A DNA stretch of 48,901 nucleotides, taken from Alistipes sp. (lineage in GTDB: Bacteria; Bacteroidota; Bacteroidia; Bacteroidales; Rikenellaceae). The notes under the pieces were generated by a model, which did not search any database, was not told the origin of the DNA, and was given only the letters and a program-made list of their open reading frames with translations. Made by a program: the position numbers and the translations under genes. This document shows, piece by piece, positions 1 to 48,901 of this stretch; within the stretch, counting starts at the first letter, position 1, and the number at the start of each line of letters is the position of its first letter. The DNA is taken from positions 1 to 48,901 of the forward strand of contig JAFVIB010000049.1 in the NCBI GenBank assembly GCA_017474235.1, written 5' to 3'.

Positions 1-1
1 A

Positions 2-196
2 CTTAAGTTTAAGACGGCTGACGATGCTTACAGGTGGATGTTAGAGATGCTAAAGAGCAAAACAAAGCTATATGTTATCGACAGCAACAAATTCTACAAA
101 TCTGACAATAGTCTTTCAGAGCCGGACAGAATGATAGTTATGGAGGTCCATATATCTTATGACAATCTTCCGGACCATATCGTCAGCCCATTTTAG
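2..196 (+). CDS. C-terminal end of an unidentified protein (partial)
   Basis: The frame starting at base 2 is open from the window edge to a TAG at 194-196, giving the last 64 residues of a protein whose start lies outside. The tail is charged and soluble-looking, with no membrane segment or recognisable motif. It ends 15 bases before a strong terminator, which supports it being a real gene end. I do not recognise the family. Confidence 0.55.
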   Translation, partial: LKFKTADDAYRWMLEMLKSKTKLYVIDSNKFYKSDNSLSEPDRMIVMEVHISYDNLPDHIVSPF

Positions 197-210
197 AAGT
201 TAAGCTACAG

Positions 211-249
211 AATATTGTGCGAGTAGGGAACACGCACAATATTTTTTTT
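211..249 (+). terminator. Rho-independent terminator
   Basis: An 11-bp perfect stem (211-221 with 233-243) with an 11-nt loop is followed by a T8 run at 242-249. It ends the partial upstream gene. The end of the T run also supplies the -33 box of the bamD promoter. Confidence 0.85.
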
Positions 250-278
250 GGATTTTCGTTAAAATGTTTGTAACTTTG
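247..278 (+). promoter_or_regulatory. Bacteroidota promoter for the bamD operon
   Basis: TTTG at 247-250, a 20-bp spacer and TAACTTTG at 271-278 match the Bacteroidota sigma consensus TTTG/TAnnTTTG. Transcription would start near 284, giving a leader of about 46 nt before bamD. Confidence 0.75.
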
Positions 279-331
279 CGCGATTATATCGCTGTATTTG
301 CTCGCGGGCGTACGCGCGTAAACTGATTGAG

Positions 332-1165
332 ATGAAAAAATTTACACTTAACTTAGTCGTTATATTGGCTGTAGCAGCACTCTTTTTCTCCTGCTCCGGT
401 CTGAGTAAGGTTGCCAAGAGTGGCGATCCGGAATTGATATACTCTACTGCAATGAAGCTCTACAAGGCAGAGAAGTGGTCTCGTGCCGGCGATATGTTTG
501 ACGCCTGCCAGGGTTACTATGTAGGCTCTGAGCGTGAGGATAGCATCGCCTTCTTCTCGGCTCGCAGTAAGTTCAAAGAGCGCGACTATCACGAGGCATC
601 TTTGGGTTTTGACGAGTTCCGCCGCAAGTTTGGTCGTTCACTCTTTATCGAGGATGCCGAGGGTATGTATGCACTCTGTGAGTACTATATGGCTCCGGAG
701 CCTTCACGCGACCAGACACTTACAGCCAAGGCTATTGTATCGCTGACAAACTTTATAGAGCGTTATCCCGAGTCGGAGCGCATCCCTGCCTTCCGCGAGA
801 TTATCGAGGAGCTGACAGGTCGTATGCACGAGAAGAACTTCCTCAACGCCTACTCATACTTCAAGACAGAGAAGTACAAGTCTGCCGTTGTTGCATTCAA
901 GAATGCACTCAAGACCTACGACGAGACCCCTTATCGTGAGAAGATTATGTACTACATCGTAGTATCAAACTACCGTCTTGCTCACAACTCTGTTGCAGAG
1001 AAGCAGGCAGACCGTTACCTGTCGATGCTCGACTCCTACTACTCATTTATCGAGGAGTTCCCCGAGTCTAAGAGCTCCAAAGAGCTCAGCCGCTACTTCA
1101 AGGAGGCAAAAGACTTTATCGACAAGAACAAGCAGAGCGAGCAGAGTCAGAGTTTAGAGAAATAG
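332..1165 (+). CDS. bamD: Outer membrane protein assembly factor BamD (lipoprotein)
   Basis: 277 residues. A short signal peptide ends in a lipobox (FFSC) with the acylated Cys at residue 21, so the mature protein is a periplasm-facing lipoprotein. The rest is helical and TPR-like: repeated YxxAxxxxxxxKWSRAxxxF-type units and the NFIERYPES segment typical of BamD/YfiO. It would work with BamA (gene at 11692) to fold beta-barrel proteins into the outer membrane. It is first in an operon with rpoZ, coaBC and recN, an order common in Bacteroidota. The Lys/Gln/Ser-rich C-terminus looks disordered. A complete-looking gene. Confidence 0.9.
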   Translation: MKKFTLNLVVILAVAALFFSCSGLSKVAKSGDPELIYSTAMKLYKAEKWSRAGDMFDACQGYYVGSEREDSIAFFSARSKFKERDYHEASLGFDEFRRKFGRSLFIEDAEGMYALCEYYMAPEPSRDQTLTAKAIVSLTNFIERYPESERIPAFREIIEELTGRMHEKNFLNAYSYFKTEKYKSAVVAFKNALKTYDETPYREKIMYYIVVSNYRLAHNSVAEKQADRYLSMLDSYYSFIEEFPESKSSKELSRYFKEAKDFIDKNKQSEQSQSLEK

Positions 1166-1200
1166 AAGATAACAAGTATAAAATTCAAAACCGTTTAACA

Positions 1201-1524
1201 ATGGAGATTAAAAAGAACATTCCCAACAACACGGTAACCCGTAAGATTGCCGACTTCGACCCGGAGACAGGCAATGTTTACAAGAGCATCAACATCATTG
1301 CTCGTCGTGCAAATCAGATTGCAGCAGAGCTCAAGCAGGAGCTTAACAAGAAGCTCGCAGACTTTGCAACCTCTGCATCTACTGCCGACACTATGGAGGA
1401 GACTTTTGAGAATCGTGAGCAGATTGAGATCTCTCGCTACTACGAGCGTCTTCCAAAGCCGGCAATTATCGCTACCGAGGAGTTCCTTGATGGCGAGCTC
1501 TACTATCGCGATACCGATAAGTAG
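1201..1524 (+). CDS. rpoZ: RNA polymerase omega subunit, Bacteroidota type
   Basis: 107 residues. The N-terminal NTVTRKI segment and the following SINIIARRANQIAAELKQEL helix match the omega/RPB6 fold that clamps the beta' C-terminus, in the diverged form found in Bacteroidota. It starts 35 nt after bamD and ends 7 nt before coaBC. The other polymerase subunits in the window, rpoB and rpoC, lie 38 kb away, which is the usual separation. The conserved bamD-rpoZ-coaBC context is the main support beyond sequence. Confidence 0.85.
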   Translation: MEIKKNIPNNTVTRKIADFDPETGNVYKSINIIARRANQIAAELKQELNKKLADFATSASTADTMEETFENREQIEISRYYERLPKPAIIATEEFLDGELYYRDTDK

Positions 1525-1531
1525 TAGAACT

Positions 1532-2743
1532 ATGTTGAAGGGCAAGCACATACTTTTAGGTGTTACGGGCAGCATAGCAGCATACAAGGCTGCTGTGCTG
1601 TGTCGTCTGCTGCGCAATGCCGGAGCAGAAGTACAGGTTGTTATGACAGCCACTGCAAAGCAGTTTATCACACCTCTGACAATGGCAACTCTCTCTAAAA
1701 ACCCTATTATTGTAGAGTTTTTCAACCCCGAAAATGGAGAGTGGAACTCCCATATCAGCCTCGGGGAGTGGGCAGACTGCTATGTCATTGCACCGGCTAC
1801 GGCAAATACCATTGCTAAGATGGCGACAGGTGTGGCAGATAATCTGCTCCTTACCACCTATCTCTCTGCTCGTTGCAAGACTATTGTCGCTCCGGCAATG
1901 GACTGCGATATGTTTGCCCACATTACCACACAGACAAATCTCACGACACTACGCAACCACGGCGTAGTTATCGCCGACTCCCCAGCCGGAGAGCTCGCCA
2001 GCGGGCTTACAGGCAAGGGGCGTATGGCAGAGCCGGAGCAGATTCTCGACCTTATAGCCAAGACTCTCAACAGCGAAAAAAAAAAGAGCCTTCAAGGTAA
2101 GCACTTTGTAGTAACGGCAGGTGCAACTATCGAGGCTATCGATCCGGTGAGGTATATCACAAACCACTCCACCGGCAAGATGGGCTATGCTATTGCCAAG
2201 TCACTTGCAGAGAGAGGTGCAGAGGTTACCCTTGTCACAGGGCGTACTGCTCTTGCAACGCCTGCGGGCGTGAAGCGAGTGGATGTACTCTCGGCAGCGG
2301 ATATGTACAGAGCTGCTACAGAGGCTTTTGCTACTGCCGATGGCGCAATTATGTGCGCCGCAGTTGCAGATTACACACCGGCAAAGGTTGCAGAGCATAA
2401 GATTAAGAAGTCGGACGACGATATGGCTATTGAGCTTGTCCGCACAAAGGATATAGCCGCTGCACTCGGTGCTGTGAAGGGCGACCGACTGCTTGTAGGC
2501 TTTGCTTTAGAGAGCGATGAGGGCGTGAAGAGCGCGCAGAGCAAGCTAAAGCGCAAGAATCTCGACTTTATCGTCCTCAACTCTCTCACTGATAAGGGTG
2601 CAGGTTTTGGGGTCGATACCAACAAAGTAACATTTATCGACAATAACGGCTCGCAGTCGCTGCCTCTTATGAGCAAGAGCGATGTTGCAGAGAGTATTGT
2701 CCATAAAATCGAACAGCACTATGCTCACCCAACTCAGCGTTGA
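1532..2743 (+). CDS. coaBC: Bifunctional phosphopantothenoylcysteine decarboxylase / phosphopantothenate-cysteine ligase
   Basis: 403 residues from ATG 1532. The open frame extends upstream to 1247, but that part overlaps rpoZ and has no homology-like features, and the MLKGKHILLGVTGSIAAYKA start is typical. The N-terminal CoaC half is a flavoprotein decarboxylase (GSIAAYKA, the active-site His in the SHISL stretch, and PAMDCDMF, a variant of the PAMN motif). The C-terminal CoaB half (from about residue 188) has the VTAGATIEAIDPVRYITNHSTGKMG nucleotide-binding region and the KIKK motif of the ligase. Together they convert phosphopantothenate to 4'-phosphopantetheine for CoA. The 3' end overlaps recN by 23 nt. 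Confidence 0.93.
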   Translation: MLKGKHILLGVTGSIAAYKAAVLCRLLRNAGAEVQVVMTATAKQFITPLTMATLSKNPIIVEFFNPENGEWNSHISLGEWADCYVIAPATANTIAKMATGVADNLLLTTYLSARCKTIVAPAMDCDMFAHITTQTNLTTLRNHGVVIADSPAGELASGLTGKGRMAEPEQILDLIAKTLNSEKKKSLQGKHFVVTAGATIEAIDPVRYITNHSTGKMGYAIAKSLAERGAEVTLVTGRTALATPAGVKRVDVLSAADMYRAATEAFATADGAIMCAAVADYTPAKVAEHKIKKSDDDMAIELVRTKDIAAALGAVKGDRLLVGFALESDEGVKSAQSKLKRKNLDFIVLNSLTDKGAGFGVDTNKVTFIDNNGSQSLPLMSKSDVAESIVHKIEQHYAHPTQR

Positions 2744-4361
2744 GAACTACGCACTGATAGACCATTTGGAGGTCGAATTTGACTCTCACCTCAACATTAT
2801 TACCGGTCAGACAGGTGCCGGTAAGAGTATTCTGTTGGGTGCGCTCTCGCTACTCTTGGGCGCACGAAACGAGGGTGCTGCAATCAAAGATAGCAGTAGA
2901 AATTGTGTTGTCGAGGCACAGTTTGATATTGCGGGGCTCAACCTTGAGCAACTCTTTGAGCAGCTTGACATCGACTATGAGCCTCAGATAACCATTCGCC
3001 GAGTAATCACTCCGGCAGGTAAGAGCCGTGCATTTGTTGGCGACCAACCCGTACAGCTCTCGACACTCAAAAGCCTCGGAGAGTGGCTTATAGATATCCA
3101 TTCACAGCACAGCAATCTGATACTTGCATCAGACTCTTTCCGCCTTGGTGCGCTTGATACTATCGCCGGAGCTACGACTCTTCGTGAGCAGTACAACAGA
3201 GCATATAGTGAGCTTGGCAAGGCTCGTGAGGAGCTTAATCGCGCACAATCAGCCATTGCTGCGGCACGCAAAGAGGAGGAGTGGCTGCGTTATCAGGTTG
3301 GGGAGCTTAAGTCGGCATCGCTCAAGGCTGGCGAAGAGGAGGAGCTGGAGGCAAAGATTGCCACACTTGCCAATGCAGAGTCTATTACAGAGGCTTATGG
3401 TGTACTGCATCAGGCTCTGACCGACGAGCAGACGGGTGTTATTATGCAGCTTATTCAGCGCGCAAAGGCTCTGAAGGGTGTTGCAGAACACTATGCAGAT
3501 GCGCAGAGTGCATCCGAGAGGTTAAACTCTGTGATTATCGAGTTGCAGGACCTTGACAGCACAGCCGAGGAGGTTGTAGAGAAGATTGAGGCAGACCCTG
3601 AGTTGCTCGACAAATACAACAACCGCCTTGAGTTGCTCTATAGTTTGCGTCGCAAGCACCGCGCAGAGAGCCTTGACGAGTTGATTGAGATTTTCAACCG
3701 CTACAACGCACAGTTAGAGAATCTCGACCAAGCCGATGAAAATATCTCGCAGTTAGAGCATCAGGTAGAGCATTGCCAAAAGCGTGCAATGGAGCTTGCC
3801 ACAGCGATATTCAAGGCTCATAAGGCTGCTGCACCGGCATTTGAGAAGGGTGTGGAGAGTATTCTGCATAAGGTTGGTATGGCAAATGCCAAATTTACGA
3901 TAGACTTTCAGACAATCGACCTCTGCGCAACAGGTACAGAGCGCATTGAGTTCCTCTTTAGTGCCAACGAGGGTCTTACGCCGCGACCAATCGAGAAGAT
4001 TGCCTCCGGAGGTGAGATGTCGCGCGTAATGCTGGCTCTGAAGAGTATCATCTCGCGTTCACTTGCTCTGCCGACAATAATCTTTGACGAGATTGATACC
4101 GGAGTGTCAGGAAGTGTAGCAAATGCCGTGGGAGAGGTCATTGCCGAACTATCTGCCTCTATGCAGGTTATAGATATTACCCACCTGCCACAGGTTGCAT
4201 CAAAGGGTAATCGCCACTACCTTGTATATAAGAGCGAGAGTACTACAAATATGCGTCAGCTCACTGACGAGGAGCGTGTGGCAGAGATTGCCAATATGCT
4301 CTCAGGCGAAAATGTTACCGAGGCGGCTATTGCTCAGGCAAAAATTCTGTTGGGACGATGA
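2721..4361 (+). CDS. recN: DNA repair protein RecN
   Basis: 546 residues from ATG 2721, an SMC-like ATPase acting in double-strand break repair. The start was chosen because MLTQLSVENYALIDH matches the RecN N-terminus; the upstream ATG at 2682 would add 13 residues inside coaBC. Walker A is GQTGAGKS (residues 29-36). A long coiled coil follows, rich in Glu/Ala/Gln, at about 165-380. The ABC signature ASGGEMSRVMLALK and Walker B TIIFDEIDTGVSG are near the C-terminus. It overlaps coaBC upstream and the next gene by ATGA, so translation is probably coupled. Confidence 0.93.
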   Translation: MLTQLSVENYALIDHLEVEFDSHLNIITGQTGAGKSILLGALSLLLGARNEGAAIKDSSRNCVVEAQFDIAGLNLEQLFEQLDIDYEPQITIRRVITPAGKSRAFVGDQPVQLSTLKSLGEWLIDIHSQHSNLILASDSFRLGALDTIAGATTLREQYNRAYSELGKAREELNRAQSAIAAARKEEEWLRYQVGELKSASLKAGEEEELEAKIATLANAESITEAYGVLHQALTDEQTGVIMQLIQRAKALKGVAEHYADAQSASERLNSVIIELQDLDSTAEEVVEKIEADPELLDKYNNRLELLYSLRRKHRAESLDELIEIFNRYNAQLENLDQADENISQLEHQVEHCQKRAMELATAIFKAHKAAAPAFEKGVESILHKVGMANAKFTIDFQTIDLCATGTERIEFLFSANEGLTPRPIEKIASGGEMSRVMLALKSIISRSLALPTIIFDEIDTGVSGSVANAVGEVIAELSASMQVIDITHLPQVASKGNRHYLVYKSESTTNMRQLTDEERVAEIANMLSGENVTEAAIAQAKILLGR

Positions 4362-5464
4362 TAGCATTTATCATCATACTTACCCTCTTTGCTGTCTCGT
4401 GCAGCTCGACACACAGCCACAATAGCGAGGCTCTAACTCCGCTATATACCCCTAAGTATGCAACTTCATTCTCTCTTGATACCGACTCGCTGTCAAGAGA
4501 TATTCTCACTATCACAAATCCCTATCAGAGCGACAAGCCTTTTGAGCAGAGAGTATATCTGTTGCGCGACTCACAAAGTGCGCCAAAGGGTGCTATGTCA
4601 CTCCGAGTTCCGGCAGAGAGAATCTGTTGTATGTCGTCGAGCCATATTGCGATGTTAGACGCAGTAGGAGAGTCGCAGAGCATTGTCGGAGTGTCGGGTG
4701 TCAAGTTTGTCACAAATCCCGCTGTTCGCTCAAATGCAGTAGAGATTGGCTATGACTCGGCACTTGACTTTGAGAGGATAAAGGCTGTTGGCACAGATGT
4801 TATTCTGCTCTATGGACTATACGGCGAGGATGTTGCCACAACAACAAAACTTACGCAGCTCGGCATACCTTATATATATATAGGCGACTATATCGAGCCA
4901 TCTCCACTTGCAAAGGCAGAGTGGGTTGTTGCCCTTGCCACTATCTGTGGCAAGCAGAGTGAGGGTATCGACTACTTCACAGCCCTCGAAGAGCGGTACA
5001 ACGCGCTGAAAGCTCAAGCAGCTAACTATACCCTTCGCCCGCGAGTGATGCTCAACACACCATACAACGACACTTGGTTTATGCCGCCGGTAGAGAACTA
5101 CACCGTGCAACTTATCACAGATGCCGGTGCGGAGTATATCTACCCACAGAATAACAGCTCCGAGTCTCTACCTATATCGCTCGAGCAGGCTCTGCTTCTC
5201 GCCTCGACTGCCGATGTATGGATTAATATCGGACAAATAGCCACTCTCGCACAACTCAAAAGAGAGAATCCCAAATTTGCAACTGTTCCGGCTGTAGTGA
5301 ATGGTCGTGTATATAACAACACCAAGCGTACCACCCCGAATGGAGGCAGTGACTTCTGGGAGTCAGGCAGCGTAAATGCCGACATTGTGTTGCACGATAT
5401 GATTAAGTTGTTGCACCACAACGCTCCGACAGACTCGTTATACTACTACAAAAAGATTGAATAA
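4358..5464 (+). CDS. ABC importer substrate-binding lipoprotein (iron-complex/cobalamin class)
   Basis: 368 residues. Signal peptide with Cys15 (FAVSC) as lipid anchor. The body resembles periplasmic-binding proteins of the FepB/BtuF class: two lobes, a VPAERICCMSSSHIAMLDAVGE opening, the GYDSALDFERIKAVGTDVILLYG segment, and a helix linking the lobes. It precedes a FecCD-type permease and an ATPase with ATGA/TAATG overlaps, so the three form one importer. The substrate (siderophore, haem or cobalamin) cannot be told from sequence; no cobalamin riboswitch is seen upstream. Placement directly behind recN, with a 4-nt overlap, means it shares that operon. Confidence 0.8.
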   Translation: MIAFIIILTLFAVSCSSTHSHNSEALTPLYTPKYATSFSLDTDSLSRDILTITNPYQSDKPFEQRVYLLRDSQSAPKGAMSLRVPAERICCMSSSHIAMLDAVGESQSIVGVSGVKFVTNPAVRSNAVEIGYDSALDFERIKAVGTDVILLYGLYGEDVATTTKLTQLGIPYIYIGDYIEPSPLAKAEWVVALATICGKQSEGIDYFTALEERYNALKAQAANYTLRPRVMLNTPYNDTWFMPPVENYTVQLITDAGAEYIYPQNNSSESLPISLEQALLLASTADVWINIGQIATLAQLKRENPKFATVPAVVNGRVYNNTKRTTPNGGSDFWESGSVNADIVLHDMIKLLHHNAPTDSLYYYKKIE

Positions 5465-6468
5465 TGGCAAGACGCACCACAATACTCTTCTGCCTGATGT
5501 CGGCGATTGCTCTGACACTATTTGTCTGCGATATTGTCGTGGGTAGTGTCAATATACCGTTCAGTGATGTAGTGAGTGCAATAAGCGGCTCGGCAGATGC
5601 GACAACACGCGCTATTGTTGTGGACATCAGACTCACTAAAGCCCTGATGGCTCTCTTTGCGGGCATTGCTCTCTCTCTTTCGGGACTACAGATGCAGACC
5701 CTCTTCCGCAACCCGCTGGCAGGTCCCTATGTGCTTGGCGTAAGCTCCGGAGCGAGCTTTGGAGTGGCTCTGTTCCTTCTCGGCGCACCACTTCTCGGGC
5801 TCTCATCCTCGCCAATAGTTTCGGCTATCGGTACAACAGGTGCGGCGTGGATTGGTGCTGCTGCGGTACTAATGATGATTATAGTGCTATCTAAGCGGAT
5901 AAAAGATATTATGGTCATACTTATCTTGGGTATGATGCTCTCCTCTGCCCTCGGTGCTGTTGTCGAGATTTTGCAATTCTTGAGCAACGAGGCGGCACTA
6001 AAGTCATTTGTCGTATGGACAATGGGCTCTTTGGGCGAGGTTACACACTCAGAGTTGATGTTTATTGTCCCTGTAATCATCCTCGGAATTATCCTTGCCG
6101 TAGTTACAATCAAGCCCCTCAACATACTGCTATTGGGCGAGAGCTACGCACAGACCTCCGGCATAAATCTGACAAAGGTGCGCAGGCAGGTATTTCTATC
6201 TACCACACTCCTTGCCGGCACTGTAACCGCCTTCTGCGGACCTATCGGCTTTGTCGGGCTTGCCGTGCCACACTTGGCTCGAATGATTTTCCGCACTGCC
6301 GACCACAGAGTACTTCTCCCTGCATCTGCCATAATCGGTTCGGCGATGATGCTTGTCGGAGATATTCTCTCTAAACTTATGCTACTGCCGATAAATACGA
6401 TAACAGCACTGATGGGTATTCCTGTGGTGGTCTATATAGTATTCCGTAACCGAAACCTGATGCAATGA
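5464..6468 (+). CDS. FecCD/BtuC-family ABC transporter permease
   Basis: 334 residues, very hydrophobic, with about ten predicted membrane segments as in BtuC/FhuB/FecCD proteins. Family landmarks are RLTKALMALFAGIALSLSGLQMQTLFRNPLAGPYVLGVSSGA near the N-terminus and GPIGFVGLAVPHLAR near residue 260. The start ATG overlaps the previous stop (TAATG). It forms the channel of the importer with the lipoprotein upstream and the ATPase downstream. Confidence 0.9.
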   Translation: MARRTTILFCLMSAIALTLFVCDIVVGSVNIPFSDVVSAISGSADATTRAIVVDIRLTKALMALFAGIALSLSGLQMQTLFRNPLAGPYVLGVSSGASFGVALFLLGAPLLGLSSSPIVSAIGTTGAAWIGAAAVLMMIIVLSKRIKDIMVILILGMMLSSALGAVVEILQFLSNEAALKSFVVWTMGSLGEVTHSELMFIVPVIILGIILAVVTIKPLNILLLGESYAQTSGINLTKVRRQVFLSTTLLAGTVTAFCGPIGFVGLAVPHLARMIFRTADHRVLLPASAIIGSAMMLVGDILSKLMLLPINTITALMGIPVVVYIVFRNRNLMQ

Positions 6469-7169
6469 TAACCCTGAGCAAAATATCTCTCGCCTTTGAC
6501 TCTAAGAGTATCCTCCAGAGTGCCGACTGCACCTTTGCAGAGGGTACGCTGACAGCCCTTGTAGGTCGTAATGGTGCCGGCAAGAGTACGCTCTTGCGTG
6601 TTCTTGCAGCCATTGATGCACCCAAAAGCGGAGAGGTGATTGTTGGCGGCAAGCCGTTGCACACACTCTCTGCTGAGGATAGAGCCCGCGTAATATCTTT
6701 TGTCAGCACGCAGCGTGTAAGGGTGGCAAATCTGCTCTGCCGTGATGTTGTGGCAATAGGTCGCGCTCCATATACAAATTGGATGGGCAGTATGCAGAGA
6801 GAGGATATAGATATTGTCAATAGTGCATTGGCATCTGTCGGGATGAGTGACTTTGCACTGCGCCCAATAGATACCCTCTCTGACGGAGAGTGCCAGCGAA
6901 TAATGATTGCCCGCGCATTGGCTCAACAGACTCCCGTAATTCTGCTCGACGAGCCAACCGCCTTCCTCGATATCCCGACCCGCTTTGAGATTTGTCGTCT
7001 CTTGGCTCATCTTGCCCATACACAAGGCAAAACCATCATCTTCTCAACCCACGATATTGACGCCGCGCTACCCGTATGTGACAGAGTGGCGGTGATTGAC
7101 AATAGAGAGATTACACTCCATCCGGCAGCAGAGGCTCAGAGTCTGTTAAAGTCACTTTTCTCGCTGTAA
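6465..7169 (+). CDS. ABC transporter ATPase (FepC/BtuD class)
   Basis: 234 residues. Walker A GRNGAGKST at 34-42, the signature LSDGECQR (LSGGQ variant), Walker B VILLDEPTAFLD and the switch STHD are all present and in order. It energises the importer formed with the two genes upstream. It overlaps the permease stop by ATGA. A weak terminator follows. It is slightly short for the family, lacking the longer C-terminal tail of some FepC proteins, but the nucleotide-binding domain is complete. Confidence 0.9.
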   Translation: MITLSKISLAFDSKSILQSADCTFAEGTLTALVGRNGAGKSTLLRVLAAIDAPKSGEVIVGGKPLHTLSAEDRARVISFVSTQRVRVANLLCRDVVAIGRAPYTNWMGSMQREDIDIVNSALASVGMSDFALRPIDTLSDGECQRIMIARALAQQTPVILLDEPTAFLDIPTRFEICRLLAHLAHTQGKTIIFSTHDIDAALPVCDRVAVIDNREITLHPAAEAQSLLKSLFSL

Positions 7170-7182
7170 CTATCCGTGTTTC

Positions 7183-7204
7183 AGTGGCTTTTTCCCACTT
7201 TTTT
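7183..7204 (+). terminator. Weak terminator after the ABC importer operon
   Basis: A 5-bp stem (7183-7187 with 7195-7199) with a T-rich 7-nt loop is followed by a T run through 7204. The stem is short, so this is a modest call; its position just after the stop supports it. Confidence 0.45.
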
Positions 7205-7224
7205 CACATTTTTCGCACTTTTCA

Positions 7225-7255
7225 CTTGTCAATTCCCATTATTTTACTACCTTTG
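7225..7255 (+). promoter_or_regulatory. Promoter for tRNA-Glu (and possibly rpsT)
   Basis: CTTG at 7225-7228, a 19-bp spacer and TACCTTTG at 7248-7255. Transcription would begin about 35 nt before the tRNA. No second TAnnTTTG box is seen between the tRNA and rpsT, so both may be on one transcript. Confidence 0.7.
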
Positions 7256-7296
7256 CACCACTAATTGCCGCAGAGTGTACTCTGACATTAGGGTAA

Positions 7297-7368
7297 GGCC
7301 GATTCGTCTATCGGTTAGGACGCAAGATTTTCATTCTTGAAAGACGAGTTCGACTCTCGTATCGGCTA
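7297..7368 (+). tRNA. tRNA-Glu (anticodon TTC)
   Basis: Acceptor 7297-7303 pairs with 7361-7367 (one G.U at the end). The anticodon stem CAAGA/TCTTG encloses the loop TTTTCAT with anticodon TTC at 7330-7332. The T arm ACGAG/CTCGT carries the loop TTCGACT. CCA is not encoded. A T8 run follows directly at 7370-7377 and may cause partial termination. Confidence 0.95.
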
Positions 7369-7524
7369 CTTTTTTTTGACGGGTGATACCATCGGAGCGG
7401 GAGAAATCCTATCCAAAACCACCTACGGGTGAGTGGGCGTAAGCCTAAATATTAAGTGGGCGTAAGCCTGAATATTAAAAAATAGAAAATAATAATTTAA
7501 AAAAACTGAAATAATTTAACAATT
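7369..7524 (+). promoter_or_regulatory. Structured 5' leader of rpsT
   Basis: Between tRNA-Glu and rpsT lie four small hairpins, each with a stable tetraloop: GGGA-GAAA-TCCT (7399-7410), CACC-TACG-GGTG (7420-7431), and GGGC-GTAA-GCCT twice (7435-7446 and 7458-7469). An ACGGGTGAGT 10-mer at 7425-7434 is identical to the conserved 16S rRNA 5'-domain sequence near position 105. The last 45 nt before the ATG are A/T only and unstructured. S20 is known to control its own synthesis in E. coli; that this leader does the same job is inference. Confidence 0.5.
7433..7478 (+). repeat. Two tandem copies of a 23-bp unit
   Basis: 7433-7455 and 7456-7478 differ at a single base (A/G). Each contains a GGGC-GTAA-GCCT hairpin. 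The precise tandem arrangement within the rpsT leader means the leader carries two identical RNA hairpins. Confidence 0.85.
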
Positions 7525-7776
7525 ATGGCAAATCACAAATCATCAAAGAAGAGAATTCGCCAGACTGCTACAAAGCGTGCTCACAACCGCCTTTATCACA
7601 AGACTGCTCGCAACGCTGTAAAGGCTCTGCGCAACACTAACGAGAAGGCAGCTGCTGAGGCTCTGCTTCCAAAGGTAACTGCAATGCTTGATAAGTTGGC
7701 TAAGCACAACATTATCCACAAGAACAAGGCAGGCAACCTCAAGGGCGCAATTCAGTTGCATGTAAACGCTCTCTAA
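7525..7776 (+). CDS. rpsT: 30S ribosomal protein S20
   Basis: 83 residues, very basic, opening MANHKSSKKRIRQTATKRAHNR and helical throughout, as in bS20. The length fits the family. S20 binds the 5' domain of 16S rRNA early in 30S assembly. It is monocistronic or read with tRNA-Glu, with a structured leader upstream and a strong terminator 15 nt after its stop. Confidence 0.95.
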   Translation: MANHKSSKKRIRQTATKRAHNRLYHKTARNAVKALRNTNEKAAAEALLPKVTAMLDKLAKHNIIHKNKAGNLKGAIQLHVNAL

Positions 7777-7791
7777 TCAGCGTTTTACATC

Positions 7792-7834
7792 AAAGAGAAA
7801 GGAGATACAGAATGTATCTCCTTTCTCTTTTTTT
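7792..7834 (+). terminator. Strong rho-independent terminator after rpsT
   Basis: Perfect 17-bp stem (7792-7808 with 7814-7830), 5-nt loop, T run to 7834. The A-rich 5' arm makes it usable from the minus strand too, where cca ends at 7848. Confidence 0.9.
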
Positions 7835-7847
7835 ATGAAATAGTTGT

Positions 7848-9251
7848 TTACAACCTCTTTTTCAATCCTCGCTCAGCAGCAAGCTGCTCCAACATTCGAT
7901 GGGCTGCATCGTAGTCATTTGGTATCTCGCCATCCAAAATGGCATTTTTGATAATCTCCTTAATCTCTCCCAGCAGGCTACACGGCGGAACATCGTACTC
8001 GCGCATAATTATATCGCCCGTAATTGGCGGTTGGAAGTTGCGGATACGGTCACGCTCCTCCAAATCCTTCATCTTCTCACGCACAAGTGCAAAGTTCTCC
8101 AAGAATCGCTTTACCTTCTGCTCGATACCCGATGTAATATCTGCCTCACAGAGGGTCATCAACTTCTCCACATCATCTCCCGCCTCAAAGAGCAGGCGAC
8201 GCACAGCCGAATCGGTAACAATATCCTCTGCAAGAATTATCGGACGCAGATGCAGAAAGACCATCTTCTGCACAAACCTCATAGGCTCGCCCAATGGCAG
8301 ACCCAAACGGCGGAAAATCGGCTGTATCATCTTTGAGCCGACCACCTCGTGACCGTGGAACGACCACCCTATTTTGGCATCATAACTCTTGCACTGCGGC
8401 TTGGCTATATCGTGCAAAACAGCCGCCCAGCGGAGCCACAAATCGTCACTCTTGCGAGCAACATTATCCAGCACCTTGAGCGTATGCTTAAAGTTGTCTT
8501 TATGTGCGTGATTACCCCTCTTCTCTACCCCGCAGAGGTTATGAAGTTCAGGGAAAATCAACTCCAACAAACCCGTAAGCTCCAGCAGTTCAAAGCCTAT
8601 CGACGGCACAGGTGAAGCGACTATCTTATTGAGTTCCACAATGATACGCTCCTTTGACACAATCTTTATTCGCTCTCTGTTTCTGCGAATAGCCTCAAAG
8701 GTCTCATCCTCCAAATCAAAGCCCAACTGCGATGCAAAGCGGATACCGCGCATCATTCTCAGAGGGTCATCCGAGAATGTCACATCGGGGTCACATGGAG
8801 TGCGGATAATGCAATCCTCAAGGTCGTACATACCGTCAAAAGGATCGACCAACTCGCCGAAATTCTCTCCATTGAGCGACCACGCCATAGCGTTTATAGT
8901 AAAGTCGCGGCGACGCTGATCATCCTCAATCGTTCCATCCTCAACATGCGGCTTGCGCGAGTCGGGCGAATAGGACTCTTTACGGGCTCCGACAAACTCA
9001 ATCTCCAACCCTCCGTGGTGCAACATAGCCGTTCCGAAACGCTTGAAAACCACCACATTGGTCTTCAGCTCGGCTGCAAGTGCCTCTGCAATCTCAATAC
9101 CGCTGCCAACCACCACCACATCAATATCCGAACACTTGCGGCGTAGGTAGTAGTCTCTTACATAACCACCTATAACAAACGCCTGCACGCCACGGCTATC
9201 GACAAGTCGTGAAATCTTCTTGAATATGGGTAGCGATAGCGGATTACTCAT
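7848..9251 (-). CDS. cca: tRNA nucleotidyltransferase (CCA-adding/poly(A) polymerase family, HD domain)
   Basis: 467 residues. The class II nucleotidyltransferase head has GGYVRD at 28-33 and the metal-binding SDIDVVVVG (D42, D44); [11 protein letters not shown] follows. A C-terminal HD domain carries [10 protein letters not shown]. It adds or repairs the 3' CCA of tRNAs. Four of the five tRNA genes in the window do not encode CCA, so the cell needs this activity. It overlaps the end of pdxJ by 8 nt and is second in that operon. A poly(A) polymerase role cannot be excluded from sequence. Confidence 0.9.
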
Positions 9252-9963
9252 CTTTCAGACAACGACGATATAGTTGAACCGTATTCTCAAGACCATAGTA
9301 GAGCGCATCACTAATCAGTGCATGACCGATAGATACCTCATCACACCAACTAATCTGCTCTGCAAAATACTTCAAATTCTCGAGTGACAAATCGTGACCG
9401 GCATTAAGACCCAAACCGCACTCCCTTGCAACCTCAGCTGCTGCAACATACGGAGCAATAGCAGCCTCACGGTCAGCAGCATAGTCACGCGCATACGCCT
9501 CTGTATATAGCTCCACACGGTCCGCTCCGCACTCCTTAGCCCCTCTGACCATCTCCGGCACAGGGTCAACAAAGATAGAGACGCGAATACCGTACTTATG
9601 GAACTTACTGCACATCTCGGTCAAGAACTCTCGATTTCTTACCGTATCCCAACCGGCATTTGATGTAATTGCATCCGGAGCATCAGGCACAAGGGTAACC
9701 TGCGCAGGCACAACCTCGCACACCAAATCTACAAACGAGTCGATAGGATTTCCCTCGATGTTAAGCTCGGTAGTAACCACCTTTTTAAGCTCCCTCACAT
9801 CGCTATAACGGATATGGCGGGCATCCGGACGAGGATGTACAGTAATGCCCTGACCTCCAAAACGCTCAATAGCCACTGCTGCCTTGACAACATCCGGCAT
9901 ATTTCCGCCGCGAGAGTTGCGAATAACGGCAATCTTGTTTATATTTACACTCAGTTTTGTCAT
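9244..9963 (-). CDS. pdxJ: Pyridoxine 5'-phosphate synthase PdxJ
   Basis: 239 residues from the ATG at 9961-9963. The open frame reaches 9996 but would then run through the promoter region; [20 protein letters not shown] matches the family start. It is a TIM barrel with the [21 protein letters not shown] phosphate/substrate region, ELNIEGNP, and a C-terminal [12 protein letters not shown] and [10 protein letters not shown]. It condenses 1-deoxyxylulose 5-phosphate with aminoacetone phosphate to give PNP in the DXP-dependent vitamin B6 route. It is divergent from nadK. Confidence 0.95.
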
Positions 9964-9989
9964 AACACCCAAAAAAATAGTTATCTTTG
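9956..9989 (+). promoter_or_regulatory. Promoter for nadK
   Basis: TTTG at 9956-9959 and TATCTTTG at 9982-9989, spacer 22 bp (slightly long). The predicted start near 9995 gives a leader of about 30 nt. The -33 box lies over the pdxJ start region. Confidence 0.6.
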
Positions 9990-9993
9990 CCCA

Positions 9994-10001
9994 CAAAGTT
10001 A
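9994..10001 (-). promoter_or_regulatory. -7 box of the divergent pdxJ promoter
   Basis: The minus strand reads TAACTTTG here, 30 nt before the pdxJ ATG. No good TTTG is found at the -33 position. The box lies 4 bp from the nadK -7 box, so the two polymerases would compete for the same DNA. Confidence 0.5.
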
Positions 10002-10023
10002 AACATTTTCTTCAAGAGTTGGA

Positions 10024-10899
10024 ATGAAAATCATACTTTTTTCGCGTCCACTACAGCCGACGCACCGAGAGAAGATAGTTAAAATATTTACAGCCATAGA
10101 GCACTACGGCTTTGATTTTGCCGTAAACGAGGAGGCTGCGCACTCTATTGAGCAGTTTATTGGGCGTACAATTACGCCCGAACAGCGTTATGGCAGCAGC
10201 ATCGGAAATATCGATTCTGAGGCTGTAATGGTCTGCTATGGTGGCGACGGAACTCTATTAGAGGGTATTCACAGACTCGATGGCAACGATATTGCAGTGG
10301 TGGGTATCAACTCCGGTCGTCTTGGCTTTTTGGCTCTGGCGCAGAGTAGTGAAATTGACGAAGTTTTTGAGCAGATTGCAACCAAATCTCTACTTATAGA
10401 GCATCGCGCAATGATTGCCGTAACCGGTAATTTGGGAGGCGAGCAGCAGAGAGTCTATGCCCTTAATGAGGTGGCTGTTCAGCGTCTTGGAGCGACGATG
10501 ATTTCGGTCGATATGACAATCGACTCAAAGCCGACACTCACCTGCAATGGCGATGGCGTAATTATCTCAACACCAACAGGTTCGACAGCCTACTCACTCA
10601 GCGCAGGCGGACCCATCATTGCCCCATCTTGTCGCTGTTTGGTCTTCACTCCACTCTCACCGCATAACCTCACTCTGCGACCTGTTGTTACACCCGACAG
10701 CAGTGTGATTACACTTACTATCCATACCCGCAGCAATGAGGCTTCTATCTCGGCAGACAATCGCACCTTTGCACTTGCCGATGGAGAGAGTATCGAGATA
10801 AAAATCGCTCAAAGGAGCATATCTCTTGCCGTTCCACACAATATTTCGTTCTACGATTCGTTGAGAAATAAGTTGATGTGGGGTGTAGATAATCGCTAA
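10024..10899 (+). CDS. nadK: NAD kinase
   Basis: 291 residues. The signature GGDGT lies at 73-77, followed by INSGRLGFL, NEVAVQR and the STPTGSTAYSLSAGGPI nucleotide-binding segment, all diagnostic of the ATP-NAD kinase family. It phosphorylates NAD to NADP in the cytoplasm. ATG 10024 fits the promoter at 9956-9989. It is divergent from pdxJ and upstream of uppS, from which it is separated by a 63-nt gap carrying a separate -7 box. Confidence 0.95.
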   Translation: MKIILFSRPLQPTHREKIVKIFTAIEHYGFDFAVNEEAAHSIEQFIGRTITPEQRYGSSIGNIDSEAVMVCYGGDGTLLEGIHRLDGNDIAVVGINSGRLGFLALAQSSEIDEVFEQIATKSLLIEHRAMIAVTGNLGGEQQRVYALNEVAVQRLGATMISVDMTIDSKPTLTCNGDGVIISTPTGSTAYSLSAGGPIIAPSCRCLVFTPLSPHNLTLRPVVTPDSSVITLTIHTRSNEASISADNRTFALADGESIEIKIAQRSISLAVPHNISFYDSLRNKLMWGVDNR

Positions 10900-10946
10900 A
10901 TTTTGTGATTATCTGCACGAAAACGCATTTTTTCAGAAAAAAGAGT

Positions 10947-10954
10947 TATATTTG
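10947..10954 (+). promoter_or_regulatory. -7 box for uppS, giving a nearly leaderless mRNA
   Basis: TATATTTG lies only 8 nt before the uppS ATG. With the usual 5-8 nt to the start site, the mRNA would begin within a few bases of the ATG. No clear TTTG is present at -33. Confidence 0.45.
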
Positions 10955-10962
10955 CGAGTTAT

Positions 10963-11673
10963 ATGGGCAATAGTGAACGCATACCAACTCATATTGCTAT
11001 CATTATGGATGGCAATGGTCGATGGGCAAAGTCTCTCGGCAAGGAGCGTTATGAGGGTCATATTGAGGGGGTAAACTCCGTGCGCGAGTGCATCAAGGCT
11101 GCTCGCAGAAACGGTGTTCGCTACCTCACTCTCTACGCATTCTCGACAGAGAATTGGGGTCGCCCGATTGAGGAGGTAGATGCTCTGATGGAGCTATTTT
11201 GTAAGAGCGTTATCGCAGAGACTCCTGAGCTTGTGGCTCAGGGTGTTCGTGTGGTGATGATTGGTCGCAGAGACCGCTTCTCAGAGCGCGTTTGTTCTCA
11301 TCTACAACAGATTGAGCAGGATACGGCTGCGGGAGATAAGCTGACGCTTGTCCTTGCATTCGATTACTCGTCACGCGATGAGATTACAACAGCTGTACGC
11401 TCTATTGCTCAGAGGGTTGCATCGGGAGAGGTAAAGGTTGAAGATATTTGTGAGCAGACTGTATCCGAGAACCTCTATACAGCCGCTATTCCCGACCCGG
11501 ACTTTATTATCCGCACAAGTGGCGAGTGCCGCCTGAGTAACTTTTTGCTTTGGCAGTCAAGCTATGCGGAGATGTACTTCCCGGAGGTGATGTGGCCCGA
11601 CTTTAAGCAGGAGGAGTTTGATAAAGCTTTGGAGGTATATGCTTCGCGCGAGCGTCGCTATGGCAAGCTCTAA
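10963..11673 (+). CDS. uppS: Isoprenyl (undecaprenyl) diphosphate synthase
   Basis: 236 residues. HIAIIMDGNGRWA at 10-22 includes the catalytic Asp16 and the diphosphate-binding Arg20. TLYAFSTENWGRP, and the C-terminal RTSGECRLSNFLLWQSSYAE, complete the cis-prenyltransferase fingerprint. It makes the C55 lipid carrier for peptidoglycan and O-antigen/capsule assembly. ATG 10963 is the only sensible start. It is followed 18 nt later by bamA, an arrangement usual in Bacteroidota. Confidence 0.95.
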   Translation: MGNSERIPTHIAIIMDGNGRWAKSLGKERYEGHIEGVNSVRECIKAARRNGVRYLTLYAFSTENWGRPIEEVDALMELFCKSVIAETPELVAQGVRVVMIGRRDRFSERVCSHLQQIEQDTAAGDKLTLVLAFDYSSRDEITTAVRSIAQRVASGEVKVEDICEQTVSENLYTAAIPDPDFIIRTSGECRLSNFLLWQSSYAEMYFPEVMWPDFKQEEFDKALEVYASRERRYGKL

Positions 11674-11691
11674 AGCCAAAATGATATTTTG

Positions 11692-14322
11692 ATGAAGTAT
11701 ATTTTTAAATACCTGATTTTTGCACTTCTGATGTTATCCACACTCAGCGTGGCGGCACAGAATAGTAAGGAGGAGCGCGCCGAGCGCAAGAAGGCTCGTA
11801 CTGAGTTGCGAGAGACCCTGCGTGCCAACAAGAACGCACAGCAGAAGAGAGGTCCGGTAGAGATGTTTGAGAATCCGGATGATGATTTTGAGATTCCGCA
11901 GGGTGCAGAGTTTATGGATAGCAAGGAGCCTAAGCTCTATCACATCCGCAAGGTAAACATCCACGGTGTAAAGTACCTCAACCACGACATTCTCCGCTCT
12001 GCGTCGGGTTTGGTTCCGGGAGATTCTGTATATCTGCCGGGGCCGTTTATTCAGAATGCGGCAAACCGTCTTTGGATGCAGCGTTACTTTGAGGATATTC
12101 AGATTGGTGCAACTATCGAGGGCGATAGTCTTGATTTGGAGGTTATGCTCAAGGAGCGTCCGCGAGTGATGAACTGGAAGATTGGCGGTGTACCGAAGAG
12201 CAAGAGTGCCGACCTTATTAACGAGCTGAAGCTCAAGCGTGGTCACGAGCTCTCTGACCATATCATCGACAAGAATACAAAGCTTATCAAGAAGCACTTC
12301 TCTGACAAGGGTTTCCGTAACTGTGAGGTCACTGCAACATTTGAGCAGGATAGTGTTGTCAAGCAGGGTGTCAATGTGACATTCAATGTTGTCAAGAATC
12401 CTCGTGTTCGTATCGGCAGCATCACATTTGAGGGTAATAAGAACATCGAGGGTAAGCGCCTTGAGCGTGCGTTCAAGAAGACCCACAAGGTAAGCTACAA
12501 GTTCTGGCAGCAGACAAAGCTGATGGAGAAGGACTATGAGGAGGACAAGGAGTTGCTTATCGACTTCTACAACTCTAAGGGTTTCCGTAATGCGCATATC
12601 CTCTCCGACTCTATCTACACAATCAACGAGAAGCGTTTAGGCATACATATCAAGCTCGAAGAGGGTAATAAGTACTATATCCGCAATGTCTCTTGGGTGG
12701 GTAACTCTCGCTACGATACAGAGTACTTGCAGAAGTTGCTCTCTGTGAAGAGTGGCGATGTGTATGACAAGAAGTCTATCCATAAGCGTCTCGGTATTGG
12801 TAAGGAGATGAATCCGGAGGAGATGTCTATCTCGAGCCTCTATCAGAATGATGGTTATCTGGTCTCTCAGATTGAGCCGGCAGAGATTGTTGTCGGTCCT
12901 GACTCTCTCGACCTCGAGGTGCGCGTATTTGAGGGTAAGCAGTTTACTATCAATAATGTAGGCATTTCGGGTAATATGCGAGTAGATGACGAGGTTATCC
13001 GTCGTGAGCTCTACACCCGTCCGGGCGAGCTGTATAACCGCGCACTGCTTATGCAGACCATCCGTACCCTTGCCGGTATGCAGCACTTCAACGAGGAGGC
13101 TATTATGCCGGACATCAAGCTCGTTCAGGGTGCAGCAGACCTTGTAGATATCAACTGGCCTCTCGAGGAGAAGGCGTCAGACCAATTTAACATTGCAGCA
13201 GGTTGGGGTTCGGGAACTTTCGTGGGTTCTGTGGGTATTACCCTCAACAACCTCTCTGTTCGCAACTTCTTCAAGAAGGGTGCTTGGCGTCCTTACCCTA
13301 TGGGTCAGAACCAGCGTCTGTCTATCTCGGGTCAGACCAACGGTACATACTACAAGGCTCTCTCACTGAGCTTCTCTGAGCCGTGGTTGGGCGGTCATAA
13401 GCCAAACTCACTCACTATCTCGGGTCACCTCTCAGAATCTAACGATGCCTACTACCCTTGGCAGAAGGCAAATACCTTCTTCCGCTCTTATGGTGCAGCA
13501 ATTGGTTTGGGTAAGCGTCTGTCGTGGCCAGACCCATACTTCCAATTCTATGCAGAGTTGTCATACCTGCGCTACGGTCTGAAGGGCTATACCTCGTTTG
13601 TGATGGAGAATGGTAATGCAAATACGCTGGCGATGAAGTTTATCTTGGCGCGTAACTCTACCGACCAGCCAATCTACCCACGCCGAGGTTCAGACATCTC
13701 ACTTTCATTGCAGATTACCCCTCCATTCTCGGCTATGGATGGTAAGGACTATGCAAGTAACACCCTTACCGAGCAGGAGCGTTGGCGTTGGATTGAGTTC
13801 CACAAATGGCAGTTCAAGGCGCAGTGGTTCCAGCCTATCAGCCGAAATAACAACCTGGTGCTGATGGCAAAGGCAGAGATGGGATTCTTGGGTCACTACA
13901 ATAAGAATAAGGTATCTCCATTCGAGCGATTCCAGGTCGGTGGTGACGGTATGACCGGTTACAGCATCTATGGTGTCGATATTATCTCACTGCGTGGTTA
14001 TGAGGATGGTGATCTTGACCCTGTAGGCGAGCGATACTCTGTGGCGTATAATAAATATACGGTAGAGCTTCGCTACCCTGTAATCCTCAAGCCATCGTCA
14101 CAAATCTATGTGCTCGGCTTCCTTGAGGCTGGTAACGGATTCTCGTCTTGGAAGGACTTCTCGCCATTTAAGGTTAAGCGTTCTGCCGGTGTTGGTGTTC
14201 GCCTCTATCTGCCAATTGTCGGTATGATGGGTATCGACTGGGGTTGGGGCTTCGACCCTGCAGCGGGTCAGAGCAAGCGTAGTGGTAGCCAATTCCACTT
14301 CGTTATCGGTCAGAACTTCTAA
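11692..14322 (+). CDS. bamA: Outer membrane protein assembly factor BamA
   Basis: 876 residues from ATG 11692 (a TTG at 11689 is also in frame but less likely). Signal peptide ends near AAQ (residue 23). A Lys/Glu/Arg-rich linker (about 24-60) precedes the POTRA repeats (about 80-430, e.g. YHIRKVNIHGVKYLN and RVRIGSITFEGNKNIEGK). The Omp85 barrel starts at about 498 (FNIAAGWGSGTFVGSVGIT), the loop-6 motif is SLRGYEDGD at about 765, and the C-terminal residue is Phe, as required for barrel recognition. It is the catalytic core of outer-membrane protein insertion; partner BamD is at 332. Confidence 0.95.
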   Translation: MKYIFKYLIFALLMLSTLSVAAQNSKEERAERKKARTELRETLRANKNAQQKRGPVEMFENPDDDFEIPQGAEFMDSKEPKLYHIRKVNIHGVKYLNHDILRSASGLVPGDSVYLPGPFIQNAANRLWMQRYFEDIQIGATIEGDSLDLEVMLKERPRVMNWKIGGVPKSKSADLINELKLKRGHELSDHIIDKNTKLIKKHFSDKGFRNCEVTATFEQDSVVKQGVNVTFNVVKNPRVRIGSITFEGNKNIEGKRLERAFKKTHKVSYKFWQQTKLMEKDYEEDKELLIDFYNSKGFRNAHILSDSIYTINEKRLGIHIKLEEGNKYYIRNVSWVGNSRYDTEYLQKLLSVKSGDVYDKKSIHKRLGIGKEMNPEEMSISSLYQNDGYLVSQIEPAEIVVGPDSLDLEVRVFEGKQFTINNVGISGNMRVDDEVIRRELYTRPGELYNRALLMQTIRTLAGMQHFNEEAIMPDIKLVQGAADLVDINWPLEEKASDQFNIAAGWGSGTFVGSVGITLNNLSVRNFFKKGAWRPYPMGQNQRLSISGQTNGTYYKALSLSFSEPWLGGHKPNSLTISGHLSESNDAYYPWQKANTFFRSYGAAIGLGKRLSWPDPYFQFYAELSYLRYGLKGYTSFVMENGNANTLAMKFILARNSTDQPIYPRRGSDISLSLQITPPFSAMDGKDYASNTLTEQERWRWIEFHKWQFKAQWFQPISRNNNLVLMAKAEMGFLGHYNKNKVSPFERFQVGGDGMTGYSIYGVDIISLRGYEDGDLDPVGERYSVAYNKYTVELRYPVILKPSSQIYVLGFLEAGNGFSSWKDFSPFKVKRSAGVGVRLYLPIVGMMGIDWGWGFDPAAGQSKRSGSQFHFVIGQNF

Positions 14323-14378
14323 TGGCAATATTTTTGAGAGCATAGCCGTTATAATAAAAACACTAAAAACAGAGAGTT

Positions 14379-14888
14379 ATGAAACGATTTATCTTTGCTT
14401 TGACAGCTTTGGTTTTCAGTGCCGGCATCGCATCTGCACAGAGGTATATTGTAGTAGATAGTGAGCAGATTTTCCGCTCGGTATCGGATTATAATGTCGC
14501 TATGACAACGCTCGACAACCTTGCAAAGGAGTATCAGACGAAGGTCGATAATGCCTATGCCGAGATTGAGAGTATGTATAATAGCTATATTCAACAGAAG
14601 CAGAACCTCACAACAGCTGCTCGCAATGCAAAGGAGCAGGAGATACTGTCAAAGGAGAAGGCTGTTGCCGAGTATCAGGAGGCGGTCTTTGGTAATGACG
14701 GCGTGATGATGAAAAAGCGTATAGAGCTCATTCAGCCTATACAGAAGAGAGTCTTTGCAGCTATTGAAAACTATGCAAAGAGTGGCGGATATGACCTTGT
14801 GCTTGACAGCGCAGCCAATGCAAGTATGCTCTACCACTCTGATAGCGTAAACCACACACAGAAAATTATTGAATTACTTAAACAATAA
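14379..14888 (+). CDS. OmpH/Skp-family periplasmic chaperone (first copy)
   Basis: 169 residues. Cleavable signal peptide (MKRFIFALTALVFSAGIASA, cut after ASA). The mature protein begins QRYIVVDSEQIFRSV, the Skp beta-strand that trimerises, followed by long coiled-coil tentacles (about 40-110) and a return strand GGYDLVLDSAANASMLYHSDS. Skp shields unfolded barrel proteins on the way to BamA, whose gene ends 57 nt upstream. Paired with a second copy 9 nt downstream. Confidence 0.88.
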   Translation: MKRFIFALTALVFSAGIASAQRYIVVDSEQIFRSVSDYNVAMTTLDNLAKEYQTKVDNAYAEIESMYNSYIQQKQNLTTAARNAKEQEILSKEKAVAEYQEAVFGNDGVMMKKRIELIQPIQKRVFAAIENYAKSGGYDLVLDSAANASMLYHSDSVNHTQKIIELLKQ

Positions 14889-14897
14889 CAAACAACT

Positions 14898-15419
14898 ATG
14901 AAAAAAATCTTTAAACTAACCCTCGTTCTGGCGATGGTAATCTCTTCAACTTCTGTATATGCACAGAAGCTTGCTCGTGTAAACTTCCAGGAGATTTTTG
15001 CCCTTATGCCGGAGACTAAGGAGATGCAGACCAATCTTGAGGCATTCAGCAAGGAGCTTCAGGAGCAGCTTGAGGCTATTCAGGTTGAGTTTAACAACCG
15101 CTATGCAGAGTTCGAGAAGGCTCAGGCTACTATGAACCCAACAGTAAAGCAGATGAAGCAGGCTGAGCTTAACGGTCTTCAGCAGCGTTATGCAGAGTTC
15201 AATCAGATTGCACAGCAGGACTTCGCAAAGAAGCAGCAGGAGCTTGCAGCACCTATTCAGGAGAAGCTCGATGCAGCTATCGCTAAGGTCGCTAAGGCTG
15301 GTGGCTACGCAGCTGTATTCGACTCTATGGGTTTTGTATATCACGACGACGCTCAGGTTATCGACCTTAACGGCGCAGTAAAGAAGGAGCTCGGCATCAC
15401 TGACGCCCCTGCTCAGTAA
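14898..15419 (+). CDS. OmpH/Skp-family periplasmic chaperone (second copy)
   Basis: 173 residues. Signal peptide to about residue 22 (VYAQ). KLARVNFQEIFALMPETKEMQ opens the mature domain. The tentacle region is very rich in Gln, Glu and Ala. GGYAAVFDSMGFVYHDDAQVIDL closes the fold. It has the same fold as the upstream copy but the two have diverged widely, so they may serve different clients or form separate trimers. A terminator follows. Confidence 0.88.
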   Translation: MKKIFKLTLVLAMVISSTSVYAQKLARVNFQEIFALMPETKEMQTNLEAFSKELQEQLEAIQVEFNNRYAEFEKAQATMNPTVKQMKQAELNGLQQRYAEFNQIAQQDFAKKQQELAAPIQEKLDAAIAKVAKAGGYAAVFDSMGFVYHDDAQVIDLNGAVKKELGITDAPAQ

Positions 15420-15428
15420 TGATAAGAG

Positions 15429-15465
15429 AGTAACAGGAGTTGTGAAAATTTCTGTTACTTTTTTT
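15429..15465 (+). terminator. Terminator after the bamA-ompH operon
   Basis: 8-bp stem (15429-15436 with 15452-15459), 15-nt loop, and a T run from 15458 to 15465. Confidence 0.7.
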
Positions 15466-15472
15466 CTGTAAA

Positions 15473-15504
15473 TTTGGTTTATATTATAAACTTGTTTATA
15501 TTTG
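15473..15504 (+). promoter_or_regulatory. Promoter for the membrane protein / winged-helix pair
   Basis: TTTG at 15473-15476, a 20-bp spacer and TATATTTG at 15497-15504: a full consensus match. The start site near 15510 lies downstream of the ATG at 15502, so the true start of the next gene is ATG 15535. Confidence 0.8.
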
Positions 15505-15534
15505 CAATGTCAAACAAACAAAACCAATAGAACT

Positions 15535-16137
15535 ATGGACAATCAGAAATCTTTAGAGATTATCTCGCAGATGATTGCAGATACCTCGGCGCAAATTGAG
15601 AGCAACAGTGGCAAATACTTCCTTGCTTGGGGCTATACGACTGTTGCCGTATCTATTTTTGAGTACTTTGTAATGGCTCTGCACCTCAACACGGCTCTTA
15701 TATGGGCTTGGTGGCTGATACCTGTAATTGGCGGATGCGCTACCCTATTGCTTGCTCGTCGAGAGGCTTCGCTGCCAAAGTCGTATGTTGACCGCAGTGT
15801 GAGTGCAGTGTGGACAGTCTTTGGTATCTCGTCGCTCTTTGCACTTGTTGCAGCGATGGTCTATGGAGCCTCTATGTTCTACCTCATTGTACTGCTGATG
15901 GGTATGGGTACTGTCATTACAGGTGCTATATGTCGCAATCGCAACCTCACCCTCTGCGGCTGTATAGCTATGTTGCTCGCACTTATCTTCCCTATCAAGC
16001 ATATTGCCCTAAAAAATATGGGTAGTGGTGCAGCAGAGTGGATTATTTACAGCGATATTATTATCTTTGCAGTGATATTCCTTGTGATGATGGTCATCCC
16101 GGGGCATATTCTAAACCGTAGATACCGCAAACAATAG
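15535..16137 (+). CDS. Hypothetical five-to-six-pass membrane protein
   Basis: 200 residues from ATG 15535 (MDNQKSLEIISQMIADT). The in-frame ATG at 15502 lies inside the promoter and is rejected. A soluble N-terminal helix of about 30 residues precedes five or six hydrophobic segments (around 34-52, 56-74, 90-110, 112-130, 136-150, 164-186) and a basic C-terminus. I recognise no catalytic motif. It is followed after 2 nt by a small winged-helix gene; this pairing of a short membrane protein with a HTH_34-like regulator recurs in Bacteroidota, with unknown function. Confidence 0.75.
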   Translation: MDNQKSLEIISQMIADTSAQIESNSGKYFLAWGYTTVAVSIFEYFVMALHLNTALIWAWWLIPVIGGCATLLLARREASLPKSYVDRSVSAVWTVFGISSLFALVAAMVYGASMFYLIVLLMGMGTVITGAICRNRNLTLCGCIAMLLALIFPIKHIALKNMGSGAAEWIIYSDIIIFAVIFLVMMVIPGHILNRRYRKQ

Positions 16138-16139
16138 CT

Positions 16140-16427
16140 ATGCTCAAACCGTTAGACCCGCTACTGCACTCAGAGCTGCGCCTTGCAGTTGTCTCGATAC
16201 TTATAGGTGTTGAGGATGCAGATTTTGTCTATCTGCGTGAGCGAACAGGTGCTACGGCAGGCAATCTGAGCGTGCAGATTGATAAACTCTCGAAGGCGGG
16301 CTATATTGAGGTCGTAAAGGGTTTTGCAGGTCGCAAACCCCGCACCCTCTGCCGCATAACGGAGCTTGGCAGAGCGGCATTTAGTAGCTATGTCTCGGCA
16401 TTAAAAGAGTATATCGAGGTAGAGTAG
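16140..16427 (+). CDS. Small winged-helix transcriptional regulator (HTH_34-like)
   Basis: 95 residues. The sequence LHSELRLAVVSILIGVEDADFVYLRERTGATAGNLSVQIDKLSKAGYIEVVKGFAGRKPRT is a compact MarR/ArsR-like winged helix: recognition helix at about 40-58 and wing at about 60-72. No effector domain. It sits 2 nt after the membrane protein and was almost certainly co-transcribed with it, so it probably controls that promoter or responds to a signal passed through the membrane partner; this is inference. Its end faces the leftward transporter gene. Confidence 0.8.
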   Translation: MLKPLDPLLHSELRLAVVSILIGVEDADFVYLRERTGATAGNLSVQIDKLSKAGYIEVVKGFAGRKPRTLCRITELGRAAFSSYVSALKEYIEVE

Positions 16428-16445
16428 TCGGGGTGTTGCTATAGT

Positions 16446-17336
16446 CTATCTTCTGTATGACGATATAACCATCCATACGCCTGCGAATAGCACCACGGCA
16501 AAGAGTGCCGTATCAAGATGCAGAACATCAAGACCCATAGCCACCGAGAGCGATACCGCAAGCACCGGCTGGATGTATGTATATATACTTGACACGGTCG
16601 GCTCTACAAAGCGGAGCGAGTAGTTGAGCAGCAAGTTTGGCAGATATGTCGGCACAATAAGCACAAATGCCGCTGCTGCCCACAGATGGGTATTCATACC
16701 TGTAAAATCACTCTTTACCACCGACTCGATACCTATCGGGAACATCACAATAGCCGATATGGTGTACATCGCTCGGAGCAGAGTTGTTATTCGATACTTT
16801 GCCACTAACCGCTTGAAAAAGACCATATATAGAGCAGTCACCGTAGCACTGCAAATCATCATCACATTACCCCACAACCCCGATTTGTCGTGAGTCGGGG
16901 TATTGCTTGTCACAATTACCGCCACAGCCGCTGCCATACCGATTATAAGCCCGACCGTTTTACGAGCCGTCAGGCGGTCTATCCGAGCTATAACAGATAC
17001 GAGCAGCACCAATAGCGGAACTATCGTGGCAATAATTGCACCGTCTATCGGTGAAGTGCGCGACAGACCAAACATCATCATTACTTTGCGAGCAACACCC
17101 ATAAGCAGTGCTGCAATAAATATTATGCCCCAATCGCTCCGCTCTATTGTCTGCGGACTCTCCCACAATCGAGGTATCCACGACAGCAGAGCCGCCACAA
17201 CAAGTGACGCCGTAACCATCGCCAACGGCTCTATATAACGCCCCAGCAACAGATTGTAAAACGGATAGTCACACGCCCACACAATATTACACCCCAGCAG
17301 TGCAATATGCGCCTTAAGAGTCTCTCTGCCTTCCAT
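16446..17336 (-). CDS. DMT/EamA-family transporter
   Basis: 296 residues from the ATG at 17334-17336 (MEGRETLKAHIALLG). The longer frame to 17354 would start at TTG. About ten hydrophobic helices in two EamA-like halves, including FVEPTVSSIYTYIQPVLAVSLSVAMG in the second half. Such proteins export small metabolites or amino acids; the substrate is not predictable. It is the last gene of the long leftward operon, 31 nt after ygiQ. A shared transcript with ygiQ is likely but not certain. Confidence 0.85.
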   Translation of the reverse strand: MEGRETLKAHIALLGCNIVWACDYPFYNLLLGRYIEPLAMVTASLVVAALLSWIPRLWESPQTIERSDWGIIFIAALLMGVARKVMMMFGLSRTSPIDGAIIATIVPLLVLLVSVIARIDRLTARKTVGLIIGMAAAVAVIVTSNTPTHDKSGLWGNVMMICSATVTALYMVFFKRLVAKYRITTLLRAMYTISAIVMFPIGIESVVKSDFTGMNTHLWAAAAFVLIVPTYLPNLLLNYSLRFVEPTVSSIYTYIQPVLAVSLSVAMGLDVLHLDTALFAVVLFAGVWMVISSYRR

Positions 17337-17367
17337 ATAAACGGAACCTCGCAACTATCAAGCCAAA

Positions 17368-19071
17368 CTATTTAGAGAAGAAATACTGCTTCTGCTTGCG
17401 CTTATCAGCCTGTGAGCGTGCTACAAAGACCTTCTTGCCCGTATATGGATTAAAGCCTGTATAGAACATTACAGACGAGAGTGTCATCGGTGTCGGGGTC
17501 AAATCCTGCACCTGCTCAAGGGTAAAATGGAGCTTGCCTAACACCTTATGTGACAGAGCCTGCATATCAGCCTCACGGCAACCCGGGTGCGAAGAGATAA
17601 AGTACGGAATAAGCTGATACCTGAGATTATTCTCGCGGCAGATGCGGTTAAAATCACGATTAAGAGCCTCAAAGAGTGTAAATGACGGCTTACGCATAAG
17701 GCTCAACACCCCATCCTCGGTATGCTCCGGTGCCACCTTCAATCGACCCGATGTATGGTGTAACACCACCTCTTTCAAGTAGGCACTGTTCTCAAAAAGG
17801 TCATAACGAATACCGCTACCGATATAGGCGTGCTTAACACCCTTCACGCTCCTTATCTTTCGATAGAGTTCGATAAGCGGGCTATGGTCACGGTTTAGAT
17901 TTGGGCAAGGCTTGGGATAGAGACACGACGGACGACGGCACTTGCTACACAACGACCTATCTTTACCCCCGAGGGCATACATATTAGCACTCGGTCCGCC
18001 AATATCTGTAATCGTTCCGTGGAAGTCGGGCATTGAAACAACCCTCTCCACCTCGCGCATAATAGATGCCTGACTGCGAGAGGAGATAAACTTTCCCTGA
18101 TGCGCCGAGATTGTACAGAACGAGCAGCCGCCAAAGCATCCGCGATGGATATTTATCGAGTGGCGAATCATACTCCACGCAGGAATCTCCCCACGATTAT
18201 TATATCGAGGGTGTGGTGCCCTCATATATGGCAGTTCGAAGGCATAATCTATCTGCTCGGTCGTAAGGGCTGCATTCATCGGGTTGATAACTACATACTT
18301 ATCGCCCGTCTGCTCAACAAGCACCGACTCGGCATTAAGCAGATTACTCTCAGTCTCAAGCGTGACAAAGTTCTCTCCAAAGGCTCTCTTATCAGCCTTG
18401 CACTGCTCAAACGAGTTGAGGAATATAGTCTTACTGCTATCAAGTCGCTCCACATAGCTTTTATCTGCCACAAAGCCCACCTGACGGATTGTCCTCAGAC
18501 GCTTGGGATTAAATCCGTTACGCATAGCTCGCGCCACCTCTCTTACGCTCTGCTCGCCCATACCATAGAGCAGAAAGTCGGCTCCACTATCGATAAGTAT
18601 CGACGGCATAAGAGAGTCTTTCCAATAGTCATAATGGGTCAGTCGGCGCAGTGACGCCTCAATGCCTCCAATAAGTACGGGGACTTCAGGAAAGAGCTGT
18701 TTGAGAATCTTTGTATAGGTCGTCACCGCATAGTCGGGTCTAAAACCCGCAACACCACCCGCCGTATAGGCGTCATTACTACGCAGGCGGATATTTGCCG
18801 TATAGTGATTTACCATCGAGTCCATCGCTCCTGCGCTGACACAGAAACATACTCGCGGCGTGCCCAACTTCTTAAAATCTCTCAGGTCATCCCTCCAGTT
18901 GGGCTGCGGAACAACCGCCACACGATACCCCTCAGCCTCAAAGAGGCGAGAGACAACAGCCGCACCAAATGACGGATGGTCGATATAGGCATCGCCGGTA
19001 AAGAGGATTATATCTACATAATCCCAGCCCAATGCCTTCATCTCCTTTACTGTTGTTGGTAGAAATGACAT
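17368..19071 (-). CDS. YgiQ-family radical SAM protein
   Basis: 567 residues. An N-terminal UPF0313 domain (GWDYVDIILFTGDAYIDHPSFGAA and a DUF-like Rossmann region) precedes a radical SAM core with RGCFGGCSFCTISAHQGKF carrying the CxxxCxxC cluster ligands. A second Cys-rich stretch, SKCRRPSCLYPKPCPN, lies in the middle and could bind another metal centre. The reaction of YgiQ proteins is not established. The gene is 1 nt from rluD and clearly in its operon. Confidence 0.88.
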   Translation of the reverse strand: MSFLPTTVKEMKALGWDYVDIILFTGDAYIDHPSFGAAVVSRLFEAEGYRVAVVPQPNWRDDLRDFKKLGTPRVCFCVSAGAMDSMVNHYTANIRLRSNDAYTAGGVAGFRPDYAVTTYTKILKQLFPEVPVLIGGIEASLRRLTHYDYWKDSLMPSILIDSGADFLLYGMGEQSVREVARAMRNGFNPKRLRTIRQVGFVADKSYVERLDSSKTIFLNSFEQCKADKRAFGENFVTLETESNLLNAESVLVEQTGDKYVVINPMNAALTTEQIDYAFELPYMRAPHPRYNNRGEIPAWSMIRHSINIHRGCFGGCSFCTISAHQGKFISSRSQASIMREVERVVSMPDFHGTITDIGGPSANMYALGGKDRSLCSKCRRPSCLYPKPCPNLNRDHSPLIELYRKIRSVKGVKHAYIGSGIRYDLFENSAYLKEVVLHHTSGRLKVAPEHTEDGVLSLMRKPSFTLFEALNRDFNRICRENNLRYQLIPYFISSHPGCREADMQALSHKVLGKLHFTLEQVQDLTPTPMTLSSVMFYTGFNPYTGKKVFVARSQADKRKQKQYFFSK

Positions 19072-19072
19072 A

Positions 19073-20179
19073 CTACTCGTTGTATAAATTGGCAGCCTTT
19101 ACATAGTTATCCCAGCGATCTATCACTGCCTGAAAGTCTGCCGGTGTCTTTGACTCGAAAATCATCTCCTCGCCTGTTGTCGGATGCACAAAACCGAGCA
19201 TTCGGGCGTGCAAGGCGTGACGAGGCATTGTCTCGAAGCAGTTTTCGATAAATTGCTTATACTTTGAGAATGTTGTTCCCTTCAAAATCTTATCGCCACC
19301 ATAACGCTCATCGTTAAAGAGCGGATGACCGATATACTGCATATGTACGCGAATCTGATGTGTACGACCCGTCTCCAATCGGCACTCGACAAGTGTTACA
19401 TAACCGTAGCGTTTAAGGACCTTATAGTGTGTTACCGCGTGCTTACCCTCCGAGCCGTCGGCAAAGACATACATCTGGTGGCGATTTCTCGGATTTCGAC
19501 CTATATGACCGGTAATAGTACCCTCGTCTTGGTCAAAATTACCCCACACAAGGGCTATATAGCGACGCTTTGTCGAGTGTAGGAAGAATTGGTGCGACAG
19601 GTGGTTACAAGCCGCCGGATTCTTACCCACTACAAGTATTCCCGAGGTATTCTTATCTATACGATGCACCAACCCTGCACGCTCGTCGCCCTGCTGGAAC
19701 ATCGGGTTATCCTGAAGATGGAAGGTGAGCGCATTGACAAGTGTTCCGTCGTAATTTCCGTGTCCGGGGTGTACGCACATTCCCGCCTCTTTGTTTACCA
19801 CAATCACATCGTCATCCTCATAGATAATATCTATCGGAATATCTTGCGGTGTAAGCAGGCAGTTGTACTTAGGATACTCCATCTTAAGCACAATTTTATC
19901 AAACGGCTTAATCTTATACGACGCCTTCTGCGGGCGGTCATTGACAAAGACATTACCCTGATCGACAGCCGTCTGCACACGATTTCGAGAGCAGTTCTCT
20001 ATATGCGTTGCAAGATACTTATCAAGGCGCATCATCGACTGCCCCTTATCGACAACAATCGAGAAGTGCTCATAGAGCCCATTCTCGTCAGGCTGCTGAT
20101 CGGTCAGAAACTCTCGACGCGGCGCAGGGGTTATAAGCTCCTCATCATCCAGCTCAATATCCTCAATAAACTCTGTCAT
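19073..20179 (-). CDS. rluD: RluA/RluD-family 23S rRNA pseudouridine synthase
   Basis: 368 residues. An S4 RNA-binding domain (SMMRLDKYLATHIENCSRNRVQTAVDQGNVFVNDRP, about 49-85) precedes the catalytic domain with HRIDKNTSGILVVGKN, whose Asp is the catalytic residue, and RTHQIRVHM. The N-terminus has an acidic extension. E. coli RluD modifies U1911/1915/1917 in helix 69; assignment to RluD rather than another RluA member rests on the S4 domain and length. It overlaps the PASTA gene by 1 nt. Confidence 0.88.
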   Translation of the reverse strand: MTEFIEDIELDDEELITPAPRREFLTDQQPDENGLYEHFSIVVDKGQSMMRLDKYLATHIENCSRNRVQTAVDQGNVFVNDRPQKASYKIKPFDKIVLKMEYPKYNCLLTPQDIPIDIIYEDDDVIVVNKEAGMCVHPGHGNYDGTLVNALTFHLQDNPMFQQGDERAGLVHRIDKNTSGILVVGKNPAACNHLSHQFFLHSTKRRYIALVWGNFDQDEGTITGHIGRNPRNRHQMYVFADGSEGKHAVTHYKVLKRYGYVTLVECRLETGRTHQIRVHMQYIGHPLFNDERYGGDKILKGTTFSKYKQFIENCFETMPRHALHARMLGFVHPTTGEEMIFESKTPADFQAVIDRWDNYVKAANLYNE

Positions 20180-21132
20180 TAGAAGAAAAACTCATCTTCA
20201 GCCTGCTCCGGCTGTGGTTCAACACTATTGAGCATACGCAGCGAATCTGCCGTTGCCCTTGCCAAAGAGTCCGCTACCTCTCTCTGACGCAGAGCCTGCT
20301 CGACTGCCGCCTCTGCCTCCTCAGTTGCGCGTGCGACAACCTCTTTATCCAGAGTAAGGTGCATAGAGACCTTCGCACCCAAAGTAAGCTCACTACTCTG
20401 AAGCACACTCTGACGGCACACGCGGGCATCATCCTGATTGAGCAGCGTAATACCCTCATCGTATGTCACATCGCCCACATTAAGACCCTGCTCCCATAGT
20501 TTACTCTTTGCATCAAAGAGCTTTCTGCCGATAAGGCGCGGAACGGTTGTGCTGTTCTGCGTAGGACTCACGCCCACCTTAAGCACTACACCCGTACCCT
20601 TCTCTATCTTGATATTGCTCTCGGCTGTGATCTCCACACCGCCAAGATACTGACCCAGCACATAGTTTGTCGCCATATCCTCGACATACTCCAATCGCTC
20701 AATTCCAAAGCCTGAGCCCTCGAGCATATTCTTCGCCTGACGCAGCGAGCGACCGGCAACATAAGGCATCGGCAGTTTTTTCTGCGCGAAAGAGTTGATA
20801 GTAAGGTATATCTTACGACCCTCCTTAACATCCACGCCACCCTTTGGCAACTGCTCAAGCACCATACCTCCCGGGTATGCAGGGACATAAAGCGAGTCAT
20901 TGACAATAATCTTCAATCCCTTTTGTGACGCATAGTACTGCGCATCTTTGAGCGTCAAGCCCGTAAAGTCAGGCACTCTGCGGCGCATACCGTGGCGAGT
21001 ACCCACAGCAAGGGCGATATAAGACAGCACAATAAGTGCTACAAGCACTACTGCTATAAGCGTAAGGTTCCACAGTATCGGATTGCTTCTCAATCTATCA
21101 AACCACGACGCATTACTCTCTCCTCTCTTCAT
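20179..21132 (-). CDS. PASTA-domain membrane protein without a kinase
   Basis: 317 residues. Short cytoplasmic N-terminus, one membrane helix at about 20-45, then three PASTA repeats (about 50-115, 118-188, 190-262; each opens with a P-x-hydrophobic motif such as VPDFTGLTLKDAQ, MPYVAGRSLRQAK and VPRLIGRKLFDAK) in the periplasm, and an Ala/Glu-rich C-terminal coil. In Gram-positives PASTA domains on Ser/Thr kinases sense muropeptides; here there is no kinase domain. A peptidoglycan-binding role is inferred. It sits between mqnE and rluD, overlapping both. Confidence 0.85.
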   Translation of the reverse strand: MKRGESNASWFDRLRSNPILWNLTLIAVVLVALIVLSYIALAVGTRHGMRRRVPDFTGLTLKDAQYYASQKGLKIIVNDSLYVPAYPGGMVLEQLPKGGVDVKEGRKIYLTINSFAQKKLPMPYVAGRSLRQAKNMLEGSGFGIERLEYVEDMATNYVLGQYLGGVEITAESNIKIEKGTGVVLKVGVSPTQNSTTVPRLIGRKLFDAKSKLWEQGLNVGDVTYDEGITLLNQDDARVCRQSVLQSSELTLGAKVSMHLTLDKEVVARATEEAEAAVEQALRQREVADSLARATADSLRMLNSVEPQPEQAEDEFFF

Positions 21133-22207
21133 AGATAATCTCGTTATAGTGTGTATCGCGCTCTACGGCTCTAAATCCCGCAGCTACGCACATTCTCTCA
21201 ATCTCTTCAATAGTCATCATCGGGCGGGTATCAGCAGCACCTGCCATAGAGTATATCTTTGTAGAGTCCTCTATCGTTCCGTCAATATCATCCGCACCAA
21301 AGGCAAGAGCAAGCTCTGCCGTCGTCTTGCCATACATCACCCAATAAGCCTTGATATGCGGCACATTGTCGAGTATCAGTCGGCTCATTGCAAGCGTTCT
21401 CAGGTCATCAATCACGCTACTCTCGCCCAAGTGCGACATCGAGTTATTGGCACTGCGGAACTTGAGCGGAATAAAGGCATTTATACCTCCCGTATCGTCC
21501 TGCAACGCCCTAAGTCGCATAAGGTGGTCTATTCTGTGTTCGATGCTCTCGATATGACCATAGAGCATTGTGGCATTACTATCTATGCCCAACTTATGGG
21601 CTGTGCGATGAAGCTCTAACCACTCCTCCGCGCTACCCTTCTGCGGGCAAATCTGCATTCGTATCTCCGGCGCGAAAATCTCAGCACCTCCACCCGGGAT
21701 AGACTCCATACCGGCACTTTTAAGCAGTTCCAAACCCTGCTCAAGAGTAAGAGACGCCTTGCGAATCATATAGTTCAGCTCGACCGCTGTAAATGCCTTG
21801 ATTGCAGCCGCAGGCATAATCTGTCGTACTCTGCGAATCATATCGGCATAGTAGTACAAGTCGTGTGTAGGATGCACTCCCCCGACAATATGAATCTCTG
21901 TCGCTCCACTATCTTTACGACTGCGGACAATATCGAGCACCTGCTCCATTGTGTAGTCCCACGCCCCTGCCTCACCGGCTTTACGGCGGTAAGAGCAGAA
22001 CTTACACTCAAACAGGCAGACATTTGTCGGTTCAAGGTGGAAGTTACGGTTATAATAGACCTTATCGCCACTCACCTTTCGCTTTGCCTCAACCGCCAGC
22101 GCAGAGAGTTGCCACAGCGGAGCCTGCTGCCAAAGTTGCAGAGCCTCTGACGCCGTTATTCGCTCTCCACAGCGACACTTATCAACTATTTCTGCTATCT
22201 GTGACAT
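21113..22207 (-). CDS. mqnE: Aminodeoxyfutalosine synthase MqnE (radical SAM)
   Basis: 364 residues from the ATG at 22205-22207; the longer frame would start at TTG within the upstream gene. The cluster motif CLFECKFC (Cys 64, 68, 71) follows YYNRNFHLEPTN. The C-terminal HIKAYWVMYGKTTAELALAFGADDIDGT is characteristic of MqnE/CofH relatives. MqnE joins SAM with the enolpyruvyl-benzoate intermediate in the futalosine route to menaquinone. The related MqnC differs in the region before the Cys cluster; I favour MqnE. It begins 1 nt after the upstream stop. Confidence 0.82.
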   Translation of the reverse strand: MSQIAEIVDKCRCGERITASEALQLWQQAPLWQLSALAVEAKRKVSGDKVYYNRNFHLEPTNVCLFECKFCSYRRKAGEAGAWDYTMEQVLDIVRSRKDSGATEIHIVGGVHPTHDLYYYADMIRRVRQIMPAAAIKAFTAVELNYMIRKASLTLEQGLELLKSAGMESIPGGGAEIFAPEIRMQICPQKGSAEEWLELHRTAHKLGIDSNATMLYGHIESIEHRIDHLMRLRALQDDTGGINAFIPLKFRSANNSMSHLGESSVIDDLRTLAMSRLILDNVPHIKAYWVMYGKTTAELALAFGADDIDGTIEDSTKIYSMAGAADTRPMMTIEEIERMCVAAGFRAVERDTHYNEIIYEERRE

Positions 22208-22208
22208 A

Positions 22209-23339
22209 CTATTTCGGAGCTTTACGATAGAGGTAGATACCCACAATCAGGAATATTATATTCGGCAGCCATACAGCCAGCAGCGTAGGCATACTGCCAC
22301 CCTTGGCAAACTCTTCAAACACTCGCGTAAGCATAATATATGAGAAGCAGAGTGCAATACCGATACCGATATGCAGACCCGTTCCGCCCCTGACCTTACG
22401 CGAAGAGAGCGACACTCCGATAAGTGTCAGGATAAATGTTCCAAACGGATAGGCATAACGAGTATGGTGCTCAACCTCAATCTGTCTGAGAGAGTCAGAG
22501 CCCTTCTGCTGCTGTTGCTCCAAAAAGTCATTCAGTTCGACTATATTCATCGTCTTGAGCAACTCATTCAGACGACCCAACTCCACAACATCAAGGTTTA
22601 TCACCGTATCGAGATTTCGATGCTGTGTAAAACTCTCGTCACCATTTGCCTCAAAGCGTCTCTCGATATACTTCTGTGCAGTCCAATGCTTCGACTCGGG
22701 GTCAAACTTCACATCAGACGCCTCCAGAGTGCCGACCATCGTGCTACCCTCATACTTTTCCATAGCAAAGAACGACGCCATAGAGGTATGCTTACTAAAG
22801 CCTCTCACATAGACAAAAGTTCCGGGCTCAACCTGACGATATATATGTCTGTCGTACTGCTCTCTAGCTCTGCGGGCGATATATTTCTGCTCAAAAGCCA
22901 CACAATCTTTTTGCGTTGACGGTATAAGCCACAGACTCATCGTAAGCGAAAGTGCTGTAATAAACAGCGCACCGAGGAAGTAGGGCCACATAAGCCTCTT
23001 GAACGACATTCCGCCCGACAACATCGCCACAATCTCTGTCTGATATGCCAACTTCGATGTGAAGAATATCACGGCAATAAATGTAAAGAGAGCCGAGAAT
23101 TGGTTTATAAAGAATGGTACAAACTTGAAGTAGTAGTCAAATATAATCGCCGATACGGGTGCGTGCATCTGTGTAAAGTCGTCAATCTTCTCCACATAGT
23201 CAAAGACCACAACCACCACGATAATCATCGCAATAGCAAACAGGTATGTACCCACAAACTTGCCGAGGATATACCTATCCAGAGTCTTAAACCCCGGAAA
23301 CCACGGCTTGCGCTTATTGTATTGAGGTAACATTGCCAT
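22209..23339 (-). CDS. LptF/LptG-family (YjgP/YjgQ) LPS export permease
   Basis: 376 residues from the ATG at 23337-23339 (MAMLPQYNKRKPW); the longer frame starts at TTG inside tgt. Six membrane helices: three near the N-terminus (about 25-115) and three after a periplasmic beta-jellyroll (about 140-290). TLDRYILGKFVGTYLFAIAMIIVVVVVFDYVEKID is the family opening. With LptB it extracts LPS from the inner membrane. Only one member is encoded here, so its LptF/LptG identity is open. Confidence 0.87.
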   Translation of the reverse strand: MAMLPQYNKRKPWFPGFKTLDRYILGKFVGTYLFAIAMIIVVVVVFDYVEKIDDFTQMHAPVSAIIFDYYFKFVPFFINQFSALFTFIAVIFFTSKLAYQTEIVAMLSGGMSFKRLMWPYFLGALFITALSLTMSLWLIPSTQKDCVAFEQKYIARRAREQYDRHIYRQVEPGTFVYVRGFSKHTSMASFFAMEKYEGSTMVGTLEASDVKFDPESKHWTAQKYIERRFEANGDESFTQHRNLDTVINLDVVELGRLNELLKTMNIVELNDFLEQQQQKGSDSLRQIEVEHHTRYAYPFGTFILTLIGVSLSSRKVRGGTGLHIGIGIALCFSYIMLTRVFEEFAKGGSMPTLLAVWLPNIIFLIVGIYLYRKAPK

Positions 23340-23340
23340 A

Positions 23341-24471
23341 CTATAATCTCCTCGATAACTTTTCAACCATCATACTCTTCCACGGCGTAAAATCCCCTGC
23401 AATAATATGCTTGCGTGCCTGACCGACAAGCCACAAGTAGAAGCCTATATTATGCAGAGAGGCAATCTGTGCCGCCAACATCTCGCCACAAACAACAAGG
23501 TGGTGAAGATATGCCTTTGAGTAGAGCGTATCTACGAAAGTTGTTCCATTCGGGTCGATTGGCGAAAAATCGTTCTCCCACTTCTTGTTGCGTATATTAA
23601 TAACGCCCTCAGAGGTAAAAAGTTGTCCGTTGCGACCATTTCTTGTCGGCATCACGCAGTCAAACATATCCACACCGCGAGCAATACCCTCAAGGATATT
23701 TATCGGCGTACCCACACCCATAAGGTAGCGAGGCTTATCTGTCGGCAGTACTGCATTTACAACCTCTATCATCGAGTACATCACCTCTGTCGGCTCTCCA
23801 ACCGCAAGACCACCGATAGCATAGCCGTCTGCATTATACTGAAGCACATTTTGAGCCGCCTTCTCTCTTAAATCTGCATATCCGCAGCCCTGCACTATCG
23901 GGAAGAGCGACTGGTAGTGACCATACTTCGGACTTGTCTTGTGATATTGGTTAAAACAGCGGTCAAGCCAACGCTCAGTAAGTGCCAACGACTTTGCCGC
24001 ATACTCCTTCGGAGCATCCCCGGGAGGACACTCGTCAAATGCCATCATAATATCGGCACCGATTGTACGCTCGGTATCTATCACGCTCTCGGGGGTAAAG
24101 ATGTGGCGCGAGCCGTCAATATGTGACTGAAAATGGCAACCATCCTCCTTGAGCTTACGGCAGGCAGCAAGCGAAAAGACCTGAAAACCGCCGCTATCTG
24201 TCAGCATCGGACCATCCCAAGTCGAGAAGCGATGAACACCTCCCGCCTCCTCAATAATCTTCATTCCCGGGCGCAGGTAGAGGTGGTATGTATTGGCAAG
24301 GATTATCTGTGCCTTCGCCTCTTCTTTTAAGTCCCTATGAAAGATACCCTTCATTGCCGCAGCAGTACCTACAGGCATAAAGATTGGTGTCTGTATAGTG
24401 CCGTGGTCGGTCACAATCTCTGCTGCACGAGCCTTACTCTGAGTATCGGTATGTTGTAGTGTAAACTTCAT
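23341..24471 (-). CDS. tgt: Queuine/preQ1 tRNA-guanine transglycosylase
   Basis: 376 residues. DSGGFQVFSL has the proton-handling Asp92, and GVDMFDCVMPTRNGR the nucleophilic Asp271. It exchanges guanine 34 in GUN anticodons for a queuosine precursor; tRNA-Tyr (GTA) in this window is a substrate. Odd feature: the zinc site that is normally CxCxxC here reads G, T, D at 309, 311 and 314, so all three cysteine ligands are missing, although His340 remains. The rest looks intact. It lies 8 nt downstream of rsmG. Confidence 0.93.
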   Translation of the reverse strand: MKFTLQHTDTQSKARAAEIVTDHGTIQTPIFMPVGTAAAMKGIFHRDLKEEAKAQIILANTYHLYLRPGMKIIEEAGGVHRFSTWDGPMLTDSGGFQVFSLAACRKLKEDGCHFQSHIDGSRHIFTPESVIDTERTIGADIMMAFDECPPGDAPKEYAAKSLALTERWLDRCFNQYHKTSPKYGHYQSLFPIVQGCGYADLREKAAQNVLQYNADGYAIGGLAVGEPTEVMYSMIEVVNAVLPTDKPRYLMGVGTPINILEGIARGVDMFDCVMPTRNGRNGQLFTSEGVINIRNKKWENDFSPIDPNGTTFVDTLYSKAYLHHLVVCGEMLAAQIASLHNIGFYLWLVGQARKHIIAGDFTPWKSMMVEKLSRRL

Positions 24472-24479
24472 ATCATTAT

Positions 24480-25112
24480 CTATTTGGTGCTATAAACCAC
24501 CTGCTTTGTCTCAAAAAACTCCTCTTCAAAATAGTCGGAGATATTGTATCTCTTCCAATTCATCCTTGTTGCCGCAAGCTCCGCCGTAAGGTCACCGCCC
24601 TTGAGGTAGAGCACCCCGTTTGGCAGCGTTCCGCTACCCTCGCCACGCTCGATTTTGCTCCACACCCAACCCACAAAGGTCGCCATATCGGTCACGGCAC
24701 GCGAAACAACATAGTCAAACTTCTCGTTAATGTTCTCCACCCTGCCATTTACAGCCGTAAGGTTTTCAATACCCACACTCTGGCAGACTCCCTTAACGAC
24801 AGTTATCTTCTTACCGATAGAGTCCACAGCCGTAAAGTGTACATTCGGGAAGAGTATCGCCAACGGCACACTCGGAAAACCGCCGCCACAGCCTACATCC
24901 ATAACCCTTGCGCCATCGGCAAATTTGCACACCTTGGCAATGGCAAGCGAGTGCAGAATATGCTTCAAGTAGAGGCTGTCAAAATCCTTGCGAGAGATTA
25001 CATTTATCTTTGCATTCCACTCGGCATAACTCTCATACAGTGCCTCAAACTGACTCTTCTGGTGCTCTGTCAAGCAGTCAAAATACTTGTATATAAGCTC
25101 GGCGGTGTACAT
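24480..25112 (-). CDS. rsmG: 16S rRNA (guanine527-N7)-methyltransferase
   Basis: 210 residues. SAM-binding VMDVGCGGGFPSVPLAI near residues 70-86, the upstream WNAKINVISRKDFDSLYLKHILHSL and DYVVSRAV are RsmG (GidB) hallmarks. It methylates 16S G527; loss gives low-level streptomycin resistance in other bacteria. It begins 1 nt after the sigma factor stop, in the same operon. Confidence 0.92.
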   Translation of the reverse strand: MYTAELIYKYFDCLTEHQKSQFEALYESYAEWNAKINVISRKDFDSLYLKHILHSLAIAKVCKFADGARVMDVGCGGGFPSVPLAILFPNVHFTAVDSIGKKITVVKGVCQSVGIENLTAVNGRVENINEKFDYVVSRAVTDMATFVGWVWSKIERGEGSGTLPNGVLYLKGGDLTAELAATRMNWKRYNISDYFEEEFFETKQVVYSTK

Positions 25113-25113
25113 A

Positions 25114-25692
25114 CTACTCTCTTCTATCTCCCTCGGTTATAAGTTTGCACATCATTGCTCTAACACGGAATATGCGGGTCTTTACCGTTCCCAACTTCAT
25201 TTGCAGGGCTTCGGCAATCTCCTCGTATGTATATTCCTCAAGAAATCTCATAACAAAGAGTCGGCGATAATCCTCCGGCAGGGTTGCAATATACCTCTCT
25301 ATCTGCGCACGCTGCTGGGCATTGATAATGCTCTCCTCAGGACTTGGTGCTGTTGCCTGTGCTGTACCCTCAAGTGGCAGATTATTATCGGGATTGAGTG
25401 CCTTATTACGGCGTGAACGGTTGAAATCTACAAAGGCATTCTTGGCAATTGTGCAAATCCACGCGCCAAAGTCGTAGTCCGGATTGTAGCGGTTGATATT
25501 TATAAACGCCTTCATAAACGCCTCTTGCAACAAATCATCCACATCCTCTGCATTTGCAGAACGCTTGACAAGCATTGCCGAGATAATATCCTTATGGCGC
25601 ATAAAGAGCGGTTCGAAGGCTTTGCTGTCGCCCTCTACCACCAACCGAACAAGCGCACGGTCATCGAGCAATGAGTAATCTCTTATCTCCAT
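25114..25692 (-). CDS. ECF-type RNA polymerase sigma factor
   Basis: 192 residues. Region 2 contains DVDDLLQEAFMKAFINI and NPDYDFGAWICTIAKNAFVDFNR; region 4 contains LPEDYRRLFVMRFLEEYTYEEIAEALQMKLGTVKTRIFRVR, a clear helix-turn-helix. No region 1 or 3, so sigma-70 group 4. No anti-sigma gene is adjacent; neighbours are a glycosyltransferase upstream (10-nt overlap) and rsmG. Its regulon is unknown; stress or envelope control is a guess. Confidence 0.9.
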   Translation of the reverse strand: MEIRDYSLLDDRALVRLVVEGDSKAFEPLFMRHKDIISAMLVKRSANAEDVDDLLQEAFMKAFININRYNPDYDFGAWICTIAKNAFVDFNRSRRNKALNPDNNLPLEGTAQATAPSPEESIINAQQRAQIERYIATLPEDYRRLFVMRFLEEYTYEEIAEALQMKLGTVKTRIFRVRAMMCKLITEGDRRE

Positions 25693-26843
25693 TTGTAAAT
25701 ATGCTTGGGCTGCGTTGTACGAACAATAAATCGCACCAACGGCTCAATAAAGTCAAACACCGGACTCCACGCAGCAATACCCTCCTCGCCTAATCGTGTT
25801 GCACACTTTTTTGCCACAACGCTCACCGTAATATAGCGCGCCACAAAGAGCAGTGCTGCAAAAATCTTAATCTCTATCGGCAGCAGAGCCATCGCAGCAA
25901 TCGCTGCCACAAAGAAGGTTGCACGACAGAGCAACTCACAGGTCTCGGCGTTCCTTGCCGTCTGTGTATAGAACTTACGGGTCTGCCCCTGACGATAAAT
26001 CTCCATCTTCCACGCATTAAAGCTCTGCGGAGCCTGCTCTGCGCAGTGAGCCATCGGTGTCAGCAGCACACTCACATTATCCGGAGTGGCAATAGTCTGC
26101 ACAAACAGATCATCCTCGCCCGCCGTAAGGTCAAGGTGGTTAAAACCGCGCACAGAGAAGTAAAGCTCCTTGGTAAAGCCCATAGAGTTATGGCTCGCAC
26201 CATACTGATAGCCGCGAATAGCCGAGGCAAGATATGTACGCACCTCGCTGAGTCGATACTTACGATAGAAAAGATTTAGAATCCCCCTCTTTCGCTCCCA
26301 ATTACAGTAACCCAACACAATATCGCCATACATAAAACCCTTTGCCATATAGTCCACCCAACTGCGAGTTGTCGGGCGAGTTTCAGGCGTTGTGAGGATG
26401 ATATAGTCGTAAGTTGCCGTCTTGATACCCACATTCAGGGCAAGACGGGTAGTGATTGGATACTGCGGAGCGTAGTCAATCTGTGTTGTCTTGAGGTGCT
26501 TGTAGAACTTGCGAAGATGCTTCAGCGTTGCATAGTAGGAGTCCTCCTTACCGACATAGACAGCCACCACCTCATAGTTTGCACAGCTCTGCGAAAGTAG
26601 TACCCTGAAGTCGCCCTTCAGATACTCTTCATCTTCGCCAAACAGTGGAATAACAACAGATACCGGCGGTTGTACTTTGCGCGTCTGAGGAAGCGAAGTG
26701 AGCTTAAAACGAGCCACAATCAACATCTTACAAATCTGCACCATCTGCACCGTAAAAAACAGCACAAAAAGCACAATCAGCACCAATCCGGCAACACCAT
26801 ATCCGTCTATAAGGGTAGTAATAAATCTATTCAGCATCTCCAT
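25683..26843 (-). CDS. Membrane glycosyltransferase, family 2
   Basis: 386 residues from the ATG at 26841-26843; the open frame continues to a TTG at 26852 that lies in the -7 box. One N-terminal membrane helix (about 15-40) precedes the GT-A domain: PPVSVVIPLFGEDEEYL, a TTPET near the DxD position, GEDDLFVQ and a C-terminal acceptor stretch (WKMEIYRQGQTRKFY). Two or more hydrophobic segments follow. It transfers a sugar onto a lipid or polysaccharide acceptor; the substrate is unknown. First gene of the ten-gene leftward run. Confidence 0.85.
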   Translation of the reverse strand: MEMLNRFITTLIDGYGVAGLVLIVLFVLFFTVQMVQICKMLIVARFKLTSLPQTRKVQPPVSVVIPLFGEDEEYLKGDFRVLLSQSCANYEVVAVYVGKEDSYYATLKHLRKFYKHLKTTQIDYAPQYPITTRLALNVGIKTATYDYIILTTPETRPTTRSWVDYMAKGFMYGDIVLGYCNWERKRGILNLFYRKYRLSEVRTYLASAIRGYQYGASHNSMGFTKELYFSVRGFNHLDLTAGEDDLFVQTIATPDNVSVLLTPMAHCAEQAPQSFNAWKMEIYRQGQTRKFYTQTARNAETCELLCRATFFVAAIAAMALLPIEIKIFAALLFVARYITVSVVAKKCATRLGEEGIAAWSPVFDFIEPLVRFIVRTTQPKHIYKWR

Positions 26844-26849
26844 AGGGTG

Positions 26850-26857
26850 CAAAGATA
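26850..26857 (-). promoter_or_regulatory. -7 box for the glycosyltransferase operon
   Basis: The minus strand reads TATCTTTG followed by CACC, ending only 6 nt before the ATG, so the transcript would be leaderless or nearly so. No good -33 box is seen. Confidence 0.5.
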
Positions 26858-26944
26858 CTAAATTCTACGCAGAATATCGGTCTTGTTGCAGAGATTTTTG
26901 CGCAAAAAGATAAAAAAACGCTCAAAATACAGTGCTACGCACTG

Positions 26945-27820
26945 CTACCCTCTTTTCGGAGTGACAATTTTCAGATTTGCAGCCAAACATTCGATAGAGA
27001 GCGGAAACTCCGCACTCGGCTGTCCGTCCATATCTGTAAGCGGCGACAGAGGCGAGGTTATCTCGAGTTTTGAGCTGGTGATATGAATAATATCCTCGTT
27101 ATCCTTACCATTGACAAGATACTTGGCAGCAGACCACAGACCATCCAACCTACCGCACTTGCGCATCATCACAAGGTCAAGCAGTCCATCTCTTATCGAG
27201 GCATTGCGTGCCAAAGGGAAGCGACCGGCAGTCTCGCCATTAAAAACAAGGGTTATCACGCTGTTAATATCCATCTCGCCCCCATCGTGAACTATATGGA
27301 GCGGGATATACTCTCTATTGTGCAACTCCTTTGAGCCTTCGATGATATAGGCAGCCTTACCGATATGCTGTTTTAGATTTTCGGGCGTATGTTGCGAAGT
27401 TGTTGTAAACATTCCGAAGCTGAAGATATTGACAAAGTAGAGCCCATTTACCCTTCCGCAGTCAATCTGCTCCACCTCTCCATCGACAATCTGATGCGCA
27501 GCCTTGACAGGGTTGGCACTCATACCCATAGCACCCGCAAAATCATTCGCCGTACCTGCCGGAATAATCGCCAAAGTATAGTCTAACCCTCGAGCCTTCA
27601 TTGCATTGACAACATAGTTTATCGTTCCGTCGCCTCCGCAGATGACCACTCTCTCATACTCTCCCTCCAATCCGTCAAACGGATTCTCGCCAAAGCGCAA
27701 CATCTTCGGAACAGGCGTATAACCGGCAGCAAAAAAGACCTCCTCGATAGCATCCATCTTCCTGCGAATACGACCGCGACCCGCCTTGATGTTGTACAAT
27801 ATCAGCACTCGTCTCTCCAT
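26945..27820 (-). CDS. Diacylglycerol kinase-like lipid kinase (DagK/YegS family)
   Basis: 291 residues. The DAGK catalytic motif VVICGGDGTINYVVNAM (about 57-74) and IIPAGTANDFAGAMG are present. The C-terminal beta-sandwich carries DGLLDLVMMRK. Such enzymes phosphorylate diacylglycerol or related lipids, recycling lipid from envelope synthesis; the exact substrate is open, and in Bacteroidota a sphingoid lipid is possible. It starts 3 nt after apbE and shares its promoter. Confidence 0.85.
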   Translation of the reverse strand: MERRVLILYNIKAGRGRIRRKMDAIEEVFFAAGYTPVPKMLRFGENPFDGLEGEYERVVICGGDGTINYVVNAMKARGLDYTLAIIPAGTANDFAGAMGMSANPVKAAHQIVDGEVEQIDCGRVNGLYFVNIFSFGMFTTTSQHTPENLKQHIGKAAYIIEGSKELHNREYIPLHIVHDGGEMDINSVITLVFNGETAGRFPLARNASIRDGLLDLVMMRKCGRLDGLWSAAKYLVNGKDNEDIIHITSSKLEITSPLSPLTDMDGQPSAEFPLSIECLAANLKIVTPKRG

Positions 27821-27823
27821 AAA

Positions 27824-28816
27824 CTACATATTTTCAATTGTCGAGAAGATTTCAAACTCCTCCCCGTCAGCCAATACAAAATAGACCTCTACACCTCGAC
27901 CCTTCAACTCCTTTGCCAACTCCACAGCCGCACTATCGCCCATAGCCATAAACATCGTCGCCATAGCATCTGCCTCAACACATCGCCTTGTTATAACCGT
28001 TGCCGAAAGCAGACGGGATATTACGCTCCGACCTGTCTTGGGGTCTATCGTATGAGTTATCTTATTACCCTCACTATCAGTGTAGTAGCGGCGGTAATTA
28101 CCCGATGTCGCAAGAGCCTTATCGCCAATCTCTATCACGCTCTGCTGATACGCTCCCGGACTCTGATTTCCCTCAATCGGAGCATCTACGCCGACCCTCC
28201 ACTCGCGCCCCTTGGCATTGACACCGCGAGAGCGAATTTCGCCACCAATCTCCACAATATAGTCACTGCAACCCAGCTGCTCTAACCTATCTGCCAACAT
28301 ATCGACTGCATAGCCCTTTGCAAGCGAATTTAAATCCATCTGCACACGGCTGTCCGACTTGACAATACGATTGCCATCGACCCTAAACTTGTCAAACCCG
28401 ACAAACTGAAGGAGTGAATCTATATTGGGCTGTTCTATTTTCCCCTTTGCAGCAAAGCCATAGGCATCCGTCAGAGGCTTTACCGTAATATCGTACGCAC
28501 CACCGCTGAGCGAGTGAATCTCTGCCGCTACGGCTATATTTCGCAGCAGATGGATGTCGAGAGTATCTGTTCTGTTTTCATTGACCGCATTTACCAATGA
28601 ATTGGGGTTAAATATTGACATTGAGGACTTTGCAACCGTATCAATATACATCGCCTCGTCATATATCTCACTCTGCTTCAGCGTAGTATTTGCCACCACT
28701 CTGAATGTAGTGCCGAGCATATAACCCTCAACGGTTACATACCTACTTTTTGGTACACAACCCATAGCAAGAAGCACGACTACAAATGTCGCAAATATCG
28801 CTTTTATTACTCGCAT
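27824..28816 (-). CDS. apbE: FAD:protein FMN transferase ApbE (lipoprotein)
   Basis: 330 residues. Lipoprotein signal with Cys20 (LLAMGC), so it acts in the periplasm. ApbE motifs: GTTFRVVAN, LNSLAKGYAVDML, YIVEIGGEIRSRG, and the metal-binding THTIDPKTG. It attaches FMN to threonines of extracytoplasmic flavoproteins such as the NQR or RNF subunits. First gene of a two-gene operon with the lipid kinase; the functional link between them is not clear. Confidence 0.92.
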   Translation of the reverse strand: MRVIKAIFATFVVVLLAMGCVPKSRYVTVEGYMLGTTFRVVANTTLKQSEIYDEAMYIDTVAKSSMSIFNPNSLVNAVNENRTDTLDIHLLRNIAVAAEIHSLSGGAYDITVKPLTDAYGFAAKGKIEQPNIDSLLQFVGFDKFRVDGNRIVKSDSRVQMDLNSLAKGYAVDMLADRLEQLGCSDYIVEIGGEIRSRGVNAKGREWRVGVDAPIEGNQSPGAYQQSVIEIGDKALATSGNYRRYYTDSEGNKITHTIDPKTGRSVISRLLSATVITRRCVEADAMATMFMAMGDSAAVELAKELKGRGVEVYFVLADGEEFEIFSTIENM

Positions 28817-28841
28817 AGCATTTACCGACTCTTTCCACTTG

Positions 28842-28872
28842 CAAAGATAATTTTTCTTATCGAGATTTCAAA
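28842..28872 (-). promoter_or_regulatory. Promoter for apbE-dagK
   Basis: On the minus strand TTTG (28869-28872), a 19-bp spacer and TATCTTTG (28842-28849). It gives a leader of about 20 nt. Confidence 0.75.
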
Positions 28873-28963
28873 ATAAACCTACTCACAAGCCCTTCTCACG
28901 CCCGTACGCGAAAAAAAGCACAAGAAAATTGGCGTTTCTATTTCTAAATCAAGAAATTATACC

Positions 28964-28971
28964 TATCTTTG
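28964..28971 (+). promoter_or_regulatory. -7 box for rpsO-pnp
   Basis: TATCTTTG followed by CACC. Only a weak TTTC (28941-28944) is at the -33 position. A transcript from here has about 76 nt of leader before rpsO. Confidence 0.6.
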
Positions 28972-28983
28972 CACCGCTTTAAC

Positions 28984-29005
28984 GCAATCTCAGTAAGGGG
29001 GATGC
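28984..29005 (+). promoter_or_regulatory. Possible hairpin in the rpsO leader
   Basis: GCA...TGC closes TCTC/GGGG pairs (with G.U) around a short loop, in the 5' leader of rpsO. S15 represses its own mRNA in several phyla through GC/GU-rich leader structures, so this is a candidate site; the pairing is weak and this is only suggestive. Confidence 0.25.
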
Positions 29006-29053
29006 GGATGAAGTGATTAATATTTATTTACAAACTTCTAAAAATTTTTCACA

Positions 29054-29326
29054 ATGGCTTATTTAACAGCAGAGAAAAAGGAGGAGATTTTCGGTCAGTA
29101 CGGCAAGTCTAACAAGGACACTGGTTCACCAGAGAGCCAGATTGCATTGTTTTCGTACCGTATCAGCCACCTTACAGAGCACCTTAAGAGCAACCGTCAC
29201 GACTTCGGTACCCAGCGTTCATTGCTTCGCTTGGTAGGTAAGCGTCGTCAGCTGCTCGAGTACTTGAAGGAGGTTGATATCGAGCGTTACCGCGCTATCG
29301 TTAAGACCCTCAACCTTCGTAAGTAG
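29054..29326 (+). CDS. rpsO: 30S ribosomal protein S15
   Basis: 90 residues, the usual length. [29 protein letters not shown] and RRQLLEYLK are S15 signatures. It binds the 16S central domain. It is followed by pnp, the arrangement also seen in E. coli, with 90 nt between stop and the pnp start. Confidence 0.96.
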
Positions 29327-29416
29327 TAAGGTCAGGAAATGGAGGCAGCCGTTGTGTTGCCTTCATTTTCTTTATTAAGATGCAATTTATTTTTGGACGA
29401 ATATATTAGACGAATT

Positions 29417-31645
29417 ATGGAAAACAAGTTGTACAACGCTGTACAGAAGTTCATCCCACTGGAGGGTGGACGAGAGATTATGATCGAGACCGGCAAGCTG
29501 GCAAAGCAGGCTGACGGTTCGGTTGTTGTTAAGCAGGGCGACACTATGCTGCTCGCCACTGTAGTTGCCGCAAAGGATGCAAAAGAGGGAACAGACTTTA
29601 TGCCTTTGCAGGTAGAGTATAAGGAGAAATTTGCCGCTGCGGGTCGCATCCCAGGTGGTTTTATGAAGCGTGAGGGTAAGGCTTCTGACAATGAGATTCT
29701 CGTTGCCCGCCTTATCGACCGTGCGCTGCGTCCGCTCTTCCCTGCAGATTATCACGCCGAGGTTTTTGTTACCGTGAACCTTATCTCGGCAGACAAAGAT
29801 ATTCAGGCTGATGCACTTGCAGGTCTTGCTGCATCGGCTGCTCTTGCCGTTTCAGACATTCCGTTTGGCGGTCCTATTTCAGAGGTTCGTGTAGCACGCA
29901 TCGGTGGTCAGTACTGCATCAACCCTACATTCTCACAGATGTCTGATTGCGACCTCGACCTTATCGTTGCAGGTACTATCGACAATATCCTGATGGTTGA
30001 GGGTGAGATGAATGAGGTATCTGAGGATGTTATGCTCGGTGCTATCAAGTATGCTCACGAGGCTATCAAGACTCACTGCGCAGCTCAGATTGAGCTTTCA
30101 AAGGAGCTTGGTAAGGATGTCAAGCGCGAGTACTGCCACGAGACCAACGACGAGGAGCTCCGCCAGACTATCATCGCAGAGCTTTATGACAAGGCATATG
30201 CTATCGCTACAAGCGGTACTATGAAGCACGAGCGTAGCGAGGCTTTCGAGGCTCTTGAGGCTGAGTTCGCATCTCGTTATACAGAGGAGGAGCTTGAGGA
30301 GAAGGCTCCACTTATCCACAAGTACTTCCACGACGATGTACAGAAGATGGCTATGCGTAATATGATTCTCGACGAGGGTAAGCGTCTTGACGGTCGTCGC
30401 ACAGATGAGATTCGCCCTATCTGGTGCGAGACAAACTACCTGCCATGCGCTCACGGTTCTGCAATCTTCACTCGTGGCGAGACTCAGTCACTCTCAACTG
30501 TTACTTTGGGTACTAAGCTCGACGAGAAGATGTATGACGAGGTACTTATTCAGGGCTCAGAGCAGTTTACACTCCACTACAACTTCCCTCCATTCTCAAC
30601 AGGCGAGGCTCGCCCATCTCGTGGTGTAAGCCGTCGTGAGATTGGTCACGGAAACTTGGCTTGGCGTGCGCTTAAGCCTATGGTTCCTATTGGTGAGCAG
30701 AACCCATACACTGTTCGTGTAGTATCAGATATTCTCGAGTCTAACGGCTCATCTTCTATGGCTACCGTTTGCGCAGGCTGTATGGCTCTTATGGATGCAG
30801 GTGTTAAGATTAAGAAGCCTGTATCAGGTATCGCTATGGGTCTTATCTCTGACAGCGCAACAGGTCGTTGGGCAGTGCTCTCTGACATCTTGGGCGATGA
30901 GGACCACCTCGGAGATATGGACTTCAAGGTAACAGGTACTCGTGACGGTATCACCGCAACACAGATGGATATCAAGGTTGACGGTCTGTCTTATGAGGTG
31001 CTTGCAAAGGCACTCGAGCAGGCTCGCCAGGGTCGTCTCCACATCCTCGACAAGATTACCGAGACTATCGCAGAGCCACGCGAGGACTACAAGCCATTTG
31101 TACCTCGTATTGAGCAAATTCTTATCGACAAGGACTTCATCGGCGCTGTTATCGGTCCTGGTGGCAAGGTTATTCAGGAGATTCAGAAGACTACCGGTAC
31201 AACTATCACTATTACCGAGACTGAGAAGAACGGCGTTGTAGATATCTTCGGTCAGGACAAGGCTGCTATCGACGCTGCTTTGGCACGCATCAAGGGTATC
31301 GTAGCTGTTCCTGAGGTTGGCGAGCAGTATAACGGTACTATCAAGTCTATCGTAGCATTCGGTGCATTCGTAGAGATTCTTCCTGGCAAGGAGGCTCTGC
31401 TCCACATCTCTGAGATTGACTACAAGCGTTTCGAGACTATGGAGGAGACCGGTCTTAAGGAGGGCGATAAGATTGATGTTAAGCTCATCGGTCTTGATTC
31501 AAAGACAGGTAAGCTCAAGCTCTCGCACAAGGCACTTCTCCCAAAGCCTGAGGGTTGGGTAGAGCCTGAGCGCAAGCCACGCGCAGACCGCCCTGAGCGC
31601 AAGGGCAACGGCGAGCGTCGTGAGCGTCGTCCACACAAGGAGTAA
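29417..31645 (+). CDS. pnp: Polynucleotide phosphorylase
   Basis: 742 residues from ATG 29417 ([18 protein letters not shown]); the frame is open back to 29339 but that stretch does not fit the family start. Two RNase PH domains (about 1-230 and 320-550; the second with [29 protein letters not shown] supplying catalytic and metal Asp residues), a KH domain ([16 protein letters not shown]) and an S1 domain ([17 protein letters not shown]), then a basic Arg/Lys/Pro-rich tail. It degrades RNA 3' to 5' by phosphorolysis. Co-transcribed with rpsO. Confidence 0.96.
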
Positions 31646-31700
31646 CAACAAGGTGGGGGGGGTAAATTACTTTTTTAGTCCCCCTAATACTTGAGATAGA

Positions 31701-31740
31701 AAAAAGTGCCGGAGAAAATACTCTCCGGCACTTTTTCTAC
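31701..31740. terminator. Bidirectional terminator between pnp and the DksA-like gene
   Basis: A 15-bp perfect stem (31701-31715 with 31722-31736), 6-nt loop, with A and T runs on opposite sides so it serves both converging genes. A G8 run at 31655-31662 and C runs at about 31679-31683 and 31744-31750 could form an outer stem around it. Confidence 0.85.
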
Positions 31741-31755
31741 CTACCCCCCCAAGGA

Positions 31756-32139
31756 CTATTTACGCGCCTCCTTAGCCTCAATACACTCTGTTGCGTGAGG
31801 CACACGAAGCAGACGCTCACGAGGAATGAGCTTACCTGTGGTCTTGCAGATACCATAAGTCTTATGCTCAATACGCACAAGAGCCATCTCAAGATTCTTT
31901 ATAAACTTCAACTGATGAGCAGCAAGTCGCTCAACCTCCTCCTTCGAAAGAGTCATAGCACCCTCCTCCAACACCTTGAATGTAGGCGAAGTGTCCTCAG
32001 TGTCATTATCTGCCGAGCGTGTAATAGAGGCTCTGAGCTGCTCGTAGTCGTGCCGCGCAACCTCCAATTTCTCCAAAATAAGCGACTTGAACTCGGCAAG
32101 CTCCGCATCACTATATCTGGTTCTAACAATCTCTGCCAT
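31756..32139 (-). CDS. DksA/TraR-family protein with a half zinc finger
   Basis: 127 residues. An N-terminal helical coiled-coil hairpin (about 10-90) precedes the conserved YGICKTTGKLIPRERLLRVPHATECIEAK end. The usual four-Cys finger is reduced to Cys98 and Cys119; the partner positions are Thr101 and Ala122. The family binds the RNA polymerase secondary channel to modulate rRNA and stress promoters. Loss of two ligands is seen in other Bacteroidota homologues as far as I recall. It has a full consensus promoter of its own. Confidence 0.85.
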   Translation of the reverse strand: MAEIVRTRYSDAELAEFKSLILEKLEVARHDYEQLRASITRSADNDTEDTSPTFKVLEEGAMTLSKEEVERLAAHQLKFIKNLEMALVRIEHKTYGICKTTGKLIPRERLLRVPHATECIEAKEARK

Positions 32140-32161
32140 AGCTTTAAGGTTTTTGTTTTAC

Positions 32162-32193
32162 CAAAGTTAAGAATAATATTTGAGATATACAAA
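32162..32193 (-). promoter_or_regulatory. Promoter for the DksA-like gene
   Basis: Minus strand TTTG (32190-32193), 20-bp spacer, TAACTTTG (32162-32169): a perfect consensus. Leader of about 17 nt. Confidence 0.85.
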
Positions 32194-32263
32194 TATCAGA
32201 CAACTTTTTTATAATTTAAAAAATCATAACCAACATCGATTTTTACAAAGACAGACACAGAAC

Positions 32264-32324
32264 TGCCCGCTTTTTCGAGAAAAAGCAGGGCATGCAAAAA
32301 GCTTTCGGAGAAACTGCGTTTCTC
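32264..32324. other. Two consecutive hairpins upstream of the DksA-like gene
   Basis: The first pairs TGCCCGCTTTTT (32264-32275) with 32280-32292 with one bulged A; the second pairs GAGAAAC (32308-32314) with GTTTCTC (32318-32324) around a 3-nt loop. No gene is credible here on either strand. Part of a longer palindrome-rich block, perhaps a dispersed extragenic repeat. Confidence 0.6.
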
Positions 32325-32336
32325 TTCTCTGCGTTG

Positions 32337-32457
32337 CGGATTTAGGATAGCCGTGTGGCTATTACAATAAAAGATAGTCCATCTTTCGGTTTCAAGCAAG
32401 CTTGACCTTAGAGGACTATCTTTTCTTGTGCCATCTACGATGGTTTTCCTAAATCCG
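32337..32457. other. Four-way-junction-like palindromic element (candidate structured RNA)
   Basis: Closing helix of 11 perfect bp (32337-32347 with 32447-32457) encloses three arms: a 5-bp hairpin (32348-32352/32357-32361), a 12-bp perfect helix (32369-32380/32413-32424) capped by a TCAAG/CTTGA hairpin, and a 5-bp hairpin (32431-32435/32439-32443). It could be a cruciform-type mobile or extragenic element or an RNA. There are no G.U pairs to tell which strand would be the RNA. Confidence 0.55.
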
Positions 32458-32510
32458 AAAAGAGAGATAATTCGCCAATAGTATAAAATATAAAATATTT
32501 ACATTCCCTC

Positions 32511-32577
32511 CAAACCTCCCTTTGGAAAAGGGAGGCTTTGTCGCAGAAAAAGGTTAGAGAAATCAAACCTTTTCTGC
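32511..32577. other. Hairpin pair, probably part of a dispersed repeat
   Basis: CCTCCCTTT (32515-32523) pairs perfectly with 32527-32535, extended by CAAA/TTTG outside. A second hairpin pairs 32543-32555 with 32566-32577 (one bulged A), with an inner GA/TC step and a GAAA loop on the plus strand. Reading frames through this block are low-complexity and not credible proteins. Confidence 0.5.
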
Positions 32578-32652
32578 TCCGAGGTGCATATCGGTAGCTA
32601 TATGACAATTGATTTTTACCGACAACTAAATACTCTACACATAGTTTGCACC

Positions 32653-32777
32653 ATTTTGTTGTCAAAATAGTGCAAATACAACGCTCACCGATATTCGAGG
32701 CGATGGGACATACTTCTGTATTTCCCATTGACGAGAATGAGGTAGCGGAAGTAGTTGTGCTATTTTCACAACAAAAT
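32653..32777 (+). ncRNA. Candidate structured RNA, hairpin module 1 of a tandem pair
   Basis: One long imperfect hairpin of 125 nt. Outer helix 32653-32662/32768-32777 (10 bp), C663.C767 mismatch, 12 paired positions 32664-32675/32755-32766, A676.G754, TAC/GTA (677-679/751-753), asymmetric loop AA/GAA (680-681/748-750), CGCT/AGCG (682-685/744-747), then helices broken by tandem G.A pairs, and an ATGGGA/TCCCAT stem closed by ATAC-TTCT-GTAT. Two U.G wobble pairs (671/759, 672/758) and the G.A pairs exist only in a plus-strand RNA. An ATAGTTTGCACC at 32641-32652 resembles a weak -7 region and would start the RNA almost exactly here. Confidence 0.55.
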
Positions 32778-32778
32778 C

Positions 32779-32905
32779 ATTTTATCGTCAGAGTGGGGTA
32801 TATACAACGCTCGATGAAAAATGCCGACGATGGATAGTACTAAGTACAGCCATTGTCGGCACTTTTTTATTAGCGGAAGTAGATACCCCGCTATCACGAT
32901 AAAAT
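32779..32905 (+). ncRNA. Candidate structured RNA, hairpin module 2 of a tandem pair
   Basis: 127 nt, one base after module 1. The same plan at identical spacing: 10-bp outer helix (32779-32788/32896-32905), C789.C895, 12 positions (790-801/883-894, 11 of 12 paired), A802.G882, TAC/GTA, AA/GAA (806-807/876-878), CGCT/AGCG (808-811/872-875). The apical part pairs 32814-32833 with 32850-32870 and ends in GTAC-TAA-GTAC. Its T6 run also makes the apical half look like a terminator. Wobbles at 794/890 and 829/854 again favour the plus strand. It ends two bases before the alpha-oxoamine synthase stop codon. Confidence 0.55.
32816..32868. terminator. Bidirectional terminator-like stem inside module 2
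   Basis: 12-bp stem (32822-32833 with 32850-32861, one G.T), preceded by an A5 run and followed by T6. It could end the leftward alpha-oxoamine synthase transcript (stop at 32908) and any rightward RNA. Confidence 0.6.
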
Positions 32906-32907
32906 AT

Positions 32908-34179
32908 TTAGCGTACTTTAAAATCCGGATCAGCCTTCATCGGAATAGGCATTGAACTATAGTATCCCGACTCGAACTTATCACGGACAGCCTTAAAGGC
33001 GTTGATGGTATATTCTACATCCTCCATAGTGTGAGCTGCGGTAGGGATTACGCGCAGGATAATCTCGCCCTTTGGAATTACAGGATAGATTACGATTGAG
33101 CAGAATACGCCGTAGTTCTCACGGAGGTCAACGATAAGGTTTGTACCCTCCTCATTGCCGCCCTTCATATATACAGGGGTTACAGGGGACTGAGTAACAC
33201 CGATATCGAAGCCGTTAGCCTTCAGACCGCTCTGCAATGCGCGGGTAATCTCCCACAACTTCTCCTGATACTCCGGATGGTTGCGGATAAGCTCCAGACG
33301 CTTAAGTGCGCCGATAACCATTGGCATTGGCAGTGACTTTGCGTAGAGCTGTGAGCGCATATTGTAGCGGAAGAGGTTGATAAGCCAACGCGGACCTGAC
33401 ACGAATGCGCCGATACCTGCCATAGACTTTGCGAAGGTATTGAAGAGTACATCTACACCATCAACAACGCCGAAGTGTGCAGCTGTACCACGACCACCGG
33501 GACCCATAGTACCGAAACCGTGTGCATCATCAACAAGAAGGCGGAAGTTGAAGTCCTTCTTTGCCTTTACGATAACATCCAAGAAGCCCAAGTCGCCCTT
33601 CATACCGAATACACCCTCGGTAATTACGAGTACACCACCGCGCTGCTCCTCAGCCAGGTCTGTTGCGTGCTTAAGCTGCAAGCGCAGAGAAGCCTCGTCA
33701 TTGTGAGCAAAGACAAAACGCTTACCCTTATGCAGACGCAGACCATCAATAATACAAGCGTGAGCCTCAGCATCATAGACCACAACATCACGAGGAGTAA
33801 GCAGACAGTCGATAATCGAAATCATACCCTGATAACCGAAGTTAAGCAGGAATGCATCCTCCTTACCAACGAACTCTGCCAACTCGCGCTCCAGCTGCTC
33901 GTGGTACTTAGTCTGACCACTCATCATACGAGCACCCATAGGTGCAGCCATACCAAACTCCGCAGCACCGGCAGCATCTGCCTTGCGTACCTCCGGATGG
34001 TTAGCCAAGCCTAAATAGTTGTTAAGGCTCCAGTTGAGCATCATCTTACCACGGAAACGCATATGAGGACCAATCTCGCCCTCAAGCTTTGGAAATGCAA
34101 AATATCCGTGAACATTCTGCATATACTGACCAATCGGTCCGCCTGTGTTTTTTTCAAGGCGTTCAAAAATATCTACCAT
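32908..34179 (-). CDS. PLP-dependent alpha-oxoamine synthase (Kbl / serine palmitoyltransferase-like)
   Basis: 423 residues. Fold-type I aminotransferase: SLNNYLGLANHPEVRKA, GARMMSGQTKYHEQLE, LLVDDAHGFGTMGPGGRG (PLP-ring Asp and His) and the Schiff-base Lys in FAKSMAGIGAF. The family condenses an amino acid with an acyl-CoA: glycine with acetyl-CoA (Kbl), serine with palmitoyl-CoA (SPT, first step of sphingolipid synthesis, common in Bacteroidales), or alanine with pimeloyl-CoA (BioF). Which one applies cannot be decided here; Kbl or SPT are most likely. Monocistronic. Confidence 0.8.
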   Translation of the reverse strand: MVDIFERLEKNTGGPIGQYMQNVHGYFAFPKLEGEIGPHMRFRGKMMLNWSLNNYLGLANHPEVRKADAAGAAEFGMAAPMGARMMSGQTKYHEQLERELAEFVGKEDAFLLNFGYQGMISIIDCLLTPRDVVVYDAEAHACIIDGLRLHKGKRFVFAHNDEASLRLQLKHATDLAEEQRGGVLVITEGVFGMKGDLGFLDVIVKAKKDFNFRLLVDDAHGFGTMGPGGRGTAAHFGVVDGVDVLFNTFAKSMAGIGAFVSGPRWLINLFRYNMRSQLYAKSLPMPMVIGALKRLELIRNHPEYQEKLWEITRALQSGLKANGFDIGVTQSPVTPVYMKGGNEEGTNLIVDLRENYGVFCSIVIYPVIPKGEIILRVIPTAAHTMEDVEYTINAFKAVRDKFESGYYSSMPIPMKADPDFKVR

Positions 34180-34210
34180 ATCTTTTAGGAATAAATTATC
34201 TTAATCATCG

Positions 34211-34218
34211 CAAAGGTA
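34211..34218 (-). promoter_or_regulatory. -7 box for the alpha-oxoamine synthase gene
   Basis: The minus strand reads TACCTTTG, 31 nt before the ATG. No clear TTTG is present at -33. Confidence 0.55.
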
Positions 34219-34342
34219 ATAAATTATTTACAACATTGTTCAGTAAAAGTACTTATTTCTACCAAATCCCTTATAATATAAATATAGGTATAAGCCAAAT
34301 TTGAAGAAAACTGCAACTTTTTTCAGAAAAAATGCTCAGACT

Positions 34343-34374
34343 CTTTCATTTTTCGCAAAACTATTCTATCTTTG
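34343..34374 (+). promoter_or_regulatory. Upstream promoter of the tRNA-tuf operon
   Basis: TATCTTTG at 34367-34374 followed by CAC, with a weaker CTTTC at 34343-34347 and a 19-bp spacer. The start site would be near 34380, exactly where a hairpin begins. Confidence 0.6.
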
Positions 34375-34379
34375 CACTC

Positions 34380-34430
34380 GATTTTGCAGTTAAACCCATC
34401 GGATAGTTCTCCGGAATGCTCTGTAAAATC
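34380..34430 (+). promoter_or_regulatory. Hairpin at the 5' end of the upstream tRNA-tuf transcript
   Basis: GATTTTGCAG (34380-34389) pairs with CTGTAAAATC (34421-34430) with one G.U, enclosing a CGGA/TCCG hairpin (34400-34403/34410-34413). It coincides with the predicted start site, so the RNA would begin with a stable stem. It may be a small regulatory RNA or a leader; no T run follows. Confidence 0.4.
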
Positions 34431-34452
34431 AGGTTCTTTGAGAAAATAAAGA

Positions 34453-34477
34453 AATTTGTGCGAAAATTTTGCAAATT
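34453..34477. promoter_or_regulatory. Near-palindrome over the -33 box of the second tRNA-tuf promoter
   Basis: A 25-bp imperfect palindrome with half-sites AATTTG and CAAATT overlaps TTTG at 34468-34471. A dimeric repressor could bind it, or it could be chance in A/T-rich DNA. Confidence 0.35.
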
Positions 34478-34498
34478 AAAAATTTTCATTTATCTTTG
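34468..34498 (+). promoter_or_regulatory. Main promoter of the tRNA-tuf-secE operon
   Basis: TTTG (34468-34471), a 19-bp spacer and TATCTTTG (34491-34498) followed by CACC: a full consensus, about 24 nt before tRNA-Thr. Confidence 0.85.
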
Positions 34499-34521
34499 CA
34501 CCTCGGTTAGCGACTAATAAT

Positions 34522-34595
34522 GCCGATGTAGCTCAGTTGGCCAGAGCAGCTGATTTGTAATCAGCTGGTCGGGGGTTCGAATCCCTCCATCGGCT
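34522..34595 (+). tRNA. tRNA-Thr (anticodon TGT)
   Basis: Acceptor GCCGATG pairs with CATCGGC. Anticodon stem GCTGA/TCAGC holds the loop TTTGTAA with TGT. T loop TTCGAAT. CCA not encoded. First of three tRNAs before tuf. Confidence 0.95.
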
Positions 34596-34619
34596 CAAAG
34601 CAATCAATGCCAACCGTAT

Positions 34620-34702
34620 GGGAAGATACCAGAGTGGCCAAATGGGGCAGACTGTAAATCTGCTGGTTTTTACCTTCGGTGGTTCGAATCCATCTCTTCC
34701 CA
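34620..34702 (+). tRNA. tRNA-Tyr (anticodon GTA)
   Basis: Acceptor GGGAAGA pairs with TCTTCCC. Anticodon loop CTGTAAA with GTA. A long variable arm marks a class II tRNA. CCA not encoded. It is a queuosine substrate for the Tgt at 23341. Confidence 0.95.
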
Positions 34703-34739
34703 CTTAAAATGCAGAGCAAAACCGAAAGCACAATTTCTT

Positions 34740-34812
34740 GCGGAAGTAGCTCAGTTGATAGAGCATCAGCCTTCCAAGCTGAGGGTCGCGAGTTTGAGCC
34801 TCGTCTTCCGCT
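34740..34812 (+). tRNA. tRNA-Gly (anticodon TCC)
   Basis: Acceptor GCGGAAG pairs with CTTCCGC. Anticodon loop CTTCCAA with TCC. CCA not encoded. Followed by the tuf leader. Confidence 0.95.
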
Positions 34813-34821
34813 CTAATGTAT

Positions 34822-34852
34822 GCAATACACCTTTGAAAAGAGGGTGTATTGC
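34822..34852 (+). promoter_or_regulatory. Hairpin between tRNA-Gly and tuf
   Basis: A 10-bp perfect stem (34822-34831 with 34843-34852) with no T run behind it. It may be a processing site separating the tRNAs from the tuf mRNA. Confidence 0.5.
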
Positions 34853-34924
34853 TTGCGTGGTATAAAAGAAACCTTAAGACAAAAGATATAAGTAACTTTT
34901 TAAAAACTTAATAATTTTAAAGCT

Positions 34925-36109
34925 ATGGCAAAAGAAAAATTTGACCGCTCGAAACCGCACGTAAACATCGGTACTATCGGTCACGTAGACCACGGTAAGA
35001 CTACTCTTACTGCTGCTATTACCACTGTACTTGCTAAGGCAGGTCTCTCTGAGCTTCGTTCATTCGATTCTATCGATAACGCACCAGAGGAGAAGGAGCG
35101 TGGTATCACTATCAACACTGCACACGTAGAGTACCAGACTGCTGGTCGTCACTACGCTCACGTAGACTGTCCAGGTCACGCCGACTATGTAAAGAACATG
35201 GTTACCGGTGCTGCTCAGATGGACGGTGCTATCCTCGTAGTTGCTGCTACTGATGGTCCTATGCCTCAGACAAACGAGCACGTTCTGCTCGCAAAGCAGG
35301 TAAATGTACCAAAGATCGTAGTATTCCTTAACAAGTGTGATATGGTTGACGATGCAGAGATGCTTGACCTCGTTGAGATGGAGGTTCGTGACCTGCTCGC
35401 TAAGTATGACTTCGATGAGGATTGCCCTATCATCCGCGGTTCTGCACTTGGTGGTTTGAATGGTGAGCCACAGTGGGAGGAGAAGATTATGGAGCTCATG
35501 AACAGCGTTGATGAGTATATTCCAATCCCAGCTCGTGAGAACGAGAAGCCATTCCTTATGCCAGTTGAGGATGTATTCTCAATCACAGGTCGTGGTACTG
35601 TAGTTACAGGTCGTATCGAGACAGGTATCATCCATGTAGGTGATCCAGTTGAGATCGTAGGTCTTGGCGAGAAGTCAATGAACTCAACTTGTACAGGTGT
35701 TGAGATGTTCCGTAAGCTCCTCGATGAGGGTGAGGCTGGTGACAATGTAGGTCTGCTTCTCCGTGGTATCGACAAGAAGGAGGTTAAGCGTGGTATGGTT
35801 GTAGCTAAGCCAGGTTCTATCAAGCCACACACTAAGTTCACTGCTGAGGTTTATATCCTGAAGAAGGAGGAGGGTGGTCGTCACACTCCATTCCACAACA
35901 AGTATCGTCCTCAGTTCTACCTCCGTACTATGGATGTTACCGGTGAGGTAGCTCTTCCAGAGGGTGTAGATATGGTAATGCCAGGTGACCACGTTACAAT
36001 CACTGTAACTCTCATCTATCCTGTAGCTATCAACGAGGGTCTGCGTTTCGCAATCCGTGAGGGTGGTCGTACAGTAGGTGCTGGTCAGGTACTTGCAATC
36101 GTTGAGTAA
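34925..36109 (+). CDS. tuf: Elongation factor Tu
   Basis: 394 residues. G1 GHVDHGKTT (19-27), G3 DCPGH near 80 and G4 NKCD near 136, then beta-barrel domains 2 ([13 protein letters not shown]) and 3. It delivers aminoacyl-tRNA to the ribosome. Its codons are strongly biased, as in highly expressed genes. It follows three tRNAs and precedes tRNA-Trp and secE, the classic tRNA-tuf-secE-nusG-ribosomal protein arrangement. Confidence 0.98.
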
Positions 36110-36126
36110 TTAATCTCGACAAAATA

Positions 36127-36147
36127 GGGAGAGGTTTTTCCTCTCCC
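36127..36147 (+). promoter_or_regulatory. Hairpin between tuf and tRNA-Trp
   Basis: GGGAGAGG pairs with CCTCTCCC around T5, with no T run behind. It is probably a processing or 3'-protecting structure rather than a terminator, because the operon continues. Confidence 0.5.
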
Positions 36148-36152
36148 ACTTT

Positions 36153-36226
36153 AGGAGCATAGTTCAAGGGTAGAATAGCGGTCTCCAAAACCGTTGATGG
36201 GAGTTCGAATCTCTCTGCTCCTGCCA
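36153..36226 (+). tRNA. tRNA-Trp (anticodon CCA), with encoded 3' CCA
   Basis: Acceptor AGGAGCA pairs with TGCTCCT; discriminator G at 36223; the next bases 36224-36226 are CCA. Anticodon loop CTCCAAA with CCA. It is the only one of the five tRNAs here that encodes its CCA end. It lies between tuf and secE. Confidence 0.95.
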
Positions 36227-36244
36227 AGATAAAAGAGAAAAACT

Positions 36245-36439
36245 ATGGGATACATTAAAGACTCATACAAAGAGTTAGTAGAGAAGGTTAGCTGGCCTTC
36301 TTTTGCTCAGTTACAGAGTTCAACTATCGTTGTGATGGTCGCATCATTGATCTTCGCAATGATTGTACTCGTTATGGATGTTTCGTTCGAGACCATTATG
36401 CAGGGAATCTACAAGTTCCTCGGCAACCTTGGTCAGTAA
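36245..36439 (+). CDS. secE: Preprotein translocase subunit SecE
   Basis: 64 residues with one membrane helix (about 27-47) preceded by a conserved amphipathic helix (SYKELVEKVSWPSFAQL, the K-W-P motif). It is the minimal SecE form typical of this phylum. It stabilises SecY. It is placed directly before nusG, as in most bacteria. Confidence 0.95.
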   Translation: MGYIKDSYKELVEKVSWPSFAQLQSSTIVVMVASLIFAMIVLVMDVSFETIMQGIYKFLGNLGQ

Positions 36440-36459
36440 CATATTGATAGGTTAGTTAT

Positions 36460-37026
36460 ATGAGCGAAACAAAGAAGGAGAAGGCGTGGTATGTTGTTCG
36501 CGCCATTGGTGGCAAGGAGCATAAGGTAAAGGAGTACCTTGATGCTGAGATTCGCCGCAATGGTCTTGAGGAGCAGATATCACAGGTTCTTATTCCTACA
36601 GAAAAGGTTTACACCATCCGCAACGGAAAGAAGGTCTCAAAGGAGAGAGTTTCTTATCCGGGTTATGTATTGGTGGAAGCCATCTTAGACGGACAAATTC
36701 CATATATCATTCGCAATACTCCAAATGTACTCGGTTTCCTTGGTGATACTAAGGAAGAGAGCCGCAAGCTAATAGCTACACCTCTGCGTCCACAAGAGGT
36801 AAGTCGCATATTAGGTCGCGTCGATGAGTTAAACGAGATGGAGGAGGAACAGGCAGTACCGTTTGTTGTTGGCGAGAGCGTAAAAGTTACGGACGGTCCA
36901 TTCTCAAGCTTCCAAGGTACCATTGAGAGTGTCAACAACGAGGCGCGTAAATTGGTTGTTTCAGTGAAGATATTTGGTCGCAAGACTCCAATGGAGTTGA
37001 GCTTCACACAAGTAGAAAAAGAATAA
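36460..37026 (+). CDS. nusG: Transcription termination/antitermination factor NusG
   Basis: 188 residues. The NGN domain opens AWYVVRAIGGKEHKVKEYL; the KOW domain is ESVKVTDGPFSSFQGTIESVN near the C-terminus. It binds the beta' clamp and links RNA polymerase to Rho or the ribosome. 20 nt after secE and 15 nt before rplK. Confidence 0.96.
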   Translation: MSETKKEKAWYVVRAIGGKEHKVKEYLDAEIRRNGLEEQISQVLIPTEKVYTIRNGKKVSKERVSYPGYVLVEAILDGQIPYIIRNTPNVLGFLGDTKEESRKLIATPLRPQEVSRILGRVDELNEMEEEQAVPFVVGESVKVTDGPFSSFQGTIESVNNEARKLVVSVKIFGRKTPMELSFTQVEKE

Positions 37027-37041
37027 TAAACCAGGAAAATT

Positions 37042-37482
37042 ATGGCAAAAGAGGTTGCTGCATTTATTAAGTTGCAGATCAAAGGTGGTGCTGCCAACCC
37101 TTCACCTCCGGTAGGTCCGGCATTGGGTTCTAAGGGAGTCAATATCATGGACTTCTGTAAGCAGTTCAATGCTCGTACACAGGACAAGGCGGGAAAGGTT
37201 CTGCCAGTTATCATCACAGTTTATAGCGATAAGTCTTTCGATTTCGTCGTAAAACAGCCACCGGTAGCCGTTCAGCTTAAGGAAGCTGCTAAGATCAAGT
37301 CCGGTTCCGCACAGCCTAACCGCTCTAAGGTTGGTCAGGTTACATGGGAGCAGGTAGCAGAGATTGCTAAGGACAAGATGCCAGATCTTAACTGCTTTAC
37401 ACTTGAGGCTGCAATGCGTATGATTGCTGGTACTGCGCGCAGTATGGGTATCAACGTAGTTGGTGAATTTCCTAACGCGTAA
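37042..37482 (+). CDS. rplK: 50S ribosomal protein L11
   Basis: 146 residues. The N-terminal domain carries the flexible [28 protein letters not shown] loop; the C-terminal rRNA-binding domain ends [12 protein letters not shown]. It forms the GTPase-associated stalk base with L10/L12, whose genes follow. Confidence 0.97.
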
Positions 37483-37495
37483 TTAAATTACAAAG

Positions 37496-38194
37496 ATGAG
37501 TAAGTTGACAAAAAATCAAAAGATTGCCTACGCAAAGATTGAGCCAAACAAGGCTTATAAGCTCAGTGAGGCTGCCGCTCTTCTGAAGGAAATCACCTTT
37601 ACAAAGTTTGATGCTTCAGTAGATATTGATGTGCGCTTAGGCGTTGACCCTCGTAAAGCTAACCAGATGGTTCGCGGTGTTGTAACTCTTCCTCACGGAA
37701 CAGGTAAGGTAGTACGAGTTCTCGTACTCTGTACACCTGAGAAGGAGGCAGAGGCACAGGCTGCAGGTGCCGATTTCGTAGGTTTGGATGAGTATGTTGA
37801 TAAGATCAAGTCTGGTTGGACTGATGTTGATGTAATCATCTGTACACCTAATGTAATGGGTAAGGTAGGTGCGCTCGGTCGTATCCTCGGTCCTCGCGGT
37901 CTGATGCCAAACCCTAAGACCGGTACGGTTACTATGGAGGTCGGAAAGGCTGTTCAGGATGTGAAAGCCGGTAAGATTGACTTTAAGGTTGATAAGTACG
38001 GTATCGTTCACACCTCAATTGGTAAGGTATCATTCACTGCTGAGCAGATCGAGGAGAATGCTAAGGAGGTAATGAGCACCATTATCAAACTCAAACCATC
38101 CGCTGCTAAGGGTACATATGTTCAGAGCATTTATCTCTCAACAACAATGAGCCCAGGCGTACAGGTTGATCCAAAATCAGTTGAAACAAAATAA
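37496..38194 (+). CDS. rplA: 50S ribosomal protein L1
   Basis: 232 residues with [28 protein letters not shown] and [14 protein letters not shown]. It forms the mobile L1 stalk that helps release deacylated tRNA. In many bacteria L1 represses this operon by binding its mRNA; no clear L1-binding leader was identified here. Confidence 0.97.
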
Positions 38195-38209
38195 AAGGAG
38201 GATTAAACA

Positions 38210-38734
38210 ATGACTAAAGAACAAAAAGCTGTCGTTATCGATAATCTTGTTGCTCAGCTCAATGAGTATCCTCACTTTTATGTCACAAACATTGAGGCTC
38301 TTAACGCAGAGCAGACTGCTACACTTCGTCGCAAGTGCTTTGACAGCGATATTAAGCTTATCGTTGTAAAGAACACTCTTCTTGAGAAGGCACTCGAGCG
38401 CGTTAATAAGGCAGATGCTGAGTTGGTAAATGTACTTGCAGGTCCTACTGCAGTAATGCTTACAAACACCGGTAAGGCTCCAGCAGTTCTTATCAAGGAG
38501 TTCCGTAAGAAGAGCGACAAGCCAATCATCAAGGCTGCATGCGTAGAGGGTTGTGTATATGTTGGTGACGATCAGCTGGATACCCTGTGCAACATCAAGA
38601 GCAGAGAGGAGCTCATTGGCGACATCGTTGCACTGCTCCAGTCTCCTGCAAAGAATGTTATCTCTGCACTGCGTGCTAATGCAGGCGAGAAGATCGCGGG
38701 TCTGGTAAAGACTCTCGAAGAAAGAAATAATTAA
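38210..38734 (+). CDS. rplJ: 50S ribosomal protein L10
   Basis: 174 residues. N-terminal rRNA-binding domain (VVKNTLLEKALERVNKADAE, GPTAVMLT) and a C-terminal helix that docks L7/L12 dimers. A 39-nt A-rich gap precedes rplL. Confidence 0.96.
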   Translation: MTKEQKAVVIDNLVAQLNEYPHFYVTNIEALNAEQTATLRRKCFDSDIKLIVVKNTLLEKALERVNKADAELVNVLAGPTAVMLTNTGKAPAVLIKEFRKKSDKPIIKAACVEGCVYVGDDQLDTLCNIKSREELIGDIVALLQSPAKNVISALRANAGEKIAGLVKTLEERNN

Positions 38735-38773
38735 TAAAAAGAAACAAAAACAAATTTAATAAAAATTACAACT

Positions 38774-39148
38774 ATGGCAGATGTAAAAGTATTGGCAGAG
38801 GAGTTGGTAAACTTGACTGTTAAAGAGGTAAACGAATTGGCTACCATCCTCAAGGAGGAGTACGGTATTGAGCCTGCTGCTGCAGCTGTTGCTGTTGCTG
38901 CTGCTCCTGCTGCTGCAGGTGAGGCTGCTGCAGAGAAGACTACTTTCGATGTAGTTCTTAAGAGCGCTGGTCAGGCTAAGCTCCAGGTTATCAAGGCTGT
39001 TAAGGAGGCTGCTGGTCTCTCACTTGGTGACGCTAAGGCTCTCGTTGACGCAGCTCCTAAGGCTGTTAAGGAGGGTGTTTCTAAGGAGGAGGCTGAGGCT
39101 CTCAAGGCTTCTCTCGAGGAGGCAGGTGCAGAGGTTGAGCTTAAGTAA
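38774..39148 (+). CDS. rplL: 50S ribosomal protein L7/L12
   Basis: 124 residues. N-terminal dimerisation helices, an Ala-rich hinge (about 38-55) and the C-terminal factor-binding domain ([38 protein letters not shown]). It recruits EF-Tu and EF-G. Multiple copies per ribosome are needed; a structured region that may cut rpoBC expression follows. Confidence 0.97.
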
Positions 39149-39179
39149 TTTTTTACTTAGTTTATCCAGACACATCTCA

Positions 39180-39220
39180 GGCGTAGAGCTTACTACTGCA
39201 GTGTAAGCTCTATGCCTTTT
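39180..39220 (+). terminator. Terminator/attenuator between rplL and rpoB
   Basis: A 14-bp stem with one G.T (39180-39193 with 39203-39216), 9-nt loop and a T4 tail. The short T run suggests partial readthrough, which would set the rplL:rpoB ratio. A small AAGTAA/TTACTT hairpin precedes it right after the rplL stop. Confidence 0.65.
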
Positions 39221-39527
39221 CCGGTCTTAAAATCCGTTTTTGCGCAAAGGAGCGAATTTGAGACCAAAAACAATAAAAAATCCCCACATCGGAAGTGCAA
39301 AAAGGCTGTGTCCGGCGTGGAGATAGAGACCAAAAAAAGGGCAATTTTAGGGTGTATAATCACGCTAAAATTTGAGGTTTTGCGACCCAACGCTCATTCG
39401 CAGGTCTCACGGATGCTCTCAGTGGCGTAATGTGCCAACAATGAGGGCATTAGCGGTGTGAAAAAGAACCGTTTTGAGGGTAGTTTTTTCCCTTTCGAGT
39501 ACTCACAAAAAACAACCGGATTAATTT
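39221..39527 (+). promoter_or_regulatory. Structured leader upstream of rpoB
   Basis: No credible gene. GAGACCAAAAA occurs twice (about 39259 and 39326), and GGTCTC at 39403-39408 can pair with either copy; GGTCT near 39223 is a third partner. A hairpin pairs 39343-39350 with 39365-39372 with an inner GTG/CAC. AGGG/CCCT forms a short stem near 39477-39492. TAAAATTTG at 39366-39374 resembles a -7 box with one extra base. Together these suggest a leader with alternative folds. Confidence 0.4.
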
Positions 39528-42500
39528 ATGTCCACAAAAACACAAAATCGAATTAGCTTCTCCACGGTCAAGAATCGTGTGCCTTATCCTGATTTGTTGG
39601 AGATTCAGCTCAAATCATTCCGAGACTTTTTCCAGATGGACTCCACTGCCGAGCAGCGCAAGGGTGAGGGTCTTTACAGAGTCTTTCAGGAGAATTTCCC
39701 TATTACCGATACCCGCAACAACTTCGTGTTGGAGTTCCTCGATTACTACATCGACCCACCACGCTACACTATTGAGGAGTGTTTAGAGCGCGGACTGACC
39801 TACAATGTTCCGCTCAAGGCTAAGTTGCGTCTCTCTTGCAACGACAACGACCATGAGGATTTCAAGGTTGTCGTTCAGGATGTCTATTTCGGTAACATTC
39901 CGTATATGACGGAGCGAGGCACCTTCGTCATCAATGGTGCAGAGCGCGTAATCGTATCGCAGCTCCACCGTTCACCGGGTGTATTCTTCGGTCAGAGCGT
40001 CCACACAAACGGTACTAAGCTCTACTCGGCTCGTATCATCCCATTCAAGGGTTCGTGGATTGAGTTCGCTACTGACATCAACAATGTCATGTACGCATAT
40101 ATCGACCGTAAGAAGAAGTTACCTGTAACAACACTTCTGCGTGCTATCGGTTATGAGACCGACCAGCAGATTCTCGATATTTTTGACCTTGCAGATGAGA
40201 TGAAGGTCACAAAGACCAACCTTAAGAAGGCAGTAGGTCGCAAGTTGGCAGCTCGTATCCTCTCCACATGGATTGAGGACTTCGTAGATGAGGATACCGG
40301 TGAGGTAGTATCTATCGAGCGTAACAATGTCATTGTCGATCGTGAGACCATTCTTGAGGAGAGTCACATCGATGCAATTCTTGAGAGCGGTGTTAAGACT
40401 ATTATTCTCCACAAGGAGAATCCGTCAGGCATCGACTTCTCGATTATCTATAACACACTTCAGAAGGATGCTTGTAACTCAGAGGTTGATGCTGTTCGTT
40501 ACATCTATCGTCAGTTGCGTGCTTCCGAGGCACCGGATGATGCAACCGCTCGTGATGTTATCGACAAGCTCTTCTTCTCTGACAAGCGTTACGACTTGGG
40601 CAATGTGGGTCGTTTCCGTATCAACAAGAAGCTCGACCTTGGTATTGATCCTAATATCCGTACACTTACTCGTGAGGATATTATCGCCATTATCAAGTAC
40701 CTTATCGAGCTGATTAACTCTCACGCAGAGCTTGATGATATCGACCACTTGTCAAATCGTCGTGTTCGTACAGTTGGCGAGCAGCTTTCAAATCAGTTCT
40801 CGATTGGTTTCGTGCGTATGGCTCGAACTATTCGTGAGCGAATGAATGTGCGTGACAATGAGGTATTTACACCGGTAGATTTGATTAATGCCAAGACTCT
40901 GTCGAGCGTTATCAACTCCTTCTTCGGTACCTCACAGCTCTCGCAGTTTATGGATCAGATCAACCCGCTTGCCGAGGTTACTCACAAGCGTCGTCTGTCA
41001 GCACTCGGTCCTGGTGGTCTGTCACGAGATCGTGCAGGTTTCGAGGTGCGAGATGTACACTATACACACTACGGTCGTCTCTGCCCTATCGAGTCTCCGG
41101 AGGGTCCAAACATCGGACTTATCTCATCTCTTTGCGTCTATGCAAAGATTTCAGATATGGGCTTCATCGAGACTCCATACCGCAGCGTAGAGAATGGTGT
41201 TGTTGATCTTGACAACTCACATATCCGCTACTACTCAGCAGAAGAGGAGGAGGGTCAGGTTGTAGCACAGTCTAACGAGCCGCTCACAGACGATGGTCAC
41301 TTTGTAAATAAGGACCGTATCAAGGCTCGTGAGGGTGCAGACTTCCCTGTAGTTCACGATACAGATGTAAATCTGATGGATGTTGCTCCAAATCAGATTG
41401 CCTCTATCGCGGCAAGCCTTATCCCATTCCTTGAGCACGATGACGCGAACCGTGCGCTGATGGGTTCTAACATGATGCGTCAGGCAGTGCCGCTCGTAAA
41501 TTGCGAGGCTCCAATTGTAGGTACAGGCATTGAGAAGGATATGATCTCAGACAGCCGCATACAGATTGTTGCAAGCAGCGATGGAGAGGTTGTATTTGCA
41601 GACGCAACTCGTATTGATATTCGTTACGACCGTACAGAGGAGGAGAAAGTATGTACCTTCGAGCCGGAGATTACATCATATACTCTGCCACGCTACCGTC
41701 GTACAAACCAGAATACATCTATCACACTTCGTCCACTTGTACTTACAGGTGACCGCGTGAAGGCTGGTCAGATTCTTACCGAGGGCTACTCTACTCAGAA
41801 CGGCGAGCTCGCACTTGGTCGTAACCTTAAGGTTGCGTTCATGCCTTGGAAGGGTTATAACTTCGAGGATGCGATTGTTATCTCTGAGCGTATTCAGCGC
41901 GAGGATCTGTTCACCTCTGTACATGTTGACGAGTATATCCTCGAGGTTCGTGATACAAAGCGTGGTAAGGAGGAGCTGACTTCAGATATTCCGAATGTCA
42001 GCGAGGATGCTACCCGCGACCTCGATGCTAACGGTATTATCCGTATCGGTGCAAATGTTAAGCCGGGCGATATCCTTATCGGTAAGATTACCCCTAAGGG
42101 AGAGAGCGACCCATCTCCGGAGGAGAAGTTGCTCCGCGCTATCTTCGGTGACAAGGCAGGAGATGTTAAGGATGCATCACTCAAGGCACAGCCATCACTC
42201 CACGGTGTGGTTATTGACACTAAGCTCTATAGCCGCGCAGGTAGTGTTGATAAGAAGAACCGCCTTGCCGAGAAGGAGGCACTTTCAAAGATTGACGAGA
42301 AGCACCGTGAGCAGGCACTTGCTCTGACCGCTGTTTTGGTAAGCAAACTTTGGGCAGTTCTTCAGGGTAAGACTACAACCGGTATTACAGACTACTTCGG
42401 TGCAGAGCTTTATGCTCCAGGAGCAAAGTTCACACAGAAGATGCTCGATGATATCTCTCGTAAGACTATCGACGAGAAGAGCAAGCTTGAGGTTGGTTAT

Positions 42501-43385
42501 CTGAACCTCGGCTCTTGCAACTGGACAGACGATGCTCATACAAACGAGCTTGTTGAGTGTATTATCAACAACTATATCGTTGAGTTCAAGAAGATTTCTG
42601 CTGCAATTACTCGTGAGAAGATTAACCTTACAAATGGTGATGAGCTTCCACAGGCAGGAGTTATTCAGGTTGCGAAGGTATATATCGGTAAGAAGCGTAA
42701 GCTGAAGGTAGGAGATAAGATGGCGGGTCGTCACGGTAACAAGGGTATTGTTGCTAAGATTGTCCGCGACGAGGATATGCCATTCCTTGAGGATGGTACA
42801 ATCGTAGATATCTGTCTTAACCCACTCGGTGTGCCTTCACGAATGAACCTCGGTCAGATTTACGAGACCGTTCTTGGATGGGCAGGTCGTGAGCTTGGTC
42901 TAAAGTTCGCTACACCTATCTTCGATGGTGCATCTCTTGATCAGATTAACGAGTACACAGCACAGGCAGGTATTCCACATAGCGGTCGAACTTACCTCTA
43001 CGATGGTGGTACAGGCGAGCGTTTCGACCAGCCGGCAACTGTAGGTGTAATCTATATGCTTAAGCTCGGTCATATGATTGACGATAAGATGCACGCTCGT
43101 TCTATCGGTCCATACTCACTCATCACCCAGCAGCCACTCGGTGGTAAGGCACAGTTTGGTGGTCAGCGATTCGGAGAGATGGAGGTTTGGGCACTCGAGG
43201 GCTTCGGTGCAGCAAACATTCTTCAGGAGATTCTTACCGTTAAGTCTGACGATGTTACAGGTCGTGCTAAGACTTATGAGGCAATTGTTAAGGGCGACAA
43301 CCTTCCAAAGCCTGGTATTCCAGAGGCTATGAATGTATTGCTCCACGAGCTTCGCGGTCTTGCACTCTCAGTAAAACTTGAGTAA
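39528..43385 (+). CDS. rpoB: RNA polymerase beta subunit
   Basis: 1285 residues. Includes the rifampicin-pocket segment [36 protein letters not shown] (about 465-500) with the wild-type Gln, Asp, His and Ser positions, and the catalytic-core [12 protein letters not shown] near 1062. The C-terminus that contacts beta' ([15 protein letters not shown]) is intact. It forms the core enzyme with rpoC 36 nt downstream. Length is normal for Bacteroidota. Confidence 0.98.
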
Positions 43386-43421
43386 TAATAAGTAGGTATA
43401 AATAGAAAAATTGTAACAAAT

Positions 43422-46400
43422 ATGGCAATTAAAGATAATACAACCGGTTACAGCCGCATTTCGATTAGCCTCGCCTCTCCGGAGGAGATTTTGGCGCAGT
43501 CAAGCGGCGAGGTGCTCAAGCCAGAGACTATCAACTATCGTACCTACAAGCCGGAGCGTGACGGTCTGTTCTGCGAGCGTATCTTTGGTCCTGTAAAGGA
43601 TTATGAGTGTAACTGCGGAAAGTACAAGCGCATTCGTTATAAGGGTATTGTCTGCGACCGATGCGGTGTAGAGGTAACTGAGAAGAAGGTTCGCCGTGAG
43701 CGTATGGGTCACATCTCACTTGTTGTGCCTGTAGTTCATATCTGGTACTTCAAGTCACTCCCTTCAAAGATTGGTTACCTGCTCGGTATCCCATCTAAGA
43801 AGTTGGAGGGAATTATCTACTACGAGCGTTATGTTGTTATCAACGCCGGAGCAGCAGAGAAGCAGGGTATTGCAAAGTATCAGACCCTTGCCGAGAAGGA
43901 GTATCTTGATGTTCTCGATGCACTTCCAGCAGGCAACCAAAATCTTCCTGATGGCGATCCGGACAAGTTCGTAGCGATGATGGGTGCAGAGGCTATCAAA
44001 CTTCTGTTGCAGGAGGTTGATTTGGATAAGATGTCATACGATCTTCGTGACCGTGCATCCCGCGAGACCTCACAGCAGCGTAAAAGCGAGAGCCTCAAGC
44101 AGCTTAATGTTATCGAGTCATTCCGTGCATCTCAGGGCAAGAACCGTCCTGAGTGGATGGTGCTTGATGTTATTCCGGTAATTCCACCGGAGCTCCGTCC
44201 ACTCGTTCCACTGGATGGTGGTCGTTTTGCAACATCAGACTTGAACGACCTCTATCGTCGTGTTATTATCCGTAATAACCGACTCAAGCGTCTTATTGAG
44301 ATTAAGGCTCCGGAGGTTATCCTTCGTAACGAGAAGCGTATGCTTCAGGAGGCTGTCGATTCACTGTTCGACAACTCTCGTAAGAGCAACGCTGTTAAGA
44401 ACGAGAGCAACCGCCCACTCAAGTCACTCTCTGACTCACTTAAGGGTAAGCAGGGTCGCTTCCGTCAGAATTTGCTCGGTAAGCGTGTCGATTACTCGGC
44501 TCGTTCAGTAATCGTCGTAGGTCCTGAGTTGAAGATGCACGAGATGGGTATTCCAAAGGATATGGCAGCAGAGCTCTACAAGCCATTTATTATCCGCAAG
44601 CTCATCGAGCGTGGTATCGTTAAGACTGTCAAGAGTGCAAAGAAGATAATTGACCGCAAGGACCCTGTAATTTGGGGCATCCTTGAGAATGTTATCAAGG
44701 GACACCCTGTTCTTATGAACCGTGCTCCGACCCTTCACCGTCTTGGTATTCAGGCGTTCCAGCCAAAGCTTATCGAGGGTAAGGCAATGCAGCTCCACCC
44801 ACTCTCTTGTACTGCGTTCAACGCAGACTTCGATGGTGACCAGATGGCTGTTCACTTGCCACTTGGCAATGCAGCAATCCTCGAGGCACAGTTGCTTATG
44901 CTCGGTTCACACAATGTCCTCAATCCTGCTAACGGTGCGCCAATTACCGTGCCTTCACAGGATATGGTCCTCGGTCTGTACTACATCACAAAGCCACGCC
45001 CTAATGTAAAGGGTACAGGTCTTGTATTCTACGGTCCGGAGGAGGCAATTATTGCATACAACGAGGGTCGTGTAGATATCCACGCTGTTGTTAAGTGCCG
45101 TGTTCGCGATTTGGACGAGAACGATCAGCCTGTCGTAAAGCTTGTTGAGACCACAGTAGGTCGTATCCTTGTAAATCAGGTTGTTCCTGAGGAGGTTGGC
45201 TATGTAAACGAGCTGCTGACAAAGAAGTCACTGCGTGATATCATCTCAGTAGTGATGAAGAAGGCAGGTGCAGACAAGGTAGCTAAGTTCCTCGACGATA
45301 TCAAGAATATGGGTTACCAGATGGCATTCCGTGGCGGTCTGTCATTTAACCTTGATGCAGTAATCATCCCTGATGCTAAGGAGCAGCTGGTAGCCGAGGG
45401 TTATCAGAAGGCTGAGGCTATTATGGATGACTATAATATGGGTCTTATCACCAACAATGAGCGTTATAACCAGATTATCGATGTTTGGACAAATGTAAAC
45501 AATAAGCTCTCAAAGCAGGTGGTAGATACCCTTACAAATGATGATGACGGTTTCAACCCTGTATATATGATGCTTCACTCAGGAGCGCGTGGTTCACGAG
45601 AGCAGATTCGTCAGCTTTCAGGTATGCGTGGTCTGATGGCGAAGCCGCAGAAGTCAGGTGTTGAGGGTGGTCAGCAGGTTATCGAGAACCCAATTCTCTC
45701 CAACTTTAAGGAGGGTCTGTCAGTGCTTGAGTACTTTATCTCTACTCACGGTGCTCGTAAGGGTCTTGCTGATACCGCTCTTAAGACAGCCGATGCAGGT
45801 TATCTTACCCGTCGTCTTGTAGATGTTGCACAGGATGTTATCATCACTGAGGACGATTGCGGTACACTGCGTGGTCTTAATGCAACAGCTATCAAGCGTA
45901 ACGATGATGTCGTTCAGACACTCTATGACCGCATCTTGGGTCGTACAGCCCTTAACGATGTTATCAACCCACTCACTGAGGAGGTTCTCTGCCGTGCCGG
46001 CGAGGAGATTACAGAGGAGATTGCAGCAGCTATCGAGAAGTCGCCAATCGAGTCAGTAGATATCCGCTCGGTACTCACTTGTGCTTCACGCCACGGCGTT
46101 TGTGCAAAGTGTTACGGTCGTAACCTTGCTACTGCCCGAATGGTTCAGAAGGGCGAGGTTGTGGGTGTTATCGCTGCACAGTCAATCGGTGAGCCGGGTA
46201 CACAGCTTACACTCCGTACATTCCATGTCGGTGGTGTTGCGGGTGGTTCGACTATCGAGACCAATGTAGTATCTAAGTATGAGGGTCGCCTTGAGATTGA
46301 TGAGCTCCGCACCGTAAAGGGTAAGAACTCACAGGGCGAGGCTATCAATATCGTAATCTCTCGTCAGTCAGAGTTCCGTATTGTAGATCCTAATACCAAT

Positions 46401-47678
46401 ATTACACTCTATACTCACGCTCTGCCTTATGGTGCTACAATCTTTATGGAGCATGGCGCAACTGTTAAGAAGGGCGATCTTATCTGCGAGTGGGATCCAT
46501 ATAACGCAGTAGTTATCGCAGAGCACGACGGTAAGGCATCTTACGACTCACTCATCGAGGGTGTTACCTATCGTGAGGAGCGTGATGAGCAGACAGGTAT
46601 GTCAGAGCGCGTAGTTGTTGAGTCTCGCGACCGTAAGAATATCACCCCTTCAATCAAGATTGTAAGCAAGGATGGCGAGGAGCTTCGCTCATACAACCTT
46701 CCGGTATCTGCTCACATTGCAGTTAAGGACAATGGTCGCGTACATGTCGGCGATATTCTGTTCAAGATTCCTCGTGTTGTAGGTAAGAGCGGAGGCGATA
46801 TCACCGGAGGTCTTCCACGAGTTACAGAGCTCTTCGAGGCTCGTAACCCATCGAACCCTGCAATCGTATCAGAGATTGATGGTGAGGTAACATTCGGTAA
46901 GATTAAGCGTGGTAATCGTGAGATTATCATCACCTCTAAGTCTGGCGAGATTTGCAAGTACCTCGTACCACTGTCACGCCAGATTATCGTACAGGAGAAC
47001 GACTTTGTTCGCGCCGGTATGCCACTCTCTGATGGAGCTATCACTCCAAGCGATATCCTGCGTATCCTCGGTCCAACTAAGGTTCAGGAGTATATCGTGA
47101 ACGAGGTTCAGGAGGTTTACCGTATGCAGGGTGTGAAGATTAACGATAAGCACTTCGAGGTTATCGTACGCCAGATGATGAACAAGGTTCAGATTGAGGA
47201 TCCGGGAGACTCTCGTTTCTTCGAGAACCAGATTGTCGATAAGTGGGAGTTTATGGATGTAAACGACGAGCTGTATGATAAGGTAGTTGTTACCGATGCA
47301 GGCGATTCACAGAATGTCTTTGCAGGTCAGATTATCTCAATGCGTAAGCTTCGTGATGAGAACTCATCACTCAAGCGTCGCGATATGAAGACTGTTGAGA
47401 CTCGCCCAATCGTTGCAGCAACCTCAAATCAGGTTCTTCAGGGTATTACCCGTGCAGCACTCCAGACAACCAGCTTCATCTCGGCAGCATCCTTCCAGGA
47501 GACAACCAAGGTGCTCAACGAGGCGGCTATTCAGGCTAAGACAGATAACCTTGTAAATCTTAAGGAGAATGTCATCTGCGGTGGTCGTATTCCTGGCGGT
47601 ACAGGTCTGAGAGAGTACGAGAACCTTGTTGTCGGTCTTAAGGCTGATGTCGAGGGTCTGCTTACTGCGGAGAACTAA
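43422..47678 (+). CDS. rpoC: RNA polymerase beta' subunit
   Basis: 1418 residues. N-terminal zinc site (CNCG...CDRCG near 64-86), the catalytic [15 protein letters not shown] near 467 holding Mg2+, the bridge helix, trigger-loop region and the second zinc site ([13 protein letters not shown] near 886-898). The large insertion after the trigger loop is intact. A strong terminator follows. Confidence 0.98.
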
Positions 47679-47696
47679 TATTTAACCTCTATATAG

Positions 47697-47730
47697 AAAA
47701 GGTTGGCAAATTGTTTTGCCAACCTTTTTT
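47697..47730. terminator. Strong terminator after rpoC, usable from both sides
   Basis: 14-bp perfect stem (47697-47710 with 47715-47728) and a T6 run to 47730. The A run on its left also provides a T run for leftward transcription, fitting the small minus-strand ORF that ends at 47729. Confidence 0.9.
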
Positions 47731-47833
47731 ATTGCTTCATCTTGCGTATAAACTCTCTCAAATTACGGTCAATATAACGCCAAACTTCATCAGCATCTAC
47801 CTCTGTTTTATTCTTATTCTTACTCTTACCCAT
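47729..47833 (-). CDS. Candidate 34-residue small protein
   Basis: Minus-strand ATG at 47831-47833, stop TAA at 47729-47731, 34 codons. The protein starts MGKSKNKNKTEVDADEVW and continues as a very regular basic amphipathic helix (WRYIDRNLREFIRKMK). Support: its own TACCTTTG -7 box (47863-47870) 29 nt upstream, a bidirectional terminator right at its stop, and a plausible amino-acid composition with clear periodicity. No known family is recognised. It could instead be an RNA, or non-functional. Confidence 0.5.
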   Translation of the reverse strand: MGKSKNKNKTEVDADEVWRYIDRNLREFIRKMKQ

Positions 47834-47862
47834 ATATCAACTATTTTTTCTTATTCCTATTA

Positions 47863-47870
47863 CAAAGGTA
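47863..47870 (-). promoter_or_regulatory. -7 box upstream of the 34-codon ORF
   Basis: The minus strand reads TACCTTTG; a TTTT lies at about the -33 position (47891-47894). It gives a leader of about 23 nt. Confidence 0.5.
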
Positions 47871-47879
47871 GAGGTAGAT

Positions 47880-48085
47880 AAGAGAGTTTTAAAACTTTTT
47901 AAAGTCTATTTTACCTGTCCTAAAACTCTTATATTAGAGTAATCATATAAGTTTTTATAGCAAACTATATTCTATTTCGCTTATTTAATCACAATAATAT
48001 TATTTTACAAAATACTATTGTAACTTTCTATGATTACCATTTTATTACAAACTTTCCGTATATACTCATATTTGTTGGCATATTT
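47880..48085. other. A/T-rich intergenic stretch, nothing identified
   Basis: Very low G+C with no open frame of interest, no clear hairpin with a long stem and no consensus promoter other than those listed on either side. Confidence 0.5.
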
Positions 48086-48118
48086 TTTGGAGGGGGGGGT
48101 AATTTTTTCCTATATTTG
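48086..48118 (+). promoter_or_regulatory. Promoter of the outer-membrane protein gene, with a G8 tract in the spacer
   Basis: TTTG (48086-48089), a 21-bp spacer containing G8 (48092-48099), and TATATTTG (48111-48118). The spacer is at the upper end of the normal range. Slippage at the G run would change the spacing and so promoter strength. Confidence 0.7.
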
Positions 48119-48144
48119 TAATATAAACCATTAAATATTTAGTT

Positions 48145-48657
48145 ATGAAGAGACTTTTGATTGCAGCCGCAGCTCTGCTTCTCGGTTGCAGCGTCGCATC
48201 CGCACAAAGTAAGGGTGATATCTATTTTGGAGGTATGGCAGGTGTCGCGATCCAAGCAGGCGATGGTGGCGTGGGCGCAGGCTTTACTATCCAACCTGAA
48301 TTTGGAGGTTTTGTGGCAGACAGATGCAGATTAGGTGTTAGCATCGGCTATGCCATCAGCGGTGGCATACACTCACTTACCGCTTGCCCAAACTTCGCCT
48401 ACTATATCCGCCTCTGCGATAATGTCTATTATACCCCGGGCATTGAGGCAGGCTTTGTTATGGCAATTAGCGGAGGAGCACACCCCGGATTGGGCGTTGG
48501 ACTTAGTATGTTCTCTTTGGAGTTCCGCCCTACTAAACGCTTCGGCTTCACCGCCAACCTTGCATCTCTCAACTTCGTAGCCCTCGCCTCTGCAGGCAGT
48601 ACCCTTAACTTCGATTTGGCACTCAACCCAACATTCGGACTTAAATACTACTTCTAA
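48145..48657 (+). CDS. Small outer-membrane beta-barrel protein
   Basis: 170 residues. Signal peptide MKRLLIAAAALLLGCSVASA, cut near residue 21 (SAQS). The mature part alternates hydrophobic/Gly-rich strands typical of an eight-stranded barrel (GDIYFGGMAGVAIQAG, FTIQPEFGGFVAD, RLGVSIGYAISG) and ends KYYF with a terminal Phe, the Bam recognition signal. No specific family is assigned. Its promoter has a G8 tract, suggesting variable expression at the cell surface. Monocistronic. Confidence 0.8.
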   Translation: MKRLLIAAAALLLGCSVASAQSKGDIYFGGMAGVAIQAGDGGVGAGFTIQPEFGGFVADRCRLGVSIGYAISGGIHSLTACPNFAYYIRLCDNVYYTPGIEAGFVMAISGGAHPGLGVGLSMFSLEFRPTKRFGFTANLASLNFVALASAGSTLNFDLALNPTFGLKYYF

Positions 48658-48689
48658 ATACGAGAAAATAGTTCAGGTCAGTAGTTACG

Positions 48690-48719
48690 GGCGTATCTTA
48701 TTTAGATACGCCTTATTTT
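48690..48719 (+). terminator. Terminator after the outer-membrane protein gene
   Basis: 9-bp perfect stem (48690-48698 with 48704-48712), 5-nt loop, followed by an interrupted T tract. Confidence 0.65.
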
Positions 48720-48769
48720 ATGAGCAGAACCTGTCGAGTAAACACAAAGTCCCCCTCACAGGGTTAGTG

Positions 48770-48901
48770 AGCTTAACTTGCCGAGGATTGCTACGCAATC
48801 TGTTCTCGGCTTCAATTGGCGGCACCTCGGCATAGTTCAAACGAATTTGACTCTGCGCTCGGTTTGCACAATTGTCCTCTGTTACACAGAGCTGTTAAGC
48901 T
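48770..48901. repeat. Palindromic element cut by the window end
   Basis: Bounded by the inverted repeat AGCTTAAC (48770-48777) / GTTAAGCT (48894-48901). Inside, GCCGAG-GATTGC (48780-48791) pairs with GCAATC (48795-48800) and CTCGGC (48805-48810); CCTCGGCA (48825-48832) can compete for the same arm (48779-48786). CAAA-CGAA-TTTG forms a further hairpin. No gene visible. It looks like an extragenic repeat or a small non-autonomous mobile element; it may extend past the window. Confidence 0.5.

Follow-up and report, generated by a model that had tools for sequence, protein, structure and literature searches.

Introduction

REPs collect behind the stop codons of genes and can supply those codons themselves, according to sections of PMC3733652 and PMC12306157, and elements of the IS200/IS605 group are described in part of PMC6006769 as inserting with a bias that follows replication. 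Both the movement of REP-like palindromes and their gathering at gene ends are still debated. Another hairpin in this position is the integron attC site, an imperfect hairpin behind a stop codon in which the antisense strand is the structured one, arrays have a polarity and R boxes are conserved.

Here we analyzed a pair of hairpins in a 48,901-nt stretch of DNA from Alistipes sp. (contig JAFVIB010000049.1; we refer to this whole stretch as the window). Judged from sequence, these hairpins are members of a large, apparently undescribed family of ~129-nt dispersed repeats in Alistipes. Searches of the open-access literature in PMC listed no paper with a description of Alistipes hairpin repeats or of replication-polar REPs. 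The family joins conservation of structure only, placement at stop codons and a chromosome-wide polarity where the usual transposase was undetected and, because that transposase was not detected, it separates the question of gene-end hairpins from the RAYT system.

Results

The hairpin pair of the window

A first-pass annotation of this DNA had described two adjacent hairpins of ~126 nt, and on re-examination their coordinates and anatomy were correct (Table 1). A pair-by-pair recount by eye reproduced the seven two-sided changes that it reported, at positions 6 and 8 of the outer helix and at positions 15, 17, 19, 21 and 23 (numbered there as 4, 6, 8, 10 and 12 of the middle helix), as well as two one-sided G.U changes, at positions 16 and 20. 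The C.C mismatch at position 11, the A.G mismatch at position 24 and the AA/GAA loop were common to both copies. One difference had been overlooked: position 13 is A-U in copy 1 and a G.A mismatch in copy 2.

Table 1. Features of the hairpin pair and its surroundings (coordinates of the window).
Feature	Position	Strand	Remark
Hairpin copy 1 (125 nt)	32653..32777	+	Left copy of the array of two; scored 106.7 bits by the model
Hairpin copy 2 (127 nt)	32779..32905	+	Adjoins the stop codon; model score 123.2 bits
Copy 2 apical stem, A-run and T-run on its flanks		+	Read from sequence
Copy 1 2x3 internal loop	5' side AA 32680..32681; 3' side GAA 32748-32750	+	
Copy 2 2x3 internal loop	5' side AA 32806..32807; 3' side GAA 32876-32878	+	
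Copy 1 basal C.C mismatch, C	32663..32663	+	Partner 32767; in the GTCA..TCAC motif, conserved in alignments
Left flank GCACC	32648..32652	+	..CC immediately 5' of the hairpin is the sole conserved flank letter pair
Alpha-oxoamine synthase-like gene (423 aa)	32908..34179	-	Its stop codon abuts the array

RNA folding of the plus strand gave -56 kcal/mol for copy 1 and -65 kcal/mol for copy 2 (z = -9.97 and -12.02), and the minus strand folded more weakly in both (z = -6.30 and -9.40). On each strand of each copy, 0 of 200 shuffles were as stable. At the gathering score Rfam returned tRNA only, and a relaxed search of positions 32300-32950 (E ≤ 1) added a single hit, to a plant miRNA model, which fell well short of its cut-off and lay off the pair, in agreement with the earlier remark that no known class matches. 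The statement that the pair holds no protein stands in that no plausible gene was seen; a 97-aa minus-strand ORF (32435-32728), probably spurious, does overlap copy 1. The adjoining gene, which we take to be an alpha-oxoamine synthase after the name given by the first-pass annotation, indeed ends here, its stop codon 2 nt from the hairpin, but it lies on the minus strand, with the plus-strand hairpin antisense to it.

Copy number and distribution

The core pattern TACAACGCTC-N40-70-AGCGGAAGTA had 16 matches in the genome from which the window comes (hereafter the own genome), and its reversed control had none. A slightly looser pattern matched in 13 of the 61 genus genomes searched, the own genome included, and in 0 of 40 genomes from other families of the order. 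A covariance model, which the first-pass annotation had proposed, was built from 16 copies and used to search the genus, giving hits in 81 of 151 Alistipes/Rikenellaceae genomes; with the limited scoring applied, no copy was detected in the other 70.

Once opposite-strand shadows were removed, the own genome (1.97 Mb) held ~114 copies, 66 of them single and the other 48 spread over 19 groups with two to five members, a count drawn from 150 scored out of 1014 candidates (132 rows reported, shadows included) in which some contig-end copies may be one locus counted twice. In each of four relatives the search listed between 78 and 144 rows, again with opposite-strand shadows. Several copies lie at contig ends and so the repeats probably break assemblies, which is relevant to the annotation of a common gut genus.

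Among the matches listed from a named genome collection, 79 of 80 (at least 80 loci) were Alistipes or Rikenellaceae MAGs, and those of their loci with a named source came from ruminant or deer hindgut. The other, a Chlorobaculum locus (L100), was rejected as a family member, being a chance match in repetitive coding DNA. In a second taxonomic family of the order (f29) we found a low-copy form whose basal and middle loop motifs are the same and whose helices differ, present in 7 of 8 genomes at 1-7 rows each; the order-wide search, with 11 candidates scored in each genome, failed to pick up one (G088) that was found later, so that its matches are a lower bound. No match was seen in viral contigs (exact core pattern), phages or plasmids.

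Fold, covariation and the folded strand

When 16 copies were aligned, 95.4% of the cells were paired and 24 of 46 pairs had two-sided changes. The covariation score was 0.392, compared with 0.145 for shuffled and at most 0.092 for slid alignments, figures that are inflated by the relatedness of the copies; a second lineage was therefore brought in, and for f29 the score was 0.318 (0.113 shuffled, at most 0.087 slid) on an alignment that was fitted to the model. Across 109 distinct copies there were 521 G.T cells and 33 A.C cells, or 244 and 33 once wobble-dominated pairs were removed. Because G.T pairs far outnumber A.C pairs, one strand is the folded one. Folding favored the plus strand for 115 of 118 copies (mean margin 13.4 kcal/mol) and for all 11 loci from the second family, in one of them by just 0.7 kcal/mol. 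The first-pass view of the plus strand, as a conserved fold with a nearly invariant internal loop and strong covariation, was thus upheld.

The core loop of 94 parsed class-I copies read AA/GAA in 89, CA/GCA in 4 and AA/GCA in 1, whilst 14 of 117 copies belonged to other middle-loop classes (in our own scheme) and 9 were unclassified; these counts, like those of stability, G.T and A.C cells, right neighbors, flanks and A- and T-runs, are biased to class I because loci were chosen by the exact class-I pattern. A few copies had unrelated basal arms with pairing still kept, the arms pairing whatever their sequence (three partial rows, L120, L128 and L115:1-105, were omitted from this comparison). 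Set beside classical MITEs, which have conserved terminal inverted repeats and a target-site duplication, the ends of the hairpin pair but vary in sequence, and flank profiles showed no common duplication. These ends were sharp in 71 of 72 measurable copies, the remaining one extending >3 nt outwards. Conservation over 96 left flanks was confined to C at positions -2 (64%) and -1 (47%); a TATAGTTTGCACC-like, promoter-like leader 5' of the hairpin in several copies of the own genome was not conserved over these flanks and was set aside. Around the apical stem, 39 of 117 distinct copies had an A-run plus a T-run resembling a bidirectional terminator, and 78 were without the double run.

Placement behind stop codons

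The right neighbor lay on the opposite strand in 91 of 108 copies, at a median distance of 3 nt. The same was true of 35 of 41 loci in the own genome (median -1; 28 within 15 nt), a count that covers 57 of the ~114 copies, taken from fetched stretches and loci, after omission of a duplicate and of three rows that were cut or partial. For the second family the right gene was opposite in 10 of 11 loci, 8 of these at ≤12 nt, although the 11 loci are not independent (L286 and L296 are orthologous sites, and likewise the thrA-side arrays). At distances of -1 or -2 the final hairpin bases make up part of the stop codon, and at -12 the TGA is apparently supplied by the hairpin. The left neighbor was on either strand, with minus-strand genes in 39 of the 91 copies that had a left gene listed, and was mostly distant. 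Genes in the analysis scripts were simple longest-ORF calls. By eye, the genes beside large arrays looked like ordinary chromosomal genes.

We compared by eye the same stop codon in the 30 closest synthase orthologues. Other forms of the element were seen there in three loci (L187-L189), a remnant in L193 and a different hairpin in L186, and the remaining orthologues had mostly plain terminator-like stems. Ten pairs of elements at the same site were available from fetched loci; two were near-identical (95 and 97%) and eight were at 68-82%, with five of the ten resting on alignments of ≤135 nt. A search for a clean pair of empty and filled sites, made in part with a crude 'without an element' test (292 of 400 rows, 25 of them listed), found none and no insertion event was seen, the orthologous stop codons carrying other hairpins or plain terminators.

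Arrays

The stop-proximal copy had the best score in 17 of the 19 groups of the own genome against 8.1 expected, by a model trained on class I and with the groups including C29 (two overlapping hits) and two cut by contig ends. The window array followed the same trend (Table 1). This pattern fits growth at the stop-codon end and decay further off.

Orientation along the chromosome

Over five genomes, 142 of 157 neighboring loci shared orientation (p = 4e-27 against one half) and 15 disagreed; the four other genomes entered this count with the matches listed, and shadows in the own genome were removed by hand. All 18 loci on contig C24 of the own genome pointed in the same direction across 227 kb, and in the relative G003 the loci ran one way on C40 (14/14, up to ~320 kb) and on C64 (11/11). 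Coding sequence in the own stretches was 50% per strand relative to the element. Gene direction does not explain the polarity, because coding strands are evenly divided along polar contigs.

Plain GC skew was rejected as a replication marker, since it tracks the coding strand, and was replaced by the skew at 4-fold sites split by gene strand. In the own genome, element-strand genes had a skew of -0.283 and those on the opposite strand one of -0.030 (p = 1e-14), omitting L235 (flip) and L245 (orientation exception); with L245 included, the values were -0.272 and -0.047. For the named loci they were -0.288 and -0.160 (p = 1e-6). Of 19 oriented own stretches, 16 had the expected sign, two were near zero (L250 and L251) and L245 was opposite, with few or no minus-strand genes available in L242, L249 and L250. 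From this strand-split 4-fold skew the element strand is therefore the C-rich strand. In the window itself, with the plus strand as the C-rich one, the plus-strand genes tuf, nusG and rpoC (34925-47678) would be lagging-strand genes, which is unusual if true.

On contig C35 of the own genome, orientation flips between 50.7 and 65.0 kb. At the flip, an AT-rich intergenic region (C35 51933-52116 of G000, in L235) has six same-strand TTWTCAAC-type DnaA-box-like repeats in ~190 bp; among 235 other loci, not one reached four such repeats within 400 bp. This cluster is likely to be a replication origin (oriC-like), and the direction of the skew change points the same way. By eye its neighbors were nadA-like and mrp-like genes, and no dnaA gene was seen adjoining. 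If C35 carries the origin, the folded strand would be the leading-strand template and the neighbor gene co-directional with the fork, a label that is less certain than the polarity. With 16S genes as a marker of the leading strand, one G168 locus fitted this label, a partial second was weakly opposite and two G103 loci were uninformative; under the label, the tuf, nusG and rpoC genes of the window would run head-on. No dif-like site was listed at the flip. On contig C7 (37924-38626 of G000, in L245), two copies at 37.9 and 38.5 kb have similar flanks and lie ~580 nt apart.

Discussion

Comparison with described elements

REPs, REPINs and BIMEs, as far as sections of PMC3733652, PMC12306157 and PMC6006769 describe them, resemble the Alistipes repeats in being many dispersed imperfect palindromes, in tandem or mosaic groups close behind stop codons, with G.T in their stems; the CGTC-tagged REPs of the same sources likewise have no dedicated transposase. 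With its many intergenic palindromic copies near gene 3' ends, the family is REP-like in the wide sense. It differs in its length (~129 nt with several fixed internal loops, against 20-40 bp), in its paired ends, which have no unpaired GTAG or CGTC tag and are flanked only by ..CC, and in its head-to-tail arrays, where those of REPs are mainly inverted dimers, and its polarity is chromosome-wide. It also differs from RAYT (TnpA-REP) systems: the Y1 transposase (PF01797) was not detected in the own genome (98.9% complete), and of 81 genomes of the genus one had it.

IS608 and ISDra2, of the IS200/IS605 group, have hairpins handled as single strands and a replication-coupled, strand-biased insertion (part of PMC6006769), and the orientation bias of the Alistipes loci is of that kind, with the leading/lagging label uncertain. 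In contrast to those elements, no TnpA was detected in the own genome, no fixed target tetranucleotide was seen in the flanks and, should the strand label hold, the template exposed on the lagging strand would not be the folded one. The enterobacterial ERIC/RU-1 elements, given in the section seen of PMC2759123 as 127 bp, intergenic and MITE-like, are alike in size and intergenic position, but a search of E. coli genomes with the Alistipes repeat gave no match at E ≤ 0.01. The Alistipes family unites REP-like placement at stop codons with IS200/IS605-like replication bias, without the REP tag, the REP size or the Y1 transposase. Integron attC sites share the hairpin behind a stop codon, the antisense folded strand and the array polarity; R boxes were not seen by eye in the variable Alistipes arms, and the neighbors are ordinary chromosomal genes.

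Proposed insertion in step with replication

Placement at stop codons together with nearly uniform orientation per chromosome arm suggests a novel way of copying hairpins into the genome. In the reading that we prefer, and whose chances we put at about even, the two hairpins of the window make up an array of a dispersed, non-autonomous REP-like hairpin, recognized by its structure and inserted in step with replication. Such an element would spread as a single-stranded hairpin, recognized through its fold and loops rather than its end sequences, and would insert, as replication proceeds, at the 3' ends of genes that run in one direction relative to the fork (probably co-directional). Fresh copies would land beside the stop codon again while older copies decay farther away, and the inserted hairpin would then serve as, or replace, the 3' hairpin or terminator of the gene. 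Counting against this reading are the 15 discordant neighbor pairs and the C7 copies, which are oriented against the local strand skew and not near a stop codon. The comparison of sites that yielded no clean empty and filled pair, and the searches that yielded no enzyme candidate, weigh on the same side, as does the uncertain leading/lagging label.

The enzyme would apparently be neither a Y1/RAYT transposase nor a reverse transcriptase. Neither was detected in the own genome, and both were rejected as the general mobilizing enzyme. Reverse transcriptase (PF00078) was found in 5 of 12 element-rich genomes, compared with 9 of 14 genomes without a listed match, and was not needed in at least 7 of the 12, several of which are incomplete assemblies. 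If insertion is real, a shape-recognizing, gene-end-targeting insertion activity remains to be found. We regard the family as REP-like, and a new mechanism as a real possibility. More tentatively, and with the balance somewhat against it, it could be a new class of mobile hairpin with no conserved ends, recognized by fold and loops, inserted at stop codons by replication-coupled means for one gene direction and by an enzyme neither HUH/Y1 nor reverse transcriptase, its arrays growing at the stop codon and native terminators being continually replaced across the genus.

Alternative explanations

The main rival is that the hairpins are 3'-end elements kept by selection (as terminators, for mRNA 3' protection or to slow ribosomes), with copies exchanged by gene conversion and not by transposition. 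The stop-codon position in both families fits this, as do the plain terminators seen by eye at the same site in relatives and the bidirectional-terminator-like runs in 39 of 117 copies, and REPs ≤15 nt from a stop codon slow ribosomes according to a section of PMC12306157. However, the mRNA would bear the A.C-mismatch strand and not the strand selected for pairing, function in a transcript does not predict uniform orientation along whole contigs, and the double run is absent from the other 78 copies, so we regard this explanation as rather unlikely.

The first-pass annotation had taken the pair for a tandem structured RNA. Genes for non-coding or antisense RNAs on the plus strand, their loop binding a protein or ligand, would account for the excess of G.T over A.C, the conserved loop and the covariation across two families, but a stand-alone RNA of this kind was not supported and we now give it little weight. 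The module is a genome-wide repeat of more than 100 copies with varied helices, its left side has no conserved promoter, and the left gene, a potential source of read-through, lies on the minus strand beside 39 of the 91 copies for which one was listed. In addition, the folded strand is antisense to the neighbor gene, and orientation tracks the chromosome, being uniform along contigs on which genes run equally both ways. The same annotation had named, as an outcome that would count against it, copies occurring only as mobile repeats without expression; of this, the first half was found, in that the copies are dispersed repeats.

We think it equally improbable that the hairpins are polar chromosome landmarks (KOPS-like), bound by a segregation, repair or topology protein and kept in orientation by selection. 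Uniform orientation up to ~320 kb (C40 of G003, 14/14) and the flip at the oriC-like site would be expected of such landmarks, yet these would need neither placement at stop codons nor tandem arrays, and 70 of 151 congeners had no detected copy under limited scoring. Least probable of all is fold-back copying during replication that extends and corrects chance gene-end hairpins, giving pairing without selection on structure: the arms do pair regardless of sequence, and in L009 (also L239 11404-11531) run ~12 nt into the coding end of the neighbor gene, but fixed mismatches persist in nearly all class-I copies and in the second family, G.T is far commoner than A.C, and outward extension by >3 nt is confined to one copy of 72, on which count inverted duplication of flanks was also dismissed as the source of the arms.

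Neighboring repeats in the window

To the left of the pair, the window is a mosaic of repeated hairpin pieces. Positions 32336-32456 form a second, different hairpin of ~121 nt (fold -56.4 kcal/mol, z = -8.4), which is also repeated, L004 matching 32255-32474 at 93%, and a hairpin resembling it lies behind the synthase stop codon of a relative (L186). A short hairpin stretch at 32258-32289 recurs near other element copies (L007, L012 and L016).
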